The notes under the pieces were generated by a model. The model searched no databases and was not told the origin of the DNA. It saw only the letters and a program-made list of their open reading frames with translations. Positions 1-64,000 of a stretch of 64,000 bases of DNA are shown one piece after another. The DNA is taken from positions 62,001 to 126,000 of the forward strand of contig JAOTYL010000008.1 in assembly GCA_029861865.1 (NCBI GenBank), in the 5' to 3' direction. A program made the position numbers and the translations under genes. The DNA is from Myxococcales bacterium. Its GTDB lineage: Bacteria > Myxococcota_A > Polyangia > Polyangiales > Houyiibacteriaceae. Each line of letters begins with the position of its first letter. Within the stretch, counting starts at the first letter, position 1.

Positions 1-148
1 AATCGCACCCCGGCGGCGGTGTTGCGAACTCCTCGCACGCAAGCGGCTTCCCGCCATTGAACGGGTTCCCACTGCCGTTGCCACCACCACAACCGCCGAG
101 GCCGAAAGCCCCCACGGCCACGAGCACGATCGAAAGCCAACGATACAT
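1..148 (-). CDS. Lipoprotein N-terminus, cut by window edge
   Basis: Only the first 49 codons are present; the rest lies before the window. The ATG at 148 is preceded by a GGGGAG ribosome site. The peptide starts [13 protein letters not shown] and runs through a hydrophobic core to LGGC, a lipobox, followed by a Gly/Asn-rich linker. It should be exported and lipidated on the Cys. No domain is visible in the part present, so no function is offered. It reads divergently from glnA. Confidence 0.6.
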
Positions 149-551
149 CACACACTCCCCAAAGAATTCAAAAAGCCAACTATGTCAATATTCTACATAC
201 ACTCTGTACAGTAAGCAAATCGACAGACTGGGTCTTTCTAGCAAATTCGCTCTTACTTCCGGATGCTTACAGGATCGCGAGCGGCGCTTTTTCGCCTCAC
301 CGTCGCACGGCGGAGTGGAAACGCGAGGTAACTCACGGGATTTGCCGTCTAGAGCCCGGCGGCGACTCGCGCCGCGGTGCTGGGAAGCTTTTTGCAATGA
401 GGAAAGCGGTCCGAAACCTTCCGGAAACAACCGGAGGCCAGAGATGGTATCGGGCCGTTTGCCCAGCCCGGGCACCGCAGCCGGGCGAGCGACGAAGCCG
501 CATGATACAACGCGCACCTCCTCCAATCTCGCCCCGCAAAGGAATCGTCTC
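149..551. other. Divergent intergenic region upstream of glnA
   Basis: About 400 bases between the lipoprotein gene and glnA. The glnA-side part holds a sigma-54-like promoter (381-396). The stretch at about 180-215 is AT-rich. An open frame runs upstream from the glnA ATG through part of this region, but its translation is low-complexity with no GS features, so I treat it as non-coding leader. No other gene was seen. Confidence 0.5.
381..396 (+). promoter_or_regulatory. Sigma-54 (-24/-12) promoter candidate for glnA
   Basis: TGGGAAGCTTTTTGCA fits the consensus TGGCAC-N5-TTGCA, with the invariant GG (382-383) and GC (394-395) separated by exactly 10 bases and a perfect TTGCA. The start of transcription would fall near 407, giving a leader of about 145 bases. 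RpoN/NtrC control of glnA is common in proteobacteria and relatives. I did not find a convincing NtrC enhancer site upstream, so this rests on the core element alone. Confidence 0.5.
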
Positions 552-1976
552 ATGGACGCCAAAGATGTTCTGGATCTAGCCAACAAGAACAACGTCGTCA
601 TGGTGGACCTCAGGTTCACCGACTGGCCGGGGATGTGGCAACACTTCTCCATTCCAATCTCGGAGTTCGACGAGAAGGCCATGCAGGAAGGCTTCGGCTT
701 TGACGGGTCATCGATCCGAGGCTGGCAGTCGATCGAGGTGAGCGACATGATCGTCGTGCCGGACGCGAACACGGCACTCATCGATCCTTTCTGCACAGCG
801 CCAACGCTTTCGATGATCTGCGACATCGTCGATCCACTTACGCGCGAGCGGTACAGTCGGGATCCGCGCTGGATCGCCACGAAGGCGGCCAATTACCTGA
901 AGAGCACGGGCATCGGGGACGAGATCTACTTCGGGCCCGAAGCGGAGTTCTTCATCTTCAACTCGGCGCGCTTCGATACGCGAGAGAACTGCGGTTTCTA
1001 CTATCTCGAGTCAGACGAGGCCAAGTGGAACTCCGGAGCCGAGACGAACATCGACGGGAGCCCGAACCTCGCTTACAAGCCGCGGTACAAAGAGGGGTAC
1101 TTTCCCGTTCCGCCGACCGACAGCCAGCAGGACATCCGAACCGAAATGGTCCTCGAATTAGAAGGGCTCGGGATCAGGGTCGAGGCGCAGCACCACGAGG
1201 TTGCGACTGCCGGCCAAGCCGAGATCGACATGCGGTTTGCGCCGATCGTTCAGATGGCAGACCAGCTGATGCTCTACAAGTACGTGATCAAGAATGTCGC
1301 ACGCCGTCATGGCATGACCGTTACTTTCATGCCCAAGCCTCTTTTCAATGACAACGGCTCGGGCATGCATTGCCATCAATCGATATGGAAGGGGGAGAAA
1401 CCGACCTTCGCTGGTGATAGCTATGCTGGCCTGTCGGATACCGCGCTCCATTACATCGGAGGCATCATCAAACACTCCAAGGCTATTGCCGCCTTCACCA
1501 ACCCGACAACCAACTCATACCGACGACTCGTTCCGGGCTTCGAAGCGCCGGTATACGTCGCGTACTCGGCGCGGAATCGCTCCGCGGCGTGTCGCATCCC
1601 GACCTACTCGAACGATCCGCGAGCCAAGCGCGTCGAGGTCCGTTTCCCCGATCCCTCATGCAATCCGTACTTGGCCTTCACGGCCATGGCAATGGCGGGC
1701 ATCGACGGGATCGAGAACAAGATCGACCCAGGCGACCCGCTCGAGAAGAACACCTACTCGTTGAGCGGTACCGAGCAGTCCGAGCTCAAGGTCATGCCCG
1801 CGAGCCTCGGGGAGGCGCTTGAAGCCTTGGAAGCCGATAAGGCCTTCTTGCTCAAGGGCGATGTGATGACCGAGGACGCAGTGCAGACCTGGATCGAGTA
1901 CAAGCGCGAAAACGAGATTACACCGGTCGCATTGCGACCCCACCCCCACGAGTTCGAGCTTTATTTCGACATCTAA
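552..1976 (+). CDS. glnA: Glutamine synthetase, type I
   Basis: ATP-dependent condensation of glutamate and ammonia to glutamine, as a cytosolic dodecamer. The 474-residue length is normal for GSI. The beta-grasp N-terminal domain ([13 protein letters not shown]) is followed by the catalytic domain with [10 protein letters not shown], the [12 protein letters not shown] loop and NRSAACRIP. The region near the C-terminus has KNTY, aligning with the adenylylation tyrosine of GSI-beta enzymes, so control by GlnE is plausible. The ATG at 552 was chosen because homology begins there (MDAKDVLDL). It lies 123 bases upstream of a type II GS with no clear terminator between, so the two may be co-transcribed. 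Confidence 0.97.
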
Positions 1977-2099
1977 GAGCGGCGTCCACCGAGAACAGTC
2001 CTTCAGCGGAGGAATTCGGCACCGGAGGGCTGCAGAGCGCTCGGGTACAACGTCGACCTCGTTCGCTGAAGCCCTAGCGACAACAACATAGGAGTAACG

Positions 2100-3137
2100 A
2101 TGAGCATTATACAGGCTGAATACATCTGGATCGACGGCACGGAGCCGACGCCGCTTCTTCGCTCGAAGACCAAGATGATTGCGGCGGGGATGTTGGAGAA
2201 GGTCCTCGGCGCGATCGCCGGAGTTGCCGAGCTTCCCAAGTGGGGTTTCGACGGATCGAGCACGAACCAGGCCACAGGCGACGATTCGGACTGCCAGCTG
2301 TATCCCGTATTCGCGGTGCGCGATCCGCTTCGAGGCGGCGACAACCTTCTCGTGCTTTGCGAAGTGTACAAGCATGACGGCTCCCCACATGAGACGAATA
2401 CGCGTCGTGCGGCTGCCGAAGCTACAGAGAAGTACAAGAACCTAGATGCTTGGTACGGTTTCGAGCAGGAATACACGATGATGAAGGATGGCTACCCGCT
2501 CGGATTCCCCGAAGGCGGTTATCCCGGTCCCCAGGGGCCCTACTACTGCGGCGTCGGCGCCCAGTACGTGTTCGGTCGGGAAGTCGTCGAAGAGCACATG
2601 GTCGCTTGCATCAAGGCGGGGCTAAAGATTTCGGGGATCAACGCCGAGGTCATGCCCGGCCAATGGGAGTTCCAGATTGGGCCAGCCGGTGTGGTCGAGT
2701 CGGGCGACCACATGTACATGGCGCGCTACCTCCTCGGTCGGATCGCCGAGACCTACGGCGTCGACATCTCGTACGACGCCAAGCCCGCCAAGGGCGACTG
2801 GAACGGCGCGGGTTGCCACACGAACTTCAGCACCAAGGCCATGCGCGAAGATGGGGGCTTGAAGGTCATCCACGAGTACTGTGAGCGCCTCGCCCAACCA
2901 GAGCGCATTGCGCTCCACCTCAAGCACTACGGCGCTGGCCTCAAGGATCGCCTTACCGGCGCGCATGAGACCGCCTCGTGGCAGGAGTTCAAGTACGGCG
3001 TATCGGACCGTGGTGCTTCGATCCGTATCCCGATGGCCACCGATTTGGAGGGCAAGGGCTACCTCGAGGATCGTCGTCCATGCGCGAACATCGATCCCTA
3101 CACGGTGGCACGTCTTCTCGTCGAGGCCGCGGCCTAA
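2100..3137 (+). CDS. glnII: Glutamine synthetase, type II
   Basis: A second, structurally distinct glutamine synthetase of the eukaryote-like GSII class, 345 residues. Diagnostic segments are WGFDGSST near residue 40, YGFEQEYTM, MPGQWEFQIGP, GAGCHTNFSTKAMR and the C-terminal GYLEDRRPCANIDPY. GSII lacks the GSI adenylylation loop, so this enzyme would escape that control. AGGAG lies just upstream of the ATG. It follows glnA directly and ends in a strong terminator. GSII in bacteria is best known from rhizobia and actinomycetes; the tandem arrangement suggests back-up or condition-specific nitrogen assimilation. Confidence 0.95.
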   Translation: MSIIQAEYIWIDGTEPTPLLRSKTKMIAAGMLEKVLGAIAGVAELPKWGFDGSSTNQATGDDSDCQLYPVFAVRDPLRGGDNLLVLCEVYKHDGSPHETNTRRAAAEATEKYKNLDAWYGFEQEYTMMKDGYPLGFPEGGYPGPQGPYYCGVGAQYVFGREVVEEHMVACIKAGLKISGINAEVMPGQWEFQIGPAGVVESGDHMYMARYLLGRIAETYGVDISYDAKPAKGDWNGAGCHTNFSTKAMREDGGLKVIHEYCERLAQPERIALHLKHYGAGLKDRLTGAHETASWQEFKYGVSDRGASIRIPMATDLEGKGYLEDRRPCANIDPYTVARLLVEAAA

Positions 3138-3156
3138 CGTCGCCGAATGCAGAACG

Positions 3157-3186
3157 ACACCGCGTTCCTCGGAGCGCGGTGTTTTT
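3157..3186. terminator. Rho-independent terminator after glnII
   Basis: Inverted repeat ACACCGCG / CGCGGTGT with a 10-base loop, followed by TTTT on the + strand. It sits between glnII and the convergent alcohol dehydrogenase stop at 3189. It is clearest for glnII. Confidence 0.8.
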
Positions 3187-3188
3187 CG

Positions 3189-4193
3189 TTAAACAGTGAG
3201 AACCGCGGCACCGCGGATCCCGTCGTGGGCAAGTCGACGTAGAGCCTCGTTCGCCTCTTCGAGCGGGAAAACCTCGGTATGGCACCGGACCGGCACTGCG
3301 GCCGCCTCCTCGAGAAACTCGTGACCGTCTCTGCGCGTGTTGTTGGCCACGCTGCGTATGACTCGCTCCCCGTAGAGCAACTCGTAGGGAAACGACGGGA
3401 TCGGGCTCATGTGGATGCCCCCGAGCACGAGGGTGCCACCTTTACTGAGATGAGAGAGCGCCGGGGGAATGATCTCGCCGGCGGGGGCAAAGATGATCCC
3501 AGCGTCCAGAGGAACCGGCGGGGTTTCCGTCGTGCCCCCAGTCCAGGTTGCACCGAGCTCCTCAGCCAACGCTCGGTGCTTGGCTCGATCGCGGGTGCAC
3601 ACGTAGACATCTGCGCCTCGCGCCCGGGCGATCTGGATCGCAACATGACCCGCCGCGCCAAAACCGTAGAGGCCGAGACGCGCTCCCGACCAGTCCTCGA
3701 TCCCGGTCACTCGCAGACATCGGTAACCGATGATTCCCGCGCACAGAAGTGGGGCGGCCTGGAGATCGGAAAACCCTGCCGGAAGCGGATAAGTGAAGCT
3801 CGCGGGAGCGACTACGTATTCCGCGAAGCCACCATCGACAGTCCAGCCGGTGAAATCCGGTGCGTCGCAGAGGTTCTCGCGCCCGGAGCCGCAAAACGTG
3901 CAAGAGCCACACGTCCGGTGCAACCACGCGACACCCACCCGCTGACCGATGGTACGGTCGATGACGTTCGCGCCGATCGCGTCGACGATGCCGACAACTT
4001 GATGCCCTGGGACCACCGACGATCGACGGTGCTCGAGATCGCCTTCGCAGACGTGCAGATCGGTCCTGCAAACCCCACACGCACGGACCTCGATTCTCAC
4101 CTCGTCGTCTGCGGGCTCCGGAATGGGAATCTCGCTGAGGCGTAAGGGACCCGTGTCGATGGGGGACGGTCGATCGAGAACCATGGCTCGCAT
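3189..4193 (-). CDS. Zinc-dependent alcohol dehydrogenase
   Basis: Medium-chain dehydrogenase/reductase, 334 residues, oxidising alcohols or reducing aldehydes with NAD(P). The catalytic-zinc ligands are visible as Cys in GVCRTDLH, His in PGHQVVG and Cys in PLLCAG. The structural-zinc Cys cluster is [16 protein letters not shown] Rossmann segment [15 protein letters not shown] follows. It resembles the AdhA-like subgroup that starts MRAMVLDRP. The ATG at 4193 keeps that N-terminus; no strong ribosome site is seen. It is monocistronic and convergent with glnII. The substrate cannot be told from sequence. Confidence 0.9.
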
Positions 4194-4267
4194 GGCGATG
4201 ACCGTACCGCAGCTATTGACTGCTCAAAAGTGGCCACGTTGGCCGAGTGTGTGGGAACAGGCAGACC

Positions 4268-4363
4268 ATGACTCGATATCACGTCGAGGTTAGCGATTCC
4301 TGCCCTCACCTGGGCCTCATCCCAGACGACCTTGAGAACGAAGACGAAGAGGTTCTCGAATAG
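4268..4363 (+). CDS. Candidate 31-residue acidic micro-ORF
   Basis: ATG at 4268 opens a frame encoding MTRYHVEVSDSCPHLGLIPD followed by an acidic tail and TAG at 4361-4363. It lies in the gap between the divergent alcohol dehydrogenase and the APC-RCK transporter. The ribosome site is weak (AGGCAG). No homologue is recognised. It could be a real small protein or a chance frame; a skewed acidic composition is all that favours it. Confidence 0.2.
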   Translation: MTRYHVEVSDSCPHLGLIPDDLENEDEEVLE

Positions 4364-4389
4364 AGCGCCCGCAACGACACTAAGAAGCT

Positions 4390-4417
4390 TTGTGCTCCGG
4401 CCAAGCGCCTCTATAGT
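4390..4417 (+). promoter_or_regulatory. Sigma-70-like promoter of the APC-RCK gene
   Basis: TTGTGC (4390-4395), a 16-base spacer, then TATAGT (4412-4417, five of six matches to TATAAT). Initiation would fall about 5-7 bases before the ATG at 4430, which has no ribosome site. A very short leader or leaderless transcript is therefore possible. Confidence 0.4.
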
Positions 4418-4429
4418 GCGCGCACCGGG

Positions 4430-6460
4430 ATGTCGGAGCGAGTCGAGTTCAAGCGCGAAATCGGCCTCTTCATGGCCGTGATGATCGGCATCGGCGCGAT
4501 GATGGGGCCGGGGATCTTCGCGCTGCCCGGGGAGCTGGCCAAGATGGTGGGCCCGCTCGGCGTCGTCGTGTATCTGGCGATGGGCGCGGTGGTCATCTTC
4601 ACCGCCCTCAACTACGCCGAGCTCGGAGCCGCTCTCCCGATCGCCGGCGGCGGTTACTCGTTCGTGAGCCGCACGCTTCCCAAGCCGATTGCCTTCCTGA
4701 CCGGGTGGTTCTTTTGGATCGGCAATGTCGCAGCGTGCGCGATGTATGTGGTCATCTTTGCGCTCACGATCCGCGCCTACTTTTGGCCGGAAGCTAACGT
4801 CGCACTAATCGCACTGGTGGCCACGGGAGTTTTTGCTGCGGTCAATTTGAGGGGCATGTCCGAGGCGCTGATGGTCATCACGATCATGAACCTGATCGAG
4901 TTGGCTGTGCTGATCGGCATTGGGATCATCGGCGCCTTCCAGATCGAAGCACCCAACCTGGAGCCGTTTGCGCCGCTTGGGTTCGGTGGTTTCGCCGGCG
5001 GTATGGCGTTGATATACATCTCTTATGTAGGCTTCGACCTGATCACGGTGGCCGCCGAAGAAATCATTGCCCCGAGCAAGACCATCCCGCGAGCCATTCT
5101 GATCACGTTGGTCGTCGGCGTCATGATCTACGTGGGCGTCGTCTTCGTGATGATGGGCACTGTGCATTACACCGAGCTCGCCGCGACCGATGTGCCCTTC
5201 ATCTTCGTGGCCGACAGGGTGGGTGGAGGATGGGGCCGCTGGGCCGCCATCACCGCTACGATCATGGCCAGCCTATCGGCGTTTAGCGTGACCCTCGGCG
5301 CAAGCTCGCGGGTCTTGTATGCCCTAAGCCGCGATGGTCACTTCCCGCGAGGGCTTTCCAAGCTGCATAAACGCTTTCGCACTCCGTACATCGCGCTCGC
5401 CGCCTGTGCTTTGTTCGTGTTTGCCTTTGCGGCGGTGGGGATTGTGAAGTTCGTCGCCTCCATGGCGGACTTTGGCTTTTTGATGGGGCTTGGCTTCGTA
5501 AACTACTCGGTCATTGCGCTCCGCAAACGAATGCCCAATCTCAGGCGACCCTTCCATGCGGGCTTTTATCCTTGGATTCCATGGATCGGCATTGGCACCT
5601 GCTGGGTGTTCGTCCCAGCATTGGAGCTCCGGACCATCTTGCTTGGCGTCGGGCTTACCCTGGCGGGCAGCGCGGTCTACTTGATCCGTCCGCTCAATCG
5701 TGCCGAACTCTTCGAAGAGCTTCGTGTAGTCGAAAGGGTCAAGCGATACTGGATACGAAGAAAGAGGAAACGCATGCGAGTACTCATCATTGGCGGTGGA
5801 CAGAAAGGACAAAATATCGCGAATCGTCTCCTGACGAAAGACGAGTATCGTTTGGTCTTCCGGTCACACGAACATCAGATCACATTCGTCGAAGTCGACG
5901 AGGGCGTCTGCAAAGAGCTCGAAGCACGCTACAACCTTCCGATCTTCCAAGGAGACGGTACTAAGAAAGAGGTGCTCGACCAGGTCGGGCTAAACAACAT
6001 CGACGTGGCGATCGCCGCTGCCAACAACGATGGAAGCAACGTGATCGCGGCGCTTCAGGCCAAGCAACTCGGCATGAAGCGCGTCATCGCCATCGTCCAA
6101 GACCCCGACTATCTTCCTCTTTTGGAGAAGGAAGGCGTCGTGGCGATCAGCACACCTTGGGCCACCGCGGCGATGGTGGAGAACTTCCTCGACCGGCCCG
6201 GGGTGGCAGAGCTCTTCGAGATCGGGGCGGGCGTCGCGAGCCTGGTCGGCGTCGTGGTGCCCGAGGACGCGACGGTGGCGGGAAAGCAGATCAGGGAGAT
6301 CAAGGTGCCGGCTGAGTGCGTGGTCGCGGCCGTCATCCGCGGCAAGAAGTTCGTCGTGCCCCGCGGCGACACGACGATCGAGACCGGAGACGAGGTGGTC
6401 TTCGTCGGCCCCGCCTCGGATGTTAAGTCTGCACAAGACCTGTTCGTCCTGCGGCGGTGA
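4430..6460 (+). CDS. APC permease fused to TrkA-type RCK module
   Basis: Inner-membrane transporter of 676 residues. Residues ~1-440 form an amino acid-polyamine-organocation (APC) permease with about 12 hydrophobic segments and the GIGAMMGPGIFALPG motif in the first helix. From ~450 a TrkA_N Rossmann domain begins (MRVLIIGGGQKGQNIANRLL), with an acidic strand end (FVEVDE) that would bind NAD or a related nucleotide. A TrkA_C domain (~600-676) follows. RCK modules normally gate K+ channels and transporters, so transport is probably controlled by nucleotide or ligand. Substrate unknown: amino acid or K+ (KUP/KimA-like members exist in this superfamily). Confidence 0.9.
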   Translation: MSERVEFKREIGLFMAVMIGIGAMMGPGIFALPGELAKMVGPLGVVVYLAMGAVVIFTALNYAELGAALPIAGGGYSFVSRTLPKPIAFLTGWFFWIGNVAACAMYVVIFALTIRAYFWPEANVALIALVATGVFAAVNLRGMSEALMVITIMNLIELAVLIGIGIIGAFQIEAPNLEPFAPLGFGGFAGGMALIYISYVGFDLITVAAEEIIAPSKTIPRAILITLVVGVMIYVGVVFVMMGTVHYTELAATDVPFIFVADRVGGGWGRWAAITATIMASLSAFSVTLGASSRVLYALSRDGHFPRGLSKLHKRFRTPYIALAACALFVFAFAAVGIVKFVASMADFGFLMGLGFVNYSVIALRKRMPNLRRPFHAGFYPWIPWIGIGTCWVFVPALELRTILLGVGLTLAGSAVYLIRPLNRAELFEELRVVERVKRYWIRRKRKRMRVLIIGGGQKGQNIANRLLTKDEYRLVFRSHEHQITFVEVDEGVCKELEARYNLPIFQGDGTKKEVLDQVGLNNIDVAIAAANNDGSNVIAALQAKQLGMKRVIAIVQDPDYLPLLEKEGVVAISTPWATAAMVENFLDRPGVAELFEIGAGVASLVGVVVPEDATVAGKQIREIKVPAECVVAAVIRGKKFVVPRGDTTIETGDEVVFVGPASDVKSAQDLFVLRR

Positions 6461-6493
6461 TCGGGTCAAGGTGCGAGCTCAGCCCGTTGGCGC

Positions 6494-7894
6494 TCACGTG
6501 CCGACCATGCTCGTCGGCTGACCCGTCACACCGAGTACCGAGAGCCACAGCTCGCCACTGGAATCGATCTGTTTGCGACCCCGCGTCGCGAGCGCGATCG
6601 GAACGTGGGTGAAGCGCTGGTTCCAGTAACTCACCATCATGTCCGTGCGACCTGCCATCGCCGCATGGGCGGCATTCTGCCCGAACATCAAGCAGAGCGT
6701 CGAGTCCAGGCTGTTGGCCGGTAGGCTGCGCACGATGTAGCTCGGGTCGATGTACTTGATCGTGACAGGGTAGCCCCGCGTCTCGAAATGGGCTTGCACC
6801 CTGTTGCGCAGGAACGTGCCGATGTCCGCGAGCTTGACGTTGCCCGACGCGTCACGGGCCTCCTCATCGCGCGGTATTAGCTCCTGCCCAGCACCTTCTG
6901 CTGCAACGATCACGGCGTGATGCCGCGACGCCAACCGTTGCTCGAGCACGTCGAGCAATCCGCCCTTGCCATCGAGCGTGAATGGGACTTCCGGCACGAG
7001 ACAGAAGTTGACGTCCGAGTTGGCCAGACTCGCGTGGGCCGCAATGAAACCCGAGTGCCGCCCCATGAGCTTGACGATGCCGATGCCGTGCCACGCGCCC
7101 TCGGCCTCCACCTTGGCCGCCATGATGGCGCGGCGGGCTTCGTCCACAGCCGTGGCGAAGCCGAAGGTCTGCTCCACCCAATGCAGGTCGTTGTCGATGG
7201 TCTTCGGAACGGCGACCACGGAGATGGGGAGGTCCCGCCGGGAAATCTCTTCGCAAAGCGCGTGTGCACCGCGCATAGTGCCGTCCCCTCCGATGGTGAA
7301 CAGCACGTCGATGCCGCGGCTGACAAGCCCGTCGACCATGTCCTTCGCGGAGGGCGCCCCCCGCGAAGAACCCAGGATCGTGCCGCCGTCCTCGTGGATG
7401 TTTGCGACGACGTCACGGGTGAGTAGCCTGGGCTCGTGGCGCGTCTCCGGGACGAGCCCAGAATATCCGTAGCGAAAGCCCAGGATGCGCGAGACGCCGT
7501 AGCTCAACGACAGCGTCAGAACCAATGACCGGATCACATCGTTCTGGCCCGGGCACAGCCCGCCACACGTCACGATTCCGCAGGTGATCCGGGTAGGATT
7601 GAAAAACAGCTTCTCGCGCGGTCCCGCCGGTTCGAACACGGGCACGGGCGCGCCTCGCTCTCGGTACTTTTGGTAGTCCAACGCATCCACCAAAGCGAGC
7701 ACGCCGTCCTCCTCCTCCATGAACAGGGAGCTCAGATCCATGGGCGATGGCACGTGACACTCGCCAAGTCGCCGGATCTGAAGATCCTGAGGACTCAACA
7801 GATCCGAGGTGACAGGCGGCGGAGGCTGTACGCTGCGTCTCATCTCGGGGTTGTACCGAGTGGGGCGGGGGGAGGCAATCGGGTTTCGATTCAT
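6494..7894 (-). CDS. 6-phosphofructokinase, plant-like ATP/PPi clade
   Basis: Phosphorylates fructose 6-phosphate in glycolysis. Motifs: GIVTCGGLCPGQNDVIR (phosphate loop), FTIGGDGTMRGA, PKTIDNDL and GRHSGFIAAHA. GGDG with Gly at the donor-selecting position points to ATP, while Lys in PKTIDND is usual in PPi enzymes and in the plant-type ATP clade; the combination fits the latter. The N-terminal ~75 residues are a low-similarity extension. I start at the ATG at 7894; a further upstream frame exists only with a TTG at 7966, and ATG 7843 is an alternative. Confidence 0.88.
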   Translation of the reverse strand: MNRNPIASPRPTRYNPEMRRSVQPPPPVTSDLLSPQDLQIRRLGECHVPSPMDLSSLFMEEEDGVLALVDALDYQKYRERGAPVPVFEPAGPREKLFFNPTRITCGIVTCGGLCPGQNDVIRSLVLTLSLSYGVSRILGFRYGYSGLVPETRHEPRLLTRDVVANIHEDGGTILGSSRGAPSAKDMVDGLVSRGIDVLFTIGGDGTMRGAHALCEEISRRDLPISVVAVPKTIDNDLHWVEQTFGFATAVDEARRAIMAAKVEAEGAWHGIGIVKLMGRHSGFIAAHASLANSDVNFCLVPEVPFTLDGKGGLLDVLEQRLASRHHAVIVAAEGAGQELIPRDEEARDASGNVKLADIGTFLRNRVQAHFETRGYPVTIKYIDPSYIVRSLPANSLDSTLCLMFGQNAAHAAMAGRTDMMVSYWNQRFTHVPIALATRGRKQIDSSGELWLSVLGVTGQPTSMVGT

Positions 7895-8031
7895 CGTGCC
7901 AGCTCGTGAGCGGCGTTCGACGGATTGAGTTGCGAAACGCTTCCTGGAAGATGCTGCTCCAATCAACGGCCGAGTCTCTAGAATACGAATGATGCAAGAC
8001 GCCGCGGCGCACGCGGACTACGCTGGATGTC

Positions 8032-8514
8032 ATGCCGCACGAGTTCGAGATCTCGAGTGATCTGGCAGCGGATCCGGATGCTGTTGCCGCGCACTGCTTC
8101 TCCACGCAAGGTGTTGGGCGTGAGCTCCGCCCATGGTTTCGGATGACGTTTCCCGCTGGTGTTTCGCGGCTCGATGACGAGACGATCACGCTGGGCAAGC
8201 CGCTTGCCCGAAGCCTGCTCTTGCTGTTTGGGGTGTTGCCGGTCGACTGGGATGATGTGACGTTCGTAGAGCTCGAACCGGATCGGCGTTTCGTCGAGCG
8301 GTCGACGATGGCGAGTCAGCGCGTTTGGGAACACGAGCGCGTGCTCGCTCCGATCGACGGTGGCACCCGCGTCATCGATCGCTTGCGCTGGGAGGGACGG
8401 CTCCCGGGTGCCGCCAAGATGTTCGACGTGGTCGTTCCGCGATTGTTCGCGTGGAGACACCGCCAGCTGAAGAAGATCTTCGGCGCCCTCATGGTCCGAG
8501 TTGACTCGAAATGA
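8032..8514 (+). CDS. SRPBCC-superfamily protein
   Basis: 160 residues, read as a START/Bet v1-like (SRPBCC) hydrophobic-ligand fold from the N-terminal FEISSDLAADPDAVAAH pattern, the central strand pattern and the C-terminal amphipathic helix (FAWRHRQLKKIF). Such proteins bind lipids or polyketide-like ligands, or act in co-enzyme roles; nothing here fixes the ligand. It is divergent from phosphofructokinase and followed by tRNA-Leu. Confidence 0.6.
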   Translation: MPHEFEISSDLAADPDAVAAHCFSTQGVGRELRPWFRMTFPAGVSRLDDETITLGKPLARSLLLLFGVLPVDWDDVTFVELEPDRRFVERSTMASQRVWEHERVLAPIDGGTRVIDRLRWEGRLPGAAKMFDVVVPRLFAWRHRQLKKIFGALMVRVDSK

Positions 8515-8600
8515 CGCCCTTTGCTCTCGGCTGACTTCTTTTGGTGCGTTTTGAACCTGCTCGCGCAACTTTTCCTGTCACGGATGTGGAATCGGCTGAT

Positions 8601-8628
8601 TTGAATCGACTCGCTCCCGTGCTAACCA
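8601..8628 (+). promoter_or_regulatory. Promoter candidate for tRNA-Leu
   Basis: TTGAAT (8601-8606) and TAACCA (8623-8628) separated by 16 bases, ending 18 bases before the tRNA. Moderate match to sigma-70 elements. Confidence 0.35.
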
Positions 8629-8646
8629 TCGGAGATCACACCACAA

Positions 8647-8729
<83 letters not shown>

Positions 8730-8753
8730 CCGACAAAACAAGGCCGCAAAAGA

Positions 8754-8783
8754 AAAGATCTGACCGACGTTGGCCGAGGCGGC
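8754..8783 (-). repeat. Inverted REP-like repeat copy, left of transposase
   Basis: AAGATCTGACCGACGTTGGC is the reverse complement (one mismatch) of the CGGTCAGATCTT-type repeat found in the array at 10031-10161. It starts 25 bases after the tRNA-Leu. Together with the right-hand array it places oppositely oriented copies on either side of the RAYT gene. Confidence 0.65.
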
Positions 8784-8925
8784 GGGGAGCGTGGGCAGAT
8801 TGCGCTGTGGTGTCGCGCGGTGGCGGACGCCGGCGGGAGGTTCGGAAAGCGCCAGAGGGCGTGCCCTAAGCCTTTGAAAACACACGCGCCCCCTTTCGGC
8901 ACGATTCTCGCCTGGTTCGAGCACC

Positions 8926-9843
8926 ATGACACGACGACGCATCATCGAGCCCGGCACGGTGTGGGCCCTGTCGCGCCGCACGACCCGGCGCCACTTCCTC
9001 CTCAACCCGGACGAAGCGCGGCAGATGGAGCAGGCCTATTGGTATTGCCTCGGCTACGCGGCCAAGGCCCACGGGGTGCTGGTGCACGCCGGGTGTCTGA
9101 TGTCCACCCACTCGCACGAAGTCGTCACCGATGTGCGGGGCGAGCTCCCCCGGTTTCTACAAACCTTTCATCGCCTGCTCGCGCTCACGACCAAGGCGTT
9201 TCGTGGCTGGCCTGAAGAAGTCTTCAACAAGCGAAGTAGCGGCGCCCATGCCCTATTGACTCCCGAGGCGACTCTCGAAGCCCTCGCCTACCTCATCGCG
9301 AATCCCGTCGAGGCGCTTGCGGTGCGCTATGCCAAGGACTGGCCCGGCGCACACACCTTGCCCCGCCACATCGGCACCCGCACCATCAAAGTCCGACGCC
9401 CCCCCCATTACTTCGACCCAGACAACGCGGCGTGGCCTGAAGCGATCGAGCTTTCATTGGAAATGCCGGCAGCCCTTGAGTGCGACTACGGCACCGAGCT
9501 CGCCCAGGCGCGCATCGCTCAACGTGTGCGGCACCGCGAGCATCAGGCCTGGCACAAGGCCAAGCGCACCGGCATCTCCTTTGTGGGCCCTCGACGCGTG
9601 CTTCGGCTCGCACCGACCAAGCGGGCCCGAAGCTACGAAGCGTTCGGGAGTCGCGACCCGCAGTTTGCAGTCGCCGGGCATCGGGGCGCAGCGACGCACG
9701 CCGTCAAGCGCCTCCGCCTCTTCAATGCGCAGTACGACAAGGCGCTTGCATCGTGGACCTCGGGAAACCGCACCGCCCTCTTCCCAACGGGCACCTGGTG
9801 GATGCGCGTGGGTCACGGGGCCCGCTGCGGCCCAGCGCCGTAG
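8926..9843 (+). CDS. REP-associated tyrosine transposase (RAYT, Y1_Tnp)
   Basis: IS200/IS605-like Y1 single-strand nuclease, 305 residues. The metal-binding HUH-type motif is visible in LMSTHSHEVV; the catalytic tyrosine is likely in AYLIANPVEA, matching the YxxxNPV pattern of RAYTs. A basic C-terminal region of ~120 residues (HREHQAWHKAKRTG) follows, as in domesticated RAYTs with an added C-terminal domain. Oppositely oriented REP-like repeats on both sides (8754-8783 and 10031-10161) support the assignment. RAYTs cut and rejoin REP sequences and often behave as single-copy housekeeping genes rather than mobile elements. Confidence 0.88.
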   Translation: MTRRRIIEPGTVWALSRRTTRRHFLLNPDEARQMEQAYWYCLGYAAKAHGVLVHAGCLMSTHSHEVVTDVRGELPRFLQTFHRLLALTTKAFRGWPEEVFNKRSSGAHALLTPEATLEALAYLIANPVEALAVRYAKDWPGAHTLPRHIGTRTIKVRRPPHYFDPDNAAWPEAIELSLEMPAALECDYGTELAQARIAQRVRHREHQAWHKAKRTGISFVGPRRVLRLAPTKRARSYEAFGSRDPQFAVAGHRGAATHAVKRLRLFNAQYDKALASWTSGNRTALFPTGTWWMRVGHGARCGPAP

Positions 9844-10030
9844 GGCGCATCTGAAACACGCGTGTCGCCTGACGGCGTGCCATCCGCGTTCGCCCGGAGA
9901 CGGCGGGGTGCGCCCTCCGCTACCACTTCACGCGTGCACCGCGCGGTCCTGGGCCGAAAAAACTTCATGTTCGGTGGGGGAGCCTATTTCAGACCCCGTC
10001 AGAGGCCCTTTGCCGACCCAAGCACGGCCC

Positions 10031-10161
10031 CAATTACGTAGTCACTCACCGCCAACCTCGGTCAGATCTTCCAATTTTCGTAGTCACTCACCGCCAACCT
10101 CGGTCAGATCTTCGTTTTCTCACCGCCAACCTCGGTCAGATCTTCGTTCGGTCAGATCTTC
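10031..10161 (+). repeat. Direct repeat array (REP-like), 3.5 copies
   Basis: Three 26-base copies at 10046-10071, 10088-10113 and 10120-10145, plus a truncated fourth at 10148-10161. Each contains CCAACCTCGGTCAGATCTTC; the truncated copy keeps TCGGTCAGATCTTC. The first two also share the preceding CGTAGTCAC. The array lies between the transposase and hom. The preceding stretch 9844-10030 holds no gene I can support. Spacers are too short and uneven for CRISPR. Confidence 0.8.
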
Positions 10162-10185
10162 TTCCCACTGATGGAGGGGGCGTGA

Positions 10186-11529
10186 TCATTCGACGATGCG
10201 AATGAGTTGCGTGGGCGCTGTTGTGAAGTGGGTGCTTTCGATCGCCCGGAGCGAGTCACGGACGTCGCCTTCACGAGCATGGTGGGTGAGTAGAGCGATC
10301 GACGCCGTGCCCGCATCGCCGCCTTCGTGGTCCTGGACTAGCTGATCGATCGAGATTCCGGAGTCGCCGAGCTTTCCGGATAGGGCCGCAAGCACCCCGG
10401 ACTGATCCCGGACCGAAAAGCGGAGGTAATAACGAGACGACAGATCAGCGATAGGCTGGATCTTCTGATCGCGCTCAGACGGGAGGTGCCATGTTCGTAC
10501 AGGTCCACCGGCGAGCGAGTTCCTCGCGATGTCGATGATGTCTCCCGCTACGCTGGTCGCGGTTGGGCTGGCGCCGGCTCCAAGGCCGGAAAGAAAACTA
10601 GGCCCCACCATTTCTCCCTGAATTGCAACCGCGTTGAGTGCCCCATCTACGTGCGCAAGGGAATCGGTGAGGGGCACGAGGGCGGGATGCACCCGCAGAT
10701 CCAGAACGTCGTCCTCCAGATGCTCTGCAACGGCAAGAGGCCGAATCGCATAACCAAACTTCCGGGCATATTGAATGTCGCGCGGGTCAACCTCCTCGAT
10801 GCCCTCCGTTGGAATCTCGCTCGGCAGCACGCGCGCTCCGAAGGCAAGGGCGGCGATCAGCGCCAGTTTGTGACCCGCATCGCCGCCGGTGACGTCGAGC
10901 GTTGGGTCCGCCTCGGCGAATCCCGCCTCTTGCGCCGCTTTGAGTGCATTTGCGAAAGCGGCTCCTTCATTGGCCATCCTCGACAAGATATAGTTGCTGG
11001 TTCCATTGATGATGCCCCTCACGGAACGAATACGATCGCCCGCAAGCGACTCCCGAATCACGCGGATCACGGGGATGGCGCCAGCTACAGCAGCCTCGAA
11101 ATACAGATCGCAGCCATTAGCCTTGGCAAGCGCAAACAACGCCGCACCTCGTTCGGCGAGCAGCGCCTTGTTGGCGGTGACCACGTGTTTCTTCGCATCG
11201 AGCGCCGCGCGTACTAACCGATCCGCCACTTCGATCCCGCCAATGAGCTCGACGACGATATCCACGTCGTCGCGCTTGGTGATTTCGAATGCATCGTCGA
11301 GCAAGGCGATGTTCGGATCCTGCGCGCGTACGATGTCGAGCCGGGCCGGGTCTTTGTCGGCCACAGCCACAAGCCTCACCGGCGCCCCCACTCGCTCGCC
11401 GATGATGTCAGCGTGCCGCAATAAAGTCGTGACTACGCCTTCGCCAATTACTCCGCAACCGCATAGTCCTACCCGAATTTCGCGCTCCAATGGGTACCTC
11501 CGAGAGGCCGTCACGGTAGCAGACTCCAT
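10186..11529 (-). CDS. hom: Homoserine dehydrogenase
   Basis: Reduces aspartate semialdehyde to homoserine with NAD(P)H on the way to threonine, methionine and isoleucine. 447 residues. The N-terminal Rossmann fold is VGLCGCGVIGEGV; the catalytic domain contains GIINGTSNYIL and EAGFAEADPTLDVTGGDAGHK. A C-terminal ACT domain (~350-430, SGVLAALSGKLGDSGISI) is the usual site of threonine feedback. The ATG at 11529 is preferred over GTG 11532. The leader carries a remnant of the CAGTCAGATCTTC repeat and no good ribosome site. Confidence 0.95.
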   Translation of the reverse strand: MESATVTASRRYPLEREIRVGLCGCGVIGEGVVTTLLRHADIIGERVGAPVRLVAVADKDPARLDIVRAQDPNIALLDDAFEITKRDDVDIVVELIGGIEVADRLVRAALDAKKHVVTANKALLAERGAALFALAKANGCDLYFEAAVAGAIPVIRVIRESLAGDRIRSVRGIINGTSNYILSRMANEGAAFANALKAAQEAGFAEADPTLDVTGGDAGHKLALIAALAFGARVLPSEIPTEGIEEVDPRDIQYARKFGYAIRPLAVAEHLEDDVLDLRVHPALVPLTDSLAHVDGALNAVAIQGEMVGPSFLSGLGAGASPTATSVAGDIIDIARNSLAGGPVRTWHLPSERDQKIQPIADLSSRYYLRFSVRDQSGVLAALSGKLGDSGISIDQLVQDHEGGDAGTASIALLTHHAREGDVRDSLRAIESTHFTTAPTQLIRIVE

Positions 11530-11535
11530 CACGCT

Positions 11536-11548
11536 CAGTCAGATCTTC
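11536..11548 (+). repeat. Isolated REP remnant in hom leader
   Basis: CAGTCAGATCTTC matches 12 of 13 bases of the array unit end (CGGTCAGATCTTC) 1.4 kb away. It sits immediately upstream of the hom start codon. Confidence 0.45.
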
Positions 11549-11604
11549 TTTGGCCCTTTCCTCATCGGACTGAATTGACACATCATGAGCGCCCGGGAGC
11601 GATG

Positions 11605-13245
11605 ATGAAGGCAAGCGACTTACTGGTACGGGCTCTCGAAGCAGAGGGAGTGAAGTACATCTTCGGAGTTCCGGGTGAAGAGAACCTGGACCTTCTCGAG
11701 AGCTTACGCACCTCGAAGATCACGTTCGTGCTGACGCGGCACGAGCAAGCGGCCGGGTTCATGGCCGCAACCTGGGGTCGCCTAACCGGAAAAGCGGGCG
11801 TCTGCCTTGCTACCCTAGGGCCTGGCGCAACCAATCTGACGACCTCGACGGCCTATGCGCTTCTCGGTGGCATGCCGGTGTTGTGCATCACGGGCCAAAA
11901 GCCGATCAAGAAGAGCAAGCAAGGAAGATTTCAGATTCTCGACGTCGTCGGGATGATGGAGCCCATCACGAAGTTCTCGAAACAGATCGTCGACGCGAAC
12001 AACATTCCGCACCTCGTTCGGGAATGCTTTCGGATCGCCCACGAGGAAAAACCCGGGCCGGTTCATCTCGAGTTGCCCGAAGATGTTGCGAGCGAAGGGG
12101 TGGACCGACAACCTTTCACCGTCACCGAGGTCAAACCCCCTGGCGCTAGTCAGACGGCGCTGCAGGCGGCGGCGGACATGCTGATGACGGCAGAGCGCCC
12201 GTTGGTGTGCATTGCCGCAGGCGGCAACCGAGACAAGACGTTGGGCGTCCTTCAGAGCTTCATCGACAAGACCCAGCTCTACTTCGTCACCACGCAGATG
12301 GGGAAAGGCGCCATCGACGAGCGTCATCCAAAGTTCTTGGGCACGACGGCGCTCTCCTCGGGAGACTACACGCACGACGCCCTCGACGGTGCGGACGTGG
12401 TGTTGATGATCGGGCACGACCTCAGCGAAAAACCAGCCTTCTTCATGGAGCGTGGCGGAAAGAGAGTCATCCACATGAACGAGGATCAGGCCGGCATGGA
12501 CGATGTCTATTTTCCCCAACTCGAGGTGCTTGGGTGCACGGCTGCCAACACGCGAACGCTGGGCGAACTGATCACTCCATCGAAACGATGGGATAACGAC
12601 TTCTTCGAACGCGTTCGTGCGGCATGGCGAACGCATGTCGTCGACGCTCCGGCCGCCGAGACGTTTCCGCTGGTGCCACAGCGCGTCGTACGAGAGCTCA
12701 GAGATGCGCTTCCGAGTGACGCTATCGTGTCACTCGATAATGGCATGTACAAGATCTGGTTTGCTCGAAACTATCCGGCGCACATGCCGAACACGCTGCT
12801 GTTGGACAACGCTCTCGCATCCATGGGCGCTGGGCTCCCCGCCGCTATCGGTGCGAAGTTCGTCTATCCCAACCGTCAGGCGGTTGCGGTGTGTGGGGAC
12901 GGTGGCTTCATGATGAGCTCCCAAGAGCTCGAGACCGCCGTCCGGCTGAAGCTCGACCTGACTGTCGTCATCGTGCGCGATGATGCGTACGGCATGATTC
13001 GGTGGAAGCAGGAGACCGATGGCTTCGAGGATTACGGACTAACTTTCGGCAATCCCGATTTCGTCTGCTACGCGGAAAGTTACGGGGCAAAGGGATGTCG
13101 CGTGACCGAGGTCGGCGGTCTCGAAGCAGCCGTGCGCAGGTGTTGTGAAGATGGGGGCGTGCACGTGATCGACGTGCCCGTGGATTACTCCGAGAACCAG
13201 CGCGTTCTCATCGACGAGCTCAAGAACAAAGAACGCGTCGTGTGA
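11605..13245 (+). CDS. Acetolactate synthase-like ThDP enzyme
   Basis: 546 residues with the three-domain POX/ALS layout. The N-terminal PYR domain has FGVPGEENLDLLE, the catalytic Glu in LTRHEQAAGFMA and LATLGPGATNL. The central nucleotide-fold domain has GADVVLMIGHDLSEKP. The C-terminal PP domain has the ThDP motif starting VCGDGGFMMSSQELETA. It condenses pyruvate or a related 2-oxo acid, but the next gene is an aldehyde dehydrogenase, not ilvN/ilvC, so a biosynthetic ilvB role is uncertain; carboligation or decarboxylation giving an aldehyde is possible. GGGAG is best spaced from the ATG at 11605 (11602 is also in frame). Confidence 0.85.
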   Translation: MKASDLLVRALEAEGVKYIFGVPGEENLDLLESLRTSKITFVLTRHEQAAGFMAATWGRLTGKAGVCLATLGPGATNLTTSTAYALLGGMPVLCITGQKPIKKSKQGRFQILDVVGMMEPITKFSKQIVDANNIPHLVRECFRIAHEEKPGPVHLELPEDVASEGVDRQPFTVTEVKPPGASQTALQAAADMLMTAERPLVCIAAGGNRDKTLGVLQSFIDKTQLYFVTTQMGKGAIDERHPKFLGTTALSSGDYTHDALDGADVVLMIGHDLSEKPAFFMERGGKRVIHMNEDQAGMDDVYFPQLEVLGCTAANTRTLGELITPSKRWDNDFFERVRAAWRTHVVDAPAAETFPLVPQRVVRELRDALPSDAIVSLDNGMYKIWFARNYPAHMPNTLLLDNALASMGAGLPAAIGAKFVYPNRQAVAVCGDGGFMMSSQELETAVRLKLDLTVVIVRDDAYGMIRWKQETDGFEDYGLTFGNPDFVCYAESYGAKGCRVTEVGGLEAAVRRCCEDGGVHVIDVPVDYSENQRVLIDELKNKERVV

Positions 13246-13256
13246 AGGGAGGCCCG

Positions 13257-14639
13257 ATGAAAAAGCTTGAGGTCACCGCTCCGTACGATCAGTCGGTCAT
13301 CAAGGAGTACGAGTATCATACCGAACAGCAAGCCTTGGGCGTACTTGCCAACGCCTACGACACGTACACCGATCGGGCCGGCTGGCTGACCGGGGCAAGG
13401 CGCATCGAGATCTTGAACGCGCTATCGGACTTGATCGAATCGAAGGCCGAAGAGCTGGCTTTGCAAGCAGCGCGCGAGGGCGGAAAGCCGCTGAGGGACT
13501 CGCTAGTAGAGATTCGCAGAGCGATAACCGGCATTCGGGTCGCAAGCGCGGCGGTCTCCCGTCTCGTTGGGCACGAAGTCCCGATGGGGATCGACGAAAG
13601 AAGCCTCGGCCGGTGGGCCGTCACCTACCGAGAGCCGCGCGGCGTGGTCCTCGCGATCAGTGCTTTCAATCACCCCTTCAACCTGTTGGTTCACCAAGTG
13701 GTCACCGCCATCGCGGCGGGATGTCCAGTGGTGGTCAAGCCGGCGAGCGCGACGCCCATGTCCTGTGAGTCCCTCGTAAAGATGATTTACGAGGCCGGGC
13801 TTCCAAAGAAATGGTGTCAGATGATCCTGACCGAGAACGACCTCACCACGAAGTTGGTCGCCGACAAGCGCGTCGCGTTCCTTACGTTCATTGGCTCGTC
13901 GAACGTCGGTTGGATGCTTCGTTCGAAGTTGGCCCCTGGTGCAAATTGCGCCCTCGAGCACGGCGGGGTCGCACCGGCGATTCTAGATGAAACAGCCAAC
14001 CTCGACGACGCCATTCCGCTTCTGACCAAGGGCGGGTTCTATCATGCCGGCCAGGTCTGTGTGTCAGTGCAGCGCATTTACGTGCATGCGTCGATTCAAG
14101 AAGAGCTCACCGCTCGCCTCGTGAAGGCCGCCAAGGCGCTCGAGGTCGGTGATCCTACCCGTATGGAGACCGAGGTGGGCCCCCTCATCTGGCCGAAAGA
14201 AGTGGAACGGGTCCACGAGTGGGTCACTGAGGCCAAAGAAAAAGGCGCGAAGGTTTTGTGCGGTGGTGAACCGCTCGGTAAGACGACCTATCCCCCGACG
14301 CTGCTCTTGAATCCCCCCGATGATGTGAAGGTATCGACTGAAGAAGTCTTCGGCCCGGTGGTCTGCGTTTACAGCTACGACGACATCGACGACGCGGTGA
14401 AGCGTGCCAACCTCGAGCGAGCCTATTTCCAGGCTGCGCTTTTCACCAATCGCCTCGACCGGGCTCTCGAAATCGGACGCCAGCTTCACGGCATGTCGGT
14501 GATGATCAACGACCACACTGCGTTTCGAGTCGACTGGATGCCCTTCGGCGGCCATCGGGACTCGGGTTTGAACCTCGGCGGCATCGAGCATTCGATGCGA
14601 GACATGACGATCGAGCGAATGATCGTGTTTAGGCGCTGA
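13257..14639 (+). CDS. NAD(P)-dependent aldehyde dehydrogenase
   Basis: 460 residues, oxidising an aldehyde to the acid. The catalytic Cys is in GGFYHAGQVCVSVQR, the general-base Glu in LEHGGVAPAI, and the dinucleotide loop in FIGSSNVGWML. It is closest in style to non-phosphorylating GAPN/lactaldehyde-type enzymes. AGGGAGG precedes the ATG at 13257 and the gene begins 12 bases after the stop of the ThDP enzyme, so the two are one operon. The substrate is probably the aldehyde made by that partner (inference). Confidence 0.92.
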   Translation: MKKLEVTAPYDQSVIKEYEYHTEQQALGVLANAYDTYTDRAGWLTGARRIEILNALSDLIESKAEELALQAAREGGKPLRDSLVEIRRAITGIRVASAAVSRLVGHEVPMGIDERSLGRWAVTYREPRGVVLAISAFNHPFNLLVHQVVTAIAAGCPVVVKPASATPMSCESLVKMIYEAGLPKKWCQMILTENDLTTKLVADKRVAFLTFIGSSNVGWMLRSKLAPGANCALEHGGVAPAILDETANLDDAIPLLTKGGFYHAGQVCVSVQRIYVHASIQEELTARLVKAAKALEVGDPTRMETEVGPLIWPKEVERVHEWVTEAKEKGAKVLCGGEPLGKTTYPPTLLLNPPDDVKVSTEEVFGPVVCVYSYDDIDDAVKRANLERAYFQAALFTNRLDRALEIGRQLHGMSVMINDHTAFRVDWMPFGGHRDSGLNLGGIEHSMRDMTIERMIVFRR

Positions 14640-14721
14640 GGGACGGCCCGAATGCCAGAGCTGGATCCAGCTTGAGCCCGGGCGATACCAACGGCTAACA
14701 CCGCGGCAAAGCGCTCGCAAT

Positions 14722-14832
14722 CCTGGGTTGGCAACCAGGCCTGAGGAAAGCCTCCTCCCTCGATCGGGGGAGGTTTTCGCGAGCTGCCGGTGTACCCTGA
14801 AGACCGTTCCGCTCGATCTCGTGTGAGCGGAA
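14722..14832 (+). other. Cluster of three hairpins
   Basis: CCTGGGTTG / CAACCAGG (14722-14739), CCTCCC / GGGAGG followed by TTTT (14754-14777), and TTCCGCTC / GAGCGGAA (14807-14832), all between the aldehyde dehydrogenase and the PilZ gene. The middle one reads as an intrinsic terminator; the others may be leader structures of the downstream gene or a small RNA. Confidence 0.4.
14754..14777 (+). terminator. Intrinsic terminator after the ALS-ALDH operon
   Basis: GC stem CCTCCC / GGGAGG with an 8-base loop and a short T run (TTTTC), about 115 bases after the aldehyde dehydrogenase stop. Confidence 0.6.
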
Positions 14833-14870
14833 ACGTTGTCGTGACGGTGGCGGCTCTGTAGCCTGAGAGT

Positions 14871-16007
14871 GTGCAAGCAGCTCAAGCTCTAGGAACTTCA
14901 GCGCTGATCGGTGCTTTTGACTCCGCGGAGAAAGCGATGCTCCGAAGAGCGGTGGAGCGGGCCAGCTCGGAAGCACACGTGTCGAGGTCGATTCTGGATT
15001 CGCGGGAAGCGCTCATTCGACTGCAGCCAAAGTGTATTTGCGTCGATGGCGATAGCGCCGAGCTTGCAACGACGACGAATTGGATTCGAGAGCATGCGAG
15101 CCTCTTTTCGACACCGGTGATCGCCATGGTGTCATGCCTTCGCGATAGCTCGTTCGTCGAAGCGTATCGGCATGGCGCCGACGATGTCATCGTTCGCTCG
15201 AACATCGGTGGAGTGACGCGCCGCATAGCCAACCTGCAGAGTTTCGATCCTACGATTCGACCTCCGATCAATCAGGGACACGTGTTGATCAGCTATCCTT
15301 CGGACGAATACCGTAGGCTGATCGGTCGTGTTCTGCGGAACGCGGGCTTCGATGTTCAGTTCGCGGTGGGTGCTGACGAGATTGTCGAGGCGATGGCGTC
15401 GGAGATGCCGCCCGAGCTGGTCGTCGTCTCGGACGAGCTATTATCGATTTACGAGGTCGATCGACCGAGACAGCTCTCGCAAGCCGCAAAAACTCCTTTC
15501 ATCGTCGTCACGGCGAACACGGCAACCCCGACGAAACAGGACCCGACGCTCGATGCGGTCGCGATTGTCGCGAAAACTGCGCCGCCCGACCATCTACTCT
15601 TCCTCGCAAATGATCTGATGAAGAGAGGCGGCCATGAACGCCAGTCGCCAAGATACTTGTTCGATACGATCTGCAGTTTCAGGACAGAGGGCGAGTTCTC
15701 AGCCGAGTACGGGCTGACGTACAATCTGAGTGAGACCGGCATCTACGTGCGCACCCTCGACCCGCCGCCGAGCGACGCGCGACTATGGCTCGAGCTGAGA
15801 CCACCGGGCTTCACCGAGACCGTGCACCTCCGCGGCAAGCTCGTCTGGCGAGCAATACCGGGCGAAAGGGCGCTGACGACGCCGCCGGGATTCGGACTCC
15901 AGATCGAGGCAGAAAGCTCTCCCGCCCGCGACCTGCAGCTCTATCGGCGAGCGTACTACAGACTCGCTGCGGTCCCGCACCGGCTCGCCGTCAGCTGGCG
16001 ACCCTGA
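14871..16007 (+). CDS. Tandem REC-like domains with PilZ domain
   Basis: 378 residues. Residues ~10-120 and ~140-250 look like two response-regulator receiver folds, both degenerate. The first keeps CICVDGD in the phospho-Asp region and the second VVVSDEL. The C-terminal ~110 residues are a PilZ domain with RQSPR (RxxxR) and NLSETG (D/NxSxxG), the c-di-GMP contact motifs. No output enzyme is present, so it is likely a c-di-GMP-responsive adaptor for motility or surface behaviour. The start is GTG at 14871, and the ribosome site is weak. It stands alone between terminator-like hairpins and an SRPBCC gene. Confidence 0.75.
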   Translation: MQAAQALGTSALIGAFDSAEKAMLRRAVERASSEAHVSRSILDSREALIRLQPKCICVDGDSAELATTTNWIREHASLFSTPVIAMVSCLRDSSFVEAYRHGADDVIVRSNIGGVTRRIANLQSFDPTIRPPINQGHVLISYPSDEYRRLIGRVLRNAGFDVQFAVGADEIVEAMASEMPPELVVVSDELLSIYEVDRPRQLSQAAKTPFIVVTANTATPTKQDPTLDAVAIVAKTAPPDHLLFLANDLMKRGGHERQSPRYLFDTICSFRTEGEFSAEYGLTYNLSETGIYVRTLDPPPSDARLWLELRPPGFTETVHLRGKLVWRAIPGERALTTPPGFGLQIEAESSPARDLQLYRRAYYRLAAVPHRLAVSWRP

Positions 16008-16048
16008 GCGACGGCTCCGAGTGAGCCTGTCATGCTAGGGTCGGTTCG

Positions 16049-16498
16049 ATGCATTTCGTCAAGGAGAGCGTAATCCGGGCGAGCGCCAAGACGGTGTTTG
16101 CATTCCACGAGGCGCCCGACGCATTCGAGCGGCTTCAGCCTCCATGGCAGACGACCGAGATCGTGCAGCCCCCGACATCGCTCGCAGTCGGCACCCGCGT
16201 GATCTTGAAAATCAAGGTTGGGCCCCTCTGGCAAACCATCGTCGCCGAGCACGTCGCCTACGAACCCGGGAAGATGTTTGCAGATCGAATAGCCAAAGGC
16301 CCGTTCAAGAAATGGCTCCACAAGCACATCATCACGCCACGCGGCGAGAACGAGTGCCTTCTCACGGACGACATCGAGTACGAATTGCCCTTGGGAGCTG
16401 TTGGTCGCACGTTCGGGGGTTGGTTTGCGCGCCGGAACCTCGAGCGGCTTTTCGAGTTTCGTCACGGTGTTACCCGCAAGGCTTGCGAAGCGCGCTGA
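16049..16498 (+). CDS. SRPBCC (cyclase/dehydrase-like) protein
   Basis: 149 residues with the pattern of the polyketide cyclase/ligand-binding SRPBCC family: N-terminal strand HFVKESVIRASAKTVFAFHE, a central acidic-hydrophobic repeat (CLLTDDIEYELPLG) and a C-terminal helix. This is the second SRPBCC gene in the window (other at 8032), with little resemblance between them. No substrate can be named. It is convergent with the CPBP protease gene. Confidence 0.7.
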   Translation: MHFVKESVIRASAKTVFAFHEAPDAFERLQPPWQTTEIVQPPTSLAVGTRVILKIKVGPLWQTIVAEHVAYEPGKMFADRIAKGPFKKWLHKHIITPRGENECLLTDDIEYELPLGAVGRTFGGWFARRNLERLFEFRHGVTRKACEAR

Positions 16499-16501
16499 CA
16501 C

Positions 16502-17128
16502 TCAGGCGACCGGATACATGATGAACACCAGCACATCCCAGATGATGTGGGCGGATAGAGGCGCAGCGAGGCCTTTGAACCTCACGCGGAGGGCTCCCCA
16601 CACCAGGCCACATAGCAAAGCGATGATCATGAGAAGGGGTGAGCGGAACGCGATCTGTGGAAGCACATAGAGCAACGCAGAGACCAGGACCGCTTGCCAA
16701 GGGCCGAGCATTTTCGAGAAAACGTCGATGGCGAGCCCGCGCCATACGAGCTCTTCGGCTGCCACGACCAGGAGAAGCAGCGGGAAGGCTCGAATCGGGC
16801 CGGGGGGCTGACGAAGCAATGCGTAAAGCGTCTCCACCTGACCTTCGATCGGAGGGAGGATCGCGATGCTCAACGGATAAAGCCACCAGATGGCGAATGA
16901 CATCGCGACGCCGACGGCAACGCCCACCACCACGCTTTGTAGAGCCGGCCTCTCGAGACTCGATCTGATGCTCGCACGGGCCCAGAGGGAGAGCAGGACG
17001 ATCGACACTACAGCCGCGGCGCCGGTGCCGATCCAGACATTGACGTCCTCGCGCAGGCCCATCGCGATGCAAAATGCGCCGACGCAAGCAGCAAGAACGA
17101 TATGTGGCGTTTTGGCACGCCGACTCAC
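16502..17128 (-). CDS. CPBP-family intramembrane protease
   Basis: 208 residues, mostly hydrophobic with about six membrane segments. The ABI/CPBP (Rce1-like) signature appears as AAEELVWRGL (glutamate pair) and a C-terminal LSAHIIWD, the expected metal-binding His. Bacterial members process membrane proteins or peptides. It starts at a GTG directly abutting the TAA of the upstream SDR gene, implying translational coupling. Confidence 0.85.
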   Translation of the reverse strand: MSRRAKTPHIVLAACVGAFCIAMGLREDVNVWIGTGAAAVVSIVLLSLWARASIRSSLERPALQSVVVGVAVGVAMSFAIWWLYPLSIAILPPIEGQVETLYALLRQPPGPIRAFPLLLLVVAAEELVWRGLAIDVFSKMLGPWQAVLVSALLYVLPQIAFRSPLLMIIALLCGLVWGALRVRFKGLAAPLSAHIIWDVLVFIMYPVA

Positions 17129-18094
17129 TTAGTTCTGGCCCCTCACCCTGAGTCGCATTCGGCTCACGACTTTCGGCGTCGGAACCTCTCGCGCCAGCTC
17201 GTCCTCGAGTGCCTGATACACGGCTGTCTGGAACGCGGTTGGTTTCTCGTCCCCGAGCACATCCCAGAACACCGTGCCGGTCGGATCGAGATCGCTCTGC
17301 AACCCTTGCACGAGCTCGCGCGCGAGCGCCAAGTCGGCGCGCGTCACGAGGGCAATCCAGTAGCTCGAAAGCGTCGGTGTGATGACGGGAACACCGACGA
17401 GCCGTGGATCTTTGCCCATGCTCTTGGCCACACGGGAAAGGAAGTTGGCATGCGTCATTCGTTCGGGGCCTGGAACATCGTACCAGGCGCTGCCTTCGAT
17501 CGGCAGGTCGAGCGCGCGAACGATGGCGACGACCACGTCTTCGACCCAAACCGGCGACGACGAAAACTGCAGCCACCGCGGTAGCAACATGGCAGGTAGC
17601 CGTGCAGCGAGGTCGCGTACCATCATCCACGAGCTTCCGCCCACACCGATGATCAGTCCACAACGAAGCTCAATGGTTGAGACGGAGCCCGATCGCAGGA
17701 TCTCGCCCGTATGCAGGCGGCTTTGGAGGTGTCGCGATGGTTTTCCCGCGGGTGCTACACCTCCCAAATAGACGATGCGGCGCACTCCCGCTTCTTCGGC
17801 GGCTTCGCGGAATGCCTGTGCCGACGCAGCCTCCCGTTCGGGGTAATCGTCGGAGGCGTCGATCGAGTGGATGAGGTACACCGCTGCGTCACAACCCGCG
17901 ATCGCGGGACCAATGGAAAGCGTCTCCTCGACATCGAGATAGACCCAGCCCGGCTGAGATGCCTTCTCCCGATTTCGCGTCGCGCGAACCACTTCCCAGC
18001 TCGTGTCGGCGAGGGCGGCGTCGAGATGGCCGCCGACGAAACCGGTGGCCCCCGTGAGCAGCAGCTTCTTCCGGGGTTGCTGACCTCGCGACAT
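17129..18094 (-). CDS. NAD(P)-binding SDR (atypical, NmrA-like)
   Basis: 321 residues. The N-terminal nucleotide site is LLLTGATGFVGGHLDAAL, followed by a second signature AAVYLIHSID and RIVYLGGVAP in place of the classical YxxxK. This matches atypical SDRs of the NmrA/complex-I-assembly type, which bind NAD(P) but often lack oxidoreductase activity. The C-terminal half is a substrate or partner domain. First gene of a two-gene operon with the CPBP protease. Confidence 0.8.
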   Translation of the reverse strand: MSRGQQPRKKLLLTGATGFVGGHLDAALADTSWEVVRATRNREKASQPGWVYLDVEETLSIGPAIAGCDAAVYLIHSIDASDDYPEREAASAQAFREAAEEAGVRRIVYLGGVAPAGKPSRHLQSRLHTGEILRSGSVSTIELRCGLIIGVGGSSWMMVRDLAARLPAMLLPRWLQFSSSPVWVEDVVVAIVRALDLPIEGSAWYDVPGPERMTHANFLSRVAKSMGKDPRLVGVPVITPTLSSYWIALVTRADLALARELVQGLQSDLDPTGTVFWDVLGDEKPTAFQTAVYQALEDELAREVPTPKVVSRMRLRVRGQN

Positions 18095-18210
18095 GGTCGG
18101 CGCACAGTAGCGGATGGGGCTTGGGCGGGGTAGCTCTAGCGGGCGCGCGTGAGCAGAGGTGCGGGGGTTCCTGCACCCAACAAAGTCCCACTAAATTGGC
18201 TCTCCGGGCC

Positions 18211-18241
18211 TTGACGACCTCTAAACTTAGACTATGTCTAA
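18211..18241 (+). promoter_or_regulatory. Promoter with PerR-box operator
   Basis: TTAGACTATGTCTAA at 18227-18241 is a near-perfect 7-1-7 palindrome of the PerR-box length, ending three bases before the ATG of the Fur-family gene. A TTGACG -35 (18211-18216) with a -10-like TATGTC (18233-18238) would put the operator over the -10 and the start of transcription near the ATG itself. Autorepression and a leaderless message are both suggested. Confidence 0.6.
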
Positions 18242-18244
18242 TGT

Positions 18245-18658
18245 ATGAGAACCGGTGAAGCAGCGGTCTTAGAAGCCCATGGCATCAAGCCATCCGCCCA
18301 GCGCGTGGCCATCGCCGACTATGTTCTTCACACGGACGAGCACCCGTCAGCCGACGAAGTTTGGGAACGAGTGAAGCGGGTCTTCCCCATGGTGTCTCGC
18401 GCCACCGTCTACAACACGCTCAATCTCTTCGTAGCCAAAGGGTTGCTGCGTCACCTGGTCCTGACTGAGGGCCGCCTCGTGTTCGATTCAAACGTCGACA
18501 AGCACCATCATTTCATCGATGAGGAGACTGGAAAGATCTACGACTTGCCCTGGGACACCCTCGAGGTGTCTCGAGTGGAGCAACTCAAAGGCTTCGATGT
18601 GCGGGACTACCAGGTGCTGGTTCGCGGAAAGAAACGTCGAACCCGAGGGGCTCGATGA
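18245..18658 (+). CDS. Fur-family regulator, PerR-like, cysteine-free
   Basis: 137 residues. The winged-helix half contains SAQRVAIADYVL and the recognition helix SRATVYNTLNLF; the dimerisation half contains the regulatory-metal residues DKHHHFIDEETGKIYD. There is no cysteine, so the structural CxxC zinc site of classical PerR/Fur is absent, as in some spirochaete and related PerR proteins. Peroxide sensing would rely on His oxidation at the regulatory iron. Its neighbours are ahpC and dps, the standard PerR regulon, and a PerR-box palindrome sits at its own start. Confidence 0.88.
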   Translation: MRTGEAAVLEAHGIKPSAQRVAIADYVLHTDEHPSADEVWERVKRVFPMVSRATVYNTLNLFVAKGLLRHLVLTEGRLVFDSNVDKHHHFIDEETGKIYDLPWDTLEVSRVEQLKGFDVRDYQVLVRGKKRRTRGAR

Positions 18659-18720
18659 CTATTTCTTACTGCAACAATAACCAACATTTGAAACCAAACA
18701 GATGATATTAAGGAGGAAAC

Positions 18721-19260
18721 ATGCGTACCGTTGGTGACTCATTCCCCGACTTCGAGCTTCAAGCCGTTGTCAGTACGGAGCCCGGCGAAGAGTTCGCGGA
18801 GATCACAAATCACACCTATCCCGGCCAATGGCAGGTCATCTTCTTTTGGCCCATGGACTTTACATTCGTCTGCCCCACCGAGATTGCGGAGTTTGGACGA
18901 AAACACGCTGAGTTTGCGCGAAGAAATGCCCAGATCCTGGGAGCCAGCACCGACACGCACTACGTGCACCTGGCCTGGCGCAACGACCACCCGGACCTCA
19001 GGAACCTGCCCTTTCCAATGATGGCCGATACCAAGCGTGAGCTTTCGACAGCTCTTGGCATCCTGCACAACGAGGCGGGCGTCTGCTTACGGGCGACCTA
19101 CATCGTCGATCCGGAAGGCATCATCCGTTTCGTGAGCGTGAACGATCTCTCCGTCGGCCGAAACGTCGAGGAGATCCTTCGCACACTCGACGCATTGCAA
19201 ACCGGTGAGCTCACCGCCTGCGGTTGGGCCAGAGGCGAGCCTACATTGGACGCTGCTTGA
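18721..19260 (+). CDS. ahpC: Alkyl hydroperoxide reductase, AhpC-type peroxiredoxin
   Basis: 179 residues. The peroxidatic Cys is in DFTFVCPTEI. The C-terminus (ELTACGWARGEPTLDAA) aligns with actinobacterial AhpC (ELCACNW-type), whose usual resolving Cys is Thr here, leaving only the second Cys. Reduces H2O2 and organic peroxides; this subgroup is often recycled by AhpD or thioredoxin, neither seen nearby. AAGGAGGAAAC precedes the ATG. It follows the PerR-like gene by 62 bases and precedes dps, so probably one peroxide-stress unit. Confidence 0.93.
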   Translation: MRTVGDSFPDFELQAVVSTEPGEEFAEITNHTYPGQWQVIFFWPMDFTFVCPTEIAEFGRKHAEFARRNAQILGASTDTHYVHLAWRNDHPDLRNLPFPMMADTKRELSTALGILHNEAGVCLRATYIVDPEGIIRFVSVNDLSVGRNVEEILRTLDALQTGELTACGWARGEPTLDAA

Positions 19261-19277
19261 AAAAGGAGACTTTGACC

Positions 19278-19766
19278 ATGAGAACGTACCCAACCAAGAA
19301 CGATTTGCCCGAGAGCACCCGAAAACCCATCATCGATCTACTCAACGCGAACCTTGCAAACGCCATCGACCTGTCGTTGCAGTCGAAGCAAGCGCACTGG
19401 AACGTGAAGGGCCCGGATTTCATCCAGCTGCATGAGCTCTTCGATCAGGTGTACGCCGAGGCCACCGCCTGGGTCGATCTGATCGCCGAGCGGGCGGTGA
19501 TCCTCGGCGGGGTGGCCGAGGGGCCGCTCAAGAGCGTCACCCAAAGGACTCAGCTTCCGGCTTACGGGCTCGACCTCTCGAGCGGGAAAGAGCATGTCGA
19601 CGCACTTTCACGGGCGCTCTCGGTATTCGGCAAGTCCATCCGCGCGGCGATCGAAGCCTCCGAGAAGCACGGAGACGCCGACACTGCGGACCTATTCACC
19701 GAGGTATCGCGCGGAGCCGACAAGATGCTCTGGTTCGTCGAGGCCCACCTTCAGGCCGAGAAGTAA
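19278..19766 (+). CDS. dps: Dps-like ferritin, DNA protection
   Basis: 162 residues, the usual Dps size. The ferroxidase signature reads KQAHWNVKGPDFIQLHELFD followed by E and D residues in VYAEATAWVDLIAER. It stores iron while consuming H2O2, as a dodecamer, and may bind DNA. AAAGGAG precedes the ATG. It is 17 bases after ahpC, making a perR-ahpC-dps-like cluster. Confidence 0.93.
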   Translation: MRTYPTKNDLPESTRKPIIDLLNANLANAIDLSLQSKQAHWNVKGPDFIQLHELFDQVYAEATAWVDLIAERAVILGGVAEGPLKSVTQRTQLPAYGLDLSSGKEHVDALSRALSVFGKSIRAAIEASEKHGDADTADLFTEVSRGADKMLWFVEAHLQAEK

Positions 19767-19858
19767 GCACCGAAGCGAGCCGAGCCAGCGGGAGCACCAC
19801 TCTGGCCAAGAACTGGCCTGAGTAGATCCTTACCCGCCATCCTACCACCGAAAGGCAG

Positions 19859-20749
19859 GTGAGCAGGATGGATAGGCTGAGGAACGTGAGTGACGTTCTG
19901 CAAAGGACGCTTTTCGAGATTGCGGGAACTCCGGTAAGCGTTGCAACGTTGATCATCGCGGCGGTCATCGTGGTCCTGACGCTTCTCCTGTCGAAGTTGG
20001 CTCAACGCGGTGTTCGGCGTTGGCTCACTCGCCGAGGTGTGACGGACGAAGGAAGTGTGGCAGTTACCGCTCGCCTGCTTCACTACTTGTTATTGTTCGT
20101 CGGCTTTGGCATTGCTGTTCACACGGTGGGCATCAATCTGAATGCCCTGTTCGCAGCCGGTGCAATCTTCGCAGTTGGCTTGGGCTTTGCCATGCAGAAC
20201 ATTGCCCAGAACTTCGTCTCGGGCGTCATCCTCTTGGTCGAGCGTGCGATCACACCTGGCGACGTTCTGGAAGTCGAAGGGCGCGTCGTAAGAGTCTTGC
20301 GAATGGGGATTCGGTCGACCATCGCCCGATCGCGCGACGGCGAGGACGTCATCGTCCCGAACTCGGTGCTCGTGCAATCGATCGTCAAGAACTTCACGCT
20401 CGACGACGCTGCTTACCGGGTGCGTACCGTGGTTGGCGTGACCTACGGTTCTGATTTGAAGGTCGTACGGGGGGTGTTGGAGGATGTGGCGAACCAGGTC
20501 AAGACTGACATGCCGAGCTACAATCCGCAGGTGCTCCTGGTCGAGTTCGGCAACAACTCGGTCAACTTCGAAGTGGCGGTCTGGATGGACGATCCGTGGT
20601 TGTCCCGGCTCAAGCTCTCCCACCTGAACGAGGCGGTTTGGTGGGCCTTCCAGGAGCGGGGCATCGTAATCGCCTTTCCACAACTCGATGTTCATTTCGA
20701 CCACCCGGTCGTGGAGAGCCTTTCGAGGCTGGCGCCGACGGGCACCTAG
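19859..20749 (+). CDS. MscS-family mechanosensitive channel
   Basis: 296 residues. Three membrane segments, the third being the Gly/Ala-rich pore helix (FAAGAIFAVGLGFAMQNIAQ), then the beta domain with VERAITPGDVLEVEG and VIVPNSVLV, and a mixed C-terminal domain. Releases solutes on hypo-osmotic shock. The start is GTG 19859 or ATG 19868. Its place 92 bases after dps may be coincidental. Confidence 0.9.
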   Translation: MSRMDRLRNVSDVLQRTLFEIAGTPVSVATLIIAAVIVVLTLLLSKLAQRGVRRWLTRRGVTDEGSVAVTARLLHYLLLFVGFGIAVHTVGINLNALFAAGAIFAVGLGFAMQNIAQNFVSGVILLVERAITPGDVLEVEGRVVRVLRMGIRSTIARSRDGEDVIVPNSVLVQSIVKNFTLDDAAYRVRTVVGVTYGSDLKVVRGVLEDVANQVKTDMPSYNPQVLLVEFGNNSVNFEVAVWMDDPWLSRLKLSHLNEAVWWAFQERGIVIAFPQLDVHFDHPVVESLSRLAPTGT

Positions 20750-20863
20750 CAAGGTCGAACGATCCCCTTGCGCCAACCCCGTTTGCGGTTGGCCTTGCGT
20801 TTTCGTAATTGCATTCTCTTGGCCGCCCGGTGTAGTAGTTCGGTCTTTCATGAGGAGCACGCC

Positions 20864-21898
20864 ATGACCGAACCCGAGCTCGATCCCTCACACATCATGC
20901 AAGTCGGAATGGGATTCTTCGGCTCGAGAACCCTCCTCTCGGCCGTCGAGTTGGAGCTTTTCACCCATCTCGGCGCGGGCGAGCTGACGGGCGAACAGAT
21001 CCGAGAACGGCTAGGGCTGCACCCGCGCGCGATTCCAGACTTCCCTGATTCGCTGCTCGCGTTAGGTCTCCTGCGTCGTGAGGGAGAAGGACCGAAGGCA
21101 CGATATGCAAACACGAAGCAAACGGCGATGTTCCTCGACAAGAAGAGCCCTCAGTACATCGGTGGAATTCTGGAGATGGCCGGGAGCCGCCTCTACCGCT
21201 TCTGGGGAAGCCTTACCGAAGCACTTCGAACTGGGGAACCACAAAACGAGATCAAAGAATCGGGCGAGCCGATGTTCGCCAAGCTTTATTCGGCGCCGGA
21301 GCGGCTCGAGCAGTTCATGAACGCGATGGCAGGCATCTCTGCGGGGAATTTCAAAGCGCTGGCTGAGAAGTTCGACTTCTCTCCGTATGAGACGCTTTGT
21401 GACGTCGGGGGCGCGACCGGGCAACTTTCATGCATGGTCGCCGAAGCAAACCCGCACATGCGATGCACCTCGGCGGACCTTCCCCCGGTCGAGCCGATCG
21501 CCAAACGGTACATCGCGCAGACAGGGTTATCCGATCGCGTCAAGACGGCCATCGTCGATTTCTTCGTGGACCCGCTTCCCAAGGCAGACGTCATCACCAT
21601 GGGCATGATCCTTCACGATTGGAATCTCGAAAAGAAGAAGCATCTCATCGAGCTCGCCTATGACGCTTTGCCATCTGGCGGGGCGTTCATCGTCGTCGAA
21701 GCCCTGATCGACGATGCCCGCCGTGAGAATGCTTTCGGCTTGTTGATGTCGCTCAACATGCTCATCGAGTTTGGTGACGCCTTCGACTACAGCGGCGCGG
21801 ACTTCAAGTCGTGGTGCAGTGAAGCGGGCTTCACGCGGTTCGAGGTCATCCCGTTGGCCGGCCCCTCATCCGCCGCCGTTGCCTACAAGCCCGCGTAG
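20864..21898 (+). CDS. SAM-dependent O-methyltransferase
   Basis: 344 residues with the two-part plan of acetylserotonin/caffeate-type O-methyltransferases: an N-terminal winged-helix dimerisation domain (~10-100) and a C-terminal Rossmann domain with LCDVGGATGQLS (SAM loop), SADLPPV and ILHDWNLEKKKHLI (His-Asp catalytic region). Bacterial members act in polyketide tailoring and carotenoid modification (crtF-like). GAGGAG precedes the ATG at 20864. No biosynthetic cluster surrounds it, so the acceptor is unknown. Confidence 0.87.
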   Translation: MTEPELDPSHIMQVGMGFFGSRTLLSAVELELFTHLGAGELTGEQIRERLGLHPRAIPDFPDSLLALGLLRREGEGPKARYANTKQTAMFLDKKSPQYIGGILEMAGSRLYRFWGSLTEALRTGEPQNEIKESGEPMFAKLYSAPERLEQFMNAMAGISAGNFKALAEKFDFSPYETLCDVGGATGQLSCMVAEANPHMRCTSADLPPVEPIAKRYIAQTGLSDRVKTAIVDFFVDPLPKADVITMGMILHDWNLEKKKHLIELAYDALPSGGAFIVVEALIDDARRENAFGLLMSLNMLIEFGDAFDYSGADFKSWCSEAGFTRFEVIPLAGPSSAAVAYKPA

Positions 21899-21947
21899 GC
21901 CGATTCACGAGCTTGACTGCAGCGACCGCCCTGCGATGATACCCGCC

Positions 21948-23345
21948 ATGCGATCACGGACACCGCATGCGATCTGCGCCGGTCTCGCTGTGCTCTTGGT
22001 GGGATGCTCAGAGGGGGATTCCGCCTCGGGCTTGCTCGTCGGAGCGGCCAAGCGCGACATCACGCCCACGGCGGCAACCGCCCCGCCGGACGGCAGTGTC
22101 TTTCTCGGAGGCTACGGTTTTGGTCCGGAGCGCCCGTCGACCGGCGTGATCGAGCCGATCTTCGTCCGCGCTTTCGTCGTGAGTGGACCGGAGGGCACCG
22201 TGGCGTTCGCACAGAACGAGACCCAAGGAACCTTTGCAGCGTACAAGGAAGGGCCGTACGGCCTGATCGACGTGGGCGAAGCGGTCGAGGCGGCGACAGA
22301 TGGCGCCATTCCCCGCTCGCATGTGATCGTCGGTTCGGACCACAGCCATGCCGGCCCCGACACCACCGGTGTGTGGGGTGGTCTTCCGGAATCGTACTTG
22401 GCGTTCCTTCGTGACCAGACGGTCGGAGCGATCGTCGATGCCTACGAATCGCGCGCGCAGGCCGACCTTTGGACCGGCGCGGTCGATGCGACCGATCTCA
22501 TTCGCAGTCAGTTCGATCAACCTCCGAACGACGTGGTGGACGGCGAGCTTCGCGTGCTGGTGGCGACCGAGCCAAGTGACATCGCCAGGCCTATCGCCGC
22601 GCTGGTCAACTATGCAGCTCACGCGACGGTGATGGGAAGCGGCAACACCCTCATCTCGGGCGACTGGCCGAGCATCGTTTCGGACGGCATCGAGCGGACG
22701 CTCGGGATCGACACGGCAGTCGTAATGGTCGCGGACGTAGGGCGCACCCAGCCCCAGCGTGGTCTTGGCGGCGGCGACGCCGACGAGGAGCGCCTGCGTT
22801 CCTACGGCGCCCTAGTTGAGGAACGCGCTCTTTTGGCGATCGCCGACCTCGAGCCTGTGGAGGGCGTCGAGGTCACGGCCACCCAACGCTTCCTCCGAGA
22901 ACCGTACGCTAATCCCCTGTCACCGATCGACCTCCTCTTAGGCGTCGTCTCGCGAAGCGACACACCCCCCTGGCTCTCGGAAGAGACGATCGGCACCGTC
23001 GTCTCAGCAGCGCGAGTGGGCAATGTGCTGTTCGCAGCCGTCCCCGGCGAAGGGTACCCAGCAATCCAGCTGGCGATGGAAGAGCGCGTCGGTGCGGCGC
23101 AGCACTTTTTCTTCGGGCTTGCAAACGACCAGCTGGGCTACCTGATCGCACCCGAGGAAGGCTATCCCGACATCCTGGCCGCTGCGCCCGACAACGACAA
23201 CGCCATCTTCAATGTCAGCCCCAAGATCGGCGATCACATCCAATGTGCGCTCCTTGCCGCTTCCGAAGACGTCGGTTTTGCCGTGACGCCGGACGAAGCC
23301 CGATGCGCACCATATGCAGGCGAGGATCCTACGATCCCCGACTAG
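21948..23345 (+). CDS. Neutral/alkaline ceramidase-like lipoprotein
   Basis: 465 residues. The signal peptide ends in LLVGC, a lipobox. Mature LLVGAAKRDITPTAA and the later SDHSHAGPDTTG are the N-terminal landmarks of the neutral/alkaline non-lysosomal ceramidase fold; NYAAHATVMG and VPGEGYPAIQL match further conserved segments. It may hydrolyse amide-linked lipids at the cell surface, but the family includes many enzymes of unknown substrate. Start ATG 21948 (21936 also in frame). The stop overlaps the convergent dsrE-like gene by four bases. Confidence 0.78.
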   Translation: MRSRTPHAICAGLAVLLVGCSEGDSASGLLVGAAKRDITPTAATAPPDGSVFLGGYGFGPERPSTGVIEPIFVRAFVVSGPEGTVAFAQNETQGTFAAYKEGPYGLIDVGEAVEAATDGAIPRSHVIVGSDHSHAGPDTTGVWGGLPESYLAFLRDQTVGAIVDAYESRAQADLWTGAVDATDLIRSQFDQPPNDVVDGELRVLVATEPSDIARPIAALVNYAAHATVMGSGNTLISGDWPSIVSDGIERTLGIDTAVVMVADVGRTQPQRGLGGGDADEERLRSYGALVEERALLAIADLEPVEGVEVTATQRFLREPYANPLSPIDLLLGVVSRSDTPPWLSEETIGTVVSAARVGNVLFAAVPGEGYPAIQLAMEERVGAAQHFFFGLANDQLGYLIAPEEGYPDILAAAPDNDNAIFNVSPKIGDHIQCALLAASEDVGFAVTPDEARCAPYAGEDPTIPD

Positions 23346-23821
23346 ACGAAGACAATCTGTGCGCCCTCGCTCAAGTCCATGAAGTCCATGGCGGTGATCA
23401 CGTCTTTGACCTGCGGAAGAAGATCGTCTCGCGTGAGGCGGAACATATCCATCGCCATCTGGCACCCATAGAGGTCGGCGCCCGCGTCATCGAGCATCTC
23501 GATGAACTCCTTGATGGGCGGAATGTCGAGCCGCTCCATTTCCTTCCGCATCTGTACCGTCGCCAATGCCTCGACACCCGGCAGCCCTGCAATCATCGCC
23601 GGAATGGGCGCAGAGGGATTGCCGACAAGGTTCAGGTGGAGATGATCGACCTTCTTCTTGTTCACGATATCGAGTCCCCAAAACGTGAAGAACAGTCGGG
23701 CATCGACACCGGCCATCCGAGCTGCATTGGCCAAAATGAGCCCTGGGTACGCCATGTCGAAGCTCCCCTTGGAGCAGATCACACTCAAGCTACGTCGCTT
23801 TGCGGTTCCTGATTCGGTCAT
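23342..23821 (-). CDS. DsrE/DsrF-like sulfur-carrier protein
   Basis: 159 residues of the DsrE/F/H superfamily (peroxiredoxin-like DrsE family). The landmark CSKGSFDMAYPGLILANAAR precedes the hydrophobic RLFFTFWGLDIV. The Cys in DLYGCQMAMDMF is at the position usual for a persulfide-carrying Cys in this group. AGGAGAAGGA supports the ATG at 23821. Last gene of a three-gene unit with sqr-like and tusE-like genes, so sulfur-transfer partner is the likely role. Confidence 0.85.
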   Translation of the reverse strand: MTESGTAKRRSLSVICSKGSFDMAYPGLILANAARMAGVDARLFFTFWGLDIVNKKKVDHLHLNLVGNPSAPIPAMIAGLPGVEALATVQMRKEMERLDIPPIKEFIEMLDDAGADLYGCQMAMDMFRLTRDDLLPQVKDVITAMDFMDLSEGAQIVFV

Positions 23822-23838
23822 CGATTCCTTCTCCTCGG

Positions 23839-24141
23839 TTACAGACACGACTTCGGTTTCGGGATACCCGCGATCTTTGCCACGAGCTTTGCCGGACCGT
23901 CGGGGAACAGTTGATAGATCGACTTGATCGGCGTTTCTGACCGCTTGCTGATCTTGCGAAGCCCCGGGCTCGAGCCGGATTCCTCCTCGATCGTCCGAGC
24001 CGCGTTGACCACGCGCCAGTGCTCGTCGGTGAGGCTCACCCCAAGTTGCGCCGCAATCTCCTGCGCGAGCTCTTTAGACCAATCCTCGCGATTCGCGAGA
24101 TAGCCTTCGGCGTCCCGTTGAACGGATTCTAACGACATCAT
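23839..24141 (-). CDS. TusE/DsrC-family sulfur-relay protein
   Basis: 100 residues, the length of TusE/DsrC. The C-terminal arm ends KIAGIPKPKSCL, matching DsrC (AGLPKPTGCV). The penultimate-type Cys (CysA) is kept, but the second Cys found about 11 residues upstream in true DsrC is Ala here. That makes it TusE-like: persulfide relay rather than the trisulfide chemistry of dissimilatory DsrC. AGGAGG precedes an ATG that overlaps the sqr stop (ATGA), so translation is coupled. Confidence 0.9.
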   Translation of the reverse strand: MMSLESVQRDAEGYLANREDWSKELAQEIAAQLGVSLTDEHWRVVNAARTIEEESGSSPGLRKISKRSETPIKSIYQLFPDGPAKLVAKIAGIPKPKSCL

Positions 24142-25391
24142 GCTCCTCCTAGCTCCGCGACGGCGGAGAGTTGTTTGCCGGCCAACGACATCGTTGGGGA
24201 GATCGGAATCGGCCGTGCCGGAAGCAGCATGTGCCAATACACGAGCCGGAAGAGTCGCTTCGCCCAATGGTTCCGTCGGCATTCTTTCAGCAACGGCAGC
24301 GGGCCGATGCCGGGAATCGGAAACTGACCGGGAAGCGGCTCGGTCTCGTAATTGAAGTCGATGAGCATCGCTTTTCCGTACCCGGTCTCGACGAAACAGT
24401 TCGAGTGCCCGTCGAAGGTAGGCTCGAGGTCTTTGCCCGCAATCGCGCGGAGCAGGTTTTCAGTCAGCAGATCCGCTTGGAAATGGGCGACCGACCCTGC
24501 CTTCGAGCTCGGCAAGTCGGTCGCGTCGCCGATACAGAACACGTTGTTCGCTTTTTTGGCCGCGAGGGTGTGCTGATCGGTCGGCACGAATCCGATCTCG
24601 TCACCGAGATCGGTCTTCTCGATGAACCGGGCGCCCGAATGGGGGGGAATCGTGACCAAGAGATCGTAGGGCACCTCGCGGTCGTCGTAGGACCGAATGA
24701 CGTTTTTCTCCGAGTCCACCTCGCCAGTCATGAACTCGGTCTCGACATGAATCTTCTTGTCCTCGAGCAGGTAGCCAAGCGTCTTCGAAGCCAATGGCTT
24801 GGTGAACGCGCCGTCGAGTGGGGTTGCATACACCAACTCGACCTTGTCGCGCATCCCACGCTTGGTGAAATACGCGTCGGCGAGGAACGCAAACTCGAGG
24901 GGCGCAACCGGACACTTGATGGGCATTTCGACCACATTGACGACCAATCGACCTCCTTCGAAGCCTGCAAGCGCCCCTTCGAGAGCCTTGGCGCCCTCGA
25001 GCGTGTAGAAGTCGAAGACCGACTTTCGCCACCCATCGCCCAGCATGCCGTCGATCATGTCCGGTCGAATGTCCGAACCCGACGCGATGATCAAAAAATC
25101 GTATGCGAGCTTTTGTCCGTCGGAAAGCTCGACACGCTGTTGCTCAGTGTCGATCCCCTCGACCGCCGACTTGTGCCAGGTGATGCCCCTCCTGAGCGTC
25201 GACCCGCGGGATCGTACGACTCGATCTTCGGTTTCGTCGCCGAACGGAAGGAAGAGAAGGCCTGGCTGGTAAAGATGAACATCGGACGGGTCGACGACAG
25301 CGATGTCCCAGTCCTTGTTCAGACGTCGGCGCAACTTATGAGCGATGGCGGTCCCGGCGGTGCCCGCCCCTAAGACGAGAATGGTTTTCAT
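24138..25391 (-). CDS. sqr: Sulfide:quinone oxidoreductase-like flavoprotein
   Basis: 417 residues. FAD-binding N-terminus ILVLGAGTAGTAIAHKL, then IASGSDIRPD, a catalytic-type Cys in EMPIKCPVAPLEFAF, and the second FAD motif VFCIGDATDLPSSKAGS. The C-terminal ~60 residues (WAKRLFRLVYWHMLLP) form an amphipathic membrane anchor. Oxidises sulfide at the membrane and passes electrons to quinone, leaving persulfide or polysulfide. GAGGGAG supports the ATG at 25391. It leads an operon with tusE- and dsrE-like carriers that could receive the sulfane sulfur. Confidence 0.88.
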   Translation of the reverse strand: MKTILVLGAGTAGTAIAHKLRRRLNKDWDIAVVDPSDVHLYQPGLLFLPFGDETEDRVVRSRGSTLRRGITWHKSAVEGIDTEQQRVELSDGQKLAYDFLIIASGSDIRPDMIDGMLGDGWRKSVFDFYTLEGAKALEGALAGFEGGRLVVNVVEMPIKCPVAPLEFAFLADAYFTKRGMRDKVELVYATPLDGAFTKPLASKTLGYLLEDKKIHVETEFMTGEVDSEKNVIRSYDDREVPYDLLVTIPPHSGARFIEKTDLGDEIGFVPTDQHTLAAKKANNVFCIGDATDLPSSKAGSVAHFQADLLTENLLRAIAGKDLEPTFDGHSNCFVETGYGKAMLIDFNYETEPLPGQFPIPGIGPLPLLKECRRNHWAKRLFRLVYWHMLLPARPIPISPTMSLAGKQLSAVAELGGA

Positions 25392-25551
25392 GGCTCCCTC
25401 GTATGTCCGGCCGGGACCTAGGTGCAAACGACGTGCCTGCCCAGCGGTCTCTGTTGGGAACGCGTGACACCGCCGAGACGAAGGCTACGAGGCGCAAAAC
25501 CTTCGGTAGGCTGTGCGCACCCGCAAGTTCTGCGTGCGGGCGGAGGGGGGC

Positions 25552-26829
25552 TCAAAGCTCGAAGTCGCCGTACTCGAGGATCTCGCCGATGCGGTAGAGG
25601 AAGCCGTTGGCGTGGACGCCGTCGACGACTCGGTGGTCGTAGGTGAGGGCCATGTGCATGACGGGATGGATGGCCATGAGATCTTCGCCTTCATGCTCGA
25701 TGACGACGACGCGTTTCTTGATGGTTCCGAGGCGAAGGATGCCTACGTTGGGCTGTGAGATGATCGCGCCGCCGACGAGGTTTCCGCGTCGGCCCGGGTT
25801 CGACACGGTGAAGGTTTTCCCGGCGAGGTCATCGGGCGTGAGGCTGCCCGTCCTCGCGCGCTCGGCAACGTCGGCCACTGCGCGTGCAATACCGCGGATC
25901 GTCAAATCGTCCGCATTTCGGATGACGGGGACCACCAGGCCCTTATCGGTATCGACCGCGACCCCGAGATTGACCTCCGCGAGCTTGACGTACGCGTCGT
26001 CGAGGACTCGGGAGTTGAGATCGGGAAACTCGCGAAGAGCGCGCGCCGTCGCGGCAAGCGCAAACGCAAGATAGGTGAGACCGACGCCCTCCTTCTTATA
26101 GTGGGCCTTGTGCTCATCTCGGAGCAGTGCTGTGCGGTACAGGTCACACTCGGCAAACGTCACCACATCGGGGGCAGTCTGCTTCGAAAAGACCATGTGG
26201 TCGGCGATGATCCGTCGACGCCGCGTGAAAGGGACGAGCTCGTCGCCGTCTTTCGGAACGTAGGGCGGGAGCCGGAACGCGCCGGCAGGCCCGGTGCCGC
26301 GCGCTGCTGCCGGAGCCGGGCGGGCAGGTCGCGGCTCGAGCGCCTCGGGCGGAGGGGGTGGTGGAGTGGCCATGCGGTCGGGCGCGGAAGGCGTTCCGAT
26401 CGCGGCCATCACGTCGTCATGAAGAATGCGTCCACCGTCACCCGAACCCTTCACACTGGCGAGGTCGATGTCTTGCTCACGAGCGAGCTTTCGTACCGAG
26501 GGTGAAGTCGGTGCAGGCCCCGCAGCGGTCGACGCAGCTGGCACTACTTCTCGGGTCGTCGAAGGTGGTCCTTCGCTTGACGAAGCTTGTGCGTTCTCGT
26601 CGATTTCGCAGATCGCGTCCCCGACCGCGATGATGTCATCTTCCTTGGCCAGCAAGTTGGTAATGACCCCGGCGACAGGAGCCGGAAGCTCACTATCCGC
26701 CTTGTCGGTCAGGATTTCGACGATCGGCTGATCCTTGGTGACGGCATCTCCAACGGAGACGAGCCACTTGCCAATCGTTCCCTCGACAACGCTTTCCCCG
26801 AGCTGGGGCATCGTGACTTGATAGGCCAT
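25552..26829 (-). CDS. 2-oxo acid dehydrogenase E2 acyltransferase
   Basis: 425 residues in E2 order: lipoyl domain (~1-80, lipoyl-Lys in ILTDKADSELPAP), linker, E1/E3-binding domain (~115-150, VRKLAREQDIDLASVKGSGD), a Pro/Ala-rich hinge, and the catalytic CoA-acyltransferase domain with YDHRVVDG near the C-terminus. Acyl transfer from lipoate to CoA in a pyruvate, 2-oxoglutarate or branched-chain complex; which one cannot be decided. No E1 or E3 gene is adjacent. The ATG at 26829 fits the family N-terminus. Confidence 0.93.
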   Translation of the reverse strand: MAYQVTMPQLGESVVEGTIGKWLVSVGDAVTKDQPIVEILTDKADSELPAPVAGVITNLLAKEDDIIAVGDAICEIDENAQASSSEGPPSTTREVVPAASTAAGPAPTSPSVRKLAREQDIDLASVKGSGDGGRILHDDVMAAIGTPSAPDRMATPPPPPPEALEPRPARPAPAAARGTGPAGAFRLPPYVPKDGDELVPFTRRRRIIADHMVFSKQTAPDVVTFAECDLYRTALLRDEHKAHYKKEGVGLTYLAFALAATARALREFPDLNSRVLDDAYVKLAEVNLGVAVDTDKGLVVPVIRNADDLTIRGIARAVADVAERARTGSLTPDDLAGKTFTVSNPGRRGNLVGGAIISQPNVGILRLGTIKKRVVVIEHEGEDLMAIHPVMHMALTYDHRVVDGVHANGFLYRIGEILEYGDFEL

Positions 26830-26907
26830 CGGTTGCGGAAGATAACCCAAAAACCGAGCGTGGGTAGCTTCTTGCTCCCTTCCGCGTCTTGTAGGAGGCT
26901 CACGACT

Positions 26908-27093
26908 ATGACGCGCGGTGAAGATGAGCCCATCCGGAAGGGAGATCGGGGGTTTGTGCTGAGGCTCGTGGGGGCGGGATTGGTCGTTGTCGTGTTGGCA
27001 ATCCTAGTGCTCGGTCTCCTGGACAGCTCAAATCTGGGCAACTGCGCGGCGCGGGGTTTCCTGGAAGTCACGGAGATACCGCCTTCGGACTAG
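26908..27093 (+). CDS. Small single-pass membrane protein
   Basis: 61 residues. A charged N-terminus (TRGEDEPIRKGDRG) is followed by one strong hydrophobic helix (VLRLVGAGLVVVVLAILVLG) and a short polar tail with a Cys. TAGGAGG sits nine bases before the ATG, which supports expression. It is divergent from the E2 gene and followed by a TerB-like gene. No family recognised. Confidence 0.55.
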   Translation: MTRGEDEPIRKGDRGFVLRLVGAGLVVVVLAILVLGLLDSSNLGNCAARGFLEVTEIPPSD

Positions 27094-27127
27094 CGCCACG
27101 ACCGCTGCTCGGAGTAGAGTTCGGGCG

Positions 27128-27454
27128 ATGCTGGAAGAGCTGAGCCGCGAAGATAGAATGCAACTGATGAGGTTCGTGTGCTCGTTCGCGTGGGCTGATC
27201 TGGAAGTCCGTCCCGAAGAACGCGAATTCATCATCAAGATGATCACTCACCTCGAGCTCGACGAAGACGAAACAGCTCAAGTGGCGGAGTGGCTGCAGGT
27301 GCCGCCTCCCGCCGACGACCTCGATCCCGAAGACATTCCGCGCGAGCACCGCAAGCTCTTTCTCAATGCTGCGCGCGCCATGATCCTGTCGGATGGCAAT
27401 GTCGAGGATGTTGAAGCAGAGAATCTCATCATCCTAGACGCGCTTCTTCGATAG
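27128..27454 (+). CDS. TerB-like protein
   Basis: 108 residues, all-helical, with the pattern of the tellurite-resistance TerB/DjlA N-terminal domain: a helix-Ala-Asp-x-Glu motif (AWADLEVRPEEREFI) repeated as AMILSDGNVEDVEAENL. In other proteins these acidic motifs bind metals or organise membrane-associated complexes. No ter operon is present, so the name reflects fold similarity only. Confidence 0.65.
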   Translation: MLEELSREDRMQLMRFVCSFAWADLEVRPEEREFIIKMITHLELDEDETAQVAEWLQVPPPADDLDPEDIPREHRKLFLNAARAMILSDGNVEDVEAENLIILDALLR

Positions 27455-27463
27455 CGCCTTCGT

Positions 27464-28744
27464 TCATCTGAGTGAAGACACCACGGTCGCACCGAGCCCA
27501 GCAGACTGTGACACTTCGATCGTCTCAATGAGCTCGAAGCTCGAGCCGTCCCCGCCATACAAGCGCACCCCTTCGGTGCTGACGGGGATCAACAGCAGCT
27601 GACTATCGGGATCGTAGGCGCCCTCCCCGATCTCAAACGATCCCGGGATGCTGAATAGCAGCATTTGATCGCCGGTGTCGATGTCGAGCAAATAGGCCTC
27701 ATCGGTCGTCGTGACGAAATCGCCGTTCGCGACCGCGATGACCTGCCGGTCGTCCAAAGGAACGATGTTCCCAACCGAGCTCGCCGCACCCGGATCGCTC
27801 GAGGGCAGCCATGAGCGAACGATCGACGCGACGCCGTCTCGATCGACCTCGACGACGAAAAGGCCCGCGCTCATGCGCTGCTCGACAGCATCGAAGCTTG
27901 GTGAAGCGCCGCGGCATGAGACGAAAGCACGATTGTCGACGCCTGGAACGGGGACCACAATCCCGCACGCCTTCATCCCAGGCAGGGAAAACCCAGTAGC
28001 GTCGCCGGTGGCGATATCCACGACTACGACTTTGCCAGATGAGGCTGCGGTGAAGTCGGCGCTCAACCCGTCGAGCCCGACCAACAAAAAATCGCCGAGA
28101 CGCACGAGCCGATCGGGCCTCGCGTACGCCGTCACCCCATCGACTTCTTCGTTGAAGAAAGAAAGATCGACGCGATCGCCAGTAAGTGTCATCGCCGTGG
28201 GATCGATCTCGAGTAGGTCTGTGCCAGCCACGTCGGGCTCCGGAGCGTCCTCGAAGCTCGGCTCGTAGCGTGATACCCAAGCCGAGCTGTCGTTCACAAA
28301 CACACAGTCGTGCGGATTCGAGGAGAATGCCGCGACCATGCTGGTGCCCTGCGTGCGGACTTGTCCAAGAAGACCGCCCGTCGCCATCTCGAACCGGGAT
28401 ACGACATCGGTATTGAGGCGGTCGATGACGACGATGCTGCCGTCACCCATCTGCTTCGTGGGCAACGCGACGTCGCCCGACAACGCCGCGACCAAAGTCG
28501 GCCAGGTGCTTCCGGACGTAAGCCATTCGTCGGCCAGCAGCGCACCACCTTCGTCGAGCAAGCTGATCGCGCTGGAGGTGAAGTCGGTGCTGAGAACCGC
28601 GAAGGCCGGATCGCCATCGACTGGGTCGAGGACTTGGGCCAGGCCTCGTCCGCCCGTGCCTCCCGTGCCTTCAACGCCGCTTTCGCTTCCGCAGCCAGCC
28701 ACGAGCACGACCGCGCACATCCACCAATAAAACTTCGTCATCAT
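27464..28744 (-). CDS. Lipoprotein, probable beta-propeller
   Basis: 426 residues. The signal peptide ends VLVAGC (lipobox) followed by a Gly/Ser/Thr linker. The body alternates short hydrophobic strands and Asp/Gly turns (VVVDIATGDATGF, YLLDIDTGDQMLLF), which resembles a beta-propeller of weakly conserved blades. No enzyme motif seen. Transcribed away from the outer-membrane protein gene at 29018; function unknown. Confidence 0.7.
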   Translation of the reverse strand: MMTKFYWWMCAVVLVAGCGSESGVEGTGGTGGRGLAQVLDPVDGDPAFAVLSTDFTSSAISLLDEGGALLADEWLTSGSTWPTLVAALSGDVALPTKQMGDGSIVVIDRLNTDVVSRFEMATGGLLGQVRTQGTSMVAAFSSNPHDCVFVNDSSAWVSRYEPSFEDAPEPDVAGTDLLEIDPTAMTLTGDRVDLSFFNEEVDGVTAYARPDRLVRLGDFLLVGLDGLSADFTAASSGKVVVVDIATGDATGFSLPGMKACGIVVPVPGVDNRAFVSCRGASPSFDAVEQRMSAGLFVVEVDRDGVASIVRSWLPSSDPGAASSVGNIVPLDDRQVIAVANGDFVTTTDEAYLLDIDTGDQMLLFSIPGSFEIGEGAYDPDSQLLLIPVSTEGVRLYGGDGSSFELIETIEVSQSAGLGATVVSSLR

Positions 28745-29017
28745 GGGCCTCCCATCCCCGAGGGGGTTCTAGTCCACACCATGGATAGGTCTCCGGGCTC
28801 GCGACCTTGGTTCCGACCCCCTTCCCGACCGAGATGGTCAGTGGGTTTGTGGTCGGCGTTTTGATCGCATACCGTGGCGGGTCCGCGTCGGCTTTTCACC
28901 GACTTCCCTTTTTCGGGAACCGCTATCGCAGCTCCGTATCGCCAGCATCCGAGGATGCTTTTGACCCATGGTGCCGCTGATGCTGCGGTCGAGACGCAGC
29001 CGTGTCAAGCTGTGGAT

Positions 29018-30181
29018 GTGAGGGTGATCGGAATCGCGTGCGCTTGCCTAGTGCTCACGGCAAGCGCGTCTGCGCAAGTCGACACGGGCGGGGGAGACCT
29101 TGCCGGGCCCAGTGAAGAGCAGGCGAGCGAGAGCCCATCCGCAAGGGAGATCCCCCGCAACAAGACGACCGCGGAGAGAATCTCGTCCCCAAACCCGACC
29201 ACCGAGGGCGTGCCCTGGAGTTTCCCGGTCTTTTTCGACCAGAGTTTGTCGGTTCGAAGCTTCAACGAAAGTTCGCAATTGTCCTACAGCCCCAACTACA
29301 CGTGGTGGTTCACCATGGCTCCGCGTTGGATGTTCAATCCGCAGCACTCGATCGGAGTAAACACCACGGTCAGCATCGAGTGGACGGATTCGCCGTCCGA
29401 AGAGTTCAACCGCGCTGGCTTCTATAGCCGCGAAGCGCTGTGGGAGGATGTGCGGCTCGACTATTTATACAGTGTCCCCGTGAAGCCGGCAGGCTTCATG
29501 TTCTTCGTCGCCGGAGACTTGCGACTGCCGGCGTCGAAATTCAGTCGGTCGAGGAAGCGCTACGTGTCGCCTGGCATTCGTTTCACCGCCTTACGACCGT
29601 TCAGCGTGCTGCAAGGCATGCAGCTCGGGCTGACCACCGCGTTTTGGGGTTGGTTCTCCGGTTCGAACGTCGTCCTCGCGCCAAGCGATGTCACTCCGTG
29701 CCGCATCGCGCCCGGCCCCGGCGGAATCGCCACGGTGGACACCTGCGGAGGTGGGACTAGCTCCATCAAGACGACGACTCGGTTGACGGTTTTTTGGACG
29801 TTGGTCCCTGTGGACAGGCTGGCACTCGGGTTGGGCTACAGCGCGCTTTGGGCGCAGGCCAATGACCTCGCGGTGGGATGCGTCGATACTGCGACAGGCC
29901 CGGTCTGCATCGACGACGGAAGCCCCAACCAGCATTGGAGGAGCTTCTCCAACTTCCGCGCCACCATCGGGTATGACATCAAACGCTGGTTGACGATCGC
30001 GCTGAGCTACGACGTATGGGCGCAGCATCCAAACGCAGACGGCGGACGCGAGAACCCTTTCTTCAACGAGAACAGCCGACTGATCATCAGCCTCACCTTT
30101 CGGGCGGACGGCCTCTACGCGAGCGTGCGCGACAAGCGGTTCGAGTCGGCCGCCTCAGGCACAGGGGTCGAGGAGCTCTGA
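29018..30181 (+). CDS. Outer-membrane beta-barrel protein
   Basis: 387 residues from the GTG at 29018, which gives a signal peptide (MRVIGIACACLVLTASASAQ). A Pro/Ser/Glu-rich linker is followed by many amphipathic strands with Trp/Tyr belts (YTWWFTMAPRWMF, WLTIALSYDVWAQ) and a typical last strand ending in Phe-rich residues. No transport or enzyme motif was found. The frame is open further upstream but lacks secretion features. Its 3' end overlaps the convergent Hsp70-like gene by 27 bases. Confidence 0.7.
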   Translation: MRVIGIACACLVLTASASAQVDTGGGDLAGPSEEQASESPSAREIPRNKTTAERISSPNPTTEGVPWSFPVFFDQSLSVRSFNESSQLSYSPNYTWWFTMAPRWMFNPQHSIGVNTTVSIEWTDSPSEEFNRAGFYSREALWEDVRLDYLYSVPVKPAGFMFFVAGDLRLPASKFSRSRKRYVSPGIRFTALRPFSVLQGMQLGLTTAFWGWFSGSNVVLAPSDVTPCRIAPGPGGIATVDTCGGGTSSIKTTTRLTVFWTLVPVDRLALGLGYSALWAQANDLAVGCVDTATGPVCIDDGSPNQHWRSFSNFRATIGYDIKRWLTIALSYDVWAQHPNADGGRENPFFNENSRLIISLTFRADGLYASVRDKRFESAASGTGVEEL

Positions 30182-31348
30182 GACCGCGGGACGGGCCGCA
30201 GCGAGGCTCGCACCCATGCTGACCACACCCAACGGATCCAAGTCAAAACGCGGGCGCTTGCCGAAATAAGACTCGATATACCCGCGAAGGCCGGGCAAGA
30301 GCGTGCTGCCTCCGGCGAGGAACACCGCTTCGATCTCACGCGCCTTCACACTGGCTTCCGCGAGCACTTCATCGCAGATGACGAACGTTCGACGCACTAG
30401 GTCCAAGGTGAGTTGCTGGACTTCGTCGCGCGAGATCGGAATCACCCCACAACTCTCTGGGGCCGCCGGGTCGACGCTCGCAATCGCGATCGCGGCCTCT
30501 TCGGATTCGGTAAGCTCGCATTTGGCCAGCTCGCATGCATTCACCAGGCGGTCGAATGTCACCGCGTCGTTGGTTAGATCCCAAGAGTCGCGTGCGAGAG
30601 TGCGGTCGGCGACATAGATCGCAATCGTTCTGTCGACATCATCGCCGCCGAGGTAGGGATCACCGCCATGCCCGACGACCCTGAATGGATACCGACTGCA
30701 GTCGAGCACTGCCGCGTCGAAGGTGCCGCCTCCAAGGTCATAGACAAAGGCGTATTTCAGGCTGCTTCGGTTGAGGTAGGCGAGCGCCGTCGCGATCGGC
30801 TCTTCGACGACTCGAACGGTGGCGAACTCGGCGCGTGCGACCGCCTGCGACGTCGCATCACGACGCTCCTTGTCGAAGCCCACCGGAGCCGTGACGACGG
30901 CATGCACGTCCCGCACCGGACAATGCGTCAGCTCGCAGAGGCGACCGACGACCTCGCCGCCGATGTCCACGGGGCTCACCAACCCGGCTCGCGTGCGAAA
31001 GATGACCCTACCGTCAGGGGTTTCCAGCAGATCGTAGGGATAGTGCTCGCGAAACAAGCTGGTATACGACGAATGCCAACGAGCGCCGATGATGCGCTTT
31101 GCTGAAAGGATGGTGTTTTTCGGGTCCATCGCTCGGCGCCGGCGGGCTGATTTCCCAACGAGAATGGAGCCGTTCGGTGGGAAGGCCACCGCGGAGGGCA
31201 TTAGAAACCCATTCCCTTCGATACGAAGGGATTCGAAGTTCCGGGCGATCACGGTGTTGGTGGTACCGAGATCGATTCCGACTGTCTGCTTCCTGCGGGC
31301 CGGCATCGAGCGTCGAGGCTGGGGTGTGGTTAAGTTTTCAAGGTCCAT
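30155..31348 (-). CDS. Hsp70-like ATPase without substrate-binding domain
   Basis: 397 residues, only the nucleotide-binding half of DnaK. Visible are VGIDLGTTNTVIA (phosphate 1), VYDLGGGTFDAAVLD (phosphate 2) and AVFLAGGSTLLPGLRGY (adenosine). Family DnaK runs past 600 residues with a beta-sandwich and lid, absent here, so it may be a regulatory or cytoskeleton-like actin-fold ATPase rather than a full chaperone. ATG 31348 is preferred; ATG 31306 is an alternative nearer the core. No dnaJ or grpE lies nearby. Confidence 0.85.
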   Translation of the reverse strand: MDLENLTTPQPRRSMPARRKQTVGIDLGTTNTVIARNFESLRIEGNGFLMPSAVAFPPNGSILVGKSARRRRAMDPKNTILSAKRIIGARWHSSYTSLFREHYPYDLLETPDGRVIFRTRAGLVSPVDIGGEVVGRLCELTHCPVRDVHAVVTAPVGFDKERRDATSQAVARAEFATVRVVEEPIATALAYLNRSSLKYAFVYDLGGGTFDAAVLDCSRYPFRVVGHGGDPYLGGDDVDRTIAIYVADRTLARDSWDLTNDAVTFDRLVNACELAKCELTESEEAAIAIASVDPAAPESCGVIPISRDEVQQLTLDLVRRTFVICDEVLAEASVKAREIEAVFLAGGSTLLPGLRGYIESYFGKRPRFDLDPLGVVSMGASLAAARPAVSELLDPCA

Positions 31349-31441
31349 GGGGGTTTGGCCTCTGCGAATAAGCAGGCTACGTGATTCGGACGCCCATCGC
31401 CACACCGATCGGCTGGACCGAGCTGGGCTCCTGTCCTAAAG

Positions 31442-31455
31442 TGAAACACGTTCTA
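31442..31455 (+). promoter_or_regulatory. KstR-type operator, reductase gene
   Basis: TGAAACACGTTCTA matches TNNAACNNGTTNNA, the palindrome described for KstR (TetR family) in mycobacteria. It lies 17 bases before the start codon at 31473. The surrounding 18 bases are identical to those in front of the Rieske oxygenase gene. Confidence 0.6.
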
Positions 31456-31472
31456 GTTGGAGTCACCCGCTG

Positions 31473-32528
31473 ATGCCCGCCGAGTTTCACAAACTTCAAA
31501 TATCTGGAATTGTTCAGGAAACGCACGATACGCGCTCTTACATCCTCGATGTCCCAAAAACCCTGCGAGAGGAGTTCCGCTATCGTGCCGGGCAATTCCT
31601 GACCTTCGAGATTCCATGGAAGGGCATGTTGCTTCGTCGTTGTTACTCGCTTTCGAGTGCGCCGGAGACCGATCCGAGGCCCAAGGTGACCGTCAAACGG
31701 GTCGACGATGGCCGCGTTTCGAACTGGTTCAATGATGAGCTCGAGGTCGGCGATACGATCGCCGTTCAGCCTCCCGAAGGCAGGTTCGTGCTGCGCACCG
31801 ACGAGGGCGATCATGGGGTCGTCCTGTTCGGCGCCGGGAGCGGTGTGACGCCGGTCATCGCAATCCTGAAGTCTGCGCTCCGGAGCACAGAGCGCGATGT
31901 CAAGCTCGTCTACGCCAACCGCGACGAAGATTCGATCATCTTCAAGGATGAGCTCGACCTGTGGCTCGCGGAGTTTCCAGAGCGCCTAGAAGTCGTTCAC
32001 CACCTCGATCGCGAGAGCGGGTTTATGAGCGTTGCGGACATCCAGGAGCATTTGCGCGGCTGGGAGGAGGCGGAGTTCTTTGTATGCGGCCCGACCGAAT
32101 ACATGGACATCGTCGAAGAGGCTTTCAAAGTTGCGGGGATCGACCCAGCACAAACGAAGTTCGAACGCTTCAACTCACTTCCTGATCCTGATCGTCGAGA
32201 TGAATCGGCCGACATCGTTCCCGAACAAGCCGACGACGAGATTCCTGAATCGTTCACGATCGTGCTCGAGGGCGAGGCTCACACGGTGCCCTACGAGAAG
32301 GGCGCCACATTGCTCGACGCTGCCGTGAAGGCCGGTCACAAACCGCCATCTTCATGTGAGGATGGTTATTGTGGATGCTGCATGGCGCTGTTGAAGAGCG
32401 GTAGTGTCAGCATGGCCTGTCACGACGCGCTCGAGCCGAGCGACATCGAGCGGGGCTGGATCCTAGCCTGCCAATCACGCCCCTCCAGCCATGAACAACT
32501 CGAAATAGACTTCGACGCCCAATACTAG
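31473..32528 (+). CDS. Ferredoxin-type reductase, KshB/PaaE-like
   Basis: 351 residues. The FAD domain has RRCYSLSSAPE (isoalloxazine/pyrophosphate contact), the NAD domain has VVLFGAGSGVTPVIAIL and FFVCGPTEYM, and the C-terminal plant-type [2Fe-2S] domain has SSCEDGYCGCCMALL with a distal LAC. This is the layout of 3-ketosteroid 9-alpha-hydroxylase reductase and similar Rieske-oxygenase reductases. The convergent neighbour is a Rieske oxygenase, so this is very likely its electron donor, and the shared operator supports that. Confidence 0.9.
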   Translation: MPAEFHKLQISGIVQETHDTRSYILDVPKTLREEFRYRAGQFLTFEIPWKGMLLRRCYSLSSAPETDPRPKVTVKRVDDGRVSNWFNDELEVGDTIAVQPPEGRFVLRTDEGDHGVVLFGAGSGVTPVIAILKSALRSTERDVKLVYANRDEDSIIFKDELDLWLAEFPERLEVVHHLDRESGFMSVADIQEHLRGWEEAEFFVCGPTEYMDIVEEAFKVAGIDPAQTKFERFNSLPDPDRRDESADIVPEQADDEIPESFTIVLEGEAHTVPYEKGATLLDAAVKAGHKPPSSCEDGYCGCCMALLKSGSVSMACHDALEPSDIERGWILACQSRPSSHEQLEIDFDAQY

Positions 32529-32593
32529 AAAAGGGGACTGTCCCCTTTTCCTTTTTCGCATTAACCCCTCGAAAAAGGGGACTGTCCCCTTTT
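32529..32593. repeat. Two palindromic GGGGAC-T-GTCCCC repeats
   Basis: Two copies (32529-32549 and 32573-32593), each with arms AAAAGGGGAC and GTCCCCTTTT around a central T. Hairpins flanked by A and T runs can terminate transcription in both directions, which suits the convergent genes here. The sequence resembles dispersed REP-like palindromes of other bacteria. The second copy lies inside the end of the NTF2-like gene. Confidence 0.8.
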
Positions 32594-33049
32594 CTTGCGG
32601 GTGCGTTTGTTGCGGTGATCGGGGTCGTGCTTTTTGAGGGCGGCCTCGTACTCCTGGAACTGCTGGACGCCGAGCTTTTCGGCCCAGTAGTCCTCTTCCA
32701 TCGACCATTGATCGTTGCCGGCATACTGCAGCACTGTGACCCCCGGGAAGTCCATGTGGCCCTGCCCACTCGGGTGGTCGCGGCGATTGATCATGCGAAA
32801 AACCAACCGGCCACTCGGGTCGATCTCGTGCCAGTCATAGACGCCGTAGATCTCACCATACTTCTCCATCAACGGGACGATCCAGCTTCGAACCGCCTCG
32901 CGCCCATGCATCGTACCGAGCACGCGCTCGTAATACACGACGTCTTCGGTGAAGAGGTCCGCCCACGCGTTCCAGTCCTCGCAAATCATCCCGATGTGCC
33001 AAAAACGGCGGAACGCTGTCTCGATCTCTTCGATGTCGAACGTCGCCAT
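32561..33049 (-). CDS. NTF2/SnoaL-like protein
   Basis: 162 residues with the cone-shaped NTF2 fold pattern: FRRFWHIGMICEDWNAWADL, VYYERVLGTMHGREAVRSWI and WSMEEDYWAEKLG. The family includes ketosteroid isomerase, polyketide cyclases and the beta subunits of ring-hydroxylating dioxygenases. It follows the Rieske oxygenase (start overlaps stop, TAATG), so it may be a subunit or process its product. The last residues (KKRGQSPFSRG) come from the palindromic repeat, apparently a captured extension. Confidence 0.8.
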   Translation of the reverse strand: MATFDIEEIETAFRRFWHIGMICEDWNAWADLFTEDVVYYERVLGTMHGREAVRSWIVPLMEKYGEIYGVYDWHEIDPSGRLVFRMINRRDHPSGQGHMDFPGVTVLQYAGNDQWSMEEDYWAEKLGVQQFQEYEAALKKHDPDHRNKRTRKKRGQSPFSRG

Positions 33050-34020
33050 TACTCGGCGGCCCGTTGCTCCTCAGGCCACGAATAGAACTGAGTGCACCAG
33101 CGTCGGAAGATGCCGATCGGCCCGTCTCCATCACAGAGCAGCGGCTTCTCGTGTTGGATCTTGTTCTCCCAAATGGGGATGTCCTGCTCGAGCTGGCGCT
33201 TGAGCTCAGCGATGAACGCCGCGCCCACACCGCGGGTCGTATCGGCACCGCCTACCTTCCTGATGCTGAAGTTGAAGCGAACATGCACGTTGTCTTCATC
33301 GATCGGCGTCGTGGTCGCAACGTTGAGCGTCTCGACGAGGCCTTTGAAGCGCACGAGGGAGAGCCCGAAACCATAGTTGAGGCTCTCTATCGAACCGTCG
33401 ATCGGTCCTCTTGGCGTCGACATGCCGGCGCCGGAGTAGACGCGCATCTTATGCCCCTCGATCGTAGCTTCCGACTGAGGCATGTTGGTGCAACCGTGCA
33501 AGTAATGAAAGTGTGCCGAGTCGACCGCGTTCTCGGCCATCTCCTGGTTGCGGGTTCGAATCTTCCACTCACGAAGCTCGAAGTCGGTCCATTCGTCAGT
33601 GTCGAGCTCGGGGATCTCGTCTGGAATGTCCCACTGCGGGGGCTCGCCCTCGGCGTGATGCCAACACATCACCAAACCCGCGAGCTCTTTGATGTGCCAA
33701 GGCTCGACACGCGCTTTGCGTGGAACGTGCTTGGCGTATGGGACTGCGCTGCACCTCCCGTCGGTGCCGAACTGCCAAGCGTGGAAGGGACACTCGATGT
33801 TGTCACCTTTGACCTTGCCACCGTGCCCGAGGTGGGCGCCCAGGTGCGGGCAAAACGCGTCCAAAACGGAGAGCTCACCGGCCTCGGAACGCCAAATGAC
33901 CAGGTCTTTGCCGAAATAGTGGAGAGGTTTGACCTCGCCAGGCTCGACCTCGTCGGCGGTGGCGATCTGAAACCAGCCATTGGGGATCGGAGGAGTGAAA
34001 TAGCGATCGCGGTCCTGCAT
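33049..34020 (-). CDS. Rieske non-heme iron oxygenase, KshA-like
   Basis: 323 residues. The Rieske cluster motif is CPHLGAHLGHGG with CPFHAWQF (CxH-CxxH). The mononuclear iron site is ENAVDSAHFHYLHG (D-x3-H-x4-H). The layout is that of single-component alpha oxygenases such as 3-ketosteroid 9-alpha-hydroxylase (KshA) and cholesterol desaturases. It hydroxylates or desaturates a hydrophobic ring compound; steroid is a guess from family and operator. The promoter carries a KstR-type palindrome, and the NTF2-like partner is coupled downstream. Confidence 0.9.
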   Translation of the reverse strand: MQDRDRYFTPPIPNGWFQIATADEVEPGEVKPLHYFGKDLVIWRSEAGELSVLDAFCPHLGAHLGHGGKVKGDNIECPFHAWQFGTDGRCSAVPYAKHVPRKARVEPWHIKELAGLVMCWHHAEGEPPQWDIPDEIPELDTDEWTDFELREWKIRTRNQEMAENAVDSAHFHYLHGCTNMPQSEATIEGHKMRVYSGAGMSTPRGPIDGSIESLNYGFGLSLVRFKGLVETLNVATTTPIDEDNVHVRFNFSIRKVGGADTTRGVGAAFIAELKRQLEQDIPIWENKIQHEKPLLCDGDGPIGIFRRWCTQFYSWPEEQRAAE

Positions 34021-34029
34021 GGTTCTTCG

Positions 34030-34057
34030 AAAATAGAACGTGTTTCACTTTTTTCAA
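34030..34057 (-). promoter_or_regulatory. Promoter and KstR-type operator, Rieske operon
   Basis: Read on the minus strand: TTGAAA (-35), 16 bases, TATTTT (-10). The palindrome TGAAACACGTTCTA (34034-34047) fills the spacer and overlaps the -10, a position where bound repressor would block polymerase. Initiation would fall close to the ATG at 34020. The 18 bases AAAGTGAAACACGTTCTA are identical to the reductase promoter. Confidence 0.7.
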
Positions 34058-34197
34058 GTCGAAATCGACAACACGTCTTCGACCATCGAGCTGGCCGCGA
34101 AAAAGGCCGCGTCGTCGAGCGCTTGGAGTTGACTGAACTTCTGGTTGCAGGGGGCAGAAAGAAACATGCGTTCGAGCCACCTGTGGTGCTCAGACAT
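34054..34197 (-). pseudogene. Remnant of a hotdog (PaaI-like) thioesterase
   Basis: An open frame of 47 codons. It starts MSEHHRWLERMFLSAPCNQ, like the N-terminus of many PaaI-family thioesterases, then jumps to ALDDAAFFAASSMVEDV, the active-helix segment that normally lies ~40 residues later, and stops soon after. The acceptor helix and most of the sheet are missing. It looks like an internally deleted, truncated gene, and its stop codon lies within the -35 box of the Rieske promoter. Confidence 0.5.
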
Positions 34198-34242
34198 GGT
34201 GCCGAGGGTAGCACGTGCTAGCGTCGGCGCTCGGAGGTAAGC

Positions 34243-34704
34243 ATGGCAACGATCGGTGTAGGCACGACCGCCCCTGATTTCACCAAGACGACGCAAAACG
34301 GCGACAGCATCACGTTGTCCCAGTTTCGAGGCGACAAAGCCGTCGTGCTCTACTTCTATCCCAAAGACGAGACGCCCGGTTGTACAGCGGAAGCTTGCTC
34401 GTTCCGGGACAACTTCGAAGACTTCGTCGAAGCTGGCGCAATGGTCATCGGAGTGAGCCAAGACAGCGAAAAGAGCCACAAGAGCTTCGCCGAGCACCAC
34501 CGCCTGCCATTCCTGCTGGTAAGCGACGGCGACAAAGCCCTGCAGAAGGCTTATGGCGTGCCGAAAACGATGGGGTTGCTTCCCGGTCGGGTGACGTTCG
34601 TAATCGACCGCAAGGGGGCCGTACAGCACGTGTTCAACTCACAGCTCAATGCAAAGAAGCACGTGCGCGAAGCCCTCGACGTCGTCAAGCGACTGAGCGC
34701 CTGA
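34243..34704 (+). CDS. bcp: Thioredoxin-dependent peroxiredoxin, Bcp/PrxQ
   Basis: 153 residues. The peroxidatic Cys is in DETPGCTAEACSFRD, with the resolving Cys five positions on (Cx4C), the intramolecular arrangement of PrxQ. FYPKDETPGCT is the family signature. Reduces organic peroxides and H2O2 using thioredoxin. GGAGG precedes the ATG. It is divergent from the Rieske operon and overlaps the protease gene by 20 bases at the 3' end. Confidence 0.94.
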   Translation: MATIGVGTTAPDFTKTTQNGDSITLSQFRGDKAVVLYFYPKDETPGCTAEACSFRDNFEDFVEAGAMVIGVSQDSEKSHKSFAEHHRLPFLLVSDGDKALQKAYGVPKTMGLLPGRVTFVIDRKGAVQHVFNSQLNAKKHVREALDVVKRLSA

Positions 34705-35806
34705 CCCGACGCAGCAATACGAGCAAGAACGCTGCTACCCAAATGGCACCGAAGCCGCCCGACGTCTGGGAGACTTGGCAACCCGAACGGGCAGCGACTG
34801 GTTTCCCGATAGGAATGTCGTCCGGCACAGGAGGCTCCATTCCGCAGGGCTCACCATCGCACGAAGTTTCCCCGCAGAGGTTGTCACCACCCCAACCTTC
34901 TTCGCACAGTTGAGAGACGATCGGGGCGAAGTATTGGATCAGCTCGCCTGCCTCGACATCGTCGAAGGTTTCCACACGATTGCACTGTTCTTCGGGCGAA
35001 AGCACGTAGTCGGGAGCCAGACCGCGCACGAGAATCCCAGCGAGCTCATTGTTGGAGTCGAACGTGGCGCTCCCGGAGTGGCCGGCAAAAGCGTCGGGAT
35101 TCGCCACGAAGTAGTCGAGGGTAGCGGTTCGGGGGTCGGCAACCGTTCCCCCTGAATCGATTTTTGCTGGGAGTCCGCTACCAAACCCGATCATCGTGAG
35201 CGGCTCCTGATCCACCAAGGCAGTCGTAGCGGGACGGATGGGCGCGGGCTGATGATCTCCGGTGACCGGCCGGTCGAGTTGAATCACGGCAAAGTCGGGC
35301 GTCGGCGATTCGCCGAATGTCTCGTCCCGGAGCACGATCTGATTGCAGCCGTAGACGTCTTCGTCGTCAATCCTCGCAAGCTGCGAAGGACCCTCGAGGT
35401 AATAGTCGAAAACATAGCTCTTGCTCTCACAATCGGTCTGAGTTCGAGCACAGTGACCCGCCGTCAAAACGAGGTCATCGTGGATCAACACTCCCGAGCA
35501 GACTGCGGCGGTAGGCTGATTGGTGAAGCGCTCGCCGTCGCAGAGGCTCTTCGATTGCTTCAACGATTGCGAAAAGATGGTGTACGTGCCGTCAGAATCC
35601 CGTTCGAGTTGGTCGCTGTCGATCAGGGCTACGATCGCCTGGCGTGTAATCTGACGGAGCTCGTCACTCGGGTGGTTATAAACCTCGAGGCGGTCGTCCG
35701 TGCCATAGACGACGGGCGCTGCGAGCTCCCCGACGAACGCTTGTTCATCAGCCCCACAAGAAACCCCGAACACACAAAGCAAGACCAAGCCCCAGCGCGC
35801 GCGCAT
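34685..35806 (-). CDS. Secreted trypsin-like protease, MYXO-CTERM-like tail
   Basis: 373 residues from ATG 35806. An N-terminal signal (RWGLVLLCVFGVSC) is followed by an S1 domain: His in LTAGHCA, Asp in DFAVIQLDRP, Ser in AGHSGSATFD (HSGS rather than GDSGGP). The C-terminus has Cys-x-hydrophobic-RRVRRS, matching the MYXO-CTERM plan for sorting to the surface. The atypical active-site loop suggests altered or lost specificity. Its neighbour is pyruvate kinase, with a second such protease beyond it. Confidence 0.8.
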   Translation of the reverse strand: MRARWGLVLLCVFGVSCGADEQAFVGELAAPVVYGTDDRLEVYNHPSDELRQITRQAIVALIDSDQLERDSDGTYTIFSQSLKQSKSLCDGERFTNQPTAAVCSGVLIHDDLVLTAGHCARTQTDCESKSYVFDYYLEGPSQLARIDDEDVYGCNQIVLRDETFGESPTPDFAVIQLDRPVTGDHQPAPIRPATTALVDQEPLTMIGFGSGLPAKIDSGGTVADPRTATLDYFVANPDAFAGHSGSATFDSNNELAGILVRGLAPDYVLSPEEQCNRVETFDDVEAGELIQYFAPIVSQLCEEGWGGDNLCGETSCDGEPCGMEPPVPDDIPIGKPVAARSGCQVSQTSGGFGAIWVAAFLLVLLRRVRRSVA

Positions 35807-35840
35807 ATCGTTAAAAGGTAGGGCCAAAATGGGCCCGATG

Positions 35841-37274
35841 CTACTCGGAGACTCGAACTTGGATGCTAGTCACCAAATCCCCGGCTGCAGTCGCAACATC
35901 GGATACCACGACCACGGGCTGGCCGGCCTCGATGACATTCCGCTCGCGCAGCTTGGCCATGGCATTGACGATCGTCTTTTCGGGGTCTTTCGAGAGGTTC
36001 ATCCGAAAAGGGACGACCGAACGAATGAGCCAAAGCTTTCGACGGGTCGTGCTCATGTTCGTGAACGCGTAGATGACCGCCCGCTTGGGTCGATAGCTTG
36101 CGACGAGCTGACCGAACTGTCCGCGCCGGGTCATCACGACGATAGCGCGCGCGCCGAGCGAGTCTGCGAGCCTACAAGCGCCCTGCGCGATGTGACCGCG
36201 TTGCGTCGTAGGTGGCGGACGCTCGAGATAGAAATCGAGCCCAGGCCCTTCCTCGATGCGTCGCGCGATCTTATCGAGGACTTCGACGCACCGAACTGGG
36301 TACTGTCCCGCTGCTGTTTCGCCGCTGAGCATGATCGCATCGGCTTGTTCATAGACCGCATTCGCCACGTCGGTGACCTCGGCTCGAGTCGGGAGCGGGT
36401 TCTCGATCATCGATTCGAGAAGGTGAGTGGCCACGATGATTGGCTTTCCGGCGATCGCGCAAAGCCTCACCATCTCTCGTTGCAAGACCGGTAGCTCCTC
36501 GAAGTCAACCTCGACGCCTAGATCGCCGCGCGCCACCATGATGCCATCGGCCTTCTCGAGGATCGCGTCGAAGTTGTCTATGCCCTCCTGATTCTCGATC
36601 TTGGCGATCAGTCGCTGGTGACCACCCGCTTCGTCCACGATCTGCCGAACTTCCAAGACATCTTGGACGCCTCGGACGAACGAGAGAGCGATGAAGTCCA
36701 CGTCCTGCTCGATCGCGAAGGCGATGTCCTCACGGTCCTTCTTCGTGATCGAAGGCAGATTGACCCGAACACCGGGAAGGTTGACGTGCTTTCGCGAGCC
36801 GAGCGTACCGCCGTCGAGGACCCGGCATTTGAGGCGGTGCTCCAAGACTTCCAGCACCTCGAGATTGATGAGGCCGTTATCGACGGTGACTCGCTCGCCT
36901 GCCTGAAGGTCCTTGACGAGGTCTTGATAGTTGACGTGAACGCTCCGCTCCTCGGCGTCGTCGGCGAGAACGGTGAAGTAGAAAACATCGCCTGCGGCGA
37001 GATCGAGGCTCTTGGCAAGCTCTCCAGTACGAATCTCGGGACCCTGAAGGTCCATCAAGATGGAGATCGGATGGGGTAGCTTCTTGTTGAGGCTCTTGAG
37101 ATTGCGAATCACCTGCAAGTGCGACGCGTGGTCGCCATGCGACATGTTCAATCGAGCCACATTCATCCCAGCCCCCGCGAGCGCCGAGAGCGCATCCCAC
37201 GATTGCGTGGCGGGCCCGACTGTGCATACGATTTTGGTCAGTCGTGCCTGCGGTCGCTCGGGAGAGGGCTCCAT
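35841..37274 (-). CDS. pyk: Pyruvate kinase
   Basis: 477 residues. Converts phosphoenolpyruvate and ADP to pyruvate and ATP. Landmarks are [39 protein letters not shown], the signature [26 protein letters not shown] and [12 protein letters not shown]. The length and C-terminal regulatory domain (~350-477) are normal. It lies between two secreted protease genes and is probably transcribed on its own. Confidence 0.96.
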
Positions 37275-37296
37275 CGTTGCGCGAAGCCTACCCCGG

Positions 37297-38373
37297 TCAT
37301 CCTACGGGCGCCCCCGCAAAGCGACGTTGGATCCAGATCAGCCCGGCGAACAGAAGGAAGGCCGGTAGTGCGCCGCCGGCTTTGGATTGGGACGCGTCGC
37401 AGGAACGGATTCCAGAGAGCTCGGCCCTTGCTGGAACGGTATACGTCTCGGCGCCCGGCGGTCGAAACGCGATCGGTTCGGTGTCGGGAAGGAGGCGCGG
37501 CGCTAAACGATCGCCTGCTGTTTGCGAAATCCATGGAAGATACGCGGAAAGCAAAGTGTAGACACCACCGTCGCCGCAATCGCGGCTCACGTCGGAGCGG
37601 CCTCTCGATACCAGTCCCAACAGGAAATCGCCGTACTCGGTGGGCATGTAGAAGGGGCCCCCGGAATCGCCATAACACGAGTCGCCCATCTGATCGGGGC
37701 GCCGAGTGAGAAGCTCTTGTGGGCCCAAGACATCGATGATGGCGTCGGAGATGTGGAGCTCGCCCGACAAGTCTTCCTCTACATCGTAGGTACCGTAGCC
37801 TGCAACGAAGCCTAGATCGCCGTGTCGAACGAGCTTGTCCATCTCGGTTTGTGAAAGCATTGGGGCGTTGGGGATCTTGTCGAAGGGCGTCGATAAGAAG
37901 AGCAGTGCGATATCGTTTGGCGAACCGATCCCTCCTTTTCCGGCGCCAGCACGGCTTCGTCCCATGATGAAGTCGTGGTTGTACTCCTCGTGCACCCTTA
38001 TCTCCGAGACGGCACGAACCATGGTGCCGTCGACGGAAAAGCTCGACAGATGACCTGCAATGACTCGGAGCGAGCTAGGCGCAGCGGGATGGACGACGCC
38101 CGGCTCGGGCTCGGTCACCGTGCAGTGCGCTGCCGTGGCGACGAGAAGCGGTGAAATCAGGGCGCCCGAGCAAAAGCCGGATGTCGCGCCGGTGTGTCGG
38201 ATCTCGACGGTGGCGAAAATCTGTTCAGTTGTGGCTGCCCATCCTCCAACGATCGCGGCGCTCGTCGAGCCCACTTCGGCCTCGAGCTCAACGCCGGAGC
38301 CAGGGTCGCCGCACGCGGTCAAAGCCCAAAAAAGGGGCGGAAACAGGACCTTGTGTGCCTTTGGGAGAAACAT
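37297..38373 (-). CDS. Trypsin-like protease lipoprotein with sorting tail
   Basis: 358 residues. The signal peptide ends WALTAC, a lipobox. The S1 domain starts at AAIVGGWAA, the activation-type IVGG, with His in VATAAHC, Asp in [10 protein letters not shown] and Ser in [11 protein letters not shown], so all three catalytic residues are present. The C-terminus has a Cys, a hydrophobic stretch ([14 protein letters not shown]) and QRRF, a MYXO-CTERM-like tail. Two export signals on one protein are unusual. Likely predatory or wall-active protease. Confidence 0.82.
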
Positions 38374-38533
38374 GGGACAAGGTAGGTGGATGTATCATGG
38401 TCGCTCAGGGGTTACTAGAGCGGAGCTTTGTTCGCGCGCCCACAAATGACCTTTCGGTGAGGTGGCGAACCTTTGCGGTGCGGAAAACTTGGTTCGTGAG
38501 ACGGGCGGGCCGAGAGTCGTGCGGGGGGATGAC

Positions 38534-39139
38534 ATGAACCGTCGCGCACGCCGCAAAGAAGAAACACTACGCCGCATCGAAGAGGCCGGTTGGCGCCTGT
38601 TCACCGTCCAAGGGTACGAGGCCACCTCGACGCGCGAGATCGCCGACGCCGCGGACATCGCCGCCGGAACGCTCTTCAACTATTTCCCTGAAAAGCGCGG
38701 CCTTCTCATTCACTTGATGCAACGGCAGATCGACCGGGAAGCGAATGTTGCGTTCGAAACGATGAAAGCATCGTCGCTCGAGGAGCAACTCACTTATGTG
38801 TTCGCCGCGTTGACCGGATGCTACGCACGCGAGCGCCGCTTGAGCCGAGTGTTCATCAAGGAGCTCTTGTTTACGGACGGAAGCCAGCGCGCAGATACGA
38901 CGGCATGGACTTTCGAGCTCGTCAGTCGGGTCGCGGGCCTCATTCGACGGGCGAAGCGCAGGGGTGAGCTCGATTCGTCTGTCGATGCAATGGACGCTGC
39001 ACAGCAGGTCTTTAGTATGCATTACTTCGGAATGGTCACGTGGCTCGGTGGCACGATTCCGTCACGAACCGCACAGGAGAAGCAATTTCAGACGGCGCTA
39101 CGCTTGCTGTTCCGCGGCATCCGACGAACCGCGGCTTAG
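38534..39139 (+). CDS. TetR-family regulator
   Basis: 201 residues. The helix-turn-helix is TSTREIADAADIAAGTLFNY (~30-50), followed by a helical ligand-binding domain without recognisable specificity. GGGGGGATGAC precedes the ATG. The upstream region has no copy of the palindrome found at the Rieske genes, though a TetR protein is the expected reader of that motif. The 3' end overlaps the convergent hydrolase gene by 42 bases, so it may control that gene instead. Confidence 0.88.
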   Translation: MNRRARRKEETLRRIEEAGWRLFTVQGYEATSTREIADAADIAAGTLFNYFPEKRGLLIHLMQRQIDREANVAFETMKASSLEEQLTYVFAALTGCYARERRLSRVFIKELLFTDGSQRADTTAWTFELVSRVAGLIRRAKRRGELDSSVDAMDAAQQVFSMHYFGMVTWLGGTIPSRTAQEKQFQTALRLLFRGIRRTAA

Positions 39140-40033
39140 ACGGTTGTTGACGTCGCGAACGGCGGCGGCGATCTCGTCTGGCACCTCCTCTTGAAGGAAG
39201 TGGCCGGCCTGTGTCTCCGTGACGGGGGGATCGCCGAGAAGAGCCTTGGTGCGCTTGAGCGCGCGCGCCAACACCGGGTCACGTCGGCCCCAGACCATCG
39301 CCTTGGGACCGTTGAAGCTTCGGACGAGCTCGGCGCACTCTTCGAGCGCCGGTATCGACGGATGACCCGGCCGGTCGACTGCCATCCGCGCGGTCGCAAG
39401 GGGTGCAACGCGATCGCGAAAATGGCGGAGCGGATAGCGATACGCACGAGCGACGTTACCGCGGATGGTGGACTTGTCGCCCTGAGCGAGATGCAGGGCC
39501 GCCTGAGGGAGCGGCAACACGCGAAACACAAAGTCACTTATCAAGGGCAGCTGCGAGAATCGATGAAACGCCGTCGGCTTGAAACCGGGCGGCGGTGCAT
39601 CGAGAACCGTGTTCAACACGACCATCCCCCCCAGTCGCTCTGGACGCGCGACGAAGGGATGTGTTCCGATGGCTCCACCCCAGTCCTGAACCACGAGGAT
39701 CACTTCGCGAAGATCGAGCTGGTCGATCAGCGACCCGAGCCACCGACTGTGATTTCGAACGGTATGCGCGGAGAACTGTCTCGGCTTATCGCTGAAGCCG
39801 AAGCCGATCAGGTCTGGCATGATCACCCGAAGCCCTTGCCCTTGAAGGCTCAAGGCGACCTTGCGATAGAGGTACCCCCAAGTGGGATTCCCGTGCACCA
39901 TGAGCACCGGCCGACCCCGGCCCGTCTCCATCACGTGCATGTGAAGCCCGTCGCCTACAGCAACGCGATACCGGGTAAAGGGAACCTCAGATGAAATCCA
40001 TGGGGGAAGCTCGGGTGCTGGCAGTCGCTCCAC
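39098..40033 (-). CDS. Alpha/beta hydrolase, haloalkane dehalogenase-like
   Basis: 311 residues. HGNPTWGYLYR holds the Asn and Trp halide contacts; the nucleophile Asp is in VVQDWGGAIG, and the catalytic His in AGHFLQEE. This QDWGG-HGNPTW combination is that of haloalkane dehalogenases, which cleave carbon-halogen bonds hydrolytically, but epoxide hydrolases and related enzymes share it. The start is a GTG at 40033 with no clear ribosome site. It follows the TRAP-like fragment on the same strand. Confidence 0.83.
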   Translation of the reverse strand: MERLPAPELPPWISSEVPFTRYRVAVGDGLHMHVMETGRGRPVLMVHGNPTWGYLYRKVALSLQGQGLRVIMPDLIGFGFSDKPRQFSAHTVRNHSRWLGSLIDQLDLREVILVVQDWGGAIGTHPFVARPERLGGMVVLNTVLDAPPPGFKPTAFHRFSQLPLISDFVFRVLPLPQAALHLAQGDKSTIRGNVARAYRYPLRHFRDRVAPLATARMAVDRPGHPSIPALEECAELVRSFNGPKAMVWGRRDPVLARALKRTKALLGDPPVTETQAGHFLQEEVPDEIAAAVRDVNNRLSRGSSDAAEQQA

Positions 40034-40066
40034 GCGAGAGATGGTACGTCAGCGGGGCAAGGGCGT

Positions 40067-40381
40067 CTACGGCTCTTCCACGATCGCCTGGACCCGGTCG
40101 AGAAGCTGCTTCGAGTAGAGCCGGCCCACGAGCGAGTCGCGTGACCGACGCGCCGTGGCTTCCCACGCGCCTCGGAACGGTGTCATGTCGACGACCTCGA
40201 GCCGCTTCGCCAAAGCGCGGCTGGCGTCGTCATCGAGCTTGCGTCCGATCCGCATGAACTTGGCCTCGGTATCGTTCGCTGTGTCACGAATGTACCGTTG
40301 GGCGGCTTCAGGAAGGACATCGAGGCGGTCCTTCTTGATGATGAATGCACCGACCACGACCCCACTGGCAGGACTGCTCAT
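40067..40381 (-). pseudogene. TRAP solute-binding protein (DctP-like), C-terminal fragment
   Basis: A 104-residue frame that matches only the C-terminal third of TRAP-T periplasmic binding proteins: GAFIIKKDRLDVLPEAAQRYI, a helical region, and SLVGRLYSKQLLDRVQAI. There is no signal peptide and the ligand-binding N-terminal lobe is missing; upstream is the unrelated TVP38-like gene, ending six bases before the ATG. No TRAP membrane genes lie nearby. A remnant is likeliest; a small stand-alone protein cannot be excluded. Confidence 0.6.
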
Positions 40382-40386
40382 CGTCT

Positions 40387-41085
40387 TTAGGGACCCGTGC
40401 CACTGGAAACATCGACTGCTCTCGACCTCCACTTGCGAACGATGAGTATACCGATAGCAGCGATTACGACGGCAGTCACCACGAGCAATGGGCCGATCTG
40501 GTCCCACGGCCAACCCGAAACTGGGTGCGCTTCGAGCCATACGCTCACACGGATACCAAGCAGAGTCGTCAACAACGTGAATGGCGCCACTCCGAGAATC
40601 GTGCCGAGGATGAAGGGCCCGATCTGCACGCGCGAGACCCCGAGCGCGTACTGCACCGTGGGGGTTGTATAGAACACGAGGCGCAACAAGAGCACGGTCA
40701 TGAACCCGCGCGAATACAGCCGATCGTCAAACCGACGGACGCGGCCGGGAAGCCGCTTTTGCACCCAGTCCCTCGCGATGAAGCGGGCGACCGCGAAAGA
40801 GAAAACACCAGTGCCTACGGTGCCGACCCAGTTCAAGACAAAGGCGTCGGTCGGGCTCCAGATCAAAGGAGCACTGAGCAAGAAGAACAGCCCGTTGACT
40901 CCGAAAGGTTGCAGGCACGAATAGGCCACCACGAACAATAAGCCCCCCCAAGCGCCGGCGTTGCGGATCCAAGCTCGCATCGCCTCGGGGTCGACCTCTT
41001 CGTAGCCTTCGGTTGCATAGAACCAAGCAATCAGGCTGACGACGACTGCAACCAGAGCGATCTTAAGTAGGCTTCCCCGATCCAC
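40387..41085 (-). CDS. TVP38/TMEM64 (VTT-domain) membrane protein
   Basis: 232 residues with about six hydrophobic segments. The VTT (DedA-superfamily) core includes FFLLSAPLIWSPTDAFVLNW, GTVGTGVFSFAVARFIARDW and the downstream FYTTPTVQYALGVSRV-type loop. These proteins are thought to scramble lipids. The start is GTG 41085. It is the first gene of a minus-strand run with the TRAP fragment and the hydrolase. Confidence 0.82.
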   Translation of the reverse strand: MDRGSLLKIALVAVVVSLIAWFYATEGYEEVDPEAMRAWIRNAGAWGGLLFVVAYSCLQPFGVNGLFFLLSAPLIWSPTDAFVLNWVGTVGTGVFSFAVARFIARDWVQKRLPGRVRRFDDRLYSRGFMTVLLLRLVFYTTPTVQYALGVSRVQIGPFILGTILGVAPFTLLTTLLGIRVSVWLEAHPVSGWPWDQIGPLLVVTAVVIAAIGILIVRKWRSRAVDVSSGTGP

Positions 41086-41203
41086 GCTGGGTGATGCTAA
41101 CCCCTAACCCAGAGCCACCGCCATCGGCTTCGAGGCTCGCCATCGCAGGGATCTCCTTAGAAAATAGGGCTAGCACGCTCGAGTCGTTATAGTTCGCGGG
41201 GGG

Positions 41204-42976
41204 ATGAACATCGCGAAATCACTTCAGAGGCAGTGGCCTTTGATGGCTTGCATTGGGCTCGTGGCGGTGGCCTATGCGAGGGCGCCCTTCGGCGGGTTCG
41301 TATGGGACGACGTTCACTTGATCCTTCGTGATCCGAGACTGCAATCCTGGTCGAGCTTCGCAGACGTCGTGAGCTCGTCCTTTTGGTCGGGGTCTTCTCT
41401 GACCATCAACGAGTTCTATGCGGCGGTATATCGCCCAGTGGTCAGCGCCGCTTACTTGGTTGAAACGCAGTTCTTTGGTGCGAACCCCGTCGGGTTTCAC
41501 GTCGTAAACATCGCCTTGCACGCCGTGTGCACGGTTCTTTGCATTCGATGGCTCGCACAGCGCATCCCTTCTGCAGCTCCACTCGGCATCTTTTTCGGCG
41601 GCATGCTGTTTGCCGTACACCCGAGTCGTGTGGAAACCGTTGGGTGGATTTCCGGCTGTGTCGACCTGTGGATGGTCTTCTGGATTCTGCTTGGCCTTCG
41701 AGCTTGGGAGAGCCGACGCAGCGTGCTGGCCGGTGCGCTGTTCGCGCTGGCGCTGTTGTCGAAGGAGGTCGCGGTGGTAGTGCCGCTCCTGCTGCTCACC
41801 GATCACTTCCTCCTTGGACGGAGTACGCGCATCTGGAAGCCATGGTCGATCGCGACCGTGATCATTACGGCGGCCTTTGCTTTCCGTGTCTGGCAGGTTC
41901 CCCTCATGGCCGCCGGCAGGCCGGGATGGGCCGAGATGCCGGAGCGCGTGCTTTCGACGCTTGGCTTTTTCGTACAGCGCGCGGCATTTCCATGGCCGCA
42001 GACCGTTCATCCAGCGGCTCGGGCTTACGACGAGGTTGGCAACGAGATCTTCGCACCATGGGCTATTGCGCTCGGCATGCTGGCGGTGTTGTCTGTTGTA
42101 GCTTTGGCGTTCTTGGTGTGGCGGGGCAGGGAAAGGCACCGGGCTTGGCTGGCCGACTCGCTCTGGTTCTTCGTACCGCTTCTTCCGACGCTCAATTTTC
42201 TCGATATCGATGCCGTCGCACGAGCGTCCGACCGGTTTCTCTACTGGCCACTGATGGGCGTCTGCGCGCTCACGGCGCGCGCGGTCACTCGGGGCATCGG
42301 GCTCAACGCATCGATGCGCAAAGCGATGGCAGGGCTCGCCATCGGAGCATCGGTGATTTTCGTCCTAGCAACCGCAATTCACGTCAGTCACTTCAGAACC
42401 GATTACACGCTTTGGGCTCACGAGTACGAGGTGGACCAAAGCAACACCGAGGCACTCTGGGCGCTGGCAGGAATCGCAAAATACGAAGGGCTCACGGAGA
42501 GCGCCCATCAACTGTGCACCGAAGGGTTCCAGGCTGCCGAACGCAAGCGGTATCAATGGACCGCAATTCGATTCGCGCTCTGCCAGTTGGAAACGTCGCT
42601 CGAACTTGCGACTCCAGACGATCCCGAAACCATCGCATACGTGCGTGCCGTCTATGATGAGCTGATGGACAAGTCGCTGCTGTCAGCGGACCGTGGTTCG
42701 TTGAAGTTCGACATCCACATTACGAGCGAGACCATCCAAACCCGACTGATGGCCGACCCCCACGGCGTGGCGCTCCCAAGGGCGCGTGCTCATCTAGCGT
42801 CGGGCAACACCGGTCAAGCGATCGTTCAGCTCGAGCAAATCACGAAGTCTTATCCAGCGGCAAAGGAGGGTTGGCACATGCTGATCGCGGCGTACCGAGC
42901 CACAGGCGAAGACCGCCGAGCCGCTCTGGTCGCGGACCAGGCCCGCCGTCTCTTTGGGGAGGAGTTAGGCGAGTAG
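41204..42976 (+). CDS. TMTC/PMT-like polytopic membrane protein, copy 1
   Basis: 590 residues. About 10-12 membrane helices occupy the first ~390 residues. FVWDDVHLILRDPRL carries the luminal DD pair, and HPSRVETVGWISG the second conserved loop, as in TMTC-type mannosyltransferases. The C-terminal ~170 residues are helical and TPR-like. Probably transfers sugar from a polyprenyl-phosphate donor to surface protein or polysaccharide. A paralogue follows four bases later. Confidence 0.78.
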   Translation: MNIAKSLQRQWPLMACIGLVAVAYARAPFGGFVWDDVHLILRDPRLQSWSSFADVVSSSFWSGSSLTINEFYAAVYRPVVSAAYLVETQFFGANPVGFHVVNIALHAVCTVLCIRWLAQRIPSAAPLGIFFGGMLFAVHPSRVETVGWISGCVDLWMVFWILLGLRAWESRRSVLAGALFALALLSKEVAVVVPLLLLTDHFLLGRSTRIWKPWSIATVIITAAFAFRVWQVPLMAAGRPGWAEMPERVLSTLGFFVQRAAFPWPQTVHPAARAYDEVGNEIFAPWAIALGMLAVLSVVALAFLVWRGRERHRAWLADSLWFFVPLLPTLNFLDIDAVARASDRFLYWPLMGVCALTARAVTRGIGLNASMRKAMAGLAIGASVIFVLATAIHVSHFRTDYTLWAHEYEVDQSNTEALWALAGIAKYEGLTESAHQLCTEGFQAAERKRYQWTAIRFALCQLETSLELATPDDPETIAYVRAVYDELMDKSLLSADRGSLKFDIHITSETIQTRLMADPHGVALPRARAHLASGNTGQAIVQLEQITKSYPAAKEGWHMLIAAYRATGEDRRAALVADQARRLFGEELGE

Positions 42977-42980
42977 ACCC

Positions 42981-45056
42981 ATGAAGAAAGCGCGCGTCGT
43001 TTCCTTGATCCTACTCTGGGCAGTCACCGTGGCTGTCTTCGGGATTGGACTCCGTGGCGAATTCGTCTGGGACGACTTCGCACTCATCGTGAACAACACC
43101 ACCCTGCGGGACCCGAGCCTTCTCGGTGAGCTGCTGACGACGGGGTTCTGGAACATATCGTCGTCCAAAGCAGAGCTGAGCACGACCTACGCGCAGGTGT
43201 ATAGGCCCGTCACGACCCTCGCCCTATTCGTGCAGCACCAGCTCTTCGGTCTCGATGCGCGGGGCTTTCACCTGGTGAGCCTCTTCTTGCACTTGATGAT
43301 CGTAGCCGTGGTTTTTTCTTTGTTGCGAGAACGCTTGGGGGAGAGCCGGGATGGTTGGTTGGGCGCACTGGCCGGTGCCGCGTTCTTCGCGATCCATCCG
43401 TCGCGAGCCGAAAGCGTCGCTTGGATCTCGGCTTCAACCGAGCTTTGGATGGGGTTGTTCGTCTTCGGCGGCTACGCGGTCTGGACAAAGCGACCAGGCT
43501 CCATCGTTCTCCCATCGGTTCTGTTCGGGCTGGCTCTCTTTGCCAAAGAGACTGCGATCGTGATCCCTGCAGTCTTATTGGTCGACATGTACGGCCGCCG
43601 AGGTATCGTCGACTGGAAGCGTTGGAGCGCCTCGACCAGTCTGTTCGCTGCGTTTATCGCCGCGCGCTTCATCATCATGCCGCCTCCCGAGGGCGCAATC
43701 GGTTGGGCTGGACTTCCTCGACGCGTGCTCGCCACCCTTGGGCACTACATAGAAGCGACCGTCTGGCCTTGGCGTCCATTCGTCGAACGCGGATTTCGAT
43801 ACACCGACTGTTCGGGGTCGATGGTCGTACCGGCGATGACGATCGCGATTGGAGGCCTCGCAGCGCTCGGGATCGCCGTTTTGGTCGTGAGGTTTCGCAC
43901 CTGGCGCGGTCGACCCTGGCTGACAGATGTCGCTTGGTTCTTCCTCTTTCTCGCTCCAGTGCTGAATATCGTCGACTTTCACGGCTACGGATTGGCAGCC
44001 GAGCGTTTCCTCTACGTCCCGATCTTCGGAGTCGCCGCGTTGTTTGGGCGAGTCGTGGCCCGCGCATCTAACGAAGCACCAAGATCCCCCGCTCTCTTGG
44101 GACTCGCCGTGTGTACGATCTTGATCGCCTGTGGCGTATCGACTCGGCAGCATGTCAGCCACTTCCGACATAGCCAGGCGTTGTGGGAGTATGAGCTCGG
44201 GCGAAACCCCGGCAATCTGCACGCGCTCGAGCTCGTCGGAACTGCAAACGTGGGCAAGGATCCAACCCGCGCGATCCGTCTTTTTCAGCGTGGGTACACG
44301 CGTGCGATGGAGCATTGCAACTCTGCGCTGGCCGCCCGCTTCGCGCTGCTGTCGACAAAGCAACTCGTTGGCATCACCGCCGACACCGATCAGTCGCAGC
44401 TTCTCGCGCTCCGCACCTTCTACGATCTAGCGTTGACAAAGCATCGCCTGGAGCTCTTGGGGCCCGGAATCTCCCTGAACATGGAGATACCTGAAAGCTT
44501 TGCACCGCAGCTCCTCGGCGATGGCTCTTTGTTTGGGATTCCACATGCCGCCGTGACGATGCGAACGATGGACCTTTCCGACGCAGAGGCATTGGTGGGG
44601 CAAATCCTCGCGATGGACCCGGATAACGACACCGCATGGGTGCTGCTCGCGAGGATCCACGCTCGGCTCGGTCGATACGCGGACGCGAAAGCCTCACTCG
44701 ACCATGCACGGCAGCGAGCCCCGGAGAATCCAGCGATCAGCGCGTTCGGGAGGGCCTTGCAGCGAGCGATGCGAGTTGCATCCCAGCCGGCTGAAAACGA
44801 GCGCCAGGAACGACTCCGATCCGCGCAGGTCAACGTGCTGCTCGGGGCACCGGAAGCCGCGAGGCGCGCCCTCCAGCCCGAGCTCGACAGCAACCCGGCC
44901 GATCCCATCATCGTGCTCGCCTACGTTCGGACGATGGTGGCCGACGGACGGATCGATCTCGCCGAAGAGGTCATCGCAAACGCCGAAAAAGTCGCACCCG
45001 AGAACGCCGAAAACTGGCAACGCCTAAGAGCCGCCCTCCCCCGCAAGAAACACTGA
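42981..45056 (+). CDS. TMTC/PMT-like polytopic membrane protein, copy 2
   Basis: 691 residues, same plan as the preceding gene: FVWDDFALIVNNTTLRDP, a HPSRAESVAWISASTELWMG loop, ~12 membrane helices, and a longer C-terminal TPR region (~400-691) with PEN/LDHA-type repeats. The two proteins share motif order throughout, so this is a tandem duplication that has since diverged. Same probable role: glycosyl transfer outside the membrane coupled to a TPR scaffold. Confidence 0.78.
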   Translation: MKKARVVSLILLWAVTVAVFGIGLRGEFVWDDFALIVNNTTLRDPSLLGELLTTGFWNISSSKAELSTTYAQVYRPVTTLALFVQHQLFGLDARGFHLVSLFLHLMIVAVVFSLLRERLGESRDGWLGALAGAAFFAIHPSRAESVAWISASTELWMGLFVFGGYAVWTKRPGSIVLPSVLFGLALFAKETAIVIPAVLLVDMYGRRGIVDWKRWSASTSLFAAFIAARFIIMPPPEGAIGWAGLPRRVLATLGHYIEATVWPWRPFVERGFRYTDCSGSMVVPAMTIAIGGLAALGIAVLVVRFRTWRGRPWLTDVAWFFLFLAPVLNIVDFHGYGLAAERFLYVPIFGVAALFGRVVARASNEAPRSPALLGLAVCTILIACGVSTRQHVSHFRHSQALWEYELGRNPGNLHALELVGTANVGKDPTRAIRLFQRGYTRAMEHCNSALAARFALLSTKQLVGITADTDQSQLLALRTFYDLALTKHRLELLGPGISLNMEIPESFAPQLLGDGSLFGIPHAAVTMRTMDLSDAEALVGQILAMDPDNDTAWVLLARIHARLGRYADAKASLDHARQRAPENPAISAFGRALQRAMRVASQPAENERQERLRSAQVNVLLGAPEAARRALQPELDSNPADPIIVLAYVRTMVADGRIDLAEEVIANAEKVAPENAENWQRLRAALPRKKH

Positions 45057-45134
45057 CACTCGCGCTGACGCTGGCACTGGCACTCACACTGGCACTGGCA
45101 CTGCCGCTGTCACTGCCGCTGCCGCTGCCGCTGC
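45057..45134. repeat. Degenerate CTGGCA/CTGCCG hexamer tandem repeat
   Basis: CTGGCACTGGCA units, then CTGCCG units ending in CTGCCGCTGCCGCTGCCG, immediately after the second TMTC-like gene. On the minus strand they encode the QRQRQRQ tail of the DoxX protein. A slippage-prone simple repeat. Confidence 0.8.
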
Positions 45135-45607
45135 AAATACCCGGGGAGCGTGAGCGAGCCCGGCTCGTGCGTGAGAAGGTGGAAGCAGACCCCCAGGAGG
45201 CACACGTTCTTGATGAAGTTGCTGCGCTGATACAGGTCCCAAAGCCACATGTCCGCTGGCGCGATCGAGTCCGGCGCCTGAAACATCCCGGGCACGTGGA
45301 TTACCAGAGTGACCACGATGAGAAACAGCCCGAGCAGGATCGCACCCTCCTGCACGCGCACGCCCAGGGCGATGCTCGCTCCCCCCATCAACAAGATGAC
45401 GCCACTCGCGATCGAGCAGACTCGCTTCATCGGCAGCCACGCCGGCATCAACTGCTGGATTAGCTCATCGTTGAAGAGATGCTCGGCCCCGAGCACCACG
45501 AAAATGCTGCTGAACAGAAGTCGGAACAGAAGCTCGGACGCGTCGTGATTGAAGAAGGCCTTCACCGGAACGCGAGGGAACGTATCCGAGCCGCTGTGCT
45601 CTCTCAA
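45110..45607 (-). CDS. DoxX-family membrane protein
   Basis: 165 residues with four hydrophobic helices and the DoxX pattern LLFRLLFSSIFVVLGAEHL. Family members associate with electron transfer or sulfur metabolism but most are uncharacterised. The C-terminal LQRQRQRQ is encoded by the hexamer repeat, so its length may vary between strains. The start is uncertain: TTG 45607 opens the longest frame, GTG 45565 gives MKAFFNHDASELLF. Confidence 0.72.
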   Translation of the reverse strand: MREHSGSDTFPRVPVKAFFNHDASELLFRLLFSSIFVVLGAEHLFNDELIQQLMPAWLPMKRVCSIASGVILLMGGASIALGVRVQEGAILLGLFLIVVTLVIHVPGMFQAPDSIAPADMWLWDLYQRSNFIKNVCLLGVCFHLLTHEPGSLTLPGYLQRQRQRQ

Positions 45608-45639
45608 GAGCCGAGTTCGCGGTTGGGGCCGAGCTGAGC

Positions 45640-46833
45640 CTAGAATAGCCGCGCATAGCCGAGGCTCACCACGTCCACGATTAGATCGTTGGTGCGCCAG
45701 TAGCGCGTAAAACCAACGTCGACGCGATGTACGCTCGCATTGGGGTCGACGTAGATCATGAGTTTTCCGCCAACCTCATGAGCCCAGAACTCCGCCAAGT
45801 CCGAGTCAGCGGTCCGCGGCGCAGTGGGGTCGAAGTCGACCAAGTCGATCGCACGAGTCCAGAAGTAGACCGAGTTCTGATGGTGAGCGCGATAGCTCGC
45901 TCGTATGTACGCCCTAGGGGTCGCGTACTGATACAGCTCTACTTTCATGGTGTGGGCGCGGACGTCGAAATCATCGAAGTAGAACCGATAGTGCAACCGA
46001 AGCGTGGAGTGCGTCACGGGAATGTGCTGCGCGAGGAGACCGGAGAACGCGTTGCGCAAGCGCCGATTGGGAAAGCGCTCCTGGGTACGGCCCAAGCAAG
46101 CCGTTACCTCCGCATTGCACCCAACCGGAACGGAGTTCCAAGGTGTGATCAGCTCGCCAGCCTGCCATGTCACTCCGTATCCAGCTTTGACGAGAGTCGT
46201 TCGGCTCAAGATTTGTGATACCTCGAGGTTCGCATTAAGAGCACCGCGAGTGTCGCGCTTGTCGCCCGGAGGCTGGAGGCCGCCAAAGGGGCCGTATGGC
46301 CGAAAGACATCGACGTAGCCATTCACGTTCATCGCGATGGTGGCGTTGTCTTCGGCCAGCTCCCGGGCATAGCCGAAACCCGCAAACACCGAGCGGTACC
46401 ACTCCTCGAGGTGGAATCCGTATCGAAAAGACATGGTGTCGTCCGCCGGTTCCTCGTATCGGGTCGTGATGTCGAAGGTGATCGTCTCGTTGGTACGGGA
46501 TGCGGACGTCATCACATCGATCGCATCGGTCGACGCGGAGGTGATGATGTCTACGGGAACTACCATCGTGTGCTCTACCTTCTCGTTCTGTCGAGCCCGA
46601 AGGTAGAAAGCGGGGTTCCAAACGTGAAGATCTTCGGAGCCCTTTGGGCCGGGACCCGCCTGCGACTGATAGCCGAAGCCGGACTGATTGAAATACGCGA
46701 ATCGGGACAGCAGCTCTTCGATTTTCCAGTCGTTATCTGCATGGCCAGGTGCGGTTCCGCACATCCCGACGAAAATCGGCAAGACGACCGCTAGCCGGAG
46801 AATGCACCGCCGACCCCTAGTTCGTGCAGCCAC
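45640..46833 (-). CDS. DUF3570 outer-membrane beta-barrel
   Basis: 397 residues. GTG 46833 was chosen because AGGAGG sits five bases upstream and it yields a signal peptide (RRCILRLAVVLPIFVGMCGT ... GHA). Long runs of aromatic-rich amphipathic strands follow, ending in Phe. Strand composition and partner fit DUF3570. Its start overlaps the end of the DUF4266 gene by 17 bases. In other genomes this pair often sits with an ApbE-like flavin transferase and thioredoxin-like protein, absent here, so the role is open. Confidence 0.8.
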   Translation of the reverse strand: MAARTRGRRCILRLAVVLPIFVGMCGTAPGHADNDWKIEELLSRFAYFNQSGFGYQSQAGPGPKGSEDLHVWNPAFYLRARQNEKVEHTMVVPVDIITSASTDAIDVMTSASRTNETITFDITTRYEEPADDTMSFRYGFHLEEWYRSVFAGFGYARELAEDNATIAMNVNGYVDVFRPYGPFGGLQPPGDKRDTRGALNANLEVSQILSRTTLVKAGYGVTWQAGELITPWNSVPVGCNAEVTACLGRTQERFPNRRLRNAFSGLLAQHIPVTHSTLRLHYRFYFDDFDVRAHTMKVELYQYATPRAYIRASYRAHHQNSVYFWTRAIDLVDFDPTAPRTADSDLAEFWAHEVGGKLMIYVDPNASVHRVDVGFTRYWRTNDLIVDVVSLGYARLF

Positions 46834-47032
46834 AACCTCCTCCTGCAGCGGTCGCATCGCCTCCACCGGCCGCTTCGCGCGCACGATGAAGCTGTCGCGA
46901 CGCGCGCTCCTCCAAAAGGTCGACTACGGGCTGCATGGTCGGGTCGGCCAGGTACTCACGCTCATGCGCCGAAACGGTGACACATCCCGAAACGACCGAG
47001 AGTGTAAGAATGACTCCGAGTAGCCTCGACAT
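46817..47032 (-). CDS. DUF4266 small lipoprotein
   Basis: 71 residues. The signal peptide ends SVVSGC, a lipobox, followed by LADPTMQPVVDLLEERASRQ, then the Gly/Cys-rich GGGCGCTN that ends DUF4266 proteins. The CGC tail could bind a metal or be modified. The sequence coding GGG-CGC doubles as the ribosome site of the next gene. Confidence 0.85.
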   Translation of the reverse strand: MSRLLGVILTLSVVSGCVTVSAHEREYLADPTMQPVVDLLEERASRQLHRAREAAGGGDATAAGGGCGCTN

Positions 47033-47147
47033 GCGGCGCGAATCCTATCAGCGGTGGACACGGACACAAACCCAACCAGAAAGCCCCTGAATTCTACTCG
47101 TTCCTCGCGCCTGGGCGGGGGGGCTGATTATCCGCAATAATGTCTGG

Positions 47148-49013
47148 GTGCGCACTTCTGGAGTGGAGGGTCGACCGTCCGCGGGGCCGGTGTCGTCAGG
47201 TTCCAAGCTGCCGCAAGTCGGAGACGTCTTGGACGGGCGGTATCGCATTACGGGTGTCCTCGGCACTGGGGGCATGGGATGCGTCTACCGCGCCGAGCAC
47301 GTTGCGATACGCCGCCCGCTTGCTCTGAAGCTCTTGCATCCCGAAGTCGAGGGGATCGACGGGATCAGTGAGCGATTTCAGCGCGAGGCGTTCGCCATCG
47401 GCCGCGTCGATCACCCGAACTGCGTCAATGTCTCGGACTTCGGTGAGCTCGAGGGCGGCGCGCTCTACATGGTGCTCGAGGTCTTAGACGGGGTACCGCT
47501 ATTCGATCTCTTGGAAAAAGAGCATCGTCTGGGGTGGAGACGATCGCTGCACATCGCACGACACGTGTTGAGCGCGCTTGCCTACGCCCACGAGGCCGGA
47601 ATCGTACATCGCGACGTGAAACCAGAGAATGTCATTCTGGTCGAACAGGAGGGTGACCCTGACTTCGCGAAAATCCTCGACTTCGGGATCGCAAAGCTCT
47701 TCGATGACGCGCATATCGAGGCGGGAAGCCCAGGTCTCACCCAACTCGGCGTCACGATCGGAACGCCAACCTACATCGCCCCGGAACAAGCCTTCGGCCA
47801 GCCCGTGGATGCGCGGGCCGATCTCTATGCGCTGTCAGTCATGCTTTTCGAGATGGTCACAGGCGCTCCGCCGTTCGATGCGGACGAGGTGGTGGCCCTC
47901 TTGAGCATGCACGCCACCAGCGAGGTTCCTCGGATTTCGGAAGTCGCGCCCCGGGTGCGTGTCCCGGATGAAGTCGAGGCGATGATTCGGCGAGGCCTCG
48001 AAAAGAAGAAGGAAGATCGGTTCCAAAGTGCAAGTGAATACATCGCGCAAATCGACGAAGCCCTCACGCGTGACTCGCTCTCTCCCGAGCTCACGTCGCT
48101 CGGCGCGGCTCCTGAGCTCCCTGAGCGTCTTTCGTGGGTCGAGGGTGTGCGCATCAAGGCAGAAGATGTTCGGAAAACGCTGGCGCCCGTCGTTGCCCGC
48201 GCGGTCACCGAGGTGCAAGCGATTCCCAAGCGGCGATCGCGCAAAGAGATCCTTGCGGTTGGTATCGGCGTAATCGCTTTGTTCGCTGTACTGCTGGTCG
48301 CATTTGGCAGCAGTGGCCCGGACTACCTGCCGACCCGGACGCACTTGCCGTTGGTCGCACCCAAACACGGGCCCGAGGCGGAAGCCGCCGCGGAGATGCT
48401 CGAGCAGGGCCAACCGAAAGAAGCGGCGGCTTACCTTCGCTCACAACGAAGCAAAGTGCGAAAAGAACCGTATGCCCAACTCGTTCTCGGACATGCGCAT
48501 GCGAGCGCACAGCGGAACATCGAAGCGCTCCAAGCGTACAGCCGCGCGATCTCGCTCGAGCCGAGTCTCTCGAAGAACAAGCTACTTCGAACCAACCTCG
48601 ACCTCATGCTCGCAAAGCAGGATCCGCGCGTCATCGACGAGGCCCTCGATATTCTCGGAACGCTCGCACGGGATGATGGCGATGCCGAGGAAGAGCTCGT
48701 GCGACTGGCATCATCCGACGGCAATTTGCATACACGACAGCGCGCGATGGCAGTTGCCGACGAAGTGGGCCTCGGCGACCAGATCGATCGACTCAATGCC
48801 TACGAGCTCGATCTCCAACAGGGCAACAGTTGCGCCGACCGCAGGGATGCCGTGGCCAAGCTGCGGGCCCTGGGCGACAAGCGAGCCATCCCCGCTCTCA
48901 GGCAGGCACAGCGGCGAACACGAACCGAGGGTCTTCTCAAGAGAAAGACCAATGCCAACGCTTGCCTCCGGACCGACGCTGAGGAAGCGGTTCAGTATTT
49001 GAAGAGCTTGTAG
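47148..49013 (+). CDS. Serine/threonine protein kinase with membrane anchor
   Basis: 621 residues. Kinase domain ~27-300: Gly loop LGTGGMGCVY, Lys in LALKLL, HRDVKPENV, DFGIAKLF and GTPTYIAPEQA, all intact. A single membrane helix (ILAVGIGVIALFAVLLVAF, ~370) is followed by ~230 extracytoplasmic residues of helical, TPR/HEAT-like repeats (LRALGDKRAIPALRQA). Eukaryote-like kinases of this layout are plentiful in Myxococcota. The start is GTG 47148. The target is unknown. Confidence 0.93.
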   Translation: MRTSGVEGRPSAGPVSSGSKLPQVGDVLDGRYRITGVLGTGGMGCVYRAEHVAIRRPLALKLLHPEVEGIDGISERFQREAFAIGRVDHPNCVNVSDFGELEGGALYMVLEVLDGVPLFDLLEKEHRLGWRRSLHIARHVLSALAYAHEAGIVHRDVKPENVILVEQEGDPDFAKILDFGIAKLFDDAHIEAGSPGLTQLGVTIGTPTYIAPEQAFGQPVDARADLYALSVMLFEMVTGAPPFDADEVVALLSMHATSEVPRISEVAPRVRVPDEVEAMIRRGLEKKKEDRFQSASEYIAQIDEALTRDSLSPELTSLGAAPELPERLSWVEGVRIKAEDVRKTLAPVVARAVTEVQAIPKRRSRKEILAVGIGVIALFAVLLVAFGSSGPDYLPTRTHLPLVAPKHGPEAEAAAEMLEQGQPKEAAAYLRSQRSKVRKEPYAQLVLGHAHASAQRNIEALQAYSRAISLEPSLSKNKLLRTNLDLMLAKQDPRVIDEALDILGTLARDDGDAEEELVRLASSDGNLHTRQRAMAVADEVGLGDQIDRLNAYELDLQQGNSCADRRDAVAKLRALGDKRAIPALRQAQRRTRTEGLLKRKTNANACLRTDAEEAVQYLKSL

Positions 49014-49055
49014 CGAGTCATTGAGCGCACGACCGCTGCAAGCTAAGGTCTGGCC

Positions 49056-49970
49056 GTGAATCGAGATGCCTTCTTCCTCGTGCTCCTGGCCCCTGCCGTG
49101 ATCGTGTGTGGCATGTCGTGCTCGGATTCGGGCAGCAGCCCAGGCTCGGACGCGGGCGTCGACGGCGGCGGTGGTAGTGATGGCAGCGTCGCCCCCTCTG
49201 CTTGTAACGGCAGTTCCCGCTTTTGTGACCGACGCTTCGATGAAGTCTCGTACCCTATGGCGCATAACGCGATGTCGAATGCCGAAAATGGATGGATGGT
49301 TCCGAATCAAAACTTCAACATCACGCGGCAGCTCGACGACGGCATCCGCGCGATGGAGCTCGACACTTATAATGAAAATGGAGAGCTACTGCTCTGCCAC
49401 GCGTTATGCGGGCTCGGAAGCCAGCCATTGGTCGAAGGGCTCAGCGAGATTCGCACGTTTCTGGAGAGCAATCCGAGCGAGGTCGTCTCGATCATTTTCG
49501 AAAGCTACATCGAGAACGCCGAGACAGCGAGTGCGATCGAGGACAGCGGGCTGCTGAGCTTCACCTATCCACATGTCGTGGGCGAGCCTTGGCCGACCTT
49601 GGGGGAGATGATCGACGCGGACACTCGTTTGGTGGTGTTTCAAGAGAAACCTGGTGACGCGGAGTATCCGTGGCTGATGTATATCTGGGACCACGCTTGG
49701 GAGACGCATTTCTCATGGGAAGCCCCTGAAGATTTCAATTGCGACCCGAATCGCGGCAACCCAGACAATCCGTTGTTCCTGCTCAATCACTTCCTGACCA
49801 ACATCTTCGGTGCGCCGGAGCTGGCCGAGATGGTCAACTACAACCCTCTGTTCATCGACCGCGCCAAGCAATGCGAGGAAGAAGGCAACGCCCTCCCCAA
49901 CTTCGTCAAGGTCGACTTCTACGACATTGGCGATCTCTTCGATGTCGTCGAGTCGCTCAACACGCCTTGA
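49056..49970 (+). CDS. PLC-like phosphodiesterase lipoprotein
   Basis: 304 residues. A lipobox-like Cys (VCGMSC) is followed by a Ser/Gly linker. The PI-PLC X-type TIM barrel has the catalytic His pair in YPMAHNAMS and LLLCHALCG, with MELDTYNENG between. It could cleave phosphodiester bonds of lipids or glycerophosphodiesters outside the cell; substrate unknown. The start is GTG 49056. Confidence 0.8.
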   Translation: MNRDAFFLVLLAPAVIVCGMSCSDSGSSPGSDAGVDGGGGSDGSVAPSACNGSSRFCDRRFDEVSYPMAHNAMSNAENGWMVPNQNFNITRQLDDGIRAMELDTYNENGELLLCHALCGLGSQPLVEGLSEIRTFLESNPSEVVSIIFESYIENAETASAIEDSGLLSFTYPHVVGEPWPTLGEMIDADTRLVVFQEKPGDAEYPWLMYIWDHAWETHFSWEAPEDFNCDPNRGNPDNPLFLLNHFLTNIFGAPELAEMVNYNPLFIDRAKQCEEEGNALPNFVKVDFYDIGDLFDVVESLNTP

Positions 49971-49976
49971 GCTGTC

Positions 49977-50666
49977 ATGGAGATGTCGGTCATGCGTAAG
50001 ACTAGCTTCATTCACTGGGTGCCGGTGACCATGGCACTGGGCCTCTTTGCGCTCACGCCGCAAGCGTCCGCCGAAGACTACGTGCCGGCATCGTCTGGAA
50101 AGCGATACACCCCAGTGAGGGGCCCAGGCCTTCGGGTCATCGCCGGGGCCACGCTGGGCGTGCCGGTCTTTCTCAAAGTCGACCACGACGTGGTTCGCCC
50201 CGGGGCGGACATGTACGCCTGGGTCGGGCTCGACATAAGTTGGCTCGTCTTCGCCGCTGGTTTCGGAGCGAGCTGGAATGCGATCGATGTGGGCCAGATC
50301 CCCGGGGGCGAAGAGCTAGGTCGAAGCCCGTTATCACGCCTCTACATCGAACCCGAGATCCGTTTTCAGGTTCCCAGGGCCAAAGCAGTGCTCCCCTACT
50401 TGAGTGCTGCATTCGACGCGAACTGGTGGAAGTACCGCGACGTGCAACAGCTGTCTTGCAACTTTTGGTATTGTACCAACCGCGCGCGCTTCACATTCGC
50501 CCCCGGCTTCACCGCCAAGCTCGGCATTGGAATCAAAACCGGCGACCGCGTCTACATCGATATCGGTATCAAATACTCTTTCACCGGGGCCGGGAACTTC
50601 TTCGATTCGACCCAACGGTGGCTGACCCCATTCGTGGGGATCATGTACCGAGGCGACCAGAGCTAG
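49977..50666 (+). CDS. Outer-membrane beta-barrel, small
   Basis: 229 residues. A signal peptide (MRKTSFIHWVPVTMALGLFA ... ASA) is followed by about eight amphipathic strands with Trp/Tyr belts (WLVFAAGFGASW, LYIEPEIRFQV). No function motif. ATG 49992 gives the cleanest signal, with 49977 and 49983 also in frame. It sits just after the PLC-like lipoprotein and may be co-transcribed. Confidence 0.6.
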   Translation: MEMSVMRKTSFIHWVPVTMALGLFALTPQASAEDYVPASSGKRYTPVRGPGLRVIAGATLGVPVFLKVDHDVVRPGADMYAWVGLDISWLVFAAGFGASWNAIDVGQIPGGEELGRSPLSRLYIEPEIRFQVPRAKAVLPYLSAAFDANWWKYRDVQQLSCNFWYCTNRARFTFAPGFTAKLGIGIKTGDRVYIDIGIKYSFTGAGNFFDSTQRWLTPFVGIMYRGDQS

Positions 50667-50689
50667 TCAGCGCAAGCGATGTGTTTTGA

Positions 50690-53600
50690 TTAGTGCCGTC
50701 GGTGGCGGCGCACGGCCAACAACAACGCGGCAAAGAACAAGAGAACTGCGCCTGCCGGGCTTTGTTGGCCTGTCAGCTTTACATGACACCCTTCGACGCC
50801 ACCGCCGCCTTCGAGTGTCAGTCCCCCGAAGTCGTCAGGCGTTTGACCAGCCGCCTCGAGGTAGTCAGGGACCCCGTTCGAGTCAGCGTCTGTCGGTTCA
50901 TCACCGTCCTCGATGCCGTCGCCGTCGCTGTCGGTATCGAGCCAGTTCACGTCGCCATCTCCGTCGACGTCGTCGTTGCCAAGCTCGTCCGATGCGGCAA
51001 CCTCGTCCGCCGTATCAATGCCGTCGTCGTCATCGTCCGGATCGAGATAGTTCGGGATGCCGTCGCCATCGGTGTCGTCATCGGTGGGATCCGAGTCGCC
51101 GTCGTAGCTCTCGTCCGCGGTGTTGATGCTGTCTCCGTCGTCGTCTGGGTCTTGGAAGTCGACCATCCCGTCACCGTCGGTATCCGGGCAGCTCGACAGC
51201 TGCAGCGGGCTCCCTGGCGGTGGACATTCGACGTCGTCGATGATCCCGTCGCCGTCGGTGTCCGGCACGTTCAACTCGACGCGGCAAGTGCTGTCACATC
51301 CGTCGCCGTTGATCGCGTTACCGTCGTCGCATTCTTCCCAGCCTGAAGCGACATCGATTACGCTCACCATGTCGTCGCCACAGACATCCAGGTAGTCCGG
51401 AGCTCCGTCGCCATCGCTATCCGCGCAGCCTGCGTCGAAATCAAGACACTCGCCCGCAGTCGGCGTGCCGTCGCCGTCGTCGTCGCTGTCAAGATAGTCA
51501 GGCGTGCCGTCGCCATCGCTGTCTTGGTCCGTCGGGTCCGAATCGCCGTCGTAATTCTCGGCCGCGGTGTCGATCCCGTCGTCGTCGTCATCGGGATCGT
51601 TGAAGTTGGGCGTCCCGTCGTTGTCCGTGTCGGGACAGTTGAATGGATCGCCTACTGGATCGCCCGGTGGGGGACATTCGACGACATCGGGAATCCCGTC
51701 GCCATCGCTATCGTCCAACGCGTTGTCCGCGTCGAGATAGTCGGGCATCCCGTCGGCGTCGCCGTTCGGGCACCCTGCTCCTGGATCCGCGCACTCGAAC
51801 GTAGTGTCGATGCCGTCTCCGTCATCGTCCGGATCTTGGTAGTCCGGCGTGCCGTTCCCGTCGGTGTCCTGTGTCGGGGCTGCGACGCCGACGTTGTCCG
51901 GATCGAACGCATCGTCTAGGCCGTCCATGTCGGTGTCCATGTCGAGCGCGACCGCATCCGGCTCACCATCCATGTTCGCATCGTGCCCTTCGACCGCGTC
52001 GACAATCCCGTCACCATCGCTGTCGAGGTCGAGATAGTCGGGTACGCCATCCCCATCAGAGTCGGTGCAGCTTATCCCGTCGACACATTCGACCGAGTCG
52101 ATGATGCCGTCTCCGTCACTGTCGATGTCCCGATGGTCAGGGAAGCCGTCCCCATCGGTGTCACAAAGGTCGGGGCTCGTGGTGCATTCGACCGAAGTCG
52201 GAACCCCGTCGTCGTCGTCGTCCGGGTCCTGATAGTCCGGCATTCCATCGCCATCGGTGTCGCGGCAGCTCGGGACATCCCCGTCACATTCCACGACATC
52301 TGGAATCCCGTCACCGTCGGTATCGACTGGGCTCTGGTCGGGGTCGAGGTAGTCCGGTACCCCGTCGCCGTCGCCATCGGGACAGCCCGCCCCCGGGTCG
52401 GGGCATTCGAATGCGGATCCTACCCCGTCGCCGTCGTCGTCCGAGTCCCGGTAATCCGGTGTTCCGTCACCATCGCGATCCGGGAGCGGAGCTGGAACGC
52501 CTCCGGCCATGTCGATGTCATAGGCATCGTCGAGGCCATCGCCGTCGTCGTCCATTCCAAGCGGCGGGAAGTCGGGCAAGCCGTCGGCATTGCCGTCGTG
52601 TCCCTCGGTCGAGTCCGGTATTCCGTCGCCGTCTGCATCGGTGTCGAGGAAATCGGGTGCGCCATCGCCGTCGGTATCCGGACACCCGGTCGGGTCAGGA
52701 CACTCGACGCCGTCGGCGATACCATCGTCATCGCTGTCTTGGTCGAGATAGTCTGGTCGGCCGTCGCTGTCGGTATCTTGACCGGTCGTGCCGATGCCGC
52801 CCTGGCTGACCTCGAAGGCGTCGTCGAGCCCATTAGCGTTGGCGTCGACTCCGCTGGGAAGCGCTTCGGGAATCCCGTCGCCGTTTCCGTCGAATGCCTC
52901 GACTCGATCGAGCAGGCCGTCGTTGTCGCTATCGGCATCGAGATAGTCCCGCGCTTCGTCACCATCGCTGTTCTGCACCGCTGCGGGTAGGCCGTCGGCA
53001 GCGCAACCTCCGGGCATCCCAGCGCAATCGAGATCGAACGCGTCGTCCAACCCGTCGCCATCGTCATCATTGCCGGAAGCCACGGCGTCCGCCACGCCGT
53101 CTCCATCGGCATCGTGGCCTTCGGTGGCGTCGGGAACTCCATCTCCGTCGCTGTCGAGGTCGAGATGGTTCGGAATTCCGTCTCGATCCTGGTCGACGCT
53201 GCTCGGGAGAGCATCGCAAATACCGTCGGAGTTGTCGTCGGGGCAGCTCACCTCCTCGGGATCGGCATAGTCGGGTACGCCGTCACCGTCGGTGTCGACC
53301 GACACATCGGTGCCGCCGCCCTCTTGGTCGTCGGGAACACCGTCACCATCATCATCGGTGTCGAGCTGGTCGGTCACCCCGTCCCCATCCGTGTCGGGGT
53401 AATCACATGTTTGGCCCGCGGTGCACACCTGAAGCCCCGGACAGTGGTCGTCCGTAATGCACTCCACGCAAACACCACCCGCTACGGACGTGTCGCACAG
53501 CGCCGCATCGGAGCTCGTACAGCCGATGTCCATCGCGGTTCCCATCATGTCGTTGAGACACAAGACACAGGCGTTTCCAGCTACACCGGCCGCCCCGTTA

Positions 53601-55564
53601 CAGAGCGGAAGCGCCGGATTGGTGCAGCCTTCATCGGCGCTCACCCCTACCTCATCGTTGATGCAGGTGACACAGAGGCCCGGAGTCGATACCGCCGTGT
53701 CGCACACGGGCTCGGTCCCGAGTGTGCAGTCCGCGTCTACGAAGCAGCCCACGACACACGTATTGGTGTCCAAGTTGCAGGCGTCACCCGCTGTGCAATC
53801 GGCGATGTCGGTGCAATCCACGCAAACAGGATTGCTGCCGCCGACTTCACACGCGTTATCCGTCCCAGAGCAACCGACGTCCGTCGCACCGACGCCACTA
53901 TCCGAGCATCCCGCAACACAGAATGGGAACATGCCGCTCGTGTCGCAGTAGGGCGCAATCCCGCTGCATCCCAAGTCTGTCGTCACGCCGGTTTGGTCGT
54001 CGAAGCAGACCACGCAGCCCAGCCCTCCGGCGTCACACTGCCCCGTGGCGCACTCCGCGCCCATGGCACAATCGGCGCCTTCTTCTCGCAAACAGACGCT
54101 GTTGCATCCGTCCCCGTCGGCAACATTGCCGTCGTCGCAGCCTTCACTACCGACGACCATCGCATCGCCACAGATCTCTTGGCAGGGCGTCCCTGGAGTT
54201 GGACAGGTCCAGCCTGGCTCGACAGCACACGAGTTGCTACATCCATCCCCGGCATTGGGGTTGCCGTCGTCACAAGCTTCGGCGCCCTCGAGGTCGCTGT
54301 TGCCGCACGTATCGGCGGGCTCGCAGACATCGGGGTTCTCCGCGGCGTCGCACACCCCGCTCTCGCACTGGTTGCGGTCTGCACAGACCTGCCCGTTCTC
54401 CAAAAGGCAGTCCTCATTGCAGCCGTCACCGTTCATCATGTTCCCGTCATCACAGGCCTCGCCCTGCTCGATGAACGAGTTCCCGCAAACGGCGGGCACA
54501 TTGATCGTGAGCGTGCAGCTTCCGGTGATGTCCGCTGGGTTCGTGAATGTGATGACCGTGTAATTGGTGGTCCCGTTGTCCGCGAAGACCGGCGTCCAGT
54601 CGAGCGTCGTCGAGACCGACATTGACCCCGACGTGCCCGCAGGGGGCGTCAAGGTCGCTCCTGGAGGAAGACCAATGACACCGATCGTGAGGTCGCCAGT
54701 GTCGGTCGCACTCACCATCTGCGAGAATGGGGTACCTACCGGCACGGTGAACGAGTCGCTGTCCGGACAGCTTGGAATGGGCGCAGAGACCATGTCTACG
54801 ATGAGGTCGATCGAAGTCGAGCTGGTGCCACCTGGGCTTGGCGATTCGAGCGCGAAGTGGAGCACATACTGCTGTCCCAATACAGCATCCGTGAGGTCCC
54901 ACTCGATCTGGCACGCGCCCATCGATGCGATGATCGTCGGCTGATCGCCATTCGGTGGAACGCTGGGAATGACTTGACCGTCGGGCAGGCCCGTCTCGCT
55001 CGCAGTCGCGAAACGACAGGTAACGGGGTCGCCGTCTGGATCGAAGAAAAAGAAATCATGCGTCCGCACCCCGTCTATCTGCATTTGAATGATCGCGGGA
55101 CTCGCCGTTCCTGGTGGTGACAGATTGCTTCCATCCGCCTCGATGACGACGTTGGTCTCGACACGGAAAGGCTGGTTCGCTCCATTTTGCAGACCTGAAA
55201 CGCGACAGCAGCTGTCGTAGAACGCCATATAGGAACCGGCCGAAGCATACGTGTGGGTCACCACATACTGCTGCGTCGAGTACGGGTTGCCATTCGCATC
55301 GACCCCAGTTCCGATCGTGGTTCCGGTCTCGCCCCCGTTGGTGGCTCCATCCCCGAAGTTGAGATTGGTGGTGCCAATGAAGGAGGTACGCCAACTCGAG
55401 GTGACTGTGAACTCGACCGTGAGCGGAGCACCGAGCGGGTCGGGAATGCGCCACTGGATCGTTCCATGACGAAAATGCGAAGCATCAGCGGTTGCAGACC
55501 ACCCCCAGATACCGAGCAGCGTCAACAGCGCGGCAACGCGATTTCCCCAAACACGACGACCCAT
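50690..55564 (-). CDS. Giant TSP3-repeat surface protein, MYXO-CTERM-like
   Basis: 1,624 residues. Signal peptide (~1-29); N-terminal domain of Ig/PKD-like strands; three CDDGN-type Cys-rich repeats (e.g. CDDGNMMNGDGCNEDC, DUF4215-like) followed by further Cys-rich segments; then ~25 thrombospondin type 3 repeats (DxDGDGxxDxxD), each able to bind Ca2+, with a fourth CDDGN unit near the C-terminus. The tail is a Cys, a hydrophobic stretch and RRHRRH, the MYXO-CTERM plan. Likely a Ca-stiffened adhesin or surface layer protein. The DNA is a mosaic of near-identical short units, so assembly errors are a risk. Confidence 0.9.
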   Translation of the reverse strand: MGRRVWGNRVAALLTLLGIWGWSATADASHFRHGTIQWRIPDPLGAPLTVEFTVTSSWRTSFIGTTNLNFGDGATNGGETGTTIGTGVDANGNPYSTQQYVVTHTYASAGSYMAFYDSCCRVSGLQNGANQPFRVETNVVIEADGSNLSPPGTASPAIIQMQIDGVRTHDFFFFDPDGDPVTCRFATASETGLPDGQVIPSVPPNGDQPTIIASMGACQIEWDLTDAVLGQQYVLHFALESPSPGGTSSTSIDLIVDMVSAPIPSCPDSDSFTVPVGTPFSQMVSATDTGDLTIGVIGLPPGATLTPPAGTSGSMSVSTTLDWTPVFADNGTTNYTVITFTNPADITGSCTLTINVPAVCGNSFIEQGEACDDGNMMNGDGCNEDCLLENGQVCADRNQCESGVCDAAENPDVCEPADTCGNSDLEGAEACDDGNPNAGDGCSNSCAVEPGWTCPTPGTPCQEICGDAMVVGSEGCDDGNVADGDGCNSVCLREEGADCAMGAECATGQCDAGGLGCVVCFDDQTGVTTDLGCSGIAPYCDTSGMFPFCVAGCSDSGVGATDVGCSGTDNACEVGGSNPVCVDCTDIADCTAGDACNLDTNTCVVGCFVDADCTLGTEPVCDTAVSTPGLCVTCINDEVGVSADEGCTNPALPLCNGAAGVAGNACVLCLNDMMGTAMDIGCTSSDAALCDTSVAGGVCVECITDDHCPGLQVCTAGQTCDYPDTDGDGVTDQLDTDDDGDGVPDDQEGGGTDVSVDTDGDGVPDYADPEEVSCPDDNSDGICDALPSSVDQDRDGIPNHLDLDSDGDGVPDATEGHDADGDGVADAVASGNDDDGDGLDDAFDLDCAGMPGGCAADGLPAAVQNSDGDEARDYLDADSDNDGLLDRVEAFDGNGDGIPEALPSGVDANANGLDDAFEVSQGGIGTTGQDTDSDGRPDYLDQDSDDDGIADGVECPDPTGCPDTDGDGAPDFLDTDADGDGIPDSTEGHDGNADGLPDFPPLGMDDDGDGLDDAYDIDMAGGVPAPLPDRDGDGTPDYRDSDDDGDGVGSAFECPDPGAGCPDGDGDGVPDYLDPDQSPVDTDGDGIPDVVECDGDVPSCRDTDGDGMPDYQDPDDDDDGVPTSVECTTSPDLCDTDGDGFPDHRDIDSDGDGIIDSVECVDGISCTDSDGDGVPDYLDLDSDGDGIVDAVEGHDANMDGEPDAVALDMDTDMDGLDDAFDPDNVGVAAPTQDTDGNGTPDYQDPDDDGDGIDTTFECADPGAGCPNGDADGMPDYLDADNALDDSDGDGIPDVVECPPPGDPVGDPFNCPDTDNDGTPNFNDPDDDDDGIDTAAENYDGDSDPTDQDSDGDGTPDYLDSDDDGDGTPTAGECLDFDAGCADSDGDGAPDYLDVCGDDMVSVIDVASGWEECDDGNAINGDGCDSTCRVELNVPDTDGDGIIDDVECPPPGSPLQLSSCPDTDGDGMVDFQDPDDDGDSINTADESYDGDSDPTDDDTDGDGIPNYLDPDDDDDGIDTADEVAASDELGNDDVDGDGDVNWLDTDSDGDGIEDGDEPTDADSNGVPDYLEAAGQTPDDFGGLTLEGGGGVEGCHVKLTGQQSPAGAVLLFFAALLLAVRRHRRH

Positions 55565-55667
55565 GATTCCCCCTCAAGAAAGCGGCGCCTGGGGATCCCC
55601 CCAAGGAACCGGTGGGTTCAGTTAATCGTCTGTTACTACACAAATCAAGTATTTGTGTTGCTTGTCA

Positions 55668-56886
55668 CCATTTTCTGCGACGCCAGGTCAAGATAAAGCC
55701 CACAAGGATTAAGAATTGCCCCGGAGCGTTCGGCGCGTGGGGACCCGGTCGGGTGAGTGAGCAACCGCCATCAGTCGTGTCGGGCTCGGGCTCAGACCCG
55801 GTGGCAGTCGAACAGCGGGGCTCCGCATCGGCGACCGCGACACAAAGCGGCGCTCCTTCGTCGCAGCCTGAATCGACCTGACCCGCGTCGGCATCGTCGA
55901 TGCAGACCGCGCACCGCCGGAGCACGGGTTACAGACAGGCGTCGGGGCTTGGCAGGATGCGTCGGTATCGCAACCTGGATCCGGATCCTCGCCGGCTTCG
56001 GAATAGACTGGGGAGAACTCGGAGGTCCGCCCGCTACTCGTTGCCGTCAATGTGATCGAGATCACCCCGGTCTCCACGGTAAGCGAGAACGTCGCGTCGT
56101 TCTCGGCGCTGCATCCCCTTTGCTCGTCATCACCCAACACTCCCCCTTCGACGATGGCGCCAAGGTGTTGCTTGCCCTCTCCAAAACCGCTTGGGTCGGC
56201 CGATGCTTCGTACACGTCGATCGTGGCCCCGGCGACCACACAGCCTTTGACGACGAGGCTGCCACCTGCTCGGATCGTCTCCTCGACTTCCGGGAAGTTC
56301 ACCGGGAGCAGCGCATCGGCGGTGTCGTTCGGGGTCACTCCATCTTCTCCCGCATCGATGCCTAACTCACCATTCAGAAACACGGAGTTGCCGCGCACTG
56401 AGCTGGTCCCGTCGGCAACGCGGATCCCCGCCTTCAAGTTGTGAGCGATGATGTTTCCCTGATCCAACCCGATCGTTCCGATCGCAGCGCCGTCACAGCC
56501 CGATGAAATCGAGACGCCGTGTCCGAGGTTCGGAAGCACCCGGCTCTCGGCTTGGTCGACGCCAACGATGTTGCTCAGCATGACCCACTGGCCTGTTGCG
56601 CCCTCGGCGCACACCACGCCATCCCCTCCATTGTCCGAGATTACGTTGCCTCGAAGCAGCAAACCGTCGATGTCCCCTTCGAGGCGGATCCCCGAGGAGG
56701 CGTTGCCTAGCCCAGCCCAATAAGAACGAGATCGTTCCCGCGCTCGATCACGACAGCTTCTGCGCCCGAACCGGCGATCACGTTACCTGCCAGCTCGCTT
56801 TCCCCGCCGATTCGCGGCCGGTAGGTAGCGCTCACCCGAATCGGTTTACCAACAGCACGAAGCAAAGCACCCACAGAAACCGCATC
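55668..56886 (-). pseudogene. Beta-helix MYXO-CTERM-like protein, frameshifted
   Basis: Reading 3' to 5' on the + strand, signal MRFLWVLCFVLLV begins at 56886 and its frame closes soon after. Homology-like sequence (ELAGNVIAGSGAEAVVIERG) continues in a second frame to a stop near 56707, then GNASSGIRLEGDIDGLLLRG in a third, carrying parallel beta-helix rungs. Near 55915 it shifts again to CVAVADAEPRC and the tail GGCSLTRPGPH-hydrophobic-RRRK. Three frame changes mean either a decayed gene or sequencing errors. Upstream of the giant surface protein, same direction. Confidence 0.65.
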
Positions 56887-57083
56887 GCCCCCCGAACCGC
56901 TGCGCCCTCGCGCCCCGGCCAATCACGAATTAGTCTACCGGAAGCTCGAAAGGGCACCCAAATGGGCGCGCGATCATCTTTCTCGCCGCATTTGCAGGTC
57001 TTGCGCAGCCCCGTAGAAACGACTTGCGTTTGGAGACGCGGCATCCGTATCCTCCGTCCCCACTCATCGGAAAAGGGGACTCC

Positions 57084-57575
57084 ATGAAAAAAGTCACACT
57101 CGGGTTGGTCGCGCTGGCGATGATCTCGACCGCGGCCTGCAAGAAGAAAGAAGCGGCGCCGGAAGCGCCACTGCCAGCCCCAGGGGCGGCACCAGCAGCA
57201 GAGCCTTCCGCAGAACCTGCGGCACCCGCTGAGCCTGCGGGACCCGCAATCCCCGAGGTCGCACTTACGGGTAGCGCATCGGAAAACCTCGTCGCCGTCT
57301 TCGAAGCGGGTGTGAACGCCCTGAAAAGCGCCTCCGACGCTGAAACTGGAGCAGCGATTCTCACCGGCATGCTCGCAAAGTACGATGTCGCCGACCTTCG
57401 CGCGAAATCCAAAGCTGCAAAGGCGGCCGGACAAGGCGCCTCGGATGAGCTCAAAGACAAGTTCAAGAAACTGAAAGCGGAGTACAACGGGGTTTCAACG
57501 AAGCTCGGCGCCGAGAACCCCGCTGCGTTTGGGGAAGCCGCGAAGGCCTGGGCCATGGCTTGGGGCCTGAACTAG
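57084..57575 (+). CDS. Small Ala/Pro/Glu-rich lipoprotein
   Basis: 163 residues. The signal ends STAACKKK, a lipobox-like Cys followed by a Lys cluster. Then comes a Pro/Ala/Glu-rich linker (~25-60) and a helical C-terminal half (ELKDKFKKLKAEYNG). GGGGAC precedes the ATG. It starts a run with a PGBD protein and a metallopeptidase. No function recognised. Confidence 0.75.
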   Translation: MKKVTLGLVALAMISTAACKKKEAAPEAPLPAPGAAPAAEPSAEPAAPAEPAGPAIPEVALTGSASENLVAVFEAGVNALKSASDAETGAAILTGMLAKYDVADLRAKSKAAKAAGQGASDELKDKFKKLKAEYNGVSTKLGAENPAAFGEAAKAWAMAWGLN

Positions 57576-57584
57576 GAGTGAATC

Positions 57585-57848
57585 ATGGCAGATGACAACA
57601 TCAAAGCATTGCAAGAAGCGCTCGACATCTGCGGGTACAAACCCGGCAAACACGATGGCATGATGGGACGGCGCACGCGGAACGCGATTCGCGACTTCCA
57701 GAAGGACGCCGGCGTCGACGTCGATGGCGATGTCGGCCCGCAAACCCGTGGCGCGCTTTCGAAAAAGCTCAGCGAAGTCGCCGTACGGGCGCAGCATCTC
57801 GCAGGTTTCCTCGAGGGCGGCGGAGCGAGTGTCGAAGACGACCTGTAG
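57585..57848 (+). CDS. Peptidoglycan-binding (PGBD-like) protein
   Basis: 87 residues. Residues ~3-60 form a PG_binding_1 domain (LQEALDICGYKPGKHDGMMG, RTRNAIRDFQKDAGVDVDG). There is no signal peptide visible, so it is either cytoplasmic or exported by another route. It lies ten bases after the lipoprotein gene, so probably one operon; the next gene is a zinc metallopeptidase. Confidence 0.85.
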   Translation: MADDNIKALQEALDICGYKPGKHDGMMGRRTRNAIRDFQKDAGVDVDGDVGPQTRGALSKKLSEVAVRAQHLAGFLEGGGASVEDDL

Positions 57849-57874
57849 GCAGAATCCAAACCAGAGAGGCCAAC

Positions 57875-58726
57875 TTGCGCTGGAGAGGCAGAAGGCAGAG
57901 TGCGCGCGTCGAGGATCGCCGCGGCATGCGCGCTGGCCCCGCACTGGCTGGCGGCGGTCTCGGGTTGTTGCTCCTGGTCGGGGTGGGATTGTTCCTAGGA
58001 GTCGATCCCAGGGCGCTGATGCAAGTGGTACAGACACAACAGCAGACCCCCGCGACACCGCCTGCGCAGAGGACCAAACTCGAAGACGAGCAGGCGCAGT
58101 TCGTCGCGGTAGTCCTGGCGGACACGGAGGACACGTGGAACGCCGTGTTCCGACAGGCTGGTCGCGACTACCAAGAACCCACTCTCGTGCTCTTCAGCGG
58201 TGCGGTGAAGTCGGCCTGTGGCTTTGCCCAAGCCGCCATGGGCCCGTTCTACTGTCCCGCCGACCAAAAAGTCTACATCGACTTGAGCTTCTACTCCGAC
58301 TTGCAGAACCGATTTCAGGCTCCCGGAGACTTTGCGCAGGCCTATGTGATCGCCCACGAGATCGGGCACCACGTGCAGACCTTGCTAGGGATCTCGGAAA
58401 AAGTGCAACGGCAGAAGGCGCAGGTCGGCGAGGTCGAAGCCAATCAACTTTCGGTGCGTCAGGAGCTCCAAGCCGATTGCCTGGCTGGCATCTGGGCGCA
58501 CCATGCCGATCGAACACGCGATTTGCTAGAGCAAGGTGACATCGAGGAAGGCCTCAACGCGGCAAGCGCGATCGGAGACGACCGCCTTCAGAGACAATCG
58601 CGAGGCTACATCACACCTGAGTCCTTCACGCATGGGAGCTCGGAACAACGCGTGAGTTGGTTCAAGCAAGGCTACGCCACCGGTGATGTGAACCAGTGCA
58701 ACACTTTTGGGGAGGCGAGCTTATGA
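57875..58726 (+). CDS. Neutral zinc metallopeptidase, YpfJ-like
   Basis: 283 residues. MRWRGRRQSARVEDRRG is the family's typical start, so the TTG at 57875 is taken as the initiation codon. A membrane helix (~30-45) is followed by the metallopeptidase domain with AYVIAHEIGHHVQTLLG (HExxH) and QELQADCLAG, the third ligand region. Probably membrane-anchored, facing outside. It follows the PGBD and lipoprotein genes. Confidence 0.87.
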   Translation: MRWRGRRQSARVEDRRGMRAGPALAGGGLGLLLLVGVGLFLGVDPRALMQVVQTQQQTPATPPAQRTKLEDEQAQFVAVVLADTEDTWNAVFRQAGRDYQEPTLVLFSGAVKSACGFAQAAMGPFYCPADQKVYIDLSFYSDLQNRFQAPGDFAQAYVIAHEIGHHVQTLLGISEKVQRQKAQVGEVEANQLSVRQELQADCLAGIWAHHADRTRDLLEQGDIEEGLNAASAIGDDRLQRQSRGYITPESFTHGSSEQRVSWFKQGYATGDVNQCNTFGEASL

Positions 58727-58986
58727 AGAGGAAACGATCGAAATGGAAACGGAGCCGTATCCTGAGTAGGTGCCGTAGTGGGCTGCGCTAATCCATTGTG
58801 ATGTGGACAAACCCAGTTCGCGGCCCAAAATGGTGTTCAGCTTCTATAAAGATAGCGTAACTTTGCAGCGAAACGGCAAGTCTGCTTTGGAACGACTTGT
58901 TGAGGGTTGTGAAAACGCGCTCCATCCCCAATATTTCACTGTCGCCCTCGATCTGACGGCGGGTGTAGGAAGTCTGGAGGCTTTGA

Positions 58987-60924
58987 ATGACAAGCGAAGT
59001 AGACGCACTTGAAGCGCGCAGAGTCGCGGAAGAATCGCGAGAGAAGGAATGGCACGGACAGAGTTTCATGCGCGATGTGTTTCTCGGGAACTTCCGAATC
59101 GATCTACTCGAAAGACTCTCGCTCGATGCACCCGACCGTCCTGAGTTCTGGGAGTTCTATCGCAAGCTGGGCGACTTCCTCCGCGACAATGTCGACTCGG
59201 CGGAGATCGATGCAACCGGGGAGTATCCCCCTGAGGTGATCCGCGGTCTCGCGGAGCTTGGTGCCTTCGGGATGAAGATTCCAAAGGAGTACGGGGGCCT
59301 CGGTCTCACGCACCCGGAGTACGTCCGAACGATGGAGCTAGTCGGCTCCTATGACGGCAACGTTATCGCATTGTTGTCCGCGCATCAGGCGATCGGCGTA
59401 CCACAACCGGTCAAGCTCTTTGGGACCGAGGCGCAAAAGAAACGCTTCCTGCCGCGATGTGCGAAGGGAGCTATCTCCGCCTTTGCGCTGACAGAGCCTG
59501 CAGTGGGCTCTGATCCCGCACGGCTCGCCACGACCGCGGAGCTCTCCGAAGACGGCGAGCATTACGTGCTCAACGGACAAAAACTCTGGTGCACCAACGG
59601 CACGCTCGCCGAGCTCATCGTGGTCATGGCGCGGAACCCGGCCACCAAGAGGATCAACTGCTTCGTGATCGAAATGGACTGGCCCGGGGTCACCGTCGAC
59701 CATCGTTGTCACTTCATGGGCTTACGCGCCCTCGCCAACGGGGTGGTCAGCTTCGATAACGTCAAGGTCCCGAAGGAAAACCGGATCGGCAAAGATGGCG
59801 ACGGGCTCAAGATTGCGCTCGTGACTCTGAATACCGGGCGACTCAGCCTACCGGCAGCCACCTCGGGATCGGCGAAACGCTTCGTCGAGGTCGTGCGCAA
59901 GTGGTCGAACGCTCGTATCCAATGGGGTGTCCCGGTCGGTCAGCACGAGGCGGTCGCGCTGAAGAACGCCTACATTCTTTCCTCCGCGTTTGCGATGGAG
60001 TCGATCGCGTATGTCGTGGGTGAGCTCGCCGACCTCAAGGGCGTCGACATTCGTCTCGAGGCGGCGGCCGCGAAAGAATGGAATACCGTCCGAAACTGGA
60101 AGCTCTCGGATGAGACCTTGCAGGTTCGAGGTGGCCGCGGCTACGAAACCGAACGCTCGCTGACCGCGCGTGGCGAGCCGGGTATCGGGATCGAGCGGAT
60201 CATGCGCGACAACCGGATCAATCTGATCTTCGAGGGCTCGAGCGAGATCATGCATCTCTTCATTGCGCGCGAAGCTGTCGACACGCACCTGCAAGTCGCT
60301 GGTAAGCTGGTCGACCCAGACGCCACCATCGGCCAACGGCTCGGAGCCTTGCCGAAGATCATCGCCTTCTACTCGTGGTGGTATCCGACGCGCTGGCTCC
60401 GCTGGAGCTTGTGGCCGAGCTTCTCACGCTACGGGAAGCTCGCGAAGCACCTTCGCTATGCGGCACGCGCATCGGCGCGACTCGCACGCAACACGTTCCA
60501 CGGCATGGCCCGCTTCGGGCCGGGCCTCGAGCGGCGGCAGGGTTTCTTGTTCCGGGTCGTCGATATCGGCCTCGAGATCTTCGCGCTCGCTGCGACGGTT
60601 CGCCACGCGCACAAGCTCCAGCAAGAGGGATTCGAAGATGCAGCAAGTGCGGTAGACCTCGCCGACTTCTTTGCGCGGCAGGCGCGCCGGAATATCGACG
60701 TGCTGTTCCGCCAGCTCTGGCGTAACGACGATGCACACGCGGCGCGCGTCGCCAAAGACTTGCTCGCAGGCAAGCACACGTGGCTCGAACGTGGAATCGA
60801 CCCGCTGCCATTCAGCACAGAGGACCTTCGCCCGAAGACGATGGACGAGATCCTGAGCGAAAGACAGAAGGGCAAGCAAGAGAGCGAGACTCCTGAAGAA
60901 CGGCCAGCGGTGCGGATCGCGTAG
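58987..60924 (+). CDS. Acyl-CoA dehydrogenase, long form
   Basis: 645 residues. The ACAD core (~50-450) shows FALTEPAVGSDPARL and WCTNG (FAD and substrate), and RGGRGYETE near the catalytic-base region. The C-terminal ~190 residues after the core are an extra helical domain, as in FadE-type long ACADs. Oxidises acyl-CoA to enoyl-CoA in beta-oxidation; the chain length is not shown. GGAGG precedes ATG 58987. The 260-base upstream gap holds a TATAAA but no clear gene. Confidence 0.93.
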   Translation: MTSEVDALEARRVAEESREKEWHGQSFMRDVFLGNFRIDLLERLSLDAPDRPEFWEFYRKLGDFLRDNVDSAEIDATGEYPPEVIRGLAELGAFGMKIPKEYGGLGLTHPEYVRTMELVGSYDGNVIALLSAHQAIGVPQPVKLFGTEAQKKRFLPRCAKGAISAFALTEPAVGSDPARLATTAELSEDGEHYVLNGQKLWCTNGTLAELIVVMARNPATKRINCFVIEMDWPGVTVDHRCHFMGLRALANGVVSFDNVKVPKENRIGKDGDGLKIALVTLNTGRLSLPAATSGSAKRFVEVVRKWSNARIQWGVPVGQHEAVALKNAYILSSAFAMESIAYVVGELADLKGVDIRLEAAAAKEWNTVRNWKLSDETLQVRGGRGYETERSLTARGEPGIGIERIMRDNRINLIFEGSSEIMHLFIAREAVDTHLQVAGKLVDPDATIGQRLGALPKIIAFYSWWYPTRWLRWSLWPSFSRYGKLAKHLRYAARASARLARNTFHGMARFGPGLERRQGFLFRVVDIGLEIFALAATVRHAHKLQQEGFEDAASAVDLADFFARQARRNIDVLFRQLWRNDDAHAARVAKDLLAGKHTWLERGIDPLPFSTEDLRPKTMDEILSERQKGKQESETPEERPAVRIA

Positions 60925-60925
60925 C

Positions 60926-62299
60926 CTATCGCACTAAGTCGAAGTGACCATTGAAGTCGGCTGCGTCGCCGAACTGGTCGCCCAGGTCCATCGCGCGGCT
61001 GATCGTGCTGTAGAGGTCGACGTCGGAGCGCCCGTCGTAATCGAAAATACCGCTTTGGATGCGGCCGCCACCCCCAGCCAACCAAAAAGTCATGTAGTCG
61101 ACGTGGTGTTGGTTGTCGGCGGCGGTACCTAGCTCGGTGCCGATGAGCACGATCGTGTTGTCGAGCACCGTGCCTCCAGCCGGGTCTGGCCAGGCGGGAT
61201 CGTCGAGCTGGGCCAAGAAGTAGGCGACTTTCTCCATCAACCATCGGACACAAACGTCGAAACCGTTTTCGTTCGCGCGTGTCCACGGATGCGCGAGGAC
61301 GTGCGGGCTCTCGGTGATGCCCTGCGCACGCAGCTCGGGGATGGGATATCGGTCACCGCCACCCGAGCAACCCATCGTGCCGAAGCGTGTCACGCCGCAT
61401 CGAAGCGCCATCGCATAGAGGTCCGAGTTGAGCTCCCATACTTCATTCCAGTTGGCTCCGCCGGAACCGTAATAGAAGTTGTCATCCCCTGGACAAAGCG
61501 TGGCCGTGCAAGCCTGACTCGGCGTGATGTCGGCTGGTGCTGCCGGCGTATCGCAGCTCACCGGGGGTAGCATCGTTTCCATATCGAGGGATCGCCGCTC
61601 GAGCGACCGCACGAGTTCCAAGTGATCCGAAATCAGCGCCCGCACCCCGGCGCTGTAGGGGGATCGGTCGCTCGACAACTCTTGGTACTGGTCCACAACC
61701 GAATCGAGTACGCTATTTCGGTAGCGAATCTGACGCCGCTCTTCGTCGGTTAGGCTGCCGGGATCGGGCGGCATGAACGTCCCGAAGATCGCATCGAACA
61801 CGTCAAGCGGCCGAAGCAACTCGTCGTTGGGCTGATTGACGCCACGCCAGCTGTGATACCAACGTGTCGCCGGGTTTCCACCCGTCACGTGCGTGTGCAT
61901 GTTGAGGTTGAGGAGCAGTGAATCCGAAGCAAGCGTCCGATGTGCTTTGTTATCGAGGGACTCCCCGCCGGGGCTGGACTCGCTCGGCGGATGCATGCCC
62001 TTGCCGAAGCGCGCGGTGCCTTTGTAGTGCAAGAGCGCACCGCCATTCTCATTGAGCTGAAGACCGCGAATCATCGACAGCTTCGACTGGAAGGGGGCCA
62101 ACGGCGCGAGCACGCTTCCGCTGTAACCGTTCTCGACAAACTTCTTTGGCATTCCGTTGCCGAAAAAGAGAGAGACGTAGCGTGGCGGTGCGACCCCTGG
62201 AGCGGCTGCGGCGAACCGAGTCGCCGATGCCATGATCGGTAATCCGATGGCCACTGTGCCCGCTCCGTGAAGAAAGCGTCGCCGCGTGAGCTTACTCAT
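60926..62299 (-). CDS. DUF1552 protein, Tat-exported
   Basis: 457 residues. The N-terminus KLTRRRFLHGAGTVAIG is a twin-arginine signal. The body matches DUF1552 (sulfatase/alkaline-phosphatase-like, e.g. YVSLFFGNGMPKKFV, NTIVLIGTELGTAADN and HHVDYMTFWLAGG). It probably carries a cofactor folded before export. The start overlaps the stop of the DUF1592 gene (ATGA), so the pair is translated together. Such pairs are common in Planctomycetes and Myxococcota; their substrate is unknown. Confidence 0.85.
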   Translation of the reverse strand: MSKLTRRRFLHGAGTVAIGLPIMASATRFAAAAPGVAPPRYVSLFFGNGMPKKFVENGYSGSVLAPLAPFQSKLSMIRGLQLNENGGALLHYKGTARFGKGMHPPSESSPGGESLDNKAHRTLASDSLLLNLNMHTHVTGGNPATRWYHSWRGVNQPNDELLRPLDVFDAIFGTFMPPDPGSLTDEERRQIRYRNSVLDSVVDQYQELSSDRSPYSAGVRALISDHLELVRSLERRSLDMETMLPPVSCDTPAAPADITPSQACTATLCPGDDNFYYGSGGANWNEVWELNSDLYAMALRCGVTRFGTMGCSGGGDRYPIPELRAQGITESPHVLAHPWTRANENGFDVCVRWLMEKVAYFLAQLDDPAWPDPAGGTVLDNTIVLIGTELGTAADNQHHVDYMTFWLAGGGGRIQSGIFDYDGRSDVDLYSTISRAMDLGDQFGDAADFNGHFDLVR

Positions 62300-63909
62300 G
62301 GTGCAACCTCGACGAGCAAGAACTCCGGATGTATTGCGATCGCACGGATCAGTGCGCGGTACGTGCGGCCCTGCGCATCGAAGCTCGCGAAGACCTCCGA
62401 TAGGACATTCTCGTCTTTGGCTCCCATCTTGCGACCGTAGGCATGCTGCACGCTCTTCTCCGCGATACAGCGAGCCACCGTTTCACTCGCGGCGAGCGCG
62501 GTCGCAAACTCCTCGACATCTTGGTATTCCGCGTTGACATCGCCGACGGCGACGGTTCCTCCACCTACTAGCGGGTTTCCGAACTCGTCTTCCGTGATGT
62601 ACTGTCCCGCGGATCCGTACTGCTCGAACGCCAACCCGAGCGGGTCGAACAGGCCATGACATCCGCGACACAGGGCCTCTTCACTTTGAATCCCAAAGCG
62701 CTCCCGCTGACTAAGGCCGCTGGTTTCTGGTACGGCGATCTCGTCAATGGCTTCGCGGAGCTCTGGGTCCTCGGGAGGCGGCACGCTCTGGCAAAAGAGG
62801 TCGTTCAAAACGAAAAGGCCGCGGTCGATCATCGAGCTCGACGGATTGATGGTTCGGGCTGCGAGCACGCTGGCGTTTGTCAGAAGGCCGATCCGCTCGG
62901 GTACACCACTCAAGTCGTAGGTGGCGAATCCGCTATCCAAGGGCGGGAGACCGTAGAAGCTGGCGAGCGCCCCCGACAGCTCGGCTCGGTCTTCGACGAA
63001 CGCTCGCATCGTGTCGACGTCTTCTTCCCAAACCAGCCGTTCTAAGAGCCGATAGGTCTCCTCCTTCATGTCCGTCCCAAGCTCGAAGGACTCGGGGATC
63101 GCATCTAGGTAGAGCCATTGCTCGACATACTGACGAAAGGCGCGGCGGGCTCGCGGATGATCGAGCATCCGGTCAACCTGTGCGTCGATATTCGCGCGCA
63201 AAGTGCCCCCCAAAGCAAGGTCCAACAGCTCTTGGTCAGGCGCTGCATTCCACACCAAGAATGAAAGTCGTGTCGCCAGCTCGAACGAATCGACTTCGCG
63301 TCCTTCCCCAACGTTTTGCCCTGCCTGCGACTCGAGACGATAGATGAAGTACGGCGACTGCAGCATCGCCCGTAGCACGAGGGCTGCCCCTTCTTGAAAC
63401 CCTTCACCTTCCTCTTGGGCCAAGTTGACCAGGCGCGAAAAGAAGACACGTTCGGTGTCGGCTACCGGACCACGCATTACGAGCAGGCCGACACGATCGA
63501 CGAATCCATCGTAGCAATCCGCGCGCATCTCGGTACAAGTGGCATATGTAGACACGAGACCGGCCACGTCCGCTTGGGCCACGGCCTCTTCAGCGATCGC
63601 ATCGTAAGCGCGTACTCGGGCTGGGCTGAGCAATAGATCCTCGGCGGAGTTACGGAACCCCTCGGGGATGCGATTGTCGCGCGGCAGGTCGTAGTCGTCT
63701 GCGTCGAGATCTACGTCGAGCACGACCTCCAGGGAGTTGAAGTACTCCTCTCGTGTCAATCGGCGCCCAACTGCATGTCCGAGGCTCACCCGTCTCGCTT
63801 CGGGACCGATGAGGTCCGGAGGCGTGCCGAAACCCCCTCCTGAAATCTGGGCGTCGCAAGCTACGAGACTCAGCGCGGCCAGAAGGCCGAGGCTTTGGCA
63901 CAGACCCAT
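62296..63909 (-). CDS. DUF1592/DUF1588/DUF1585 lipoprotein
   Basis: 537 residues from ATG 63909. The signal ends SLVAC, a lipobox. Domains in order: GRRLTREEYFNSLEVVL (DUF1587-like start), DUF1592 core, DUF1588 with SMIDRGLFVLNDLFC, and C-terminal DUF1585 region. A heme-binding-like CRGCH motif sits in EEALCRGCHGLFDP, so it may be a c-type cytochrome fragment or metal protein. Operon with DUF1552. A longer frame reaches GTG 63987 but adds no signal. Confidence 0.85.
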   Translation of the reverse strand: MGLCQSLGLLAALSLVACDAQISGGGFGTPPDLIGPEARRVSLGHAVGRRLTREEYFNSLEVVLDVDLDADDYDLPRDNRIPEGFRNSAEDLLLSPARVRAYDAIAEEAVAQADVAGLVSTYATCTEMRADCYDGFVDRVGLLVMRGPVADTERVFFSRLVNLAQEEGEGFQEGAALVLRAMLQSPYFIYRLESQAGQNVGEGREVDSFELATRLSFLVWNAAPDQELLDLALGGTLRANIDAQVDRMLDHPRARRAFRQYVEQWLYLDAIPESFELGTDMKEETYRLLERLVWEEDVDTMRAFVEDRAELSGALASFYGLPPLDSGFATYDLSGVPERIGLLTNASVLAARTINPSSSMIDRGLFVLNDLFCQSVPPPEDPELREAIDEIAVPETSGLSQRERFGIQSEEALCRGCHGLFDPLGLAFEQYGSAGQYITEDEFGNPLVGGGTVAVGDVNAEYQDVEEFATALAASETVARCIAEKSVQHAYGRKMGAKDENVLSEVFASFDAQGRTYRALIRAIAIHPEFLLVEVAP

Positions 63910-64000
63910 GGCCAGCGGCCGTCGTCTTGAGAGACGCGGATCATTCACAGCGAGGCACCACCGACCAATATCATCGGTTCGATCCACCGCCGCAATAACC

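Follow-up and report, generated by a model that had tools for sequence, protein, structure and literature searches.

A gene for a SnoaL/NTF2-fold protein overlaps by one base the 3′ end of a gene for a KshA-family Rieske oxygenase in the window (the whole stretch of 64,000 nucleotides analysed here), which belongs to the 4.2 Mb genome of an uncultured myxobacterium. We give a probability of about 0.5 to the reading in which the small protein is a separate acid-base enzyme that accompanies a KSH-type (3-ketosteroid 9α-hydroxylase-like) module, shares a steroid-type intermediate with it and is tied to it by a coupled overlap, and in which it forms no structural part of the oxygenase. The pair as a whole is most likely a variant on the known KSH system.

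Organization of the gene pair

Both genes lie on the minus strand, where the original prediction had placed them, the oxygenase gene (323 amino acids; Rieske and KshA_C domains) at positions 33049–34020 and the NTF2-like gene (162 amino acids; SnoaL_2 and SnoaL_4) at 32561–33049, and Pfam matches both domain families. That the NTF2 gene starts within the oxygenase stop can be read directly in the DNA: at the junction, GAGTAATGGCG, the TAA stop of the oxygenase and the ATG of the NTF2 gene have one base in common in a TAATG at 33047–33051 (minus strand). Such a TA(A/G)TG overlap of one nucleotide is present at 14 of the 16 linked loci of the family, and at the other two (L016 and L017) the sequence allows a TGA stop within a four-base GTGA or ATGA overlap. 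The overlap is a candidate site of translational coupling, and we infer that it couples translation of the SnoaL protein to that of the oxygenase.

The oxygenase

The oxygenase is matched by KshA_C (PF19298) at 7.4e-40 (137.7 bits, with a cut-off of 23.3) and by Rieske at 1.2e-22. The solved structures closest to it are the oxygenases of 3-ketosteroid 9α-hydroxylases (KshA chains; top match 4qdf, 3.6e-52), with which its residues 13–316 align. The two Cys and two His of the Rieske center (C57, H59, C77, and H80) are invariant in 16 aligned orthologues, as are H170, H175, and D280, which align with the KshA chains and which we take to be the iron-binding two His and one Asp of the KshA_C catalytic domain. 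It is under tighter constraint than the NTF2 gene, with dN 0.017 and dS 0.444 in comparison with locus L003. We assign it to the KshA family by sequence, with C9 hydroxylation of a 3-ketosteroid as its putative reaction. The original prediction's description of KshA-type oxygenases as homotrimers agrees with the available text of PMC4064121, in which KshA is an α3 trimer served by KshB.

In a tree of 72 KshA-like rows the window oxygenase falls in a 22-row clade with good support, 16 members of which have the NTF2 gene after them, while the NTF2-neighboured oxygenases of two genomes outside the family, G316 and G177, form a separate well supported pair. The NTF2-neighbour label requires 5 changes on this tree as against 16.2 in shuffles, a difference to which near-copies contribute, as they ease clustering.

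The SnoaL/NTF2-like protein

The small protein is matched by SnoaL_2 (3.1e-8) and SnoaL_4 (1.6e-5), both over cut-off, and SnoaL_2 matches all 24 rows of the NTF2 alignment; L109 was left out of the wide alignment, A3, because its stretch contained a stop. The ORF is real and not a chance one, since it is conserved in 17 genomes (mean column identity 82% over the 17 aligned copies) and evolves under purifying selection (dN 0.066, dS 0.540, and dN/dS about 0.12 in comparison with L003). A C-terminal tail is kept in 14 of the 17 copies and is absent from those of the window, L002, and L016.

Comparison with other NTF2-fold proteins gives weak matches in two directions. Ring_hydroxyl_B (PF00866), the family of dioxygenase β subunits, matches 0 of the 24 alignment members at E 0.01 and is not among the Pfam matches of the window protein up to E 1. 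The best single-sequence PDB match is the β subunit of biphenyl dioxygenase, at E 0.24. With the wide alignment hhalign gives probabilities of 1.7–36% for β subunits and 34% for ketosteroid isomerase (KSI), and with the family-only alignment (A1) it gives 2.5–13.6% and 0.3%, respectively, all of them low; these profiles do not tell a β subunit from KSI. The predicted structures of the NTF2 protein (17 rows; pLDDT 58.9) and of the oxygenase (16 rows; pLDDT 40.4) are too poor for claims at the level of residues. In a fold comparison of the NTF2 model KSI chains lead, with Z up to 7.2, which is within the range that the tool calls common and comes from a library in which KSI chains are very numerous; given the low confidence of the model, we regard this fold match as weak. 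Dioxygenase β subunits are absent from the best 50 rows of the same low-confidence comparison.

The catalytic residues of Pseudomonas putida KSI are Tyr16, Asp40, and Asp103. In three MAFFT alignments with that enzyme Tyr16 corresponds to Phe16 of the NTF2 protein and Asp103 to Thr105, while Asp40 is placed opposite Glu41 by one of the three and opposite Arg42 by the other two and by hhalign; the alignment with KSI is weak, at an hhalign probability of 34%. At the position of Glu41, which is at or beside that of the KSI base, each of the 24 rows has an acidic residue, Asp or Glu. TIGR02096, a ketosteroid-isomerase-related model, gives the protein 16.8 bits, with a cut-off of 97.1.

Distribution within the family

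The NTF2 gene was found in 17 of the 57 related genomes searched (its own included), one copy in each, and these are 15 of the 19 genomes of the host genus and 2 of the 14 others of the family; incomplete MAGs and short contigs are frequent in the material, so that, where genes appear to be absent, the counts are lower bounds. At 16 of these 17 loci it lies directly 3′ of the orthologous oxygenase gene, and the linkage spans three genera of the family. The host genome has seven KshA_C matches including that of the window, one of them partial and weak, and no SnoaL_2 or SnoaL_4 gene lies within 30 kb of the six others. It also has eleven SnoaL_2 places and one further SnoaL_4 match that overlaps one of them, and the window's is the only one of all these with a KshA_C gene less than 30 kb away.

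The exception to the linkage is genome G004, where the contig with the NTF2 gene has no oxygenase. An oxygenase 77–79% identical to that of the window is present on another contig, adjoining a hydrolase that resembles, by reading of the sequences, the HsaD-like protein of the host (see below). At the NTF2 locus itself (L010, contig C440, bases 1436–1501) the first 11 codons of the oxygenase gene are joined, in frame, to its last codons, and the remnant of 21 residues ends in a TAG that overlaps the GTG start of the NTF2 gene by one base. As read from this one MAG contig, this is an in-frame internal deletion of the oxygenase that has kept its start, its stop, and the overlap. The survival of the NTF2 gene suggests that its protein is useful in its own right, and the survival of the overlap suggests that it serves as a way for the NTF2 gene to be translated.

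Distribution outside the family

Among the matches listed for 377 genomes of the phylum, 10 further genomes have close relatives of the NTF2 protein (E <1e-40). In the stretches fetched, which are of 3–18 kb, 2 of these 10 have a KshA-like gene (L118 in G316 and L122 in G177) and no such gene was seen for the other 8, while KshA_C occurs somewhere in the genome in 8 of the 10, as against at least 154 of the 377 phylum genomes overall. Genes of lipid and CoA type, named by reading of the sequences, are among the neighbours of these relatives. The L122 stretch contains a second KshA-like gene, which is closer to the window's oxygenase, as well as crotonase and CoA-transferase genes and a gene for a TetR regulator, for which KstR scores best among the models (99 of 280 bits, under the cut-off). 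We also note that at L118 (contig C164, 241–10171) genes like those for OleA, OleC, and OleD of hydrocarbon biosynthesis, all under the cut-offs of the Ole models, lie a few kilobases from the NTF2 and KshA-like pair.

Two more pairs were found by eye, from comparing lists of best matches. The first, in G347 (L156), is a SnoaL-like gene beside a KshA-like oxygenase gene and convergent with it. In G220 (L157, contig C483, 4241–6211) a SnoaL_4 gene overlaps the stop of a KshA-like oxygenase gene by four bases and is followed by a second SnoaL gene, of the A3 family; this is a second kind of oxygenase–SnoaL layout. Neither pair was drawn from a sample of 49 KshA_C places, the best 49 outside the family by E-value and not a random sample, 2 of which have a SnoaL-like neighbour in a search that could show only relatives of A3 or of the L156 and L157 proteins. 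Together with the scattered pairs, this indicates that oxygenase–SnoaL pairing recurs outside the family but is uncommon, and as a general rule for KshA_C genes pairing is rejected. The original prediction had made the distribution of the NTF2 gene among homologous loci a matter of consequence; the association is seen at 16 of 17 loci within the family and at 2 of the 49 places sampled outside it.

A scan of genome contigs for NTF2 relatives returned 16 loci, all 67–85% identical. Plasmids yielded 5 actinobacterial relatives of 32–37% identity, which sit in clusters of P450, CoA-ligase, and acyl-CoA-dehydrogenase genes, and one scan of viral contigs yielded no NTF2 relative.

The reductase and the convergent intergenic region

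The gene that adjoins the pair, in convergent orientation, encodes a KshB-like reductase of 351 amino acids (31473–32528, plus strand) with FAD_binding_6, NAD_binding_1, and C-terminal Fer2 domains (Pfam). Its best NCBIfam model is PaaE, at 229.8 bits and under the cut-off of 420.8, and it is a putative KshB, a label taken from its domain architecture only. A tblastn match to this reductase is found near the NTF2 gene at all 17 family loci, with another ORF between them at L016, and at none of the oxygenase loci without an NTF2 gene that were listed in the same comparison; L118 and L122, the pairs outside the family, have no such match. On the far side of the window's reductase, an Hsp70-like protein of 416 amino acids is encoded at 30155–31405 (minus strand); of the 599 positions of the HSP70 model it covers only 2–373. 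At L064, L066, and L067 too, an ORF like it adjoins the reductase gene.

Between the convergent genes there are two copies, at 32529–32549 and 32573–32593, of a near-perfect palindrome of 21 bases, AAAAGGGGACTGTCCCCTTTT, which reads on both strands. A search for it gave these 2 places, each on both strands, with 0.00 expected in shuffles. The second copy is within the 3′ end of the NTF2 ORF, in its reading frame, at the site of the missing tail. The palindromes are possibly a bidirectional terminator or a REP-like element, and may have taken the place of the C-terminal tail of the NTF2 protein.

Candidate steroid degradation genes of the host

Near other KshA-like genes of the host are genes for a 4-hydroxy-2-oxovalerate aldolase and an acetaldehyde dehydrogenase, both over their NCBIfam cut-offs; these are of the HsaF/HsaG type, which is common to many aromatic pathways and is not specific to steroids. 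The host also has an HsaA-like protein (420 of 450 bits, under the NCBIfam cut-off), a 2-oxopent-4-enoate hydratase of the HsaE type (385.7 of 408.8 bits), a protein whose best match is the HsaD model, under its cut-off, and a cholesterol-oxidase-like protein (best match at 580 of 850 bits). These hsa-like and cholesterol-oxidase-like genes are near other KshA-like genes, at L050 and L049 (contigs C8 and C22), and the window locus is outside the hsa-like cluster. A flavoprotein encoded beside the cholesterol-oxidase-like gene is over the cut-off of a general FAD-binding model and far under those of the 3-ketosteroid-Δ1-dehydrogenase models. In genome G045, relatives of the oxygenase that have no NTF2 neighbour lie among hsa-like and kstD-like genes (names by reading of sequences). 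Taken together, the hsa-like genes, the cholesterol-oxidase-like gene, and the kstD-like context in G045 make it likely, as far as gene content can tell, that the host degrades steroids through a pathway of the 9,10-seco type, and the genes of the host suggest steroid breakdown in its group of uncultured myxobacteria.

Role of the NTF2-like protein

A functional link between the two proteins, which the original prediction had supposed, is supported by the linkage within the family and by the SnoaL-like neighbours in four further genomes. The same prediction offered two forms for it, with the NTF2 protein either as an accessory subunit or as an isomerase of the product; the subunit is disfavoured by what we find, and an isomerase-like enzyme is plausible, although the KSI residues are not conserved. 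As a β-like subunit the NTF2 protein would bind, stabilise, or tune the KshA-like oxygenase, as in the α3β3 dioxygenases. It belongs to the same fold superfamily as the β subunits, the overlap and the family linkage are what one would look for in such a pair, both of the true β genes found in the phylum likewise overlap their α gene, and the PDB match and the hhalign comparison made with the family-only alignment lean toward β. On the other side, a subunit is disfavoured by the Pfam result, by the host itself, which has no Ring_hydroxyl_B match at 1e-10 and six other KshA_C genes without a SnoaL neighbour, by the α3 composition of KshA enzymes in the available text of PMC4064121, by the close NTF2 relatives that have no adjoining oxygenase, and by G004, which retains the NTF2 gene after losing the adjoining oxygenase in frame. 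The gene distribution and the apparent deletion in G004 favour a separate protein, and we consider a β-like subunit unlikely. It is somewhat easier to imagine, though still doubtful, that the NTF2 gene is a co-transcribed neighbour whose SnoaL-like product has an unrelated task on another lipid or CoA-linked substrate, as the lipid- and CoA-type surroundings of its relatives outside the family and on actinobacterial plasmids, and the 8 of 10 stretches with no KshA-like gene, would suggest. The linkage across three genera, the purifying selection, and the pairing in two well-separated oxygenase clades (with the help that near-copies give to that count) argue against such independence.

A true ketosteroid Δ4–Δ5 isomerase that readies the substrate of the oxygenase would fit the SnoaL_2 domain, the weak fold match led by KSI, and the conserved acidic residue at or beside the KSI base position. 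With Tyr16 and Asp103 replaced, Asp40 on Arg42 in 3 of 4 alignments, and the TIGR02096 score far under its cut-off, we hold this improbable, and a canonical KSI is rejected since the catalytic residues are not conserved. For the same reason a dehydratase is as possible as an isomerase. SnoaL-type cyclases do aldol chemistry, and the protein might conceivably catalyse a retro-aldol-like opening of the C9–C10 bond with aromatisation of ring A, paired with KshA, which we regard as the least probable of the roles considered here. This opening of the 9-hydroxy product is described as spontaneous in the part of PMC4064121 available to us.

The reading that we prefer, a separate acid-base enzyme, can be put as follows. 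The locus would be a KSH-type module of a probably steroid-degrading myxobacterium, in which the SnoaL protein, most likely a dehydratase or a double-bond isomerase, would act on the steroid-type intermediate of the oxygenase either before or after hydroxylation. The overlapping start would hold the two proteins in step, and the KshB-like reductase encoded on the opposite strand would serve the module. The substrates and reactions named here for the oxygenase and the SnoaL protein are putative.

Relation to known systems

The locus resembles KshAB in the KshA_C and Rieske domains of its oxygenase and in the adjoining gene for a reductase with FAD, NAD, and plant-type Fe-S domains, and it differs in that the oxygenase gene is followed by an overlapping gene of the SnoaL family. 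From the ring-hydroxylating dioxygenases with Ring_hydroxyl_B subunits, with which it shares an NTF2-fold gene that overlaps an oxygenase gene, it differs in having an oxygenase of 323 amino acids and KshA type; at 1e-10, Ring_hydroxyl_B occurs in 2 of the 140 phylum genomes searched, each time beside an α subunit of 428–434 amino acids. With KSI the small protein has in common the SnoaL/NTF2 fold, as the weak match of its model indicates, whereas two of the three catalytic positions are missing and the third is ambiguous.

Steroid dehydratases of the NTF2/SnoaL superfamily are known, namely SteC (a 12β-dehydratase) and BaiE and Hsh2 (7α-dehydratases), according to the available portions of PMC13101464 and PMC12175502, so a dehydratase is a fair guess for the window protein. 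They resemble it as small steroid-ring enzymes of the SnoaL/NTF2 superfamily, compared at the level of the superfamily only, and differ in that those portions describe no coupling with a KshA gene. The steroid cluster of Novosphingobium tardaugens holds an NTF2-family gene, EGO55_13755, whose role is stated as unknown in the accessible text of PMC6895838; going by that description only, it is like the window gene in being an NTF2-family gene in a steroid-degradation setting and unlike it in that some 50 kb separate the cluster from the proposed kshA. A literature search gave no paper with both KshA and SnoaL, and no such pairing in the titles or abstract openings of the papers listed.

Should the SnoaL protein be an ordinary dehydratase or isomerase, this would be a matter of routine annotation. 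If our preferred reading is true, an uncultured group of myxobacteria would have a dedicated partner enzyme for the KSH step of steroid breakdown, and as yet unassigned NTF2-family genes in steroid clusters, such as the one described for N. tardaugens in the available part of PMC6895838, would gain a candidate role. The locus also lets one ask whether ring opening after 9α-hydroxylation is enzyme-assisted.
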